The position numbers and the translations under genes were made by a program. A stretch of 64,000 nt of DNA, taken from positions 30,746,186 through 30,810,185 of the forward strand of contig OZ025258.1 of the NCBI GenBank assembly GCA_964019135.1. The letters run 5' to 3'. Shown here piece by piece: positions 1-64,000 of this stretch. The notes under the pieces are model-generated. The model did no database searches. It was given only the letters and a program-made list of their open reading frames with translations, and was not told the origin of the DNA. Every line of letters begins with the position of its first letter. The first letter of the stretch is position 1. The stretch is from Arenicola marina (taxonomy: Eukaryota; Annelida; Polychaeta; Arenicolidae).

Positions 1-575
1 TCCAATATGTGGTGGGTCCTGTTGGTTCGTTGGCATCAGTCTGTCGGCATAAGACGGTGGATTCGAAGCGTGTTGCTGGATCCTGTACATGATTGGGTTG
101 TAGATGGATATCTTGTACAGGTAGCGTGGAATCGTAGTGGATTGTGGCTAAGAGAAGTATGAGAGGTTAGATGATGGGGTCACATGAGTTATGTCGACAT
201 TGTGATTCCATTGAGTCGTGGCTCCGGGAGGTTGGCTCCGTGAGGTTTTGTAATAAATGGTATAAATCTAGTCAACACGGCCGTCTGTTTGGGTTAACGC
301 TGCGCATACAGACGCACAAGCAGTATGTGCATACATGCATGATTAATATTATATTCACGCCAGAAATACTGAACGCTGCAGATGCTTTCTATGTGTTGTA
401 CTCGTACCTGGTTATTAAGATAAGCTTCATACGGACATTCACACTCACCGATTCGAAGTAACATATGAAAGACAAACACTTTAGCCATTCCAGTGTGACC
501 AGCAGCATCAAACAACAACACATGTTTCTGGTGATATTCCTCGCTGTGTAGTCACGCCTTGCTGTCCCATTGCAG
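1..575. other. Intron sequence upstream of the first visible SGSM exon
   Basis: No exon, repeat array or RNA gene is recognised. The stretch ends in a good acceptor (CCCATTGCAG at 566-575), so it is taken to be intron of SGSM. Confidence 0.5.
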
Positions 576-3500
576 GGAAGGTCTTCCCCAAGCTGAAGAG
601 GAAGGGCAGCCGGATGTCACAGCTGAGCGGCCGCTCCGAGGACAAGTCGCTGTCGATGGACGAGCCGCCGGGGGGCGCCACTGTCGGCAGCACGCTGTCC
701 CAGACTCTGGAGGAGGAGGAGGAAGCCACTGACTACGTCTTCAGGATCATCAACGCTTTCCGGCCAGAACATATCAGTGAGTACGCGCGTCTCCTCTGGA
801 GAATAGTCTCTCTGAGAAATAATACTGACCTAACACAAGGATTCATCCTAACTGCGTTTTTTAATTGGGGAAGTAGTACATGGCAGGTTAGTGTCAGTTG
901 CTAGATTTACCAAGATTCTATCCCTGGCCAATTTCTTGTATTTGTTTCCCTTCAATATAGGCCATGTATTGCGTGGATAATAGTGAGCTTTGTATGTTGT
1001 AATTATTACTGACAGAAGTCTAAAGACTTCTGTCAGTATACTACTTTATTCGGTTTGTAAATTTGTTTGTTTGTGTGTTTGTTTATTCGCTCGATACAGG
1101 TCGCAATTCAAAACCTACGGTCATCAAACTTCACAGAAAGAAAGATTTGGGAAATAGCCCGGCTAAGTTCGTTAATGGCATATGTAGGTCAAAGGTCAAG
1201 GTCACAACGATTTTTTGAAAAAAAATCGTAGAACGCGAATATCTCCCTTAATATTAGGTCTAGAGACTTCGGGTAAGTTTCAGAATGTGCTACTATTTAA
1301 GGCGCATCTTTCAGCCGTTGATCACTTTTTGACGCGTCATACTCATTTTCGAGCTACATGACGTTTTATGTTTTCCGAAAAACGCCAAAGATGACCTTGA
1401 ACGGTTGTGCTGCGATTTGACCACTTTAGGTTAAAGATATCACTCTGGTGTTCTGGCCTCTCATAAAAATATAAATGAAACTGGCCCCTGTGAAATCTGA
1501 GATTTTTCGCATGCGTCATATGACGTCAGGATGACGTCACTTTTGGTACATACAAAAAATCGTCAAAAATCGGAAAAAAATGCTAAAAATACAAAAATGG
1601 CGCCGTATGGTAGGGAAAAAGATTCCTAGTTCAGCAGAATAATAAAAACAATATGTTCCAATCTTACTTCCGGTTCCAGGGGTGACGGCAATTCCCCATG
1701 GGACCTCCCATGTTAAAGCCCTCAATCTCTCAGGCTGGGGAAATTTTGTTTGCCCCGTATTTCATAGGTGCCTGCATCAAACAGTTTCGGGATTTTTTCG
1801 TTGGTTAAACAAGGTACCCAGTAACCATGGTCCTTACTAGAGGGAATGCGGATAATAACTGACGTCACAGGATTTGTTTGAAATTTTCCCTATTGTGAAA
1901 GATAGGGATTTTTGGGGCTTGCAGGGGCTCCCACGGGCGTCCTATTGAAGCCAACGCTCTATGTTTTCAGTTGTTGATGGATAGTAGTAGGATGAGTCAT
2001 TAACTATAAACACGGCGACATAGCCCTGTAACTTTTTGGTATATAGTCGAACGCGTTTAACATGGGACCCTATGGAGATAATCAAACTTCCTTCAATATG
2101 ACGTACTTCCGTTTGAGCGATCTCACTTTGCTTTACGACGGTGCGAGATATGGACGAGTGCAAGAGGTCTACGGTATACCCACGGCAAACGCGCGTCTCA
2201 GTTTCGTTTCTATGGCCACCGAAGATTTGCTCAATGATAAAGTATACAAATTGGGTCTAACTTAAAAAAATCCTCAAAAATCGGCAAAACAAGCTAGAGC
2301 TTAGATCTTTACGGATGGTGGTAGGGAACATACGTATCCAGATCACTATTGGCAGCTAATCTTTATTATTATTTTTATCATGGCTGCAGAGTCCTTTCTG
2401 CGTCTGTTTTTTTTAATTTATCCGTAATGATGAAGAATAGCAATTTTCGGTAATTATGTCAAGCCATTTCAGAAGAGCTGACCGTCCTACCGCCGTTCTA
2501 GTCAACGTTTTTGATTGATAGTACAAAGGTTTGTGTTTTGGTATTTGGACGTGGTCGTGCGTCATGCCATGACGTCAGCATGACGTGATGACGTCATAAT
2601 TTGGTAAATGCCATTACTGGCCAATTATACGTCATAGCGACTTCCGGTTTGTTTGAGGTTAAACCTTATACCAAGAGACAACTGGTGGTATGCGTAACTT
2701 TTTTGGTGGTACTGAAGCGTGTGCGTCAAAAACGACGTCCAAGTTTACGTTACCCGACTTAATCGCGAGATCGTCTAAGTTTCAACTACATAGGCACTAG
2801 CTGAAATCAGTAGGTACATAAGCAGGTAAAGTGAAAAACATTGAAGCTAAATTGTTCATTTTTGTAAGCGTCAGTGACGTCATGTGACGTCACGTTGACG
2901 TTTCCATGGCAACGGAACTAAGCCCAAAGTTAAAGTATAGAGAGTCTGGCCAAATTGGAAAATTCAATAAAATCAGGTGAAGAGAGAGAGAGAGAGGAGC
3001 TGTACGACATTGGTGCAAGTTACTTCTGTCAGTCCCATTCAGCCTACGGCTGATTATGGTCTTGTTTTTTAAATATCGGCTATCCTGTTTGTATTTTATA
3101 GAATGTTGAAAATTTTATTCTTGCGTTCCTCAGCTGCTGATATGTTGGATCCGAAGGCCCGGGGGGAGAAGACGGAGCGGGGTGAGAAGGGGGGCAGCAG
3201 TGGGGGCAGCAGCACCAGCAGTCTGCCCTACCCCTGGAGCACGCGGCCCGAGGAGACTCAACCGAGCCCAGGGTCGGCGAGCCGGGCCCCGCACCCGCCC
3301 TTCCCCAGCAGCATTCAGTCGTACGCCCGCTCCCAGGAGGAGTACAACACCACGTGCATTCACGCCACGGCCGGACACAGGTAGGCCACGTGCCAGTCGT
3401 ATGGCCACGTGCCAGTCGTATGACCACGTGCCAGTCGTATGGCCACGTGCCAGTCGTGGCCCACGTGTCAGTCGTATGGCCACGTGCCAATCGTATGGCC

Positions 3501-6500
3501 ACATGTATGGCCACGTGCCAGTCGTATGGCCACATGTATGGCCACGTGCCAGTCGTATGGCCACGTGCCAGTCGTATGACCACGTGCAAGTCGTATGACC
3601 ACGTGCCAGTCGTATGGCGACGCGCCAGTCGTATGCCCATGTGCCAATCGTATGGCCACATGTATGGCGACGCGCCAGTCGTATGCCCATGTGCCAATCG
3701 TATGGCCACATGTATGGCGACGCGCCAGTCGTATGGCCACGTGCCAATCGTATGGCCACATGCATGGCCACGTGCCAGTCGTATGGTCACATGTATGGCG
3801 ACGCGCCAGTCGTATGGCCACGTGCCAGTCGTATGGCCACATGTATGGACACGTGCCAGTCGTATGACCACGTGCCAGTCTTCTGGCCACGTGCAAGTCG
3901 TATGACCACGTGCCAGTCGTATGGCGACGCGCCAGTCGTGGCCCACGTGCCAGTGTAAACGTGTATACGCGTGACCTGCAACTGTCGATTGTAACTATGT
4001 GACCTTTGATCTGTGATTGTAGTCTATCACTATATCGTGTGCAGATACGAGCAATGTCGATTATAGAAATGTGACATAACTATCGTTGACCTGTGACTAT
4101 GTCTGGTGTAAACACGTGTCCTACGACTATGTTTGGTGTAGACGCGTAAACTGAGGCTCAAATGTAGACACGTGACCTGTCACTATAAAGTGTAGACAAT
4201 TGACTTGAGACTATCTAGTATAGACACGTGACCTGTCACTATAAAGTGTAGACAATTGGCTTGAGACTATCTAGTGTAGACACGTGACCTGTGGCTATGT
4301 CGGGTGTAGACACGCGTTATTGTTCCAGAAGCGCTGTCAAACAACTCTGCGACACGATGACGAGGCAAATCCTGTCGCGGGCCTTCTATGGGTGTAAGTA
4401 TCTCTACAGTCTGTACAGTCTGTTCTAACGCCGGCGGCACGCAGCCTAGGCATTAATACAATTAGCAGTAAGAGGAATTGTCTTGATAATTATAATGTCA
4501 GCATATTTTAACAAGTGATGTAAAAAGTTATTGGGCTAATAGTCTCTACCATTTTGGTCTTGGACATTTAGATTATTTTGCCGGCGTATGGAAAGTCGCG
4601 CGTGCGAAAACATTTGGGAATCGCTTCACTGAGGCTGAAGATTATTAATGTGTTTGTGCCGCGATTTTGTTTATCTCAGAGTTAACTTTGTTTTAGGTAA
4701 GACAAACAAATAATAATGATTTTAAAAGAGAGTTTACAGTTTTTATTCCACGATATCAGTATAAACGCGTTCGTCAAATTAGCAAAAGTGAGGTCCGGCG
4801 GGTTTCTGTGAGCATTGCATCTGAGCGTTATTTAAATTCCCCAATGATGTCACAAGATTGACAGGTGAGCTTTGATACACTGCGTAGGCATCTGTTGTCG
4901 AGGGCGTGTATTGTTCTCATGGTTGAGTGCTTTTCGTTCAAGCCAATGAGCAGAGAGAATCTGAGTCTCAATGTAAAAGCACGTGCGTTTGTATTCCCCT
5001 TTGACGTCACTTTCCTCGCTCCCAGAATTTAAGTCGGCATGTGCGAAAACACGTGGAAAAAGTATTCCCTTCTACTATTTGGGGCGTTACAGCTCGATAA
5101 TATAAGCGTGGAAACACAGAAGATTAATATGAGTTAAAGTTGTTTGGCATGGCACCAACTGTTTAAGCTTAATCATATGAGACTCCCTCGTTGACGCCAA
5201 TCCGAGAGAACCGGCCAGAGAACCTAACCCTCTCCGACTCGTCCGGTCTTGCAGGGCTGTCGTATTGCCGTCACCTAAAGACGGTTCGTACCCACCTGTC
5301 TGGACTGGTGAACCACAAGGTGGTTGCCGTGGACAACCCCACGGACGCCTCCTCTGGGCTGACCGTGGAGCTGTGGGAGACCCTCAGCGGCTCCGGCGTC
5401 GTAAGTACTGTCAATGGCTCCAGAAAACCATTAAAGATAATATCCTATATATGTATCCTGACCACATGGGTGATATCTGTTCATTGGCGTCATTTCATTG
5501 GTTATATTAGTTATTTATCCCACGTTCAATACCGTTACATGAAGAATCTTCCTAACATTGCGGGATGACCTATGTCAGGAAGCTATATTCCGCATGAGGC
5601 CAACCGTATTTTTTTAAATGTTGTTGGTCTACTACTCTGTGTATGATGCCACCTAATACAATCGTGTATATATGTAATATATTACCCCCCCCCCCCCTCC
5701 CCTTGACAGTTGACTGCGGAGGTTGAGGTCTACAGACTGGTGTATTACGGTGGTTGTGAGCACTCTATCAGGAAAGAGGTGAGTGCTGCAGTTTACGTCA
5801 ATTCTCGGAAGGCTCTGTTATGAATCTCGTCAGTGTGGTAGGCAATCAATTGAAGTCATATTCATTAGTGAGTGTATTAGCTTGGTATGTGTTATTACCG
5901 TCCAATGCCGATTGTATCATAGTGGTGTATGCGTAATACATGAGCTGAGGCCACTTTAACCTCCGGCCTCACGCATTGTAACCCTCTAGCCCAAACCCTT
6001 ATAAAGTTATGGACTCGCTCCACTATAACTCTAGATTCACCCCATATAACTGTATAGCCGCACCCTCTATTATCTTCTAGTCTTTTATACCACACCCTAT
6101 GACATCATCCCTTATCATCTTCTAGCCTCACCGTCTATCACCCCCTAGTCTTACCCCCTATGACACCACCCTTCAACCTCACCCCCTTGTTACCCCTCCA
6201 CCCGTCCTTACAGGCCTGGCCCTACCTGCTGGGCCACTACAAGTTCGGCAGCACGGCGGCCGAGCGGGTCGATGACGACAATGCTTTGAAGGGCCAGTAC
6301 GAGAACACCATGTCTGAGTGGCTGGCCGTGGAGGCCATCGTGCGACAGCGGGACAAGGAGGTGATGGCCGCCAACCTCGCCAAGCTCTCCCAGGAGAGCA
6401 CGGACGGCCACATCCCGCTTATCCGCAAGGACTCCTCGCTTAGCAACGACGTCTTCGAGAGCGTCGACTCGGATGACTTCTCGCACCCGGAGACGGTGCC

Positions 6501-9500
6501 CGAGGAGAGCTCGAGCGCCGTGACCCCCAACAGCCCGACCCCGGTGCCCTCCGAGCCGTCGGGGTCGCGCGCGGGGTCCCGCCCGGGGTCACGTCCGGGG
6601 TCATGCCCGGGGTCATGCCCGGGGTCACGACCCGGGTCGACGTCCCAGGCGGGGACGGGGGCGGGGGCGGGGGCGGGTGTGGCCGGCGGAGAGGGTGTGA
6701 AGGGCGAGAGCCTGTTGCACCAGGCGCTGAGCTCGGTGAGGAGCGCCGAGGGCAAGGATGTGACGTCACCGGATGAGGGTATCGGCGACTCCATCGGGCG
6801 CCACGACTCGGACTCAAAGCGAAGCGACAGCTGCGACACGGACCGCAACGTGGACGCGCTGCGCTCGGAGAGCGATGACGTCACTTCCGCCGCCGATGTC
6901 CGCAGCATTCTGGTTACCAACCCGACCATGGACGCTGGGGATGAGGCGGCAGCGGCGGCGGCGGGAGGAGATGGGGACCTCGCGGGTATGGACAGGGAAG
7001 GGGACGCTGAAGAGGGGGATGCTGAAGCCACCGCCGAGTTGAGGGCTGAGAAGCTGCTGAGTACTTCTGAGGATGGTGGTAAGTGTAACGTCTCATTGTC
7101 GTAATTATGCGTATATATTACGCAACTTGTGTCCTGTTACCATTGTCCTACAAGTAACAGGACCATGTCTACTATCACTGGCCAGGTCTGCGATAACAAG
7201 ACTTGCTAAAACGCCACACTGTAGAAATCTGCGAAGCAACTTCTGAGCAGCCTTTTGATTTAAAGACGAAGTTAAGAATATAAGCTTAAGTTCTTGCTAC
7301 CTAAGTTAAAATCTCGTTTATGAGTGAACTATAAGAAGCCTTGCTTATACGGTTTGTATGTGAACTTAATGTGCTTGTTTTTTTATACATATATATATGA
7401 TCAATTTTATTCTGCAACTCAGCGTTTCGTACTTCGTAAATATATAATATTCTATCTTATCTCGTTGCAGACCACCTACAGCTCTCGGCCTCTCGCGAGA
7501 GTCTCATCTCGCCCGCCTCACCCGTCTCCAATGCTTCCAACGGTGGAATCTATTCGGTAAGGTCGCCGTGAGCGTGGGGTACCTGGAGTAGACATACCAC
7601 TTAGTGACATGTAAATCTTGTTGCAAGAGACCCATAAGTAATAAAGATACAGCCAATTCATGACAAGTATATGTCACGCCGTAGTATTTTGTACTATCGT
7701 AATTGCTCGAATAAGCGCACGGGCGGTTATTTTTTCGAGTAAAGAATTTCCCGGGCGCTTATTCGAGCAACTACGGTATGTATAAGAAAAGAATCCTGGA
7801 ACTGACAGATAATTTTAAATGCTCTTGAGCACGGGTTTTGGGATTTTACATATATAAGAAATAATTGCCCGGGTTTGCTATTAGAATGAATACGGTAATA
7901 TTTTTTTTTCCGCACTTTTTTTCCCACAGGCTGAGTTGCTGGACAACGTGGCGCTAAACCTTCACCGCATTGACAAGGACGTTCAGAGGTGTGATCGTAA
8001 CTACAGCTACTTCAACCCGACCAACCTGGACAAACTGAGAAACGTCATGTGCACGTAAGTCTCGGCGTCTGGCCGTCACGTGGTCAGATCTCGCTAGATC
8101 ACTTAAGGTCGCTCTTACGGGGTCGAAGACATTTGCATAAATTGCATGCAATTTTGCTTATTGACAGCATAGATTTACGCAAATGAGAATGTGTCTAAAT
8201 TTAACTTTCATGCAATATATTAGTCTTCCTTGAACTGCAATGCAGTAAAGAGCCTTAGAAGTGTCGGTTGAGGATCAGAGCCAGAAATCATATGACGTAA
8301 TTATCGCTCCGTTTGCATCAATGTATGGTTGCCATAATGGTGATCATGACGGTTATTAAGTCAAGGGGTCAAATTAAGACATAATAGCGGAACATTGATA
8401 TGTCATGATGGTATATAGATTATGTGTTTCTCGTGTTGCATTTATTAAGAAATATTAAATTCATAAAGTTATTTGTGAACATGACTGCATGATATGATGT
8501 GGTGATTATGTTTGACAGGTACGTGTGGGAGCACCTTGATGTGGGCTACGTGCAGGGGATGTGTGACCTCGTGGCGCCGCTCCTGGTTGTCCTGGACGAC
8601 GGTAGGTGTCGCTCGGGCATGCCTGGCCCCTACATACTATAGTTACAACCAATACGGCGCACCGTGGAAACACGTAACAGCGAAACCTTTACAAACGGAT
8701 TGGCTTTTGAAGACCATTGTAGCTGGGCCGAAATACCTCATGGGACCATACAATAATATCTGAGCCGAATCATTTATATATATTATTACGACCTGTGCCT
8801 GAGTGGATGTATTGCAGCGCAATGCTATATTTCGTGAGACCATTTTTTTCGTCCCTGTTGAAGGGGATCGGTTTTTAAAGCTGTAATAGTTGTGTTCTGT
8901 GATATCCGAGTGGCCGGAGGAATCATGGGCTACGTGTCTTGTTGTCTGCAGAGGCTAAGACGTACAGCTGCTTCTGTCACCTCATGAAGAGGATGTCCAA
9001 CAATTTCCCGCAAGGTGGCGCCATGGACCAGCATTTCGCCAACATGAGATCGCTGATTCAGGTATAACTTGGGGACAAGTCGATGTCTGCACATCAAAAA
9101 CCCACTTTAAATTTCATTCAAACGTGTCGAAGAATACGACTTGACAGCTGCAGAATGTCGCCGCCTGTTAACTTTGTATGTTACCAGGAATAAGCGCCAA
9201 CATGCAGTCACTGCATTATCGTTGTCATCAATGATGGATAATGATGATATCATACTTCATAAACTGGAAATGCGTAGACATATACATACGTGTAACTGTG
9301 ATATTATTAATTTGGCCATCAGATTATCAGCTTCGGCGAGGTTAGCATTAACAAGGATACCTATATATTCTCCATGACGACATGATGAGGATCCAGGAAA
9401 GAATGCGGGGGTAAAATAACGTAGTTTTTGTTCTCGACATTCAGATCCTGGATCCTGAGTTATTCGAGCACATGCACCAAAATGGGGACTACACTCACTT

Positions 9501-10591
9501 CTACTTCTGCTACCGGTGGTTCCTGCTCGACTTCAAGAGAGGTCAGTTGTCACGTGTCACGTGGTTCACCCAACAGGTGTGTGATCATATTACGCCTGAT
9601 TATCGAACAGAGTACTGTCATACTTCCAGACCTCCTACCTTACTTCATCTTTTATTTAATTATCTCAATTCTCGCATTTCCATACATTTAAGTTGCCCCC
9701 TACTAGTTCCTTTGTATCTTTGTGATGACGCGATGATTTTGGTTTCACTCAATGTGAGTCCCCAGAGCGAGGATTGGTAACGTTATCATGTTTTGCCTTT
9801 CGCGTTTGTATTGGTTCATTCTCAAATAAATGATATTGAGTGTTGAACCTGCTTGCAGAGCTGGTGTACGATGACGTGTTCTCGGTGTGGGAGACGATCT
9901 GGGCGGCCAAGTGCATCAGCTCCCCGCATTACGTCCTCTTCATCGCCCTGGCGCTGGTCCAGTATTACAGGGAGATCATCATTGACAACTGCATGGACTT
10001 CACCGACATCATCAAATTCTTTAACGGTCAGTGGTATCTCATTAACACAAATATTGGTATAAGCCGGTGTAATCAGATTTGTTTAACAGTCAGTGACAGT
10101 AGTTCTGGCCATGGTAGCGTAACCTAATCTCATCAGATTCATTAACGGTCAGTGGTAGTCTCCTTAACAACATTGATGTAAGCCAATGTCATCAGACAAC
10201 ATCATTTTTTTTTTGGTAATGATCAATAATTCTAGTAGTAGTTATAGCAACCATGGTGATGCGAGTGCCAAAGTTTCATGCTACCATGGTTCAGTTGATC
10301 CTCCCGTAAATACCTACTGCCAGAAGATAATGGGTATGGTTGTCTCTCCTTAGTTAAATCACAATGATCTCGTTTTGGTACGGCGTTGTTCATTCTCTAT
10401 GGAGTAAGGAAACATATGAGTATGTTAACATCAGGGTAAACATAACAACACTCTTCAGTGTTTTCTTTGTTTCTTATGTTATGGGCCTTTTCATCATTAC
10501 AGAAATGGCCGAACGCCATAATGCCAAACAGGTGCTGGGCATCGCCAGAGATCTCGTCTACAAACTGCAAGATTTAATAGAGAGCAAGTAA
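576..10591 (+). CDS. SGSM: Small G protein signalling modulator (SGSM1/2-like), TBC Rab-GAP; 3' thirteen exons, 5' end outside window
   Basis: Exons seen: 576-776, 3134-3380, 4329-4393, 5255-5400, 5710-5778, 6214-7078, 7471-7556, 7930-8054, 8519-8601, 8952-9061, 9445-9541, 9859-10026, 10503-10591; all join in consistent phase and end at TAA. The first exon has the family's KVFPKLKRK and ATDYVFRII segments. Later exons give [16 protein letters not shown] and the split TBC domain: [12 protein letters not shown], then a long Ser/Gly/acidic insert (exon 6214-7078, with GSRPGS-type repeats), then [16 protein letters not shown] (IxxDxxR, arginine finger) and GYVQGMCD (glutamine finger), through to IKFFNEMAERHN. 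In this family the RUN/TBC proteins bind Rab/Rap GTPases and stimulate GTP hydrolysis on endosome-related membranes. The long insert inside the TBC domain is typical of SGSM. The N-terminal RUN domain lies upstream of position 1. Whether the orthologue is SGSM1 or SGSM2 cannot be decided here. Confidence 0.95.
1007..1038. repeat. Perfect inverted repeat, 15-bp arms, 2-base spacer
   Basis: The left arm 1007-1021 and right arm 1024-1038 are exact complements around AGACTTCTGTCAGTA. The right arm also holds the 12-mer ACTTCTGTCAGT that recurs at 3022-3033. Confidence 0.8.
1026..3033. mobile_element. Probable ~2-kb interspersed element in an SGSM intron, flanked by 12-bp direct repeats, rich in TGACGTCA
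   Basis: The 12-mer ACTTCTGTCAGT occurs at 1026-1037 and 3022-3033 and could be a target duplication. Between the copies lies low-coding DNA with at least six TGACGTCA palindromes (for example 1521 and 1532), a triple AGGTCA cluster at 1186-1204 and a (GA)n run near 2981-2996. No transposase or reverse transcriptase is visible, so the element would be non-autonomous. The family is not recognised, and the block could instead be two or three older insertions. Confidence 0.4.
3381..3955 (+). repeat. 19-bp minisatellite carrying about 19 CACGTG E-boxes, starting at the SGSM splice donor
   Basis: The unit is close to GTATGGCCACGTGCCAGTC. The first unit starts at the donor GT of exon 3134-3380 (donor reads GTAGGCCACGTGCC). 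Some units carry an extra ACATGTATGG, and others are mutated to GCGACGCGCC. The array is open in several frames on both strands, but that follows from the repeat and is not evidence of a protein. Confidence 0.9.
3957..4320 (+). repeat. Degenerate ~50-60-bp tandem repeats with further CACGTG(AC) motifs
   Basis: Phrases such as GTAGACACGTGACCTGT and TGTAGACAATTG recur at about 4168, 4225 and 4282. Four more CACGTG sites lie here (near 4115, 4167, 4222, 4280). The region follows the 19-bp array without a gap and ends just before the SGSM exon at 4329. Confidence 0.7.
4394..10502. other. Remaining SGSM introns: nothing beyond simple repeats seen
   Basis: Intron 4394-5254 shows no recognisable feature. 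Intron 5401-5709 has a poly(C) tract near 5687-5697 just before its acceptor. Intron 5779-6213 has degenerate pyrimidine-rich repeats (CACCCTCTAT/CTTCTAG-like) from about 5940 to 6205. Introns 7079-7470, 7557-7929, 8055-8518, 8602-8951, 9062-9444 and 9542-9858 show no gene or RNA. Intron 10027-10502 holds the duplications listed separately. Confidence 0.6.
10010..10195 (+). repeat. About three degenerate copies of a ~60-bp unit spanning an SGSM exon end and its splice donor
   Basis: The exon end plus donor TTAACGGTCAGTGGTA at 10021-10036 recurs as TTTAACAGTCAGTGACAG near 10082 and ATTAACGGTCAGTGGTAG near 10141, each preceded by ATCA(A/G)ATT. Downstream words (TTAACA..A.ATTG.TATAAGCC) recur as well. 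The spacing is about 60-61 bases. Confidence 0.75.
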
Positions 10592-10617
10592 GCTGGCCGC
10601 CCCCGGGAGATACATCA

Positions 10618-11756
10618 ATGGCGCCGTATCCCGGGCCACCGCTGCCGTAGATGGCGCCGTATCCCGGGCCACCGCTGCCGTAGATGGCGCCGTATCCCGG
10701 GCCGCCGCTGCCGTAGATGGCGCCGTATGCGGGGCCGCCGCTGCCGTAGATGGCGCCGTATGCCGGGCCGCCGCTGCCGTAGATGGCGCCGTATCCCGGG
10801 CCGCCGCTGCCGTAGATGGCGCCGTGTGCCGGGCCGCCGCTGCCGTAGATGGCGCCGTATGCCGGGCCGCCGCTGCCGTAGATGGCGCCGTATGCCGGGC
10901 CGCCGCTGCCGTAGATGGCGCCGTATGCCGGGCCACCGCTGCCGTAGATGGCGCCGTATGCCGGGCCACCGCTACCGTAGATGGTGCCGTATCCCGGGCC
11001 GCCGCTGCCGTAGATGGCGCCGTATGCCGGGCCACCGCTGCCGTAGATGGCGCCGTATGCCGGGCCACCGCTGTCGTAGATGGCGCCGTATGCCGGGCCG
11101 CCGCTGCCGTAGATGGCGCCGTATGCCGGGCCACCGCTGCCGTAGATGGCGCCGTATGCCGGGCCGCCGCTGCCGTAGATGGCGCCGTATGCCGGGCCAC
11201 CGCCGCCGTAGATGGCGCCGTATCCCGGGCCGCCGCTGCCGTAGATGGCGCCGTATGCCGGGCCGCCGCTGCCGTAGATGGCGCCGTATGCCGGGCCACC
11301 GCCGCCGTAGATGGCGCCGTATCCCGGGCCGCCGCTGCCGTAGATGGCGCCGTATCCCGGGCCGCCGCTGCCGTAGATGGCGCCGTATGCCGGGCCACCG
11401 CTGCCGTAGATGGCGCCGTATGCCGGGCCACCGCTGCCGTAGATGGCGCCGTAGATGGCGCCGTATGCCGGGCCGCCGCTGCCGTAGATGGCGCCGTATC
11501 CCGGGCCGCCGCTGCCGTAGATGGCGCCGTATGCCGGGCCACCGCTGCCGTAGATGGCGCCGTATGCCGGGCCACCGCTGCCGTAGATGGCGCCGTATCC
11601 CGGGCCACCGCTGCCGTAGATGGCGCCGTATCCCGGGCCACCGCTGCCGTAGATGGCGCCGTATCCCGGGCCGCCGCTGCCGTAGATGGCGCCGTGTGCC
11701 GGGCCGCCGCTGCCGTAGATGGCGCCGTATGCCGGGCCACCGCTGCCGTAGATGGC
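10618..11756 (+). repeat. 33-bp GC-rich minisatellite, about 34 copies, in the SGSM 3' flank
   Basis: Each unit reads roughly ATGGCGCCGTAT(C/G)CCGGGCC followed by (A/G)CCGCTGCCGTAG. It begins 26 bases after the SGSM stop codon and is probably 3' UTR. Units differ mainly at two or three positions, and there is one short unit near 11447. Every junction contains TAGATGGCGCC. The length is divisible by three, so long frames stay open on both strands (Arg/Trp-rich, Ala/Val-rich or Ala/Pro/Thr-rich); I do not regard these as genes. Confidence 0.95.
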
Positions 11757-11817
11757 GGGACTGCCGTCATGCCAGGAGAAGCTGGCACCACGTTATACGG
11801 ACCTGCCTGTGACGGCA

Positions 11818-12350
11818 GCACTGCAATCACCACCAAGACAAACCAGTCTGCGGTGGATGGTCGCACCGCTGGCATCTTGCACCACTGCAATCACCACCAA
11901 GACAAACCAGTCTGCGGTGGATGGTCGCACCGCTGGCATCTTGCACCACTGCAATCACCACCAAGACAAACCAGTCTGCGGTGGATGGTCGCACCGCTGG
12001 CATCTTGCAGCACTGCAATCACCACCAAGACAAACCAGTCTGCGGTGGATGGTCGCACCGCTGGCATCTTGCACCACTGCAATCACCACCAAGACAAACC
12101 AGTCTGCGGTGGATGGTCGCACCGCTGGCATCTTGCACCACTGCAATCACCACCAAGACAAACCAGTCTGCGGTAGATGGTCGCACCGCTGGCATCTTGC
12201 ACCACTGCAATCACCACCAAGACAAACCAGTCTGCGGTGGATGGTCGCACCGCTGGAATCTTGCAGCACTGCAATCACCACCAAGACCAACCAGTCTGCG
12301 GTGGATGGTCGCACCGCTGGCATCTTGCAGCACTGCAATCACCACCAACA
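11818..12350 (+). repeat. 64-bp tandem repeat, about 8 copies
   Basis: The word CAATCACCACCAAGACAAAC recurs every 64 bases from about 11823 to 12279, joined by GCGGTGGATGGTCGCACCGC. Copies are nearly identical, and the last is truncated. The array directly follows the 33-bp array. Confidence 0.95.
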
Positions 12351-12384
12351 AACCAAAACAACAGATGGTTGTACTGCTGGCATC

Positions 12385-12645
12385 ATGAACTGGCGGGTCG
12401 CCGGTAGACGACAGCACTAGATATGATGATAAAACTTGCCGGCTGCCGTTAGATGGCAGCACTGCGGTTATACTTAAAGACCGGCCGGGCGCCGATAGAT
12501 GGCAGCACTCTGGCCATCATCAAACTCACCGGCCGCCGATAGATGGCAGCACTGATCTTGAAGACTAGCTGGCGTCCCATAGGCGGCAGCACTGCAGTAC
12601 TCTTACATAGTATTTGACCACCGATAGATGGCAGCACTACTGTCA
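12385..12645 (+). repeat. Degenerate ~50-60-bp repeats sharing TAGATGGCAGCACT
   Basis: The words GTTAGATGGCAGCACTG, GATAGATGGCAGCACTC and GATAGATGGCAGCACTG, with weaker copies, occur about every 50-60 bases. They resemble the TAGATGGCGCC core of the 33-bp array upstream. Confidence 0.7.
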
Positions 12646-15600
12646 TCGACTGACGTAGTTCCGCAACCCGCCGCCGGAGGACATTTCAGAGACTGAAATA
12701 GTCTTTTATACTTCCAATTATCTAGTCACCCTTATTCTATATATATATATATATATATAAATAGGTCATTCCCTAGTTGCTAATAGACAATATGACAAGT
12801 ATTACCTCTCTGTATAGATAGCTGTTTCTGTTTTCTGTTGCGCATTGATTACCGAGTGTATTATGTTGATATATTCGTTATATACCGGCCACCAAGAACG
12901 AACACGGCCATTTATATGGCGTGAACGATGCAGAACATATTAGTGGTCGTAATAGTGTATTGCAAGTTCATTCCAAGTTATGCGCCTGTGTATACATTAC
13001 CAATTGTAACCTTTGTTAAATTAGACCTGTTCTAATGTGTGCTGGGCAGAGCTGAACGATATCGCCCGAATGACTGTCGACTTATGCCCAAGGCGTGGGA
13101 GTTTCAATGTCTCGGCGACGGTCTGAGGCAGTTACCGGGGCTATCCCCATCGTATCGTGTCGACATTGGCATTGCGATTGTCGAGCCATGTGTCCCTCTT
13201 AACTGCCAATTTCTGCTGTAAATTTCATATTGGTTGTGGGTCGCAAAATCGATATATGAGCAATCGTGTCGGCCAGTGAAATATACACCAGTTGAGGTTG
13301 GAAAGCTTGAGGGCCGCCCGTACGACTCGCTGTCTTCGTTATCTACGTACGATTTACCCTCTACTTTGCCGACATACAATTGCTTGTTATGTCGCAGTAA
13401 TTATGTGTCGCATTGTGCTCTAGTTAATTTATAGAGCACGAATGAAACTTTAATCAAGCATAGTTACATATATGTTTAAATCTATATGATGGTCGAAAAT
13501 AACAATGATGTCGTTAATGGTGGCCTACAGTTAATTAAGCCGTTAAATTATTGGATAATATATCGCGAATTAATATGTCAAAGTGAAGTAATTTTCGATG
13601 GCAGATGGAGTATACTATTTGTAATCCTGAATGTAATGATGACGCCGAGAATGCTAAGAAGAGAAGCAACGCGTGTGTTTCAATCGTCAGATGACGAAGC
13701 CTTGCATTTATCATGGTCACAAGGCTAAGATTTCTCGTGTGTAACTGTCGTCGTCGTTGTTGACGTACCGCCGCCATGTTGTCTTCACCTGACACCTCCA
13801 GGTCACTCACCAGATGGCGACACTGATGGGGTGTACATATCTTCCGACGTTCTCTGCGCCGGCAATGCTTGTACATAGAGAAGAATCATCATGCCAAGAG
13901 CGGTGGATCAAACAAAATAGAAATCCTGCAAAACACAGTATCGTTATCGTGGATCGACATTATACATAGTATATATCTGATGTTAAAAAAGGTTATTTTC
14001 TACATTGTACTATGAATGTGGTATCAAATTTGGTTCGTAATTGTGATCCAGTACTGATGTGGAACTAAAATGGCGTGGGTTCTATGCCACAGCCTGGTTG
14101 CTGCAAAAAAAAATTAAGCTATATCAGGGGACAGTTTGTTGGTAAAGGAGATTGATGCATGCGTGGGCTAAGCGTGGAAGGTTAGCGGATATCGACAATC
14201 TTACCTGGGAGGATGGCATTCGTTGACCGCGGGTAATATGGGTCCGCTATATGTAGAGTACATATATACGTTGTTAACTGCTATGATGCTTATTCATTGA
14301 TATGTTAGAAACGATTGTCGGAAATCAATGCGCTGTGAGATAGTAAGTAATTGATATAATGGCGTGCATAATTTTATCCAATGGGAGCGCTAGTAGTATT
14401 CGACGCCCATCGAGCGGAAGTGCTTGTAAAAAACTAACGCCGACTGATCACAAGGAAACTTAATTAATGCGTTATTATACTCTAATATATTGGACGTTGT
14501 CTTATTGAATGTGTCCTGTGAAAAGAAATCACCACTATATGTATGGACTATATTTTAATCAAGACTTTCGTTATATTGTACGTATTCAGTGTTTGTGCCT
14601 GGCTTGTGGAAAGAGTGAATGGATTGGTAAAGGCCGAAATCCAAGCATATCGGTGGACGCAAGTGACAAAACAGTGGAACTGTAGTGCGGATCAGTAGAC
14701 TGGATGTGAAATCCTTCCATCGGTGAGGAGTTTGAGTCAGTGAATCGGTTTATCGGTCAGTAAATTTCAGGGTATCTGCTATTACGGTAAGAAGACAGTT
14801 TATAAAAGACTGCTAATGCAAGGAAGTACACTTTCGTGAATTACACCCTAGTCTAAGGTGTCGTAATAGCTATTCACACAACGTAACTTATTTCATTCCG
14901 TTTCCATAGCAGCTTGCGTACATTCTTGATTTCGTTAAATTATTGCGATATTTATTTTTTACTTGTGTCCTTGTTTTTTACCTTTATGTCCTGAAAGATC
15001 TTACCGACGTAATATCCAGGTTCGGTTGTTGGGTGATAATACTTACCACGTGTTTAGAATTCCTCGTACGCATTCTTACATTTCATTTACGTTTCGTGGA
15101 TTCGTGGAGAAAAAATATATTGTTTGTTAAGCGGAGCTGGCCAATATGCGCATCCATTTGCTTCCCTATTTATGGAAGTGTAAACCATTTTGCTCGTGAC
15201 TGAGCTTCCCAAGTCTGCTTGATCATAGCAGGTCCAGTACCTCGATACAGGCGAATAAGGCATTTACTAGTAGTTATACAGGACAAAGAACGGATGGTAC
15301 ACGTGCATTTCAGTTGGGTCATAAGGATCAGTGAGATTTCTGCGTAGAATAATCCTATTGCCTCATAGTTGCTATGCCCAATGTTTAAATACATGTTAAT
15401 ACCACGAGTTTTGTGGTAAATAAGTGTATTTGAGGGGGAGGCGGAGATTTGTTATCCAGAAAGTCTCATCCGAAATTATATTTAGGTCATCAGGTTGTAT
15501 AGCGTCAGTCATTTAGAATTCTAAATTAAAGTGAAGTAAATGGTATTGGTATATAGCGCTAAGCCCAACCTAAATTTTGTCATAGATTACTTAAAGATGA

Positions 15601-16690
15601 TTGGCTTACAATCCACACAAGGAACTGGAATATTGTTGGTCCTTCACTCCTGCAAAGAAGGAGCGAGACGGGAAGTCCTGCCCAGCGGTATCAGGTCATC
15701 CGCTCACCTCGGTCCATAAAGTAGACACCCCTCGCCATGTCCTATGATGAGGGACTATATAGAAACAAGTCTGGATACGTCACAATATTATATATGAAGG
15801 CGAATCAATTTATTGGTAGCGCTAGATGCGTTGTTAAAGAAATATATGTATTTTTTTTTTGAATGTATATTTTGAAGCTGTTGTTTTAGTTGGCCAATGA
15901 CCTTGTATATATAAGAAAACGTTGACAGATCCCTGTAAAAACTTGTTGTACCATTACCCGTTACCGTCTTGTGAATAAACCCCAGGATGTTGAGCAGTGA
16001 AGTGACTGCTTTGCTCACGGTTTAGTGGTCCATATCGAGCCACAAGTATACATCAAAACACACGATAACTTAAGACATTCTGTCCGCCTGCGACTCGTAC
16101 TTATTATCGCTCATTAAATACCACCATAAAAGAAAACTCCAACAACATTGTCAAGAGATAATAAATATACACCAGATTGCCTTGTTTCGCAACAAAGGTA
16201 CATACATATGCAATATGTATATCCCAACTATATCAACATATATATACAGTAACAGTTGTGTAGTACAAAAATAGCTTTCCTAAGTAGAGGCTCACAGGAT
16301 GAAATGGTACAAAGCCACCAGACTAGGGCAACATCCTAGACCACACGCTATGGACAAGTCTCGCTCCAAGACCTCTAACTCGCACTGCTAAATGATAGAC
16401 AGCAGGCGGCGCGATTTTGTAAGTATAGACAGCCAAGCCCGTACAGCGGTAAAATAGACCTGATAAAACCAGATCACCTATCCACTGGAGAGGTCTATGC
16501 AGTAAAAAAGCAAACGACTTTGGATTTCTCGAAGCAGGAATAATCTGGCTACACCCCACAGAAGCATGAAAGAAGCACACTAGACAACAAGGCTTTAATA
16601 ACAATGTCCCATGTAATTTCCTAAATGTTGATGACGTAAAATGAAGATGAATGCAATCGAACGATAATGAAAAAATCGGATTCCTTTGTT
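12646..16690. other. Region between the convergent SGSM and MNT genes; an (AT)n microsatellite, no gene seen
   Basis: An (AT)n tract lies near 12739-12758. An isolated CTCF-like ACCAGATGGCGAC lies near 13809. Open frames here are short, unspliced and of ordinary composition. The 3' UTRs of SGSM (from the left) and MNT (from the right) probably extend into this region, but I could not fix the polyadenylation sites. Confidence 0.5.
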
Positions 16691-16692
16691 GC

Positions 16693-17165
16693 CAGAGACC
16701 AGAGACCAGATACCCTAGCCAGCTGTAGACATCAGCCATGGTCGGTGCATATAGAGACCAGACACCCTAGCCAGCTGTAGACGTCAGCCATGGTCGGTGC
16801 ATATAGACCAGACACCCCAGCCAGCTGTAGACATCAGCCAAAGTCGGTGCATATAGAGACCAGGCACCCTAGCCAGCTGTAGACATCAGCCATGGTCGGT
16901 GCATGTAGAGACCAGGCACCCTAGCCAGCTGTGGACATCAGCCATGGTCGGTGCATATAGAGACCAGGCCCCCTAGCCAGCTGTAGACATCAGCCATGGT
17001 CGGTGCATATAGAGACCAGGCACCCTAGCCAGCTGTGGACATCAGCCATGGTCGGTGCATATAGAGACCAGGCCCCCTAGCCAGCTGTAGACATCAGCCA
17101 TGGTCGGTGCATATAGAGACCAGGCACCCTAGCCAGCTGTAGACATCATCAGCCATGGTCGGGGC
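16693..17165 (-). repeat. 52-bp tandem repeat, about 9 copies, 3' of MNT
   Basis: The words AGCCAGCTGTAGACATCAG and CCATGGTCGGTGCATAT recur every 50-52 bases. The array lies 0.4 kb beyond the MNT stop codon, so it is probably in the MNT 3' UTR or just past it. Confidence 0.9.
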
Positions 17166-17580
17166 ATATCTATATACAGACCAGACATCAGCAAGTCCTG
17201 GTTTACAACAGCCGACATCAGCAAACAATTCATTGGTCGAAGTTTCAACAACAAACATCAGAATGCTGCGGTCCAAAAAGCTTCGTGGCTCTGCCAAGTA
17301 TAGATTTCAGCAAGCGTCCGTCTGCAAGTGTTTTCCAGCTGTAAATATTAGGGTATATTAGCTACTGTCCATTTTCAATGAACCGACAGGGAGTCGACTG
17401 TTCTGTATTGAACCCATAGCACAATTACCACACTCGACGTGTGTGACGTCACAATCCATAGCCAGCCCACACCGCTCCGTACGGGAGGCGTTAGAAACGG
17501 GCAGGCTGGCGGCGGCATTTAATTTAGTGGTCCAGGCCACAGGACATCGCCGAGAATCGGCGCGGTCAGACCAGCGGACA

Positions 17581-20500
17581 TCAAGAGGCGTTAGAAACGG
17601 ACAAGCTGGCGACGGTGGCGGATGTCGATGCGTGGGCGGACGACGAGGTGGTGGTGGTGGTGGTGGTCATCATCCCAGGCATGGACACCACTACGATAGG
17701 CTTGATTGGCAAGCTAAAGGACTGCTGCAGGAGAGGCAGTGCGCCCAGAGTCTTCAGCACCTGGCCCCCGGACAGGGCGGCCGCCGCGTTAAACTGCGCC
17801 GTGGTCACACCCCCTAGCTGGGTGCCAGTCTGCGTGCCGGGGGACACCATGGTCAGGGGGATGAACTGGGTCACTGGAATGGAGGTCAGACCAGCCATGG
17901 ACACCTGCGAGGACGACAGCAGCTGGGCGCCGGTCGGGGTGGCCGTGGCGATGACGTGGGCCTGCGTATTGGACCTGGTGTTTGGGATCTGGGACATGAG
18001 CTGGGTGATGGTGGAGACCTGGGCTGGGGAGATGAGCTGGGCAGCCCCCGCCGGGAGGGGTACCGTCAAAATGGGTTTCATCCCCGACAGTCCCAAGCCG
18101 CTCATGTGGGTGGACGGGGTGACGAAGGTGAGCCCCCCCAGCACGCTGGTGGTCTGGGTGGTGCTTGCGCCCACGCCGGCGTTGGACACGGCCACGGTGA
18201 CGGTCGCAGGTTTCTGGTCTCCGCCCGATGCGGCCGCACTAGTCTCAAGCCGAGGGGACGCCATGAAGGACGGAAGAACGTGGTTAATGACTGCAGGACG
18301 TATCTGAGTGATGGGCTTCATTCCCGAGAAGGCGGCCACCGCACGCAGGTTATTGGCGTTGAGGGCCAATACCGCTGTAATAAAAACAACATCAAAATTA
18401 GACAATAGACAGAAGAAAAGGTCCGCTACAAGCGTTTATATAATTATATACAATATGCGTTACACAAGCAAAAACCTTCCCAAAGTAACAAACAGTTGGA
18501 AGCTATCGCGGATTCGCACACAAAGGTTCGAACAAACACCATGGTAAGATACTAAGACGTGCCTCCAGGCTAAAGTAAAAGAAACTGAATTACGTAGAAA
18601 ATAAAGGTATGTCCATAGCATTAACGCTTTGTGCAAAGACAGTCATCTTCGTATATATATCTTAATTATAAATAGTAAATCACCTCAAGTATCTTATATT
18701 TAATACAATACACTAAGCAGGGTTCATATATATGACAGGCCAATGCTGGCCGTGGCCCCTCCGTTACCTTGCTGCAAGTTGGCCGCGATGGGCTGCAGCA
18801 AGGCGGGACTGCTCGTGGTCGCGAAATCGTGCACTCCAGTCGAAGTTCGCGTGGCCTGTTGCAGACGTAATTGCTGTTGTTGCTGCTTTTGTGCTCTCTG
18901 CGTGATCGTTTGCTGCAGAAGCTTCACCACGGGAGTTTGGACCCGAGTGTCCTTGGCGTTAATCAGCGTATGTGACGTCACAGCCGCCGAGGGTGACGTC
19001 ATTGGTGAAAGAGTGAAGCCATCCGCCCGATTCAAGAGCGAATGTCCCGACTTATATACCGCCAACGGGATGGAAGCGGAAGACAAGGTCATTGCTGGTC
19101 GCACGGTGGCAGCACCAGCGCCAGCGGCAACAGGGGTTAGCACGCCACTCGGCGACCTGGTCATCAGCTGACCAGTGCTTCGTCGGCCGCCTGCAACAGG
19201 GGAGCAGTAACCCATCAAAACCCCACACATATATCATGGCAAGTTGATGAGCAATCTCTTACATGACAAAAGGATTTAATTTAGTCTAAAGCTAATTATA
19301 TACACCGATTATGCCGTATTGTGTAACGGAGACTTAACAGGCAGTATGCATTTTAAACCGACTACATGGCTGATGACTATTATAAAAGATAGCCAAAACC
19401 TTCTATCATGTCAGATACACACGCTCGAGTGACTATACCATTAATCACAACGCCAATTGAACCTGACCTGGACTATAAGTGACGTACGTCGTGGCTCTTG
19501 TCCTTACTAAAGTGAGTTAGGTGAGTAGTGGGCACGAGCCAATCCGGTGGATTTAACTTACTGGCAGACTGCGTAAGCATTGCAGCAATGGTCTTGTGCC
19601 CGGCGCTGTGTCCCCCTGTCGCAAGCGTGGCCACCGGGGCCGCCGCCACCACAGGACTGGCACCCACAAGCTGCCGCGGCCTCTGCATGCTCTGCGGCGG
19701 CTGCTGGTTATGTTGCTGAAGAATGGCCGGAGACATATTGGCCGGCATGGCCTTTAAGGCAGCTTTAGTGAAGATCGGGCCGTCTGACACAGCGAGGAGG
19801 CCCCCGCTGCCCATCACCACATTGCAGTATGACGTGGCGGGACGTAGTATCTTGGCTGGGGAGGGACCTTCGTCTTCATCATCACTCATGATGGGACTCT
19901 CATTGTCAGCTGAAAAATACATTAATAGCCTGAATCATATGTGTATCCCATTACTTCATGATTAATGTTTTTTTTCCCTCTCCCAGTTTCTACCACACAC
20001 ACCCAGGCAATTTCTGCTACATTCTAAATTATGCAAAAAAATAACAGACTGCAAACTTGTAAAGCAAAGAATTGGGTATAAAAAACAGACTGAAAGTGCC
20101 TCACCAAACTCAATATAAAGACACTATCTAATGATTAACTGCAGGCTTTACAACAAATTATGTCGAAGAGTATACCTGTTGCTGTAGACACCGATCTTGT
20201 ATCCTCATCACCAAAGTTTAACATAAAGTTGGCAATATCAACATCAATGTTGAGAGCTTTCAAATCTGCCTTCAATGATGATATCTTCTCTTGTGATAAA
20301 GTCTTGTTCTGTGCATGTTTCTGCATTTCAACGTCAAGTTCTTTCTCACGTCGCTTGAGCATCTGTGCAAGCAAAATGTGTCACCTGGTTGCATGCTTGC
20401 AATAATCATAAATGGATAGATTCTGAATTATGTTTGGTCATTTAAGTTAATAGAACAATTTCAGTAGTATTTATTGCCAAGCTCATGTTAATTACTGGTA

Positions 20501-22295
20501 TACTAACATTATATAATACAATTGGAGACCAACCGTTATTAGTATGTTACATACCTGTATATATCTCAAAGCACCCCGCAGAATGCTTAGATTTGAAACT
20601 TTTCTGTCATGGCCATCCAAGCTGGGAATTTGATACTTGAGATTATCAAAACACTCTTTCAGGTGAGCTCTCCTGCAAGAATAACGAAAACCAGCTGCCA
20701 TTATAGAATATAATGGTGTAGCTTATTCAGCAAGTATTAAATAATTTTGGAGGAGTAATTTATATTTCCCAAATTTGAGGTATGCCCCTTGAAATGCATT
20801 AATCCTATAATAAGTGAATAATAAATCAAGTGTCTTAATATACACTTGCTTTTAAAGCAAATTGATAGCAATAGATCTATACAGATTACTGGGTAAAAAA
20901 AAATGGAGCTCAATTGTGTATCTGCCCCATGGTGAATTGTATCCTGTATATAAACTTAGTGTATTTTTGCCTTAAAGGAAATAATAGCAGTTTTATATAA
21001 TAGTCTATTTCTTATACAATTACTCATTCAATAACTTTTTTCTAGAGAAATTGTTAAAACATTTAGAAAGGAAACTATATTTGCACTATGAATATATGCA
21101 ACAGATAAATTGTGTATTTTTAAATAGATTTTTTCATACTGTAGATCCAGATCCAGATTATATGGCTTTATTCTTTCAAAAAAAATGCTGTACCTATCCC
21201 AATTGCATTGTTACATGTATCATAATGATCCTTGGCCAAATTTAGCCTTCAGATGCACAAAAGTGGTATAAAACACCAACATTCAGATAGGCTTAGTTTA
21301 TATAGGTCAATCTCACCTAGATCTATTATTTCAATATTATATATTTTTCTTTATATATTATAGCTCTTGCATAAATCTATTGTATAAACATAACAGAGAT
21401 CTTCCAATACATCCCCCACCCCCCTCCCCCGCGTAGTTCAGTACAAATGGTCAAACACATTTTCACCGACACGCGACCTTTATACAGAGGGAGGTTCACG
21501 GTATATTGATCATTTTGCATGCCGCGTGGTTTTGTTTGTACAGCACGTGACGGCTGTGGCTCATGAATATGCATCACCCTGTTGTCATTTACCAACATAA
21601 GCAGAAACAACTCCTGCGGGCTAACTATTAACCTTACCTGTTCTTTTCCAATTTGTTATGGACTTCTCTAGTGCCGGCTCTGAAATCAATAAAACAATAT
21701 ATGTCAACCTTTTCAGGAAAATGACAACTTGGGAATACTGCAAAGAATCAGATTATTTGTATCACTACGCTGAATTACGAACTGCATGTGCTTACCCGCC
21801 GAGCCGCCGTCTCTCTTTAAGAGCCGCTTTACTTTCTTCATCATCGTCTGATTTCTCACTATCAGTAGTTTCCCGCTGAGAAGGAGGGGCCGCTTTTGCG
21901 TAGTGGTGAAATGCTGGGCCGTCTGGGGCTGAAACAATGCAAAATACGCATCTACACCACACATTCCGAAAATTAGGTCACCACGAAACTTGGTCCACAT
22001 AATGCAAGCCACACGATCTCATTTTAATATGCAAATGTAAACAAGCATTTCTAATCCGCGATGTACTCCACCGTTTGAGACGACAAACTTGCAATTACTT
22101 CCGAGTGAGACATATAACCAACTGTGTTCACAATGCAATCATTCACACGTGGGTTGATATAATGTCATGCGAAAACTGGTGGAACTATGTTTCGACGAAA
22201 CTGCCACCATGTGGATACATACCACGTGCTTGGTCGTCGGGCTTCTTCGAATGCTCGACAAACTTCGCCGCTTCAAGCAGGGTTTCCAAGCTCAT
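17581..22295 (-). CDS. MNT: MNT-like MAX-binding bHLH-leucine-zipper transcriptional repressor, complete
   Basis: Exons on the minus strand: 22223-22295, 21796-21928, 21638-21679, 20555-20672, 20176-20362, 19488-19909, 18768-19167 and 17581-18374. This gives about 722 residues, longer than human MNT. Residues 1-13 (MSLETLLEAAKFV) match the SIN3-interaction domain. Next come an acidic stretch, a basic region (REVHNKLEKNRRAHLKEC, about 73-90), the helix-loop-helix through GALRYIQ (about 122), and a zipper starting MLKRREKEL. The C-terminal half is rich in Ala/Ser/Thr/Gln. Family knowledge: MNT pairs with MAX, binds CACGTG and recruits SIN3-HDAC to oppose Myc. The exon 7 acceptor is uncertain: GGTCAG before 19167 keeps frame, whereas the stronger TTGCAG before 19190 would need another donor upstream. 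All other junctions keep phase. Confidence 0.93.
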
Positions 22296-22472
22296 CGTGC
22301 TCGAGTCTTCTCCCGACGTCGACCCCCAGACATTCGCCCGCTCTATGGTTAACCTTATGCGAGAAATCTTGCCTATTTAAATGGTCAAACAAATGAATAA
22401 ATTGAAGAGGGCAAGATGGCGGGGAGGACCAAAACACAAACGCTCTCACACACACATGCCCAAAATTACTGT

Positions 22473-22482
22473 ACCACGTGGT
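22473..22482. promoter_or_regulatory. Palindromic E-box ACCACGTGGT upstream of MNT
   Basis: It lies about 180 bases upstream of the MNT start codon in the presumed promoter or 5' UTR. It is a textbook Myc/MAX/MNT-class site. A second CACGTG (22223-22228) covers the last coding bases of MNT exon 1. Confidence 0.5.
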
Positions 22483-23699
22483 GTCTTCGGTCACCGGGAC
22501 CGCTCATTAGCCAATCAGAACGGTGCCTTTGACGTCATCGACAGCCACGTTACGAATCACATGGTTTGTTTTGGCTGTTCCGGCGAACCCCGCCCACGTT
22601 TTAGAGTATGTCAAATCAGCCGCAGTAACAAGAGAACATGTGCGAGAAGAGAAATTCTTTATATAAATTCCAACATAAACCCATGATGATAACTTGAGGG
22701 AAATTGTCGAGAATGGGTTGGTTGCTCTCAACCTCGCTAGCGTGAAACCGAACTGGGGTGATTAGGCTAGCATAAATTATGTGAGCCCGTTGAACACTTG
22801 CGCACAAATGACGATGCAAGTGACGAAGCTCCCCGCACGGTGGCGCTACGCAAGCTCTGCTTTTACCGCTGCTGTCGGCCAGGGGCAAATTTCAAGATTC
22901 TTAAAAAGCGGTCAAATCGGCTGTAATTTTCTGCAGCATTATGGTTTTCAACAATCAAACATAAAAGTAACGAGCTCTGAGTATTTAATACAGCAAAACA
23001 CTACTTGTATCCTTGTAAAAGTTATAATTGGGACAAAACTCTTTCTTTTCATCACCTGATTTCAGGCGTTATTAGGCTTAGGCTGGGTGTCAGCACTAAT
23101 TTGTAGAAATGCGCGACGCTTTTTTTTCTATCAATCTACGCAGCGCCGCCCTGGCGAGCGAGTGTGAAAATGCATTGAGGACGTAGGCGACAACAGATAT
23201 AATGGAGCCCTAGCGGAGTAAGTCGAAGGCAGAGAGTGACAAGTGACAACGTTGACAGACACGAGAGTTCAGACGAGACTATGATCAATATGGCAGAAGA
23301 GGATGCAACGTAGTTGGTTTGCTTATGATATTCCTTTCCATTCTCTTGATGCCAGGAGATCACACTTTACTTGTGACCTGTACTAAAGCTTTGATATTTC
23401 TTGGCTGAAGTTGGTAAAGTCTATGAAAGCGTCAGGATACTGACACACCTGGTAAGTAGCTGAATGGATGTCACGTTTCACTGAGTTCATGTAATCTGGA
23501 CTCTGGTAATATTTATGACTTCTTGAGAATTTGAGTGACTTGTCACTTGACATGACACATGTAAGTACGTGCTAACATGGATGTGCATGTTGTGCTTTGC
23601 TGTGTGTGTGTCCAGAAGCCGAGCATGCGACTGGTGCCAGTGGCAGTGCAGTCAGTGTGTTGGAAGGACATTAGCCTTAGGAGGTAGCCATGAATCGGT
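22483..23699. other. MNT upstream intergenic DNA
   Basis: This is moderately CpG-containing sequence near the MNT 5' end, followed by ordinary DNA. No exon or RNA gene is recognised. It contains at least part of the MNT promoter; no TATA box stands out. Confidence 0.4.
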
Positions 23700-24272
23700 C
23701 TAAAGTCAAAGTCATAAATGCCGTAGACACACGTTTCGGCCCATATTTTCCGCGATTGTGCTGCGATCGCTCTACAAATCACTGACATGAGAAAGCAATA
23801 CTAGACCATTTTAATGATACCAAACTTACGTTTGTACTGCGATGTTATCCTTTTTTATGACACAAACAATATTTCTCCATGCTGACACTCCATTGGCAGC
23901 AGACACACTTTCGCAAATAGACTAAATCCCAGACAATGAAAGGCGCTATAGTTGCCATGGCATCCTCGTGGCTTGTATAAATATAGAGCATGTATTGTTC
24001 AAAGCACGTTCGGCGCCATGGCAACCATAATTTTATGACGCGTGTTTTAGTATTATGGTGACAGAGCGTTTTCTGCCAATGGCGTGTCAGCATGGAGAAA
24101 TATTCTTTGTGTCATAAAAAAGGATAACATCGCAGTACAAACGTAAGTTTGGTATCATTAAAATGGTCTAGTGTTGCTTTCTCACGTCAGGGATTTTGAG
24201 AGTGATCGAGGCAAATGCGCGGAAAATATGGGCCGAAACGTGTGTCTACGGCATTTATGACTTTGACTTTAG
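23700..24272. mobile_element. Foldback element with two 200-bp inverted arms
   Basis: The left arm 23700-23899 begins CTAAAGTCAAAGTCATAAAT, and the right arm 24073-24272 is its near-exact reverse complement ending ATTTATGACTTTGACTTTAG. The ~170-base centre has its own short symmetric words (GTTGCCATGGC / GCCATGGCAAC) and a TATAAATA. There is no coding capacity, so this is a MITE or foldback-type element. A target duplication was not resolved. Confidence 0.85.
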
Positions 24273-24608
24273 GGTCCGTACGACCGCAGCTCGCTTCGAC
24301 CGCAGTTCATCTGGACCACCGCTGGGGTGGAGTGTGGGTCGGTGGTGGGGGTACCTGGCGGTGTTAAGCGGCTTAGACGCTTACGTATTTGTTGTCTCGC
24401 TTGGCAATTGACTGGCTTCTTTGTCTTGCATGTTTGCGAGGTCTAGGGTCGGTGTTGGTGAGAGTGATGCATGTCGAGATTTTGTTAACGGGGAACAAAC
24501 AGTACCGAACAACTACAGTTTTACTACACATATCAACGACCTTATTTACACAATAACCCAGTTCAAGCGAATCAGGAAATCAAGCCTCTTGCAACCTTAC
24601 CTTGTAAC

Positions 24609-24888
24609 CTGGACTCGCGTTAGCATTCGCCAATAGCCATTTGGCGAGAATATTCGGGATTTGGCGATAAGAACTTCCTGGACACTCGCCAAAACAGCAA
24701 ATATAAAATTTCAACTACAAATGCATTTTTATTCATGTTCACATTACATGGTAGATCTACTACATTCATCTCCAATTATGAGATTTATAACCAATTTATA
24801 AGCAATATATTTGGCTAATTTTGGCTAATGTTTTTCCACGGAATTAGCCAAATTGGCTAATGAAAAAAATATCCTAGCGAGAGCCCAG
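24609..24888. mobile_element. Small inverted-repeat element (MITE-like), copy 1
   Basis: The ends are CTGGACTCGCGTTAG and CTAGCGAGAGCCCAG. Inside are the palindrome ATTAGCCAAATTGGCTAAT and paired TTGGCGAG / CTCGCCAA. It shares most of its sequence with copy 2 at 24982-25188. Confidence 0.8.
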
Positions 24889-24981
24889 ATACACCTATGA
24901 TGGACCCCCACAAAGCCAATAAGAACCTCCTTGCTCTCACATACAACCACTTAGCCCCACTCTCACAAATAACTAGGATGG

Positions 24982-25188
24982 CTGGGCTCGCGTTAGCATT
25001 CGCCAATAGCCATTTGGCGAGAAAATTCGGGATTTGGTGATAAGAACTTCCTGGACACTCGCCAAAATGGCGAATATAAAATTTCAACTACAAACACATA
25101 ACCAATATATTTGGCTCATTTTGGCTAATGTTTTTCCACAGAATTAGCCAAATTGGCTAATGAAAAAAATATCCTAGCGCGAGCCCAG
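24982..25188. mobile_element. Small inverted-repeat element (MITE-like), copy 2
   Basis: The ends are CTGGGCTCGCGTTAG and CTAGCGCGAGCCCAG, exact complements apart from one base. Body words are shared with copy 1, from which it differs mainly by lacking about 75 central bases. It carries the same ATTAGCCAAATTGGCTAAT palindrome. Confidence 0.85.
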
Positions 25189-25689
25189 GTAACAATCATT
25201 TTATTGCTAGCAGTAAACAACAACAGGCAGCGTTTGCCACCAACGATGCGCACAATCATTTTATTGTTAGCGTTAATCCTTTAACAATGGGCAGCGTTCA
25301 CCCCTCCACTGGATGCCACCATCAGTGCGTACCACCCCTTACAACATGTACCCCCACCCCCCTAACACCCCGCTCCACCCCCTCCCATGGTTCAAGTGGC
25401 CCGCTGTCGACCAGTCTGGCGGTCGACGAGGCCATACCCCCATGAATCCATGGCTGTGGTTCATGTGGTTGAAAAATCATAGCCATGTAGCATTCTATAG
25501 TGAGAAATCAACTTCACATGACAAATTGAATTGTTTAGGTAAAGCTTTCATAAAATGTTTCAACAATATAAAAGTCCTTTTCTACATATAATTACTGATG
25601 TATAAACTCTTCCAAAGTTGTTGAACTCTTCAAAAGGATCCATAATTGCCTACTGGCATAAAAATAGTAGACAACAACATGCCATCATC

Positions 25690-26045
25690 AACTTGCAAGG
25701 TCATCACATGATATTATAAGCCATGCTGATTGGTTCATTATTCAGGGACCCAGTCATTGGGTCAGTGAAAACACATGTTTTCATATGAATTTCTGGTGAC
25801 AGACTGGACCATTTTTGCCTTTCAAGAAAGGTTACTTATGTGATTAGTCAATACTTGTCAAGAAGTAATAAGAAAAGGATTAAGGTTTGTTTCTGTTATC
25901 AAACTTTTCCCACAGCAAAGGAGAATCAGAGCTACACTTGCTCAAAGTCAAACAACCCTGAAATGGGGTTGTTCCTGACCAGAATGTTACTATGGAATGC
26001 GACTAGGCTGTGTTTCAGCCCGCACAGCCTAGGGTTCTGGGCTAA
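25690..26045 (+). repeat. Dispersed repeat, inverted relative to 40715-41075
   Basis: About 350 bases match the reverse complement of 40715-41075 with roughly 90 percent identity by eye. Short symmetric words (ACCCAGTCATTGGGT, ACACATGT) occur inside. The shared open frame contains KKRIKV and SNNPEMGLF, but no known protein is recognised and I treat it as a non-coding repeat. Confidence 0.8.
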
Positions 26046-27855
26046 GCCTTAGGTGGCCTTGGCCCTTGCTGTGCTGAGCCCCGAGGGACCAGGACTCAGG
26101 AGTCACAGGCTCCTCCCTAGGGTCCCGAAGCAGCGCATTGACGCTGCCGCCAAAATCAAACAGATTATTATAAATAAATAAATTTTAATTACTTTCTTGG
26201 AGTATCATGCATATATCTTGGCGCAAGTGCCAAGCCCTCTTCTTAAGGGACACAACGGTAACAATGTTAAAATCCTTCGACGTTAGGTAATTGACTGTAG
26301 CTTCTATTATAATCGCACAATCATAGTGTTTATGTATACTATATACCTTGTTTTATCATCTGACATCAATAAAGTGTGTCAGCACTAGATTGTTTTGGCT
26401 ATGTTTACTCAAAGAAATGTTGGAGCATACAACATCAATAAGGACCGTTTATGTATGTACTTTTCTGTAATCGCTGCCTGAAGAGTGCAAATTTTTTAAT
26501 CAACGCTAAATTTGAATATTTACTTCATGGCCCTCCGGCCAGCTCCCCAGAGCAGATAAGCCAGGAAGGGGTATGCAACAGCCCCTAGGGTCAAGGGGTC
26601 AAGAGTGAAAGGTTACGTCAGAGTAGTGTGACAAGGTGGATTGACAGATGAGCCGGCCACATGTACATGTGATAACTTGTGAATAAAGATTATATATACA
26701 ATCAAGGCAAGTTTCAAAACAGATGGTAAGGGGGGTTGTTACCGTACTAAGAATTCAGACCTGACACGTACCACTGCCCAGTGGTGCCCTCTACATGGAT
26801 ATATGTGTAAATAGAATAAAAGATTAATTTTTATCCTAAACTAGTGTCAGCAATAGTTTTTCAACTGAAAAATAAATAATAGCCAGCTATCTCAATCTCC
26901 CTTCACCTCTCAGCTGTCATTTATTTTTTTCCCCTGCCACCTCAACATCACCACAGAATCCCCCACATCATTTAACAATATCTAGCCATATGTGTTAGTG
27001 ATAGTTTCAGCTTCATTATTGAATAGCTTTAAAGTTAATGTTGCATAGCGAGCTCTTTCCTGCCGAAAATAAACCCAGGCGATATATATGTCACAATTTG
27101 CAGAATTTACATTGCTGGTAATTTCTCAGGTCGCCATTTTGGCTGTGATGTGATAAATATGTCTGTCCAGGGACACTACATAACTCTGTCTGTGAACTGT
27201 TACTTATAACAAATCATTGCGCTGTACAAAAACTGATGATGTTTATCACTAAGTTGAAAACCTATGGTAAATTGGTGTCACAGGCAAGGCTTAGAGAATC
27301 CATTTAGCAGTCTGGCATGAGTGGAGTATAGAGGACATTTTTTACCTTGGATTCATGGACTGATTGTTATTTGTATTTTGACCTCTTGAGTTTGGGCGGG
27401 AAAGAGCTCAATATGCAACTTTAATGACATGATCTAATTGTTTTGTACACTTTCACAATTGCAGCAGTTTAAAATTAAAGCTTCTGGCATAGCACTTTTC
27501 TGGCTATAGACAAGCACCAGAGGTACTTGGGTGATAGATTTATATTTCTTTGCAGCTTTGAGACTTTGTGATATAATTTAAAGTTTCCAAGTATTAGTTC
27601 AACAAATTTGATGGGGGAAGGTTCCAGCAGATCGGAACTTTCAAAACAGCAGTAAGTTTGACTTGCCAGATGTAAATTATGTATTCATTTTAATTCTTGT
27701 AAGACTGACCATAAACAAAATATTGTGGTATTACATTATTAGTTTTGTGAAATTTTACCTGTGGCAATAATATTCTATGTATGTGTTAAATTATTCATAA
27801 TGATATCCTCTAGTTTATAATTTATTTATCTATATATTTTCCAGATCCCAGTACA
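26046..27855. other. Intergenic DNA and presumed 5' flank of TMEM248
   Basis: A GC-rich patch at 26060-26155, followed by an A/T-rich TAAATAAATAAAT tail near 26173, could be a SINE-like remnant. A possible non-coding first exon of TMEM248 may end at AACAGCA|GTAAGT near 27650. No coding sequence is seen. Confidence 0.35.
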
Positions 27856-30800
27856 ATGGCTATCACACCATGTGAAAATGCCAAAGGGTTTGCCCACAGC
27901 AGACCCCCTATTATGGTATTCATGCTGTGCCTTGGATTATTTGCTATTGTCTTGATGACATTAGCTTACTATGTGAAGGTGACAGAGTTATCAAATCCAG
28001 ATGTCACTCAGGTATGATTGCATACTAGTTATGGAACATGTACCTTCAATATTGTAGTTATATCAGCATGAAGATATGATATATATACCAGTATTTCTAT
28101 TTTTACATGTATTTTTATATTTCATTGTACATGGATGCGTATATATATATGTGTATATTTAAATATTATAAAATTTACAGGAAATAAATATACTCACTTC
28201 ATAAATATGTAATTTACTGCATAATTGCAACTGGTGTAACCTACATTGTCAAATAAAGAACTGTTATTGTAGGTAGTTCTAAACGCAGCTGTTCCTGTAG
28301 GTCTATAACCTTCTCATTACTGGTTGATCCAGTGAATACCTTTCACAGGAGAATTATGAATGATTAATATGAGCAAAAAAATGGTGCTTCTGTATTGCTT
28401 CACATTATTTATTTCAGGACTGGAATGTTTTTTTGGGGAACTTTGCGGAACTTGAATTTTGTGTACAAGGCAACACCTCTGATTACATGGGTACAACCGT
28501 CTCTGTACCCACTACCGGCAAGGCTGCTGCTGTCCCCACCACAACATTACAAACGCATGAGATGAAAACCAGAGATACAACAGAAGATACTAAACTTGAT
28601 GCAGATGGGCTAAGGTAAGGATGCAGAATGATCATGTGCTATATTTCCTGTATGTGTTCAGACAGTGATCTTTTCGTGATTGTAAGTTTTATTGGCCAAT
28701 AACATACATATTGATAAACAAAAGGTCCTGCAAATGGATTGTTTGCCTTATCCACCATGTGAGATATACACCAGTTAAATGATAGCTTTGTTAATATGCG
28801 ACAAAAGCCAAGTCTATATCGTTTCACTGCCCTGAAGTCAAGATGAGCGACCAGGGTGTTGCTTTTTTCACACCTATGAGAACGATCTTAGTGCTATTAT
28901 TCGAATGTTGACTAAATTAAAGGGCACGGAAGTTATGATTCCACTGTGTCGATATTTAATAATTAATTGCTATCAACACGCACAATTAGTAGACAGCTGC
29001 AAAGTTGCTTCGTGACATATCATGGTGGATGGTGATTATTGGTAATAGACTTAAATGCTTGTGGTCTTGACCAAGTGTTTCTATGCCTCGTAGCTATTTG
29101 ACATTTTTCCTCTTATAGATTTCTAAAGCTGGTATTCCTGTCATTTTTTTGTTGACATTTAATCAGACATTGCTAAATACTGAAACAAATCCAGTTTGTG
29201 CATTTCAAGGAACACTTGATCTATCTCATTATCGGTAATTTGTTTTCTCCAGGAATTACTCGGTCTCCATGCTGGTAACAGTCCTGCCGACGGAGGAATT
29301 CACCAAAATGCCTTTCAACTTGACATATCTCTCAGCCAGCATTGAAGCCAAACAAATAGGATTCTTAGGTTCCTAACTCTTACATTACTCCTGAGTCCAA
29401 AATGAAGCGAAGTAGCTTTAGTATTTATCAGTTCCAGTCATACAACATACAGTCATTTTATTAGACAGACTTTAAAGTATCCAGCTCAATCAATATGAAC
29501 ATTTGACTCATTCCTCTCAAGAGCATCACAATTAGTTTGTCATCTGTGCATTTAAGGCACATAGTAGTTTTCTGATTAAATTATTCCTTTATTTTTTATC
29601 TACTCGAAATGTTGCATTCAGGTCTATCTAATTCGATATATGCAGGACTATCGTGACCAAAGTAGCACCGTCTGTGTATCAGTGCGTTATGTGTAGTTGA
29701 TGTGACATAATCTGTGTACCTGGACCGTGGTGTTTGATACCAACGTTAACGACAGGTTCTACCGGGGATGAAATGATCAACGTGACAGTACAGCTGCCCT
29801 TGGACTGGAATGCTAGTCGCTGTTCGCCGGATAAGGGGTGTGTCCCGCTCATGGTCATTGCCTGTGTCCACTTTGTGGCTGCAGCAAAGGTGTTTCCGCC
29901 GACTAGGTAAGTACCAGCAAACATATAGTATTGTGCCACAGGGGCAGACATTAACTGTGGATGTCACCTATCCTGTCGGGCACGCGGTGTTGAGATTGAC
30001 CTGCCTGTTAAGGTGAGAAACAACAACGTTGATGCAACTAATAAACAATTTATGTACTGCGCTGTTTACAAGAATTTCGACGATTTTAATGTTATGAATC
30101 CTAGTGATCAACCTGCTGTGCGCAGTCTAAATCTTCACCTGTCCCGTCGGGCATACAACCAGTATTCTGACCTGTCCGTACTGTCACACTTCGAGGCAGG
30201 AGGATGTCTTCTTGGAGCAACGATCTTAAACGAGACTTACCTTAAGCGATGGTACTGTAATAAAACAGTCTTGTGTTTAGCGAGCTGTCCATATTGGTTC
30301 ATGCTTTTTTCTTTTTTTCTTTTTCTTATTTCGAAACAGGCAAGGCACGGTACATAATTCATATTCTATCGAAATTACATGAACATAGTGAGGTAAAAGT
30401 ACTTGTATGCACGAAAAAACACACAAAAAAACAAAGCGAACTAACTCCTCATACTAATTGGCTGCGTCTTCCCAACAGGAGTCCCGTTTGTGAGAGCAAC
30501 AATGACACCGGCACTGAGTTGCACGCCTTCATGCTGCCGCGGTCCGACCGCTACTCCCCGTACTACTGCCGCCAGAGACCCGTCGTCAAAGTGCAGCACA
30601 AGCTCGACCCCACACTAACCATGTGGCTTTCCCTGGTACCGTGTCGCTCCTCAGGATGTTGGAAAAATGATTTTTTACAATGTGCCCTTTTTATATGCGG
30701 TAACACTGTATATTACGGAGGGATATTAAAGCGGGGTTTTCGGCCACCGATATGCACACATGCGCTAAAACTGGGAACTTAAAAAATATAATTGAAAGAT

Positions 30801-31853
30801 CCGTCGAACTCTGTCGTTGATCCAAGATTCAGGGCAGGCTGTTTCGTTGAAAATGTACCGGGACATTCTTCTTTGATTTTTCGCAAGGTTGGCTTGCCGC
30901 GGACAACTACGCTTTGTGTGACCTTTCCGATTTGCCTTTTCATTAGCGATAACAACAAAAAATAGGGTAGGGTGAAGAAGCCGAATTACAGTTTGGGCAT
31001 ATATACGTGACGTCCGTGAGGAAGAAAAAGGAAAGAAGGAAATGCGAAAAAAGGGTCTCTACAAATAGACATCGATGTGATTAAGACCCCATATGTAAAT
31101 TTCATAATCCACAAATCTACTGTATTTTGTTATAATTTTTGTCTGTTTCAGAACGACCGATCTGTGATTAACCTGCATCTGATGCACACCAGCTACTTCC
31201 TGTTCGTCATGGTGGTCACTCTGATGTTGTACGCCATCATCAGAGGCGGCTACAACTCAGGCAAGATGTCTCAGGCTCATTTAGAGGTACGAATCTTCTC
31301 ACAGGCCGCTGCTTTCTTTGGATGTATTAGTTCCATTTAATCTACCGCAATCAACGATAGCGGTTGTCACAATCATACTTGATTTGTGTCTCCTTATCTG
31401 TTATAGCACGTTATGTTGATCTGTCGCGATGACTCTATTCTTCTGTCATGCAGTCATGTCACAGCACTTGATAAACAGTGTGGAGGGTTTATCGGAACAG
31501 AAGTGTGGGACCTCCCCAATTGAATTTATAGCAAATATAGGAATTAAATGACATAGCAACCATGGGAATTAAATGACATAGCAACCATGGGAATTAATTG
31601 ACATAGCAACCATGGGAATTAAATTATATAGCAACCATGGTAATTAAATTACATAGCAACCATGGGAATTAAATTATGGGAATTAAATTACATAGCAACC
31701 ATGGGAATTAAATTATGGGAATTAAATTACATAGCAACCATGGGAATTAAATTTCGTAACATCTGCAGCTTATAACATGTATAACAGCAGGCAATGTGAT
31801 CAGTAATTGTATCTCCAAATTTTCAGAGCCAAGTGCCTTTGACGGAGGCGTGA
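27856..31853 (+). CDS. TMEM248: Transmembrane protein 248 (TMEM248/TMEM219 family), complete coding region
   Basis: Coding exons: 27856-28011, 28418-28614, 29253-29368, 29756-29906, 30479-30635, 31152-31286 and 31827-31853. All join in phase, giving 312 residues (human TMEM248 is about the same). There is a first membrane segment at about residues 19-41 after SRPPIMVFM, then DWNVFLGNF, a Thr-rich lumenal/extracellular region with N-glycosylation sequons (NVTVQLPLDWNAS) and CRQRPVVKVQHKLDP. The highly conserved RSVINLHLMHTSYFLFVM is followed by the second membrane segment, and the C-terminus is VPLTEA (VALAEA in vertebrates). The biochemical role of the family is poorly defined. The exon 3 donor (AG|GTTCCT) is unusual, but phase and similarity support it. 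Confidence 0.95.
29942..30012 (+). other. Possible alternative 71-nt exon within a TMEM248 intron
   Basis: It is bounded by GCCACAG and AAG|GTGAGA. Spliced after the regular donor at 29906 it would bring a stop within a few codons. Spliced after an internal AAAG|GTGTTT at 29888 it would stay open and exit in the phase of exon 30479. The regular exons join directly without it and match vertebrate TMEM248, so it would be optional if real. Confidence 0.3.
31541..31755 (+). repeat. 25-bp tandem repeat in the last TMEM248 intron, about 8 copies
   Basis: The unit is GAATTAAATGACATAGCAAC plus CATGG. Units vary in length (some lose the centre to give AAATTATGGGAATTAAATTA). The array ends about 75 bases before the last coding exon. 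Confidence 0.9.
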
Positions 31854-34409
31854 AATCTGTGATGCGTGGTGTACCCTGCAGCATTTCCGGGGCGGTAGTG
31901 TCGTGAGTCATACGCATGGCAACTACCCCACGGCCTCGCGCGGGCCCCGCCCGACCCGGCAACCCGACCCGCAAATCGAGAGCAAGCCACGCGTGTGTGA
32001 CCACCTCTCGCCAAATAAGTCGGTTTTACCGCAGATTACCTTGAGGTATTGTACCTTTCGCGGAGTGGGTCGCGTGTCGCCTAGTAGATCTCACGTCACT
32101 GTAGATCTGGAACCCGGAAAAAACTAAGGCACGTCGTGGATAGCATATGTAGAGCCGGTTGCACGTAATTGGCTATTCTGAGGGAAAGTGCTTGATGAAG
32201 CAACTGTTTTCTCGTTTTATATGACCCTATGACATTGTACTGTTGTTTTTGTATCGCTAAGTACAATAATGTTGCAACTTCATCACCGAAGACAATTGAA
32301 CTATAAACTGTTAATTCCGATGAGGAAGAATATCATGAACGTGTAACTTTGATAACTGCTGAAAATCGTGTAGCTTTTATTGTAAATAGGGAACAGTTTA
32401 TACCGATGTCGTTACATAAAATGCTAGCTAAATATATGTATCAAATGAGGGGTGCATTGTCTGTGCAACCAGTCGCCATAGTCGCTCTGTATAGTACGAG
32501 TCGTCCGTCGGCACAGAGCGACATACGTCATATCCTATTGCTACGTGTGGCTCACTGTTGTCGGCGCACGTAATAGAAGACCAGTCAGTCAGTCGGCTTC
32601 TCTGAGTGCGTATCATATGCAATGACTCGCCGCTATAGGCAATATACACTCAGTTGTTCATGTACAATAAGAATCATTCTCTGTATAGTTATTTCACGGA
32701 CATTCCGAATGGCATGGTGGCTTGTACGTTCGGTTTTGTGAGTGCTCCCAGGTAAGCCACCAGAGTTCGTGGCTTCGCTCTCCACTGTGTATATGTCTAT
32801 GTTTTTGTGTTGTATAAAGATTTCATTTCTTTTTTTAGAAAGTGCAGGGGGTCACTCACTGACCTTCTCTGATCTGAAAACAACCCACTTGGAGGGGTCG
32901 ATTTCAAAGTCTCACTTTTTAAAATTTGGGATCCTTATTACAACATAGAGATACTGGGCCTGATAGCTAAAATATTAGTGTCTTAAGAATCAATGTGGTT
33001 GCTTGGAAACAATCCATTTGCATATTTTGGGCGTTTGCGGTGTTTGTATGCGAAATGAGGTTCCGATTCGGGATTGATATAGGTAGTGCTAGGGTTATTT
33101 GCTTTACAGGAAAGAAACTAATGAAAATAACTTTGTGCGAATGAATTCTGAAAAAAAAATTTTTTTTTAAATGTCGTCTTCAGCAACAAACGTTTACATT
33201 CCATGATGAGGAAATGTTTATTATTCTTTGTTATTTATAATGTTAGCTTTGTCGGATATTGCTTTGTCTTCTTTTCACTGCAGAGCGGCTACTAATCCAG
33301 CAAAGAGTGTACATTACGACGATAGTCCTTTGTATATAATGGGGAATGTATTTATAGTTACTGTGTGGTGCCAGTTTCAAAGTATTAAACGGCAGCTGGA
33401 TGGACACTTAGCTGGGTGTTTAAAAGGGATGGGAGGGTGGTATGTATGTGTATATGTATATTACTTCATAGTACAGTGCTAGTGTAATCGGCTCCAATCC
33501 AAAAGACTGTTAAACTATAATACATGTATATGATGCTGACGCTGTACACGTGGGTTTTCTTCTCGTGGAAACGCATACTTATTTGTTCTTGTGATCCCTT
33601 TGCGGTTGCCTATCGTGTTATCGGCCTTTTCTTCGACCTCTCATCTGGTATTGATTTCTACATCTTTGGTTGGGGTCGGCGTCACATGGTTCACTTAAAG
33701 CCGAAACCATTTTCCTGCTAAAAGCTTGCGTCAGTCATGGTGTAACATTTTGCATAGCATACCGATTGCGTACTCTTGTGAAGATATGTACCTGATGTAC
33801 GGTTCTTTGTGGTTTCCGTCACCGGAATATGCGGTATAGTGAATCACGGAGTGAATAAACAGCCAGTGGACGTCAAGCTTTGAATAATATATTTGGCACC
33901 ATCGAAAATTTCTTGCAAAGGTAGTTTGATGTATTAATCGGTAACTGGCAATGGCACAGCCAGGTACACTCCAAGATCTGGTGAGCTCGTTAGGTATAAA
34001 TGTATTTTATTCAATCAGTAACTTAGAAGACCATTGTTTACTGGAACGAGTTGTTAACGCAGTCTTAATGATAGGGGACGGTCCGATATTGTATTGTAAC
34101 CTTTTTGCTGTGATTTATTAGGGCATGTTATGTTTTGCATTGACATATTATACCCGAATGTAGCTTGAGTCCATGAAATATTAACACTGGGCTTCACCGT
34201 GATCTTCTCTGCTTTCGTTGTTGTTATAAGAAGAAAGCAGTACATCCAAACATACACAATTTGAAATACGTTGATGATAAATTTTGTTTTGTTTCATTAC
34301 CACGAGTTTCAAATGGCAATGTTGCACAAAATAAAGGATTGTGAAAGTGAATTGGTGTCATTGGTCGATCTTTTCAGACTTTGCGATAAATATATGTCTG
34401 GAGGGATAC
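31854..34409. other. TMEM248 3' flank and intergenic DNA
   Basis: The 3' UTR of TMEM248 should begin here. An AATAAA at 33854-33859 is one candidate signal, but it is 2 kb away and unsupported. No other gene, RNA or array is recognised. Confidence 0.35.
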
Positions 34410-34945
34410 TGTAGGGAACCCAGAATTTAGTGTAGTGACCCCAGTGTAGCATACAGTTTAGTCAACCACAACAAGTAAGTCACCCTGGGGGCGTAGGGCC
34501 AGGGTGGACGGCATGGGGAGATATCCCAAGGGAGGCATGCAGCTACTGGCCGGGATAGTTTACGACCGCTGACCAGCGGGGGGGTCATTTGGTGTTTTAA
34601 GTGCAGGCGATCGGGATCCAGAGATGCGGGCCGCGTATATTTAGCGCTAGACTAGGCTAGGCGGGGGCGGTCAAGCTGTAGTTTATTTAGGAGGGAGGGT
34701 GGTTAAAAGATAGATTGGACGAACACGTTGCACGTGCTGGGAGTAGTATGGCAGTGGGGGTAGACAGGAAGAGCTTTTTAGGGATATATAAAGGGGTGCG
34801 GGAATGCAGAACTTGACAACTTGAGCGGGAGACAACAGAGACAGATGGATTATAGGAGAGGCCACCGAAATATATACGGACTATGAAATAAACCTAAAGA
34901 AACAGAAACGACTAGTGTTGTGGACTTATGCGGAATAACTCTACA
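34410..34945 (+). mobile_element. Isolated LTR of an LTR retrotransposon (fossil), with a primer-binding-like stretch after it
   Basis: The unit starts TGTAGGGAACCC and ends CTCTACA. It carries a TATATAAAGG box near 34783 and an AATAAA near 34886, as an LTR should. The next bases, ACTGGTGTCAGAACTGG, look like a tRNA primer-binding site of Ty3/Gypsy type. No second LTR or coding region is seen nearby, so this is a fragment. Its age cannot be judged without a partner LTR. Confidence 0.6.
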
Positions 34946-35377
34946 ACTGGTGTCAGAACTGGCGAAATGAATGTGAAAGAATGCGAAATGATTTTTACAT
35001 AACCCGATAAGCGATAAAACAGAGAACACTACAATACCTTGCACTGCTAATACGATATTTACCAATAACGTGCAAACAAGTGGCCGCTACACCACTTTCT
35101 TCCCCTTTGCACCCTCCCCCGCCATCTTAGAGTTAGTCGTGTGATTTCATTGGATCTATAAAAAAAACAATAACTGCTGCTTAAAATTCGTAATAATCGC
35201 AAATTTTTGCATGGACGTTAAATTCATACGCATGCGCACTTTAATGGCAATACTACGTCAACAACAATTACAATGTCGCAATACTTTACATCTGCATTTC
35301 GACATTATTTGTAACTGCCTTGTACTTCCAGCTTCTGCCGCGCCCATCCTTCGCCTACCTCAGACCTCATACGTTGG

Positions 35378-35386
35378 GATCCAGGG
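35378..35386 (+). repeat. Target-site duplication GATCCAGGG, left copy
   Basis: It is identical to 39881-39889. With a 9-bp duplication the two TIRs come into exact register. Confidence 0.85.
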
Positions 35387-35781
35387 CGGTGTCACTGTAT
35401 AGCGAAAAGACGTGTCTTTTCGCGAAAAGACACTAATCTCGCGAAAAGACAGTCCAAATGCCAATTAACACCGGTTTGAAGCTGTTGAACCGGCTGATTC
35501 TATTTGTAATGTCTTTACTGAAAGATTTAATGAAAAACTATATTGTTTAATCGGGTTCATATACGTATTTAACAAATATTTCAACACGGACGCCGTTCAG
35601 CGATCGGTACGGCTGCCGCCATGTTGGATACATACTTGCCCGCTGCCTCACTAGATGGCGTAACGCGGCAAATGATGTTATATACATGTTTGCGTTATGA
35701 GGTCTTTTCGCGAAAAGACGGTTACATCGGCGTAAAAGGGACATGTATCGCTGATAAAAGACACTTAAAGCATTAGTCATA
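35387..35781 (+). repeat. MULE left terminal inverted repeat
   Basis: 395 bases, complementary to 39486-39880. It contains two copies of the 18-bp palindrome GTCTTTTCGCGAAAAGAC (near 35412 and 35703) plus half-copies, a YY1-like GCCGCCATGTTG (35615-35626) and a CTCF-like CACTAGATGGCG (35649-35660). Confidence 0.92.
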
Positions 35782-36137
35782 TTTTGTTGTTGTTGCCATT
35801 TGCCGGTTTCGTGCAGGGCTAATCAGTTAACACCAATTAGTTTGTTACATCGAGTTTACATCTAAGGACAGTTTAGTTTAGCAAAGGCTTCTCATCAGTT
35901 GGCTTGTTACATGATTGGGTCGAGATGTCTGGAGCGAAAGTTAAATAACAATGTGGTAGAAGGGATAATTGGTGCCGGGGTAATCACTTTGGTCCAGCAC
36001 TGGCTTCTCATGTTTACTGATTATACTGTTATATTATCTACTGATTATGGGTAGATGAAGCCATGACATGGTTAATAAAGAGAACTACCATTGGCCACCG
36101 TATCGTCTATTGGCTTACAACGGGCGAAGAAATCGGG

Positions 36138-36145
36138 TATAAAAA
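36138..36145 (+). promoter_or_regulatory. TATA box of the MULE transposase gene
   Basis: TATAAAAAGG lies about 59 bases before the ATG at 36197 and inside the element, so a transcription start near 36165-36170 would give a short leader. Confidence 0.5.
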
Positions 36146-36196
36146 GGTAGCTGCTGGCTGGGAAGAGCGATCTTTGTTTGCTTTCTTGGCATCAAC

Positions 36197-39100
36197 ATGG
36201 AATTTACGAGAAAAACACGCTCTTCCAAGTATCCCTGTAGTACTTGTGGTTCATCCTGCAACAAGAACAGCATCGAATGCTCCCTCTGCCAGCAATGGAG
36301 CCATAGGCACTGTGTCCCGATGAGTCCCCGATTGCTGCAATGCTGGGGTGATGAAGTCAAAGACCTTAACTTCATCTGTCGTCGATGTGCATTTAATGAC
36401 AGTGGTGACTACGACTGTGCAGCGGCCTTGGCGCGCATTCATGGCGTGCTTCGTCGTCCCGATCTGCTGCTCAAGACTGTGGAGTCTGAGATCCTGCTGC
36501 TGCGTACGTACGGCGTTACCATGCCGACTGCACAGAGTCCTCCACCGCCCGGCCCCATAGACGCTGTGTCAGTGAGGATACTGCGAAAATTTCAGCCCAT
36601 TATATTAGCCCGCCATGAACCGCTTGCCATAAGTGGAGATGGTAACTGCATGTACAGGGCCATATCCCGCGGGATGTTAGGCAACGAAGACCAACATCTC
36701 GTCATCCGGTTAATGACTGCGCTGGAAATCGCGCAACACAGGGAGTGCTACGACTACCAGTCCCCCCAGTACAGGGACCTTATCGCTGACAACACGGTCG
36801 TTTGTGACCCATACGACAATCTACTCCTGGCCGCAGTAAAACCAGGTGCATGGTCGGAGTTACTGCATATTTATGCTGCCAGTGCTGCTCTCAATGTGGC
36901 ACTGCGGTCCTACTGCCCTCCTACGTTGAACAATGAGTTCCGTGCCGGTCCTTTGACCAGAAAGGTCTGCGGACGCGGGGTAAAGGCGTCCGCATACTCT
37001 TGCGTAACGGTGATGTGGACGCAAATGCAGGCGCCTCAGTCCATGTCTACGTTCCGCCCGAACCACTTTGTGGTCTTACAAGAGCGTGCCGCTAGACCCA
37101 TGATGGACCTAGACCTGACGGAATGGCCAGCGTTGCCCGCCTCTCCGGTTAGCCGGAGCACCAGTCTGGACGCAGACTCGGCGCCCTCCTCTCCGGTCTG
37201 TCTGGACGCGGACTCGGCGCCCTCCTCTCCGGGCTGTCTGGACGCGGACTCGGCGCCCTCCTCTCCGGGCTGTCTGGACGCGGACTCGGCGCCCTCCTCT
37301 CCGGGCTGTCTGGACGCGGACTCGGCGCCCTCCTCTCCGGTCAGCCGGAGCACCAGTCTGGACGCAGACTCGGCGCCCTCCTCTCCGGTCTGTCTGGACG
37401 CGGACTCGGCGCCCTCCTCTCCGGTCAGCCGGAGCACCAGTCTGGACGCAGACTCGGCGCCCTCCTCTCCGGTCTGTCTGGACGCGGACTCGGCGCCCTC
37501 CTCTCCGGTCAGCCGGAGCACCAGTCTGGACGCAGACTCGGCGCCCTCCTCCGCGGACACATCCATTAACGCAACGGAACGCGTAATCGCAAAGGGTGGT
37601 TGTGACCTAACAACTGGCAAATTCCTGCCCGTATCGGAGGTGATTGGATTGTTGACTGGCAATGCTAAGGCGGCTACCATTTGTCCCGACGTGCCGACGG
37701 GAGTCAAAGAAAACTGCTACTTCCTGGTCGACAATGCGCGCAACCAAAGGACACACCGCAATGTTGTCTGGGACGATTGCGGCGCATGGAAGTCACAAGG
37801 GCCCAGCCCCAAAACAACGTTCGTGCCGGATGCCACCGGTAAACTGACAACCGTTGTCCACAAAAATGGCATGTACAATGTCGAACGCAGATCAAACGGC
37901 AAGCGAGCGTTGGTTGCCTTGGACCCACAGCCACTTGCCAGCGCGTTGGTCCACGTCCAGCGGAATTACCGCAAGCACTCCTTGTGTCCTGACTACCAAC
38001 GCCGAGTGACGTGGCTGAAGGACGCTAGCGGGCTTGCTTGCGTGGAATACATCGGGAAGTTCCCGGGCACCGCACCACATGGCAGTAGTGAAAGGAACAC
38101 GCGGCCCTACATCCGTACGAAACCGGAGGTCATGGAGTCGATTAAGGCGGAAGTAACACACAAACAAACCAGGAAGGCGTTCGACTCTCTGTGTAAGGCG
38201 GCGGGAGGGGATGTTTATGCCCTTCCTAAGTCAATGAAGCAGCTGGAAAGTGCCCGATATCGGAGCCGGAAAGAAGGAGGTGTTGAAGGGTGTACTGCTA
38301 ACTTCGCAGACAACCTACAGCAATTGCTAACTCGAGCTCGAGGAGGCGACGACTTTTTGAGACGCATTACAATCGGTGACAGCCTTGTGCCATCGATAAT
38401 GCTGTACACCGACGCCCAGATACAGGACATCAAACGTTTCTGCTGCTCGGGACCCGGTTCTACGTCAACAATACTTGGGTTTGACAAGACCTTCAACCTC
38501 GGGGAGGTGCACGTCACTGTCGGCGTGTTCAAACATCTTGGAGTGAAACGCCGAGCAACCGGGGACCACCCGATCTTCGCCGGACCCATGTTCTTGCATG
38601 GAAATTCAGACTTCTCTACCTACTTCGACTTCTTCTCTCGCCTGTCTGTCCTTTTGCACGGCACCGCGGCACCTGTCTTCGGGTCCGATAACGAAAAGGC
38701 CATGGTGAATGCGATCGCTAAGGCCTTCCCGTCCAGCCGCAGGATGAGCTGCACCCGCCACCTCAAGGGGAACTTGAATGACTACTTGCAAGACAAGGTC
38801 GGCGTCAGCACCAAGCTGAGGACGGATATAACGCAGTCTGTGTTTGGACGCCAGGGCGTCGTCAACGCTGAGTCCGCGGCCGTATTCGACATGCGTGCCC
38901 TTGACGCAGAACAACGATTTGTCGCCCACGCACCACAGGCCACTCACTACTTCAAGACACGGATCCTTCCCATCCTGAAGGAAAACTACGCAACATCATC
39001 AAGACACGGCATCTCCCCTTCTTGGATAAACAACAACTGCGAGAGCATTAATCATGTTCTCAAATTAGAAACCCAATGGAAACCCCAATCCCTGGTGGGA

Positions 39101-39421
39101 CTGGTCGACATGCTGCACAACGTTGTGGTCCACCAGTACCGCCAAGCAGAGCACAGCATGGTTGGCCGTGGGGACTACGAGCTTTGCGAGGAGTTCGACC
39201 GGTTCGCCGTCCCCATGGATGTATGGGCATCCCGCACTTCAGACCAGCGTCAGCGGCATCTGGCACGCTTCATGAAGGCATACAAACTCCTCAAAGGCTG
39301 TGTCCGCTCAACAGACGGCCAACTCGTGGTCACGGCACCCACTGGCGGCAAGAAGCCATGCCAGCGCAAACGGAAGCGCTGCGCTAAAACGACGACGCCA
39401 AGTAACAAGAAGAAGGCGTAA
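36197..39421 (+). CDS. MULE transposase with N-terminal PHD-like zinc finger and OTU cysteine-protease domain (1074 aa)
   Basis: Residues 14-65 form a PHD-like zinc finger (CSTC, CSLCQQWSHRHC, FICRRC). Residues about 140-295 are an OTU domain: SGDGNCMYRAIS with Asp148 and Cys151, and His290 in NHFVVL, so the catalytic triad looks complete. Residues about 315-455 are a Ser/Pro/Asp repeat linker (LDADSAPSSP units). The MULE core has Asp763 (GFDKTF), Asp831 (GSDNEKA), a C..H motif (SCTRHLKGN) and Glu949 (NNNCESINHV), a full DDE set. The tail is Lys/Arg-rich and probably nuclear-localising; no SWIM finger is obvious. Known from the families: MULE proteins cut and paste DNA at their TIRs, and OTU domains cleave ubiquitin chains. 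Use of OTU activity in transposition is inference. The single exon has no stops. Confidence 0.93.
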   Translation: MEFTRKTRSSKYPCSTCGSSCNKNSIECSLCQQWSHRHCVPMSPRLLQCWGDEVKDLNFICRRCAFNDSGDYDCAAALARIHGVLRRPDLLLKTVESEILLLRTYGVTMPTAQSPPPPGPIDAVSVRILRKFQPIILARHEPLAISGDGNCMYRAISRGMLGNEDQHLVIRLMTALEIAQHRECYDYQSPQYRDLIADNTVVCDPYDNLLLAAVKPGAWSELLHIYAASAALNVALRSYCPPTLNNEFRAGPLTRKVCGRGVKASAYSCVTVMWTQMQAPQSMSTFRPNHFVVLQERAARPMMDLDLTEWPALPASPVSRSTSLDADSAPSSPVCLDADSAPSSPGCLDADSAPSSPGCLDADSAPSSPGCLDADSAPSSPVSRSTSLDADSAPSSPVCLDADSAPSSPVSRSTSLDADSAPSSPVCLDADSAPSSPVSRSTSLDADSAPSSADTSINATERVIAKGGCDLTTGKFLPVSEVIGLLTGNAKAATICPDVPTGVKENCYFLVDNARNQRTHRNVVWDDCGAWKSQGPSPKTTFVPDATGKLTTVVHKNGMYNVERRSNGKRALVALDPQPLASALVHVQRNYRKHSLCPDYQRRVTWLKDASGLACVEYIGKFPGTAPHGSSERNTRPYIRTKPEVMESIKAEVTHKQTRKAFDSLCKAAGGDVYALPKSMKQLESARYRSRKEGGVEGCTANFADNLQQLLTRARGGDDFLRRITIGDSLVPSIMLYTDAQIQDIKRFCCSGPGSTSTILGFDKTFNLGEVHVTVGVFKHLGVKRRATGDHPIFAGPMFLHGNSDFSTYFDFFSRLSVLLHGTAAPVFGSDNEKAMVNAIAKAFPSSRRMSCTRHLKGNLNDYLQDKVGVSTKLRTDITQSVFGRQGVVNAESAAVFDMRALDAEQRFVAHAPQATHYFKTRILPILKENYATSSRHGISPSWINNNCESINHVLKLETQWKPQSLVGLVDMLHNVVVHQYRQAEHSMVGRGDYELCEEFDRFAVPMDVWASRTSDQRQRHLARFMKAYKLLKGCVRSTDGQLVVTAPTGGKKPCQRKRKRCAKTTTPSNKKKA
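37141..37551 (+). repeat. In-frame 36/48-bp tandem repeats inside the transposase gene
   Basis: Units encode LDADSAPSSP(V/G)C or the longer form with SRSTS, about ten copies. Copies are nearly identical at DNA level, so the array expanded recently. It separates the OTU domain from the transposase core. Confidence 0.95.
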
Positions 39422-39485
39422 TGTGTGTAATGTGTGTGTGGTGCGGGGTGTGTAAATACAAATCTACTACTATGAACAAAGCTAC

Positions 39486-39880
39486 TATGACTAATGCTTT
39501 AAGTGTCTTTTAGCAGCGATACATGTCCCTTTTACGCCGATGTAACCGTCTTTTCGCGAAAAGACCTCATAACGCAAACATGTATATAACATCATTTGCC
39601 GCGTTACGCCATCTAGTGAGGCAGCGGGCAAGTATGTATCCAACATGGCGGCAGCCGTACCGATCGCTGAACGGCGTCCGTGTTGAAATATTTGTTAAAT
39701 ACGTATATGAACCCGATTAAACAATATAGTTTTTCATTAAATCTTTCAGTAAAGACACTACAAATAGAATCAGCCGGTTCAACAGCTTCAAACCGGTGTT
39801 AATTGGCATTTGGACTGTCTTTTCGCGAGATTAGTGTCTTTTCGCGAAAAGACACGTCTTTTCGCTATACAGTGAGACCC
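39486..39880 (-). repeat. MULE right terminal inverted repeat
   Basis: Reverse complement of the left TIR with a handful of differences (for example AGCAGCG versus the ATCAGCG expected near 39512). It holds the mirror-image palindromes and the mirror YY1-like (39641-39652) and CTCF-like (39608-39619) words. Confidence 0.92.
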
Positions 39881-39889
39881 GATCCAGGG
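39881..39889 (+). repeat. Target-site duplication GATCCAGGG, right copy
   Basis: It is identical to 35378-35386 at the other end of the MULE. Confidence 0.85.
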
Positions 39890-40245
39890 CATTGCGCACA
39901 TGGGGACCAGCGTAACAAAGTCATGTCCAGCGTAACGATAGAGAATGGTCTAGTGAAGGCAAAGAACCAGTTAAAATTTGTGGAACGGAACCAGTTACCT
40001 AGGCTTAGTGTGTGTTATCGTTCAGAGTTTAGAGCATTGTGCCGGTGATTTCAGTGAGAAAAATTGTCTAATGCCAATGGTTTGATGAGCTGGTACGTGT
40101 AAGAATGCTGCGCAAGTAGATGATATGTAATAAATAGTACAATAAGGGATGTCGCAAGGAATATTCGTCACTGACCCGTATTATCGCTCAAACCCAGGCT
40201 GGGCCTAAACCTGTAAACTAAAGGGTCTATAGACGATAAACAGAA

Positions 40246-40381
40246 CCACAGGCACAGTAAATCGACTGACACAGAGGGGGGGGGGGGGGTCCGCACGGCC
40301 TACTAATGTTTTATTAGTAGGCCGTGCGGACCCCACCCCCCCCCCATCCCCTCTGTGTCAGTCGATTTACTGTGCCTGTGG
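40246..40381. repeat. Long near-perfect hairpin with poly(G)/poly(C) arms
   Basis: The left arm 40246-40307 and right arm 40313-40381 are complementary from CCACAGGCACAGTAAATCGA at the outside to CTACTAAT/ATTAGTAG around a 5-base loop. A run of about 15 G in the left arm pairs with C-rich sequence interrupted by A/T in the right arm. Confidence 0.85.
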
Positions 40382-40714
40382 ACAGAACGGCTGTATCTGT
40401 GTATGGTCTCCCCACCCTTTGCTTTAGTATGGGTGGTGGGGGCTGAGGGCTTAAATTGGAATCCTCGGATACCAGAAAGGCATGATTTGTAAATGTATAT
40501 AAAATATTGCTTTGAAAAATCTTCGAATCATCTTTTTTGGGTTGAGTTATTTTCAAAGAATGCCAATTAGTCCATTTTGACACCTCACCCCAGTGTGAGC
40601 CTCCCCTGCCTCCACCCCCACACTGCACACTATGCATATGGCCCGTCAATCAACCCAGCTGCTAGCTTCACACACCACCCCTCCCCACACCCCTATAGAC
40701 TACTACCCCACCCT

Positions 40715-41075
40715 AGCCCAGAACCCTAGGCTGTGTGGGCTGAAACACAGCCTCGTCGCATTCCATAGTAAAATTCTGGTCTGGAACAACCCCATTTCAG
40801 GGTTGTTTGACTTTGAGCAAGTGTAGCTCTGATTCTCCTTTGCTGTGGGAAAAGTTTTATAACAGAACCAAACCTTAATCCTTTTCTTATTACTTCCTGA
40901 CAAGTAATGACTAATCACATAAGTAACCTTTCTTGAGAGGCAAAAATAGTCCAGTCTGTCACCAGAAATTCACATGAAAACATGTGTTTTCACTGACCCA
41001 ATGACTGGGTCCCTGAACAATGAACCAATTAGCATGGCTTATAATATCATGTGATGACCTTGCACATGTGCAGTG
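40715..41075 (-). repeat. Dispersed repeat, inverted partner of 25690-26045
   Basis: Same family as 25690-26045 on the opposite strand, with similar boundaries (AGCCCAGAACCCTAGGCTGT at the left). Confidence 0.8.
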
Positions 41076-41104
41076 AACAACTTTCTGTAAAAAAAATGGT
41101 GGCA

Positions 41105-41545
41105 TGTTGTTATCCATTTTGATGGATAACAATTGGTGGAGGCCACTGATGGGGCGAAGGCCTTATCTTTAGATACCTCATAATGGGTGGGGGCCACTGA
41201 TGGGGCAAAGTTGTAATCTTTGGAAATGTCACAGTTAGTGAAGGCTACTGATGGGCAAAGTCATAATCTTCAAAGATGTCACAATGACTAATGGGGCAAA
41301 GTCTTAATTTTTGGAGATGTCACGATGAGTGGAGGGGACTAATGGGACAAATTTAGTCCTAATGTTCAGGGACTGTCACAATGGATGAGGGCCATGATAT
41401 GGCAAAGTCTAATCTTGGGAGACCTCAGGATGAATAGAGGCCACTGATGGGACAAAGTCATAATTTTCTGGGTGTCACAATGAGTGACTTTTTTTTAATG
41501 GGAAAAAGTCATAATCTTTGGGGACCTTATGGGTGCAGGCCAGTT
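41105..41545 (+). repeat. Degenerate ~50-60-bp tandem repeat, about 8 copies
   Basis: Recurring words are GGCCACTGATGGGGCAAAG, TCATAATCTT and GATGTCACAATGA. Copies are diverged, so the array is old. Confidence 0.8.
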
Positions 41546-41676
41546 CCCTGCTGCGAGAAATAATTACTGTGATGGGAATAGCAAACTGAAATGAGACTGG
41601 TGGGGTTACAAAGTCAATCTCTATGTACATAACTCCTTATATGTATCTGTATGTGTTTAAACATGTATGTTTCCAG

Positions 41677-43460
41677 TTCGCTGTGGCACTGACGCATGAG
41701 CAGGCATATTGCATCTTTGAGACAGATGAGAAGGTGATAACATGTCCCATGTACATAATACTTCAAGCGATAAGAAGTCTATGATATCTCGTCGGTAGGT
41801 ACAGTTTAAAATTGGTTTAAAGATTGATGTTCATTCATGCAAGCGGTTATTGTTCAGCATGTTGCAATTTATATTTATTCACGAGATCCCATTATTATAT
41901 TTGTTTTCAAGGAGATTCCACCTGGAATCTTGTGAGATAATAAATAGCAGTAAAATTAATGATAAAATACCACTTTAACCCCTAAAAATCTTGGGCGCAT
42001 ATCCATCATCTTCACAGTGCTGGGTGGTTCAGTAGTATTTAACGTGACCTGGTATATCTAAGGTGTTGACTGTGTGTCCAAATCATAATTCATGAATCAT
42101 CAAATGATATTGCTACAAAGACTTTGATATATTCTGATGTTGACGATTCCCACATATATTTCATACTCCTTGACCTAATAAATTAAATGGAAAATGTATT
42201 CCACAATATTTGGCACTTTTAGTTATGGTTTCTAAACCAATAATATGGCGCTTTTACGTTGCATCGATTCTCAATAATCTGGTCTTTGGATAAGATTGTT
42301 ACAACATTTTACATGTATTTATTTTGGTGTGGGTTTAGTAGTACATATATGTACCAGTATTTCATATTAGCCAAACTGCACCCGAGGAGGAAGAAAACCT
42401 TTCTATGACTCCTCAACTTGAAGCAGATGTAGCTGAAAACCTTGCCCAGTTTATCGACAGGTAAGTTAAAGATAAACATTTTAATGCAAATATTTGTAGT
42501 TTACTGAGTAAAATGTCTACAGTTTTTGTAAATAGTTCACTAAATTGTCAGTGGCAGTAGTTTATACGAAATACGGTCATATTTTCAGTCAGTTGGAGTT
42601 GGTCGAAGAGCGGACTGAGAGTCCTGAGCAGACACTGACAGCAGAAGCTGATTCCGGTGGGTAACAACGAATAGAACGTTATTTAACAACTCTTAACTGC
42701 ACTTTAAAAGTAAGCGCTTTATTTTACCCTATATTTTCACAAGCATTATAAGTTTCTGCTAATAACCCTAATAACCCCACCCTTCATAAGAAAAAATGTA
42801 TATTGTATGTGTGGCTCTTTTGTTTAGTTTGAGAGTTTTGAAATATAGGCTGTGTATTTTCTCCGTGGCTGATATTGATGATATCATAATGTAGGTTTCC
42901 GGCTTTTCCGTACGTCCGATCCAACAACTACTACAACTTCAAACGCCGTGCGAAAGAAGAAACGACCAGTTAGCTCGAGCTCAGACAGGTAATGGCAAAA
43001 CAAATGCAACATCGTTGCTAGAACAGCATTTCTGTATAGAAGTTAACAACAACTAAACAATCCATTGAATTTCAAGTGTTAAACAACTTTTACCTATACT
43101 CGTCTTGTGTATATAGGTCTCTAGTTTTAAGCTCCCCGGACGGAGACAATTGTTGATGGATTATCTGGAACCAATTTCAGCGGTTTAGACGATGAAAAAT
43201 TCGCCAGCGTGGCTGTCACCTCGGACGATATTGTTGCCCAAAGCCGACTCCAGTACCCATCTCAAGCTCCCAAGTGCTTCTCCGACCCGTGGAAGGAAGA
43301 GGAGAGCTCTTCACCGGCCGTGCCCCGCCCAGTGAACGGAATCGAGGCGCCACGGACACCCAGCAATCGTAAAGACGCAGAAGAGACAGAGTCCCACGCC
43401 ATTAACAAGGTTAAGAAAAAGAAAAGTACAAAAAAGAAATCTACGATTAGTGATTCTTGA
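41677..43460 (+). CDS. Unrecognised split gene, 3' six exons, acidic/serine-rich product with basic C-terminus
   Basis: Exons that join in phase: 41677-41733, 41912-41931 (20 nt), 42371-42460, 42589-42656, 42895-42988 and 43181-43460 (TGA). The product reads FAVALTHEQAYCIFETDEK, then EIPPGIF, an acidic PEEEENLSMTPQLEADVAE stretch, ELVEERTESPEQ, a Thr-run then VRKKKRPVSSSSD, GLDDEKFASVAVTSDD, KCFSDPWKEEES and a final lysine-rich tail (KKKKSTKKKS). The basic patches could be nuclear-localisation signals. I see no known domain or membrane segment. The 5' end is not found; the first exon listed has a good acceptor, so more exons must lie upstream, possibly beyond the MULE. The last acceptor (AATTTCAG before 43181) was chosen because the two upstream AGs lead to an immediate stop. 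Confidence 0.7.
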
Positions 43461-43735
43461 TTAATCATACTGCAAGTTATCATTCTGTCCATTGCAGTCA
43501 TCTGCTAACAAAAATCGGAAACTACTGCCACGTGTGAAGTCTTCTGCAGTATGTCAGCCCTTCAACCACAGGAAGTGCTGTCTGCGTTTTAAGTAGGAGC
43601 ACTGGCTGAACCACCAGCGCATCAACTACGGCCAACCATGTTACTTCCATAACGACGCAGCCTCTTTGTGAGGTGAGGTTTACATTCTTAATTCACAAAT
43701 CTTATGTAAATCTTCGCGTCGAAGAAAATGGAAGC

Positions 43736-43741
43736 AATAAA
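43736..43741 (+). terminator. Candidate polyadenylation signal AATAAA
   Basis: It lies 276 bases past the stop codon of the unrecognised gene, a normal 3' UTR length. No transcript evidence. Confidence 0.45.
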
Positions 43742-44848
43742 CTGACAACTCAATACCTGTCATTGATTTATTCATCACAGATTTTACGAAAACACATTAA
43801 GATCTAAAGAAGGGTGTTAAAAAACGTAACAATAAATTATCAGTGGAATGTTATATTTAAGCGTATGTGATCTAAAAGCAGCCCCAGTATTCAGCGATGG
43901 TATTGCCACGACACGAACAGATAAACTCAGATAAACTATATTCCAACAATTCCTGAAACTTGGTGCCCGAGCCGCACAGGTTTATTGGTTGGTTGTGGAG
44001 TAGGACGCTTTACACGCAGTAGGTACGTCGTGACAATGGGAAGGGTAAAGGTAGGGAGAAGCCATGTCTCCGGAAATACATCCTACTCTTTGCCAAGAGA
44101 TTTTTTATTCTGCACCAACAGTCATTTGCAGGAGTGGGGCTCGAACCACGCACGGGCCGCTTGGGCTGGCCTAGCATCTAGAACAGACTCGACAATAGCT
44201 GATTAGGTCATTAAGTGACCCTCGAACATTTATGAATATGTACGAGGAAAGCACATATTATTCGCTATATCAATAGCACATTAACCACGTTGATGCAGCT
44301 TGATCCACGCTCTTTTTAGTGACTGATAAAACGACTAGATTACATATAATATTATATAATACTATTATATTATTTTATATTATATCATAATACTGCAAAC
44401 ATGTAAGAATTAGACTAGATATAAACATTTGTTATCAAATATTCTAGCAAAACAAAAACACTTTTTTAATACAATTTATGTAACAGATATTCACTTTAGG
44501 TACAACTAATGCAAACATCACTTCTGAAACTAATGTAAATCAGCTAAGACATTTGTTAAAACACCATCAAATCCCTGAGATAACAGAGTAACGACTGGAC
44601 CAAGAAGCTCTTTACACTCCAGGAACAGTCCAACGATATGGTTTGCCAGTCATCAGACCGGTATACCTCAATATCATCTCTCGTCATCACCATAAGTTAC
44701 ATTTTATAATGAAAACTTACACGTTTAAATGTTTTAAGTGTTTGAAATGCTTCAGCCGCAATTGAACAACATGGAATCGTCACATTCCTAACGCACTTTT
44801 TGTTTTTGAAAGACCTTTGGCAACGGCAAAAAACCCATTTGAACGCCA
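43742..44848. other. Tail-to-tail interval between the unrecognised gene and TLCD3
   Basis: It should contain the TLCD3 3' UTR on the minus strand. Candidate minus-strand AATAAA signals are at 43770-43775 and 43981-43986. An A/T tract lies at 44345-44390. No gene is seen. Confidence 0.35.
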
Positions 44849-47800
44849 CTAGTTCTTCAGAACCCATTTTCCTATTACGGAATCCCTGCAGAACGTTCTG
44901 GCGGCAATTATCAACATTATGGACAGCCAGTAAAGCTGGAATGCGAGTAGGAGCGCACACCCCATGCAGCATTTGACTGGAATATGATGGGGAACCTGCC
45001 ACCAAGACAACCCCTGCTGGATGGCGTAGGCCCAGAACATGAAGGGAAAGACGAGGATCCGGCAGACAATCCACATAATGATCAGCACCACACCATTGAC
45101 TTTGTACAGGGCAGTCTCCTTCTGGTTGAACTGTGGGGAGACAAGAGAGCGTACAGTTCAGAGCCATATATTACACGCACGCACAATGACATTTGTTAAC
45201 TTTCGCGATAGATCAGGCAAAGATGATTGTTTTGTCCGCAAATGGCAACAATGTTACCACTTCAGGTAGATTTTAGATGAGAATGGTCAGGGATTTTAAA
45301 TAGTACAATCATCGCACACATGCAACTCTTACTGCGTTATCTTGGAAATGCATAGACACTCGTTATTACCCAAATTTCAATCACTTTATAATCACCATAT
45401 GATAACTATGTTAACCATAACATGGTCACCACAATGTGGTCACTTAATGGTAACTGGAAACTGGTCACTATAGACAACACAATATGGTTATCACAATATG
45501 ATCAGTATAGACAACACAATATGGTTATCACAACTTGATCACTATAGACAACACAATATGGTTATCACAATATGATCACTATGGTCATCACAATATGATC
45601 ACTATGGTCATTACAATATGATCACTATATTATGGTCATTGCAAAATGGACACCAAACAATATGGTCACTACATTATGGTCACAACATGTTTACATATGG
45701 TCATCATAATATGGTCACTATGGTCACCACAGCATGGTCGCTATGGTCACCACAATATTGTCACTACCGCGAAGGGTAAATGGTCACATATGGCCAGTAT
45801 TAAGTCCATGATACACACGACCCATGAGGCCATGATACACCCGACCCATGAGGCCCTGATACACTCGACCAATGAGACCATGATACACTCGACCCATGAG
45901 ACCATGATACACTGGACCCATGAGACCATGATACACTCAGCCCATGAGACCCTGATACACTCGACCTATGAGGCCCTGATACACTCAACCCACGAGACCA
46001 TGATACACTCAACCCATGAGGCCATAATACACTCGACCCATGAGACACTCGACCCATGAGGCCATGATACACTCGACTCATAAGGCCCCGATACACTCAA
46101 CCCATCAGGCCCTGATACACTCGACCCATGAGGCCCTGATTCACTCGACCCATGAGGCCATGATACACTCGATCCATGAGGCCATGATACACTCGACCCA
46201 TGAGGCCATCATACACACGACCCATGAGGTTATGATACACCCGACCTATGAGACCATGGTACACTCGACTCAAGAAGCCATGATACACTCGATTCACGAG
46301 ACCCTGATACACTCGACCCATGAGGCCATGATACACTCGACCCATGAGACCATGATACACTCGACCCATGAAACCATGCTACACTCGACCGATGAGACCA
46401 TGATACACTCGACCCATGAGACCATGATACACTCGACCCATGAGACCATGATACACACGACCCATGAAACCATGCTACACTCGACCGATGAGACCATGAT
46501 ACACTCGACCTATGAGACCTTGATACACTCGACCCATAAGGCCATGATACTACTAAACCCATGAGACCATGATACACTCGACCCATGATGCCATGATACA
46601 CTCGACCCATGATGCCATGATACACTCGACCCATGAGGCCATGATACACTCGACCCATGAGGCCATGATACACTCGACCCATGAGACCATGATACACTCG
46701 ACCCATGAAACCATGCTACACTCGACCGATGAGACCATGATACACTCGACCCATGAGACCATGATACACCCGACCTATGAGACCATGGTACACTCGACTC
46801 AAGAAGCCATGATACACTCGATTCACGAGACCCTGATACACTCGACCCATGAGACCATGATACACTCGACCCATGAGACCATGATACACTCGACCCATGA
46901 AACCATGCTACACTCGACCGATGAGACCATGATACACTCGACCCATGAGACACTCGACCCATGAGACCATGATACACTCAACCCATGAAACCATGCTACA
47001 CTCGACCGATGAGACCATGATACACTCGACCCATGAGACCATGATACACTCGACCCATAAGGCCATGATACACTCGACCCATGAGACCATGATACACTCG
47101 ACCCATGAGGCCATGATACACTCGACCCATGAGGCCATGATACACTCGACCCATGATGCCATGATACACTCGACCCATGAGGCCATGATACACTCGACCC
47201 ATGAGGCCATGATACACTCGACCCATGAGGCCATGATACACTCGACCCATGAGACCATGATACACTCGACCCATGAGGCCATGATACACTCGACCCATGA
47301 GGCCATGATACACTCGACCCATGAGACCCTGATACACTCGACCCATGAGACCATGATACACTCGACCCATGATGCCATGATACACTCGACCCATGAGACC
47401 ATGATACACTCGACCCATGATGCCATGATACACTCGATCCATGAGACCCTGATACACTCGACCCATGAGACCATGGTACACTCGACCCATGAGACCATGA
47501 TACACTCGACCCATGAGGCCATGATACACTCGACCCATGATGCCATGATACACTCGACCCATGAGGCCATGATACACTCGACCCATGAGGCAATGATACA
47601 CTCGACCCATGAGGACATGATACACTCGACCCATGAGACCATGATACACTCGACCCATGAGGCCATGATACACTCGACCCATGAGGCAATGATACACTCG
47701 ACCCATGAGGCCATGATACACTCGACCCATGATGCCATGATACACTCGACCCATGAGGCCATGATACACTCGACCCATGAGGCCATGATACACTCGACCC

Positions 47801-50800
47801 ATGAGGCCATGATACACTCGACCCATGAGGCCCCGATACACTCGACCCATGAGGCCCCGATACACTCGACCCATGAGGCCTTGATACACTCGACCCATGT
47901 GACCATGATACACTCGACCCATGAGGCCATGATACACACGACCTATGAGGTCCTGATACACTCGACCCATGAGACCCTGATACATTCGAACCATGAGACC
48001 ATGATACACTCGCCCCATGAGGCCCTGATACACTTGACCCACGAGGCCATGATACACTCGACCCATGAGGCCATGATACACTCGACCCATGAAGCCACGA
48101 TACACTCGACCCGTAAGGGCCTTGATACACTCGACCCATGAGGCCATGATACACTTGACCCATGAGGCCATGATACATTTGACCCATGAGACCATGATGC
48201 ACTCGACCCATGAGGCCATGATACACTCGACCTATGAGGCCGTGATACACTCGACCCATGAGGCCATGATACACTCGACCCATGAGGCCATGATACACTC
48301 AACCCATGAGGCCATGATACACTCGACCCATGAGGCCATGATACACTCGACCCATGAGGCCCTGATACACTCGACCCATGAGGCCATGATACACTCGACC
48401 CATGAGGCCATGATACACTCGACCTATGAGGCCATGATACACTCGACCCATGAGGCCATGATACACTCGACCCATGAGGCCATGATACACTCGACCTGAG
48501 GCCATGATACACTCGACCTATGAGGCCATGATACACTCGACCCATGAGGCCATGATACACTCGACCTATGAGACCATGATACACTCCACCTATGAGACCA
48601 TGATACACGCACCTGTTTGAGGACTCCTCGGAAAGCCACGAAAGGAACCGGTAGCTCCGTCAGATAGAAACATCCAACAAAAAAGTCACCCAAATTCCCA
48701 CGCCACCACTGCAACAAAGATGCATACGCCTGTGTAGTACAATAACAATGTAGATCTTCAGATCCTATTTTTTTTAAACAGTACATACACCATGAATGAA
48801 AAATGTAAGTGCTTCACAACAGTGCGTGTCACATATGTTCGCATGGATAAGCATTGTGTTATTTTATGTCACCATAAGGCGTGCATACCCTGTCTCTCAA
48901 ATTGGGGAAAAGAGATTTATTGAGGATGATAATAAATAATCTTATAAATGTCAATGGATTGACATTAAAGACACATATATACAATGCGTAATGTATAAAT
49001 CAAGAAGGGAAAGTAACCAAACTACTCATTTTAGAAATGCTGGTACTGGTAAAAGCCAATTACCCTCATACATAACTTTTAATAATAGATCTCATACTGC
49101 ATACATAAATGCATCAAAATGCGCATTTCCAAGTGAACCAAGAAATCACATTATACCAAAACATGCATATGGTTAATAGAGTACTGGTACTCACCACAAT
49201 CACAGGTAGGTAGATAAAAGGGAAAACAAGATGGTGCATGAGCATAAATGGCTGTGTCCACATAAAGTTAACAACTTTCTGTTTTAGTGGTTGTTTAAGG
49301 GTGGCAGGTGTCTTCAGGTAGTAAGTCCGAAACATTGCAAATATGTCATAAAAAAAATATGTTGCTCCAAAGTGTGCATAAGCATCGGTCAGCCAGTGCC
49401 TGCAAAAAATTATGCAAAAATATAACCTCAATGCATATAGGATGAAAACAATGAATAAATCAGAACAAATAATATTTTACAAATGCTGCTGCTACCCCAG
49501 ATGGTCATGTGATTGTAAATTTATATTCTAATGTTAATATATATATGAATATAGTGTTACCAAATATATATACACATGCATATAAGAAATCATGCAAACA
49601 TGCTTACAAATTAATATTTTATTTCATGATTATTTTACCCATGACATCATGCATGATTTATATACTTACGTGTCATGAAGGACATCTTGATAACAGTTGG
49701 TCACAATTTTATAGCCAACTACACAAGCACATAAAGCTTGAACTGCAGTAACAGTCCTGAAATAGACAAAATGTCATATATGAAAAGGCATCGCAAGTAG
49801 TATGCAAGATCACTGTGGCACCACAAAATGAATACTAATTAATTCTCTACCTAACTTTCTAACTTTATTTCTGATTTGTTCATGATTCTGCTGATTTTTT
49901 TATCATAAAAATAACTTATACCTAAGTTAATTAGATGATGAAATAGATAAAGAAATATAGTGGTTAACGACTTATCAGACACTATATCTAATATGCAAGA
50001 ACTATTTAAAGGAGGCAGGGGAGAGGATTAATTATTTAATGAAGGGGCTCATTAAATCCCCAGGGAGAGAGAATAATAACACAAATAAAATAGGACACCC
50101 TGAAAAGAAAGGGGGGAGGGTGGGGGGGGGGGGGGTAGCATGTAGCCCAGAAGCCTGGGTTCATGGCTAGGGCCATACACGTCCTATATCCCTTTCTGTA
50201 CATATAACTTACTATAGATTTATCTATCCAAGGTATATAAAAAAAAAGCCCAAAACTAATATTCAAGGCATATTAGCCAAGAACCCTGGGTATTGGCTAG
50301 GGCCATTTTAACCCTGTTTATGGCTTCCAGACTTGTCCACTCCCAAGGAGGCGGCTGGATTTTATCCCAGCCTGTCAGATTTTAACTGCATTAACTGTTA
50401 ACAGCCATGAACAGGGCTAGGGCCAAATACACCCTGTATCAATCCCCTTCTTTGCATAATCTTGGATCTATCTCAAATAATGTAATGTTAGAAGATATGT
50501 CTAAAATGATTTAATTTAGAAGATCTAAGCTTTCTTAAAGTCTATACAAGACTATAGACTGGTTATGCCCATTTTGACTGCTAGACGATTTAACCACCAG
50601 TTGGGTTGGGGGACGTAGTTTGGGTTGTATATGGTATGAGTGTTTTGGTGGTCAATGTTTTAGGGGGTAGAGGCATGCCCAGGTGTAGTGCTAAATCACC
50701 CTGGCCAATGTTGTGTACAGAACAGTGGCCAGGGTGATTTAGCACTAGCCCAAGTGAAGAGTGATTGAGATAGCTGGTTGTTATCATTAATCAGCTGAAA

Positions 50801-51407
50801 CATGGGGGCTGGGGCAAGCAATGGGAAAGGGGTGTACCAGGGCTAGGAAAGGGGCATCCCTGGGCAGCGGCATCAGCCACATCAGTTCCTGCAGTGGGAA
50901 GACAGGGTTGGGCATCCTGGGTTCCGATCAGCTGGCTGCCTGCCTGGAGCAGCGAGACAGGCAGTTCCATAGTCTCGCATAACGTAGTCCGCTCCGATAT
51001 ACGTCCAGTCGCGGAAGCCACAGTGGCTTGCTTGCGGGAGTACAAGACAGGGTCCCATTTCCCAGCCACATATATGAGGCCTACACCCCTTCCCCTTCAC
51101 ACTTCCAGTCAAATCGTCCAGCAGTCAAAGTGGGCTTGCACCTAGCCCCATGTGACGTTGTTGGGCAACAACTGTCTCATATCATATGGGACTAGCTTGC
51201 ACCCTACAGACTACAATAATTTAATTTTTGAAGAGCTTTTAGAAGTAGAAGTTTATTATATTATCGCCCAGTTATTGGCAAGTACCTTTCCGCTATTGTG
51301 GCAATGTCGGCACTCGGTCTCTTTATGTCTAGAAAGTCTTTTACAACGTAAATCAGAAACAAATAAAGGCATGGGAAAAAGAATGTCCCAAGAAGGAAGA
51401 GCAACAT
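44849..51407 (-). CDS. TLCD3: TLC domain-containing protein 3 (TLCD3/FAM57), complete, five exons
   Basis: Exons on the minus strand: 51286-51407, 49670-49756, 49195-49399, 48613-48708 and 44849-45130. All are in phase, giving 263 residues (vertebrate TLCD3A/B are 257-274). It starts MLLFLLGTFFFPCLYLF, followed by a second helix. The TLC core has THWLTDAYAHFGATYFFYD, MLMHHLVFPF (paired His as in ceramide-synthase-like TLC proteins), GDFFVGCFYLTELPVPFV, ALYKVNGVVLII and CRILVFPFMFWAYA, then a last helix LLLAFQLYWLSIML. It is a multi-pass membrane protein. Vertebrate relatives have been linked to ceramide synthesis, but activity here is inference. Its last intron (45131-48612) is filled by the 24-bp array, which touches the exon 4 donor. 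Confidence 0.95.
45380..45785 (+). repeat. Degenerate 18-24-bp repeats (CACAATATGGTCAC type) in the TLCD3 intron
   Basis: The words CAACACAATATGGTTATCAC and ATGATCACTATGGTCAT recur irregularly up to the edge of the main 24-bp array. Confidence 0.75.
45815..48607 (-). repeat. 24-bp minisatellite, about 116 copies, filling the last TLCD3 intron
   Basis: On the plus strand the unit is GACCCATGAGGCCATGATAC plus ACTC; on the gene strand GTGTATCATGGCCTCATGGG plus TCGA. The array runs to the 5' splice site of exon 48613-48708: donor GTGCGTGTATCATGG reads straight into a unit. Higher-order blocks recur (for example near 46330-46500 and 46680-46930). Because 24 is divisible by 3, frames of 340-490 codons stay open on both strands; these are not genes. 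Confidence 0.97.
48709..51285. other. Other TLCD3 introns
   Basis: Introns 48709-49194 and 49400-49669 show nothing but A/T-rich DNA. Intron 49757-51285 holds a poly(G) run near 50119-50136, three diverged copies of a ~130-base segment ending GGCTAGGGCCA (about 50140-50440) and the hairpin at 50686-50747. Confidence 0.5.
50686..50747. repeat. Perfect 22-bp hairpin with an 18-base loop in TLCD3 intron 1
   Basis: TAGTGCTAAATCACCCTGGC-CA (50686-50707) is exactly complementary to 50726-50747. Arm and loop lengths resemble a small hairpin RNA, but a tiny inverted-repeat element is equally possible. Confidence 0.75.
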
Positions 51408-51560
51408 TATCTTGTTAGCGCTTCGCTAATTTTGACAGACGGTGAAGAACGACGTGGGGAAACGGTCTGTGTCTAATTCCAGCCATTCCAACTGCACACC
51501 ATGACGCTGGTTACTCAGACACATAATACATTTAACGCAGGTAGACGTCTGTCTGCAAAA

Positions 51561-51873
51561 TACAGGGGCGGATGCAGGCGGGGGGTTCCGGGGGCCCCGA
51601 GCCCCCCTCACTTTTTTTTGAGGAAGAATGCCGTTTTTCAATGCGGGATGTAGGCCATCTGAGGCGTGGACCTCCCCCCACTTTTCTTGAGAACGAATGC
51701 GAGGCATGGACCCCGCATTGGAACCCCGTCCGTCCCTCGGTTGTCAAGAAATGGTGAACCCCAGTAGTAAATTTGGTGGACCCTCCAGGTCGCAAGTTTT
51801 TCAGAGCCCCCCCCCCCTGTCGCAACATTCCAGTGGGCCCCTCCCTTTTCAACTTCCTGGATCCGCTCCTGTA
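51561..51873. mobile_element. MITE-like element with TACAGGGGCGGATGCAGG termini
   Basis: The left end TACAGGGGCGGATGCAGG and right end (complement) TACAGGAGCGGATCCAGG form an ~18-bp inverted repeat around G/C-rich non-coding DNA. End-like fragments of the same family (CAGGGGTGGATCCGG, CAGGGGTAGATCTAGG) lie near 51983 and 57307. Confidence 0.7.
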
Positions 51874-54800
51874 ACAGTACACAAAGGGAAATGGGAAAGT
51901 TCAGCTTAAGCTTATATATATGATGTAACTCTTTATTAATTTTTTTGGCAATTTGCATCTACGGTATGGGTGAGGTTACACTGCAGGGGTGGATCCGGTG
52001 GGGGGGGGGGCTTTTAGGGCCGAAATTTATGTAATTTATACCATTTAACATATGAAAACCATAACCCCCCCCCCCCCACGTATTTAGGAAGATTGTCTAG
52101 ACAATATTTGGTCAAGGTTCACTGTTGGCAATGTTAGTACTATTTATGTAGGGGACTGGAAGGCGTAAATGGCCCCACATGTACGCGCCACAGGCATATT
52201 TGAAAAATTGACATTCGACATTGACCCCCAACTTCTGACATTTACACATAGTGGCATCTAAAAAAACCGACAAGGAATATCGAGAAGAATTGACATTCGA
52301 CACCGATCATTTTGATTAATCGACACCGGACACCCCTTCCAGACATCTATATGTAGCCCTTGTCTATTGTGAAGTCCGAAAATTCCACCCCCCCCCCCCC
52401 CCACGAAGACCAAAAGGTGAGCGGCACGGATAGGTGGGCCCTTTCCACCAGACGGAAGGAAATTGTTGCACCATCAAAGGGATACGACTGGTTGTTAAGA
52501 TCACAGTCAGTTGAAGGATCGATTATCATGATTATATACTCTTCAATAGGTTTAAGATGTAATTGGTTATTGCAATAAAAATCGCTAGGTATAAGGAGAG
52601 TTATATTGAAGCAATTGTTCGCGTTGCAATGGTTGCATTGAGAAGCACTTCAGCCATAGGCAGTATATCTATGCTTCAACCGGGCGTGAAAGTCATATCG
52701 GTTCAATAGGGAGAATTATGAGAAGCTATGTACAGGACCTTTACTTTGCACGTTCATAGATATTTGCACTCCGGCAACACGATGGCTGACCTGGCCGGCA
52801 GGGCTCACTCGACACAGCCGAACACGCTAGCCACCATCCGTGTGGCCCCGTCGGGCAAATATGGAACAGCGGTATTCTTTTGGACCTCCGTAAACCAAGA
52901 CGCACACATGCTAAATTTGTCATAGTGCTTCGAATCAAGAATGCATCTAGCCAACGTCCACACCAAAGACAGACTATAAAAGTATATCCATAAATATTTA
53001 TTCATCATGAACATTTCTCAAAGTGACATTCAAAGAAAGACCCTTACATAGACAAAGGAGATGGCGTAGTTCCGACGATGAAAGGCTGGCCTTGTAACGA
53101 GTACCGGAAACGAACGTGTAACAAACTGTTCACCGCGGTGTCCACGTGGCGATGAACATCTATTCAACGGATTGGTGTGATAACGCCGGTGTCAATCTAC
53201 AGACATGTATATATACATACATGAACACTGATCGTCCATACCCTCTCGTAACGGTAGATACATTAGGACATCCACGTCTGTAACATTCAGATGGTAATTA
53301 AGTCCAGATGGGACTTCCAGCCGCTACCGCCGCACCTCAACGTCCCTTCGTTAAAGCGCTGTCGGTTCTTCAGGTGATGTAAACAAGAACGAGTGTTGCC
53401 ATAGCAACGACGCGGAAAGCGACAGCACAAGACACACATTATAGACAAGAACTAATTTCAGATTTAGCAGGGCACTTATTCTTAGCCATTATACGCAAAT
53501 AAGACCAGGATGGTTCGCAGTGGCACAAAAAATGCTCGAACAATCACCTACTGTGACAGTTCAATACCACCAAGAATATACACGATTGTGCAATGATTCG
53601 TTTAATAAATGTTTGCACGTAAAATTAAGAGAAAATGAAAGATAAAGAGTACCGTATGTGTATAGTGTAGGTTTTGTCAAGTATAATTGGGATAAATTAT
53701 TTCTTAGATACACAAACGCGCAGCTTCGTATATAACGGCAGTTATTAATCCAAGTCTTAACCAGGCTCCATGGTATTGAAGACATTTATCAGCAAATTCT
53801 TATCTTAACATAACGTGAATAGTACATCAGCGTTGATGTTCTAGACTTCATGTGCACAACACTTCAGCTGCTACTTTACTGCAAAGACACGTTAGGGGAA
53901 ATGTAATAGGAAGGTTTTGAGTGCATATTTAAGTAGTCTGCATGCCGTAGCAGTCAGTTTTCGAATTAAGTGAGCCAATATGGACCCGCGGCTACCTCGG
54001 TGGAAACATCATGGCACAGTGCTGACCTTGAATTGCAAATAAACTTTTACGTGCGCTAACAAATTGCCGCCTGCCCTGTGGCAAATGTCGAGGACAGTTT
54101 CACTAATAAAGAACTTGGTTATATATTATTGACGGGAAAGCCACGAAACATAATAATTTCATAGTACACACAATCACTTCACAACCCTTTAATGTAGGTG
54201 ACAAACGGTAACATTCACTCAGTCTTCATATTTTGGTCGCACGACATTTGACCACAGCGTCCGCATTTGACCCCAGTGTCATGTCTCCTGTCCGTGGACG
54301 AGCCCCACGACAATATTTCACATGCGCGAAAGGATAGATTCACGCTTCTGTCACAGCACATGCACTTACCACTTGTGTATTGAGTACAGTGAGCACGTGG
54401 TACGCACTTATTAATTACTCCAACTATCGTAGTCGCTGAATAGTAGTGAAATAACGTACTCGCTTAGAATAGATGCCTCATGTGTTTACAAACATCAAAA
54501 CTGGAATGTCTACCGAGACAAATTATCGGTAAAATCTAAACATAAATACACATTATATCGCGAATAACGTAACAGCAATGAAACATGATTATTATCTAAG
54601 CATTAAAAATCAATGTCGTGTAGCATCAAAAGCACTGGACGCTTTCATAGTCAATGACTTATTTTCTCATGACCCAGGTCTCTCTGTTCCGCACACTTTT
54701 AGGTGGCATTAAAACAGACCACTCAATATCATTCGCATTATCACCCACACCACGCGATTACAACCTAAACGTTAATACTCGTCACATGCACTGGATACTA

Positions 54801-55080
54801 CTGTTTTAATTGCCACACAACAAAATAAGTCAAACGACCGAATATGGAAACAAAAGTGCATCCACACAATTTCTTTGAAGCACATGTTTCAAGACGAAAG
54901 TTTTCGCAACTTTCCATCACGCAAATTTACCTCGCTAACGAATTGGCTACTTTTTTCAGAATGAATAACATAAATGTGACAACCCAAAAAGTAAAAAAAG
55001 GAAAGAACAAAAATTAGAGTTGGGTGGGGTGGGGGGAAGGAGTGACTTGTATGGTATGGGCTGCTAAGATGGGTCCTGTG
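51874..55080. other. Intergenic DNA between TLCD3 (5' side) and malectin (3' side)
   Basis: Poly(G)/(C) runs lie near 52002, 52066 and 52388. A perfect RFX-type X-box lies at 53395-53408. A minus-strand AATAAA at 52997-53002 could end the malectin transcript, giving a ~2-kb 3' UTR; this is unproven. No gene is recognised. Confidence 0.4.
53395..53408. promoter_or_regulatory. Palindromic X-box (RFX site) GTTGCCATAGCAAC
   Basis: It fits the RFX consensus GTNRCC-N(0-3)-RGYAAC on both halves. It is about 2 kb upstream of the TLCD3 start codon and 1.7 kb past the malectin stop, so its target is unclear. Confidence 0.4.
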
Positions 55081-58000
55081 TTAAAGCTTGCAGAGACAGA
55101 AGACGAGGGGGATGCATGCGCCGATGATGACGACCACTGGGATCATCATGGTGCCCGTGTCCTCCGTGGCGTAAGGATCCTGCACCTTGGGGGCTGACGG
55201 CGGTCGCTTCCGCTTCACCCTCTTGGAGTCATCCTCCTCGATCTCCTCCTCCTCTTCCTCCAGCACGTCTCTGGGGCTGCCTTGGTCCACGCCCGGCACG
55301 GGAGGCAACTCGGGGACATCTGGCGGGGGGGGGGGGGGGGGGGGGATGAACAACGCCACGTGGTTAACATATCAAGTGCACTACAATTATTATGGTACAT
55401 ATTGTTTGAATTATAATGTCGCTAACCTTCGCTGCATAATCGCTGCAAACAATACTTTTTTTTATGCAAGCTTCATTTATTTGCGAGGTTGTCAACAGCG
55501 AATACACTTGTGAATGATCACCTCCACCTACAGGACGACTTGTGTATACATACAGTGTTTTAGAATTTAATGGAGATCCTGCATGACCATGTCAGTGAGA
55601 ACTTCTGCTAAAAACGTCAGCAGGTAGATGTGATAGTACATAATATGGCTGCGTGTATGCCTGTAAACTGTTCCAGTTCAACGTTTTAACAACATCAACC
55701 AAATACGAAAGACAATGTATTTTGTTAAAATTAATTACTTTACACAAGACATTGAAATAGGAATTTAGACAGGCTTTGAACTTGGAACAACTGTCAAAAA
55801 CAGGTCACATGTTGTATATAAACACCGCACAGTTTGGCACGATACTTGGAGATGGGACTTGGAGATAGCCCAACACGCTAACCAACAGACCATTTTGGAC
55901 CCTTTTGAGTGGCTGCAATAGATAATGCAACTTACCATCTAAAGTTCCCCGCATCACATACATAGCATTGATTTTGGGGTTGTCTTTGTGCAACTGAAAT
56001 AAAGACAAAACAGTTTAGTAAAGGTTACTTTTATAATAGGACAATGTTCCCAGTTCCCAGCATAAAAACTATAACTATTTACAATAAGCCAGCAAATGCT
56101 TACACCATCAGATACACAATAAAATTTACATCAATGGGTTTGATAAGATATGGTGCATGCAAATCATGGGCTGTTACATGCAAATGAGGCCTTGTTTAAC
56201 ACGAAACAAATTCATTCAGGTGCAAATGCTTACCTTAGCAAATTCCACAGAGAGTTTCCCATCAAAGTCAGAAGAGTCTCCATTGACGTTGAGCACTTTC
56301 TTCTTAATGCTGAATGGTACAACCTCGTCGTGAGCTACCCCTCGACCGACCTTGCCAAAGATGTCCAGATTGTCTACGACTGTATGCTGACCATTAAGAA
56401 TTATGTCAAACACCTGTAATGCAGAATAAAGAAATGTTTTATCAGCATAATATAAAATTTAAATACCAGTGATGCATAATGGACAGTGGCAGTTAACTTT
56501 TCTCTCAAGTAGTAGGTATTGTGTAAACCAAGTAAGCACAATTGTTTAATATTAGTGACCTTATTTTTCACATATGTCACACAACCCCACACAGAACTGG
56601 GTTAGGGTTAGGGTAATGAACAGATGAACAACTGCAATCCCAAAGCAATGTTTTCTGTTTGAGACCAGCCCATGATTTGTTAAGTAGTAAGATCTCTTTA
56701 CTCATACTGGTACCTTATGTGACAATCATTTTTGCCTTAAAGCTATCAGTTACCCTGTGTCTGGGCTGAATTACTGCCAATTGCAATCCAGTTAAAGACA
56801 TTCTTATATAATAAACAGGTTGACAAATTGAAATACTGGTTTAGTCAATATATATACTCCTAAGACTGTCTATAACAGTGCCCTTATCTATATATTATCA
56901 GGTATGTTACAAAAATGTGCAAATGCAATATAGTTTCTAACTACAAATTAGGTCAGTTGTCCTACAATAATAATAATGTTCAGAGATGTACAAATGGTAA
57001 GGCTTTCCTTTCTATCTAAGACATGTTATATTTAATATAGTTTATGTTGTACTATCACTTCTGACAGGAAATATTTCTAAAAACATAAATATTAATTGTT
57101 GCTAAAAACCTTAAAATAAATGCCTTGATAAATGACAGCTACCTTGATATCTATTTGTCAGCTTCTAACCAATCTGTATATTACTTTTACCATCTTTTGA
57201 CAATGTAAACAGTGTCCTATGGCTACTCTGTAAAATATGTAATAGTCTCCAGCTGAATGGGTAATCAATATCTTACTTCCATTTATACAAATTTAAAATA
57301 ATATACAGGGGTAGATCTAGGGGGTGGGGAGGGAGGGTTAGGAGGATTGCACCCCTCCCCTTTAGAAATTTGAGCATATACTGTAAAAGACAGTCTGGTG
57401 AATCACAATCAAGATGATTATTAGCATACACATATGATGAAAAATGAAACTTGTTGCATCTCATTAAAATTTTACTATATTACAAGATATCAGTCCAGAG
57501 TTCAGAATCTGTATCTATATGGCACAAGCATGTATGGGCGAAAATACATGCTTTACCATGGCTTGAAGGGTAGGCCGGGGTACGTACACTACAATCTATA
57601 GTCCTAGCCTTTAAATATTACACATTATTACGAGTTGGTGGTCATGTTAACTAGTCTAATAGTATTAAATCTGAAGGCGACCAAAATGCCATATTCTGAC
57701 CCGAACCGCCCTGCTGCACATGCAATCGACAATCGTTGCCATGGCGACACTGCATAGAACAATATGACAATAGCGCGAGTTTGCGGGGCGTTAGATAAAA
57801 TGCCTAACGCCAAGCAAAACTCGCGCTATTACTATTATTACGAGTTGAATTTAAATTTAAGGCGTTGACTTGTCTCTGCTTCTTTGGTTTAATTTTCGCA
57901 TGCAACGACAACAGTAAAGCATTTTGGGACTGACTGTCCGCAAATCGCAAGCCTTTCCACATATAGTTGGCCAGTCGCCTTTTTATACCATATATATGTT

Positions 58001-60128
58001 GCCAAGAAACATAGCATGTGCAACTAGGCAACTAGTCATGGAAGCGGGCTATTTAAAGCTATAACTACAATTCTTTTGTGCGTGACGTCATGTTTCATTT
58101 TTCTATGCAGCGTCGCCATGGCAACGATTGTCGATTGCATGGGCAGCAGGGCGGTTTGGGTCAGAATACGGCATTTTAGAGGCCTTCAGATGTAACGCTA
58201 TTGTACTAGTTAACATGCCCACCAACTCGTAATAATGAAACATGACGTCACGCACAAAAGAATTGTAGTTATAGCTTTAAATGGCCCGCTTACATGTGCC
58301 ATGTTTCTTGGTATGGTATGAAAAGGCTTCGGGCCGATAATCAAAATTGGCTGGCTGCTACAGCTGGATGTCGGGCCAATAAAATTGCCTAATGCCCCGC
58401 AAACTCGCGCTATTGTCATAATGATCTGTCTTTCAAAGATATCAGTTAAATGAATACTTTATCATAGTTAGGTAGATAGAACAACAATTTTGTCCCAGAA
58501 TCCTTAGCCTATTTGGTATGATTTACTTACCTGAATACTGTTTGAATTTGGGGGTACGTATACTACATAGGGGTATGTACACAACAATCAAACTTTTGGC
58601 ACTCGCCATGTACATTTACTCGCGAAGCTAGTTTTGCACTAGGGGCGCTGTTTAGTGGCTTTATAACACTGAATAGTGGTAGGTCTTAATCGGAAGTAGT
58701 TGTAAATGTTTCACAAATGTTCATAGAAGGCAGGCATGTGATTGATTTGGAGATTCAGCCATTAGTTTTGCAAATACAAGGCATTGAAGCGGGTGTTGAC
58801 GCTCCATGGCAGCAGTTGAATCGCATAACCTGTTCTTATTTAGTTTCATAACGGCATATCCCAGGCCTTCAGCATAGCCCGACGCCAAAAAACTATGTAT
58901 CTGACAGGCTAATTCACTTATCTCGGGACAAGTTAATGGTGACAGGTCTATAGTTGTAATGCAGTCTACTCTGATATAGGTCCAGTCGCGATAACAGACA
59001 CTTTCAGATATTACATGATTAATCTTTAAGCAGAGGCCGGAAACTTAAGTTAGGTTACGATACTAACAGATGTTGGCAGCATGACAAGTTACGACAGGCC
59101 ACTTCATCACTCACAGGCTCGCACTAAAGTGGCAGCAGATACCAGCTTTTTTGCCAGTGAAACTCTCCTGGGGTCATGAAAAATTGCAATTTTACAATAA
59201 CATCTTTACTGTTTTCACATTTCTTTAAAACTAATAGAACTACAAATCATTCAACTTTTCATTTGTAGCTTGCTTTTTCGTAAATAAATGTCTTCTGTGC
59301 GAATCGCTGGGCTTTATAACGAGAGCCCAACATCTACGCTGACTGCTTAGGCACCATGATTGTTTTCAACGGTTGGTCAAAGTGACTCTTTTCGTGGGCC
59401 TGGAAGCAGGCCATTGAAGACCGCACTTGCTACACGGATTGAGGCCACTAACAGTTACCACTTTGGACTTCAGAGTACAACAGCAATGGCGGCCGAAAAA
59501 ACAGTGCTTGCGACAGGGTGCTCTGACAAAAATGAGTGCTGAGTCTTTTACAAGAGTCACTGAGACTATTGGACAGATATTTTTGAATTATAAAAGATTT
59601 TCAATTAGGCAGGTATTCATATATAGGTGACAAACGCATGACATAATTGAGCTTTTTGTGATTTTTTTACGAACTCTCACGATCACAACTTGGCAGCAAG
59701 CTGCCCCCTCTGGCCTTTAGGCCAGCTCTGGTAACAAGAAAAGTAAATATAAAATATGACATATTAATAACCTTTTGATCCGGTTGTGTAAACCAGACTT
59801 CACTGAATTTCATTACGAGCACATAATTCCCATCTTTGCTAATGGGCACATCATATGCAAAACTGTCTACGTGATATCGCTCTGTCTGGTACAGGATCTG
59901 GTCTTGAGGATGCACCCGCTGGATGAGCAAGCTCTTGCCGTAGTCCGAAGGCACGCCAACTTTGAGGGAGTCTTTTTGATAACGGATCCCGTGAACATCA
60001 GTGTGAGCTTCGCCCCCAGCGTTAACAGCCCAGATGACTTCCCCGAGACAGTCAACTGCCCCCAGCGCAAGCAGCATCCATAGAATCAGCGCCACACAAC
60101 AGTGGCGATAGAAGACACCCCAACTCAT
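55081..60128 (-). CDS. MLEC: Malectin, ER carbohydrate-binding protein, complete, four exons
   Basis: Exons on the minus strand: 59772-60128, 56234-56413, 55936-55993 and 55081-55319. All are in phase, giving 277 residues (human malectin 292). There is a signal peptide at about residues 1-29 ([18 protein letters not shown]), then [13 protein letters not shown] and the malectin fold with the ligand-binding aromatic run [16 protein letters not shown]. It continues with [28 protein letters not shown] and [21 protein letters not shown] Glu-rich stretch follows, then DPYATEDTG and a single C-terminal membrane helix ending FCLCKL (FCLCRL in vertebrates). In the family malectin binds diglucosylated high-mannose N-glycans and works with ribophorin I in early glycoprotein quality control. 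The last acceptor has a pure poly(C) tract. Confidence 0.97.
55325..55345 (+). repeat. Poly(G) run of 21 (poly(C) on the gene strand) forming the acceptor tract of the last malectin exon
   Basis: On the minus strand 21 C are followed by GCCAG and the exon, so this homopolymer is the polypyrimidine tract. Confidence 0.85.
56599..56613 (+). repeat. Short interstitial telomere-like repeat GGGTTAGGGTTAGGG
   Basis: Two and a half TTAGGG units in a malectin intron. Short enough to arise by chance. Confidence 0.5.
57626..58425. mobile_element. Nested foldback elements in malectin intron 1
   Basis: Arm pairs: 57626-57759 with 58101-58235 (TTACGAGTTGGTGG ... CCACCAACTCGTAA); about 58046-58100 with 58233-58290 (GTGCGTGACGTCATGTTTCA and its complement); about 57768-57800 with 58383-58422 (CAATAGCGCGAGTTTGCGGG and its complement). 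There is no coding capacity. The pattern is what one small inverted-repeat element inserted into another would give. Confidence 0.75.
58426..59771. other. Rest of malectin intron 1
   Basis: No exon, RNA or array is recognised. Open frames near 59360-59640 are short and without family resemblance. Confidence 0.4.
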
Positions 60129-60913
60129 GTTGAAATCTCTCGCCGACCGACGACAATTTTAAGGCTCCCAGATATCGTGATGTGCTGCCACCGGCTCGCT
60201 GACAGAGTTCACCGACAGGTGCGTGCCAAATCGGAAGTGACGACCACATATGGACGAGCGCATGCGTCCGTAAACATACCATGAGAGGGTTTAACCATGT
60301 AAACTTTGCCAGACGATAGGAAACGTTGGGCGGGTATATATTAGCCATGCATTCATGACGGAGACGAAGGAAGGGAGGCAGGTATATACACTGCATACCC
60401 TCGGCGGCCATTCTACATTAATAGACCTACTTGATACATTGCTAGGTTTGGGGAGTGGGTGGGGGGGGGGGGGGTTCTGCGGTAAAGCCCCCCCCCCCAT
60501 CCTCCGTTTTTCACCGCCAAATTCCGCTCGGTCTTTTTCATCATAAATGTCCGTTCTATGGGGTTATATATCTTTTTCATTATAAATCTCGGCTCTCTCA
60601 GGCATTAAGGCACCCGGAACCCCCACCCCCCCCCACCCCCTCCAACCAGATTTGTATAATAGTGTCCCCCCGGGCCTCAGACCCGCGTCAAATTTCATTT
60701 CCGACGAAATGCATCGCGCAAAGTAGCCTAACATTTCGTAGGCTAGATGCAACCCCTGTGTGAAATGGGTAAGTGTAAACCCCGAAACTCAGTTGCAAAA
60801 CGGACCAGTGAGCGCTGTGCAACAGTGTTAATAAATGAGAAAATACAGGTTATAAACTGACTAATTGCCGAAGAGGGCAGGAAAAGTAGAGTAATGCGTA
60901 AATATAATATTTA
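60129..60913. other. Malectin 5' flank and spacer before the LTR element
   Basis: It should hold the malectin promoter; no TATA box stands out. Poly(G)/(C) runs near 60464, 60488 and 60629 lie in G/C-rich sequence resembling the GGGG/CCCC-rich MITE fragments elsewhere in the window. Confidence 0.35.
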
Positions 60914-61312
60914 TGTGACAGGCTGTAGTTTTATTTATTATTGCCGCTTTGGCGCACCATAGCGCTGCCAGTTAATGTGTTTATATGTTTAAATAGCTCA
61001 TGTTAAACTCACGTCACGTCACGTGTGCAGTCTTGCTGGACACAGGTAATCTTGGCGGCAAAGCCGAGACAGGCACAAAGAACTGAACTGCCGTCCAGGC
61101 AGGACGTATTATTGTCAACGTATTGAATTGCACGTGTATCCGTCACGGGACCCTATAGGTTGGTTTTGAATAGCTTAAAATGCATATACTGTAGTAATGA
61201 AGGACATGTAAGTGTGGTTTGTGTGATATATTATAGAATTGGTTATGTGCGTATATGATAATGATGGATATTTGTATTTTGTAAAGCATGGTTAACGAAT
61301 GATTAATGCCGG
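60914..61312 (+). repeat. Left LTR (portion comparable with the right copy)
   Basis: It matches 63601-64000 almost base for base. The true right border lies further on, probably before about 61455, and cannot be fixed because the partner copy is cut by the window end. Confidence 0.85.
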
Positions 61313-61619
61313 CATGTGTATGAATGAATAATGAATGATATAAGAATGATTATTGAATGTAACAATGTAATATGATTATGTATACGCAAAGCGTTGCAAC
61401 AGTATTATTAGTCCTTGTGGCGCTGTTGCCAGATTCTCTAACGGAGCTACATTAATATATTTGTATTATTATTTTCATTTTTGTGCCCGTAGGTGGAGCT
61501 GTATCCGTTCATTGTCCTGAATAAATACACAAGACTTACACCGTGTGAACTGATTATTCCCACTACCACCGGACGGGGAATACATCCCCCAGGCCGGGTT
61601 ACAATGGAGCCCGACGTGG

Positions 61620-62290
61620 GGCATGACAGCAGATGTAAGTGCGTATATCGGGAAGTGCCCGCGGTGTCTACGCAGAAAGACATTGCCAAACCAGCGCGCT
61701 CCGTTGGTAAGCATACAAACGTACCAACCGTTAGAACTGTTGTGTATAGACTTCCTGAAAGTCGAACGGTCTAAAGGAGGGATCGAAAATATCCTGGTCG
61801 TAACAGACCATTTCAGTAAATATGCTCAGGCGTATCCTTGTAAAAATCAGACGGCTACTACCACTGCCAAAGTGCTGTACGGTAATTTCGTTCGACATTA
61901 TGGATTTCCAGCCAGAATTCACCCTGATCAGGGCAGAAACTTCGAGTCCAAAATAATTAAGTCTCTGTGTGACCTGACAGGCATTGCCAAGAGTCGTACT
62001 ACGCCGTATCACCCAATGGGAAACGGACAATGTGAACGTTTCAATCGTACACTGTTAGATATGCTTGGCACTCTACCAACTGAGTTGAAAGACGATTGGA
62101 AGACACATGTAACAGCACTTGCTCATGCCTACAATTGTACGCGACATGACAGTACTGGCTACTCACCATACTTACTAATGTTCGGTCGTCATCCTCGCTT
62201 ACCAGTGGACCTATTGATGGGTCTGGACGAAGTCCAAGGTGAGAAGGAGAAGGTGTCCCTTATGGTCAATATGTCAATCGTTTAAAACAG
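61620..62290 (+). pseudogene. Integrase region of the broken LTR element
   Basis: The reading frame resembles the zinc-binding end and catalytic core of Ty3/Gypsy integrases (LLCIDFLKV, IHPDQGRNFES, TTPYHPMGNGQCERFNRTL). It is treated as part of a fossil element; no host function is suggested. Confidence 0.88.
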
Positions 62291-63600
62291 AGTCTAGAGA
62301 AGGCGTATAAACTGGCCCTAGCCAAAAGTAAAGACAGTAAGGAAAGACAAAAAGAGTGGTATGATCATCGCACCCGGGGCGCCGTTGTCGCCAAGGGTGA
62401 TCGTGTCCTCATAAGGAATGTAGCGTTCACTGGGCCTCACAAGCTGGCTGATCGCTGGCAGGAAGAAGTCTATGTCGTTATCGAGCAGCCAGATCAAACT
62501 ATTCCAGTTTTCATTGTGGAACAGGAGAGTATGCCAAGACGTCGGAAGACACTACATCGCAATCTACTTCTACCTATAGGAACCGTTGATGATGTCTTGG
62601 AGGCAAGCAAGACTGTTCCCAAGAGAGTACAAGTAGAAACACCGACAGTACTACACCCCGAGGTTTCGCCTGAGACATCCGACGGAAGCGATAGCGAAAC
62701 CATTTCAGACAACGAATCTAGATTACTGCCGACAAGACTGACCCCAATATCGTTACCGACACGACAAACCCCGATACCGACACGATAAACTTCAATACCG
62801 ACACGACAAACCCCGATCCCGACACGACAACCACTGTTAAGGACGCGACGAAGACCTATACCTTCCCCGCGTAGGAGCCTTCAGCGATCTGCAGGGAATC
62901 CATCTGTGTTAGATTCCATAGAAGGTGACTCAGAGAGATCAGGCCCACAGAATAGTACTGAACCAGAACGGTTCGAGATAGGCCAACCTGAATTGGGAAC
63001 GAGGGCTGAAGACTCTTCTGAGTCGGGGACCGATCAGAACAGTAGTGGTGCCGAGGAAAATGTTCAAAGCACAAGTCCGACTGCTTCAATGGCAAACACA
63101 CCTAGACCGTTGCCGAGGCGATCGCTGCGAACTCGTAGACCCCCTGTTTGGATGTCACATGATACGTATCAGTTGAATCAGACAACCCCCTACCCTGAAC
63201 CCTTACAACAGCATGTTCAGTTACTCAAGGAAATTGTCAAAGTGATCCTTGAGAAGCCATAATTTTCTATTCGTACTGATCAAGAATTGTAATCACAATA
63301 GAGGAATCGTAGAGATTACTTTGTGAGTTACATTCTTCGAACCATTTCCCTTAATGAGGTGGTTTAATGTAAATATAGCGTATTATTAGTTTGAGACATA
63401 GTGCCCCATGCCAAACTACCCCGCTCGCTCGATACATCCCGCTCACTAGTTAAGTCCTGTTCGAGTGTTTATTTGGTCGTTGATCCTCGTCATTACGTCT
63501 TCAGTCACTAAGTAGCGTTAGATTTAGTTTAGTGTCAGATACGTAATATTATTATTACCTAGTTAATGTCGAAGACGACATTTGCTTGTGCGGGGGAATG

Positions 63601-64000
63601 TGTGACAGGCTGTAGTTTTATTTATTATTGCCGCTTTGGCGCACCATAGCGCTGCCAGTTAATGTGTTTATATGTTTAAATAGCTCATGTTAAACTCACG
63701 TCACGTCACGTGTGCAGTCTTGCTGGACACAGGTAATCTTGGCGGCAAAGCCGAGACAGGCACAAAGAACTGAACTGCCGTCCAGGCAGGACGTATTAAT
63801 TGTCAACGTATTAAATTGCACGTGTATCCGTCACGGGACCCTATAGGTTGGTTTTGAATAGCTTAAAATGCATATACTGTAGTAATGAAGGACATTTAAG
63901 TGTGGTTTGTGTGATATATTATAGAATTGTTTATGTGCGTATATGATAATGATGGATATTTGTATTTTGTAAAGCATGGTTAACGAATGATTAATGCCGG
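63601..64000 (+). repeat. Right LTR, cut by the window end
   Basis: Repeat of 60914-61312. It starts directly after the purine-rich tract. Confidence 0.9.

Follow-up and report, generated by a model that had tools for sequence, protein, structure and literature searches.

Transposons that encode OTU or Ulp1 domains are already in print, and Mutator-like elements (MULEs) with an OTU are among them. In Dupeyron et al. (2019; PMC6446971), the table entry for MuDR-6_HM, a cnidarian element of group 14, lists an 'Ovarian Tumour Gene' beside the transposase, in agreement with the remark in the initial annotation of our locus that OTU domains had been reported in some MULEs. The same article describes Rehavkus, a MULE outgroup with a 9-bp target-site duplication (TSD), terminal inverted repeats (TIRs) of 26-400 bp, one ORF and a PHD finger, as well as Phantom (group 20), which has FLYWCH/SWIM or no zinc finger. 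Ginger1 elements carry OTU, Ulp1 or Ulp1 together with PHD, and Ulp1 has also been found in Mutators, including those of hydra and lancelet (Bao et al., 2010). Helentrons and Helitrons encode OTU and/or VTD deubiquitinase domains (Hermanns et al., 2022; PMC6431247), and transposon OTUs had, according to Hermanns et al., not previously been assayed for activity.

The element analysed here lies in a stretch of 64,000 nucleotides (hereafter the window) from the polychaete Arenicola marina (assembly GCA_964019135.1, contig OZ025258.1, positions 30,746,186 to 30,810,185 of the forward strand). Positions 35387-39880 of the window hold a MULE that is mobile and was active recently, its PHD-OTU region being conserved, and the explanation that best accounts for the locus overall, one that we consider likely with the proposed domain roles included, is an autonomous Mutator-like DNA transposon that makes a single PHD-OTU-transposase protein. 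A DDE enzyme and a PHD finger also come together in RAG1/RAG2, a DDE recombinase guided by the PHD of RAG2, but there they form two proteins of another transposase lineage with no known OTU. By description, the element resembles MuDR-6_HM as a MULE with an OTU and differs from it in having a PHD finger and 395-bp TIRs, the MuDR-6_HM table entry listing neither zinc finger nor TIR. With Rehavkus it shares the 9-bp TSD, the TIR length range, the single ORF and the PHD; however, the Rehavkus table row lists no OTU, and a minisatellite typically precedes the 3' TIR of Rehavkus, the one seen here being located within the coding linker, with TRF finding no array between window positions 37551 and 41129. 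Phantom was likewise compared by description only. Ginger1 is similar in fusing a cut-and-paste transposase to OTU, or to Ulp1 and PHD, but its transposase is Gypsy-integrase-like, its extra domains are C-terminal and its TSDs are CCGG/CCGT-specific. OTU- or VTD-bearing Helitrons are comparable as transposons encoding a deubiquitinase-type domain, and differ as rolling-circle elements with a Rep-helicase, no DDE core and no TIRs. Searches of an open-access library, with Repbase reports and most subscription journals outside its scope, listed no paper whose entry showed a PHD-OTU-MULE fusion or the exchange of such a module, a weak indication of novelty.

Elsewhere in the window, positions 40246-40381 hold a 44-bp inverted repeat that includes a run of G and has the look of a small hairpin element; some 35-45 bp along its edge match dozens of places in the genome. 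Two overlapping frames at 61554-62788 appear Gypsy-type integrase-like by eye, and the long tandem-repeat frames on both strands at 3080-4079, 10497-12420 and 46028-48659 are repeat arrays rather than genes.

MULEs mostly have TSDs of 8-11 bp and long TIRs. The element is flanked by an exact 9-bp duplication, GATCCAGGG, at 35378-35386 and 39881-39889, and ends in 395-bp TIRs at 35387-35781 (+ strand) and 39486-39880 (- strand), which match at 391 of 395 positions (mismatches at 1, 5, 123 and 368 counted from each end); beyond this boundary, four of the five positions 396-400 mismatch. The left TIR contains repeated GCGAAAAGAC motifs, four direct and two inverted. All 12 occurrences of GCGAAAAGAC in the window fall within the element, six per TIR, and the motif is a candidate binding site for the transposase. 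The transposase gene is a single open frame of 1074 residues with an ATG start at 36197-39421 (+). At 36138-36146 (+), 59 bp upstream of this ATG, stands the TATA-box-like TATAAAAAG, a putative promoter; TATAAA or TATATA occurs 42-80 bp upstream of the ATG in five of the six family representatives compared (the exception is L027), which is suggestive only and may be due to chance. The frame, the near-identical TIRs and the exact duplication had all been described in the initial annotation, and they were recovered unchanged, as were its catalytic residues Asp148, Cys151, His290, Asp763, Asp831 and Glu949, each at the position assigned to it.

Along the protein, a PHD finger occupies residues 14-64 (36236-36388, +), with the C4HC3 zinc-ligand spacing in C14-C17-C28-C31-H36-C39-C61-C64 and a conserved Trp34, and is followed by an OTU cysteine protease domain at about residues 125-306 (36569-37114, +), which contains the Asp148/Cys151/His290 triad. 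The linker includes an in-frame coding minisatellite (37164-37551, +) of 36/48-bp units with the repeat DADSAPSSP, and the MULE DDE transposase core spans residues 691-1000 (38267-39196, +), with D763, D831, C852xxH855 and E949. In MULE transposases, a CxxH motif typically follows the second Asp of the DDE triad and precedes its Glu. On the window protein alone, PF02338 (OTU) is matched above its cut-off (E 5.7e-7, 30.5 bits versus 23.3), the match stopping at residue 235, short of His290. PF10551 (MULE, over residues 760-857) is matched below its cut-off (E 5.1e-4, 20.9 bits versus 27.6), as is PF00628 (PHD) on the N-terminal piece (E 0.13, 12.7 bits versus 24). The PHD and MULE calls are firmer because relatives from the same genome match these profiles: among six N-terminal (PHD-OTU) parts aligned from this genome (A1), all six match PF02338 (best E 9.6e-8) and PF00628 (best 2.6e-6) at E<=1, and the same holds for PF10551 (best 5.2e-7) among six aligned transposase parts (A2). 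Of the domain calls made in the initial annotation, that of OTU thus stands on the window protein itself, and those of PHD and MULE stand through the relatives but not at the Pfam cut-offs on this protein alone.

Against PDB, the A1 profile found the Pygopus PHD (3.9e-10) and OTUD7B (1.1e-5); one A1 member also has a weak RAG2_PHD match (E 0.25). The transposase profile found nothing there beyond an IS256-type Mutator transposase at E 0.5, which we do not count as evidence. Neither FLYWCH nor SWIM is among the listed Pfam matches of the window protein and the A2 members, a PHD being present instead, and profiles of either protein half found no relatives in a viral contig collection. An AlphaFold2 model of residues 1-315, built with no alignment, had a pLDDT of 31.7 and was unusable, and no fold search was based on it. 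The columns invariant in all six A1 members include the eight PHD ligands, Trp34, DGNC (Asp148 and Cys151) and His290-Phe291, so the OTU triad is kept between families. Among all compared loci, the PHD ligand exceptions are Tyr at 14 in L058 and Arg at 36 in L017, and the frame of L003 is broken at this region. Wherever the position can be read, Asp148 and Cys151 are present (15 of 15 distinct loci), and His290 is kept in 12 of 13, with Arg in L029. The 15 include four loci that closely resemble the window element and a number of further close pairs; second views of counted loci and the window copy itself are left out. In A2, D763, D831 and C852xxH855 are invariant; E949 is not (Lys in L017).

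A DNA search of the genome gave 233 matches, and those examined group into at least 39 loci. Short or deleted copies predominate: 32 of the loci span less than 2.4 kb, and 23 have a segment at least 96% identical. This copy census is a lower bound, as is the set of families described below. Among the scored protein matches (43 of 11374 candidates), the window copy is the sole member of its family whose whole frame is open, and the words 'apparently intact' of the initial annotation apply to this one copy. Individual copies are labelled by genome coordinate (C1, C2 and so on, distinct from family C). The C2 copy differs from the window copy by one mismatch and three gap positions in a block of 1326 and by nine mismatches in a second block of 1799, and this near-identity supports recent movement, as had been claimed. 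The same copy lacks element positions 1324-2380 (residues 171-522), an in-frame deletion, and its far end is rearranged and 96-97% identical. In L004 a deletion (junction 483 to 2753) has removed PHD-OTU; C5, C6, C7, C12 and C20 show a similar match pattern, and this shortened form appears to have spread. Exact 9-bp TSDs were also recognized by eye in the flanks of the C2, C6 and C10 copies, and eight matching flank bases at the C1 copy (L018). Because the C6 copy has an exact TSD and, by its match pattern, no OTU, OTU loss is seemingly no bar to being moved, presumably in trans. The initial annotation had also suggested looking for empty sites. Searches with each 400-bp flank (40 candidates scored each) returned the window itself as the sole full match, the other flank matches being short repeats of at most 64 bases, so that the assembly yielded no paralogous empty site.

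The copies also vary in other respects. In a comparison that took in L002, L004, L006, L008, L011, L013 and L018, other copies have about 110 extra bases between element positions 415 and 416 (window 35801/35802), and the right end of the C1, C2, C10 and two C17 copies resembles a second left-type end; the layout of the window copy is different and simpler. The linker minisatellite varies in length between copies, largely by multiples of 12 bases, and is much longer in the C10 copy (L006/L013).

The order PHD-OTU then transposase is found in families A (window, L017, L022), B (L027, L058, L038, L033), C (L029, L030, L034, L051), D (L047, L035, L050, L052, L055, L056), E (L026, L048) and F (L053, L059), with PHD-OTU identities to the window of 25-68%; for G (L049) and H (L031/L032) only the transposase was seen, and L057 is ungrouped. 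PHD-OTU and transposase stand together in an unbroken frame in three cases, the window copy, L026 and L053. The frame of L026 runs for 1051 codons stop to stop, and L026 matches the window at 25% over PHD-OTU and at 45% over the transposase; the frame of L053 has 876 codons and is missing part of the middle. The remaining copies are broken. By eye, exact 9-bp TSDs stand beside L026 and L048 (family E), L052 (D) and L053 (F), and eight flank bases match at L047, L050 and L055. The TIRs of families D, E and F have other short iterated motifs, of about 10 or 20 bp at the ends of L047, L048, L053 and L055, possibly a ladder of transposase binding sites. A broken family C copy lies at G000 C11:30812580-30813313, about 2.4 kb past the right end of the window.

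OTU domains were also met in elements of other kinds in this genome. L040 (G000 C3:14308580-14311972) is a Helitron-type element with Helitron_like_N, DUF6570 and OTU, which 24 further OTU matches in frames of more than 1500 codons may resemble. L054, picked for its OTU, proved to be not a family member but another kind of element: an 812-codon frame (L054:2099-4534; G000 C6:15049500-15058000) combines OTU with an MSL2-type CXC domain, and its first part is transposase-like by eye, without profile confirmation, so that it is perhaps a third kind of OTU-bearing element.

Selection was judged from divergence between families because the close copies are broken and offer too few changes. Against the loci of families B and C, synonymous sites are saturated (OTU pS 0.75-0.82), and we therefore give no exact dN/dS. 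The pN of the OTU against these loci is 0.149-0.224, that of the PHD 0.19-0.26 and that of the linker 0.40-0.52, the transposase of family B loci giving 0.147-0.274 (L033, L038, L058; L027 on 44 codons only). Amino-acid change in the OTU is thus about as slow as in the family B transposase and slower than in the linker. In comparison with the more distant families D, E and F (L047, L026 and L053, respectively), pN is 0.477, 0.548 and 0.483 for the OTU, 0.397, 0.400 and 0.475 for the transposase and 0.568, 0.587 and 0.522 for the aligned linker; constraint on the OTU here falls below that on the transposase and barely exceeds that on the linker, and what is preserved is the active site and the zinc ligands. 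None of the three outcomes that the initial annotation named as refuting came about: profiles call OTU and MULE (MULE below the Pfam cut-off on the window protein alone), the OTU triad persists between families, and further copies exist. Within subfamily A, transposase dN/dS relative to the window is 0.23 for L017 and 0.29 for L022. Among recent copies, most of them broken, OTU dN/dS is not low: 0.34-0.77 within family C, 0.78 for L026/L048, 1.42 for L047/L050 (a partial match of 89 codons), and 0.21 for L027/L058 and 0.30 for L053/L059, both on few changes, all these with wide intervals, and 2.10 for the C10 copy (few changes); we read the higher ratios as the decay of dead copies.

Family C suggests that the PHD-OTU part has a history of its own. 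Its identity to the window is 60-66% over PHD-OTU, 33-35% over the middle part and about 42% over the transposase, stepping down at the linker (residues about 301-360). The PHD-OTU of family B is 67-68% identical to that of the window, slightly above family C, and its transposase stays at 49-72% past the linker, with a dip to 26-51% in its one middle-region row, whereas the transposase of family C is as distant from the window as those of families D and E (42-45%). In the tree of the PHD-OTU part, A, B and C are grouped at 95/99 and a grouping of C with D is rejected (p-AU 0.0195), and in the tree of the remaining protein a clade uniting A, B, C and H is rejected (p-AU 0.025); these AU tests are moderate, were chosen after the identities had been seen and involve long branches. 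For the transposase of family C, L034 and L029, both of them broken, are the only sources. The transposase of L034 is 46-47% identical to family D, to which the window is 42-44% identical, and since L034 is closer to D than the window is, its transposase is not simply fast-evolving; L029, on its C-terminal part only, is 34-37% identical to D. At four loci, one of them the query (C9:19487981, C10:13881037, C10:12473553 and C1:48551456), a single open frame crosses the junction of family C, which is thus not a nested insertion. Residues 138-256 of the query, past the junction, are 46% identical to family E (L026); a different stretch, residues 86-251, is 35% identical to the window. Taken together, the identities and trees point to PHD-OTU as an exchangeable module that has probably been swapped between MULE lineages by recombination in the linker.

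In the mechanism that we propose, the single protein would bind the long TIRs, with the repeated GCGAAAAGAC motifs as its probable contact sites, and the DDE core would excise the element and join it to a new site, leaving 9-bp duplications. The PHD would tether the transposase to histone H3 tails, and the OTU, as an active deubiquitinase in cis with the transposase, would either free the transposase complex of degradative ubiquitin or take ubiquitin off chromatin or repair proteins at the cut site; we give about equal weight to these two predicted substrates. Self-protection and PHD-guided editing of chromatin had both been suggested in the initial annotation, and either would fit the anatomy of the protein. 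Should the OTU be mainly a stabiliser in cis, it would remove Lys48-type chains and let the transposase escape the proteasome, a role like that proposed for the VTD domains of Helitrons (Hermanns et al., 2022) and consistent with the single open frame that joins OTU and transposase in the window, L026 and L053. Linkage preference is unreadable from sequence, however, and the PHD beside the OTU points to a chromatin substrate, and we hold such a stabilising role only as a tentative choice. Alternatively, the OTU, directed by the PHD, would edit ubiquitin on chromatin or repair proteins at the donor or target site and so ease integration or repair, in keeping with PHD and OTU remaining joined even in the family C chimera and with the resemblance of this PHD most nearly to that of Pygopus, a histone H3 reader. 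A role in DNA repair has also been suggested for the OTU and Ulp1 of Ginger (Bao et al., 2010). Histone binding is only predicted here, though, Trp34 alone being no proof of an aromatic cage, and editing of chromatin is possible but somewhat doubtful.

The other explanations concern what the domains, or the locus itself, might be instead. The long, repeated and length-variable linker could be a processing site, in which case the OTU might have a different task as a protease or ubiquitin-binding domain, for instance cleaving the protein between PHD-OTU and transposase, but OTU enzymes are isopeptidases for ubiquitin-like proteins and we think such a task improbable. Highly improbable, in our judgement, is that PHD and OTU were taken up from host genes and travel along without function: MULEs have a tendency to pick up fragments of host genes (Dupeyron et al., 2019), deleted copies without PHD-OTU seem to have multiplied and the OTU is less constrained than the transposase in far families, yet the domain order and the active-site and zinc residues are the same in families only 25-37% identical, amino-acid change is slow relative to families B and C, and deleted copies can move in trans. 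The single intact copy would also fit a domesticated host gene, a reading to which we give almost no credence in view of the TIRs, the TSD, the flanks with no other full match and the near-identical copies elsewhere.

Beyond the single locus, and more speculatively, PHD-OTU may be a portable cassette for chromatin targeting and ubiquitin editing that is exchanged among the MULEs of this genome through a minisatellite-prone linker, its deubiquitinase selected for target choice or repair beyond stabilising the transposase, an idea that we regard as more doubtful than probable. Deubiquitinase-type domains occur in transposons of several unrelated kinds, and the present locus offers an open intronless frame in which every catalytic residue is retained, together with naturally diverged relatives and what is probably a domain swap made by nature, so that the question of why transposases carry deubiquitinases becomes directly askable.
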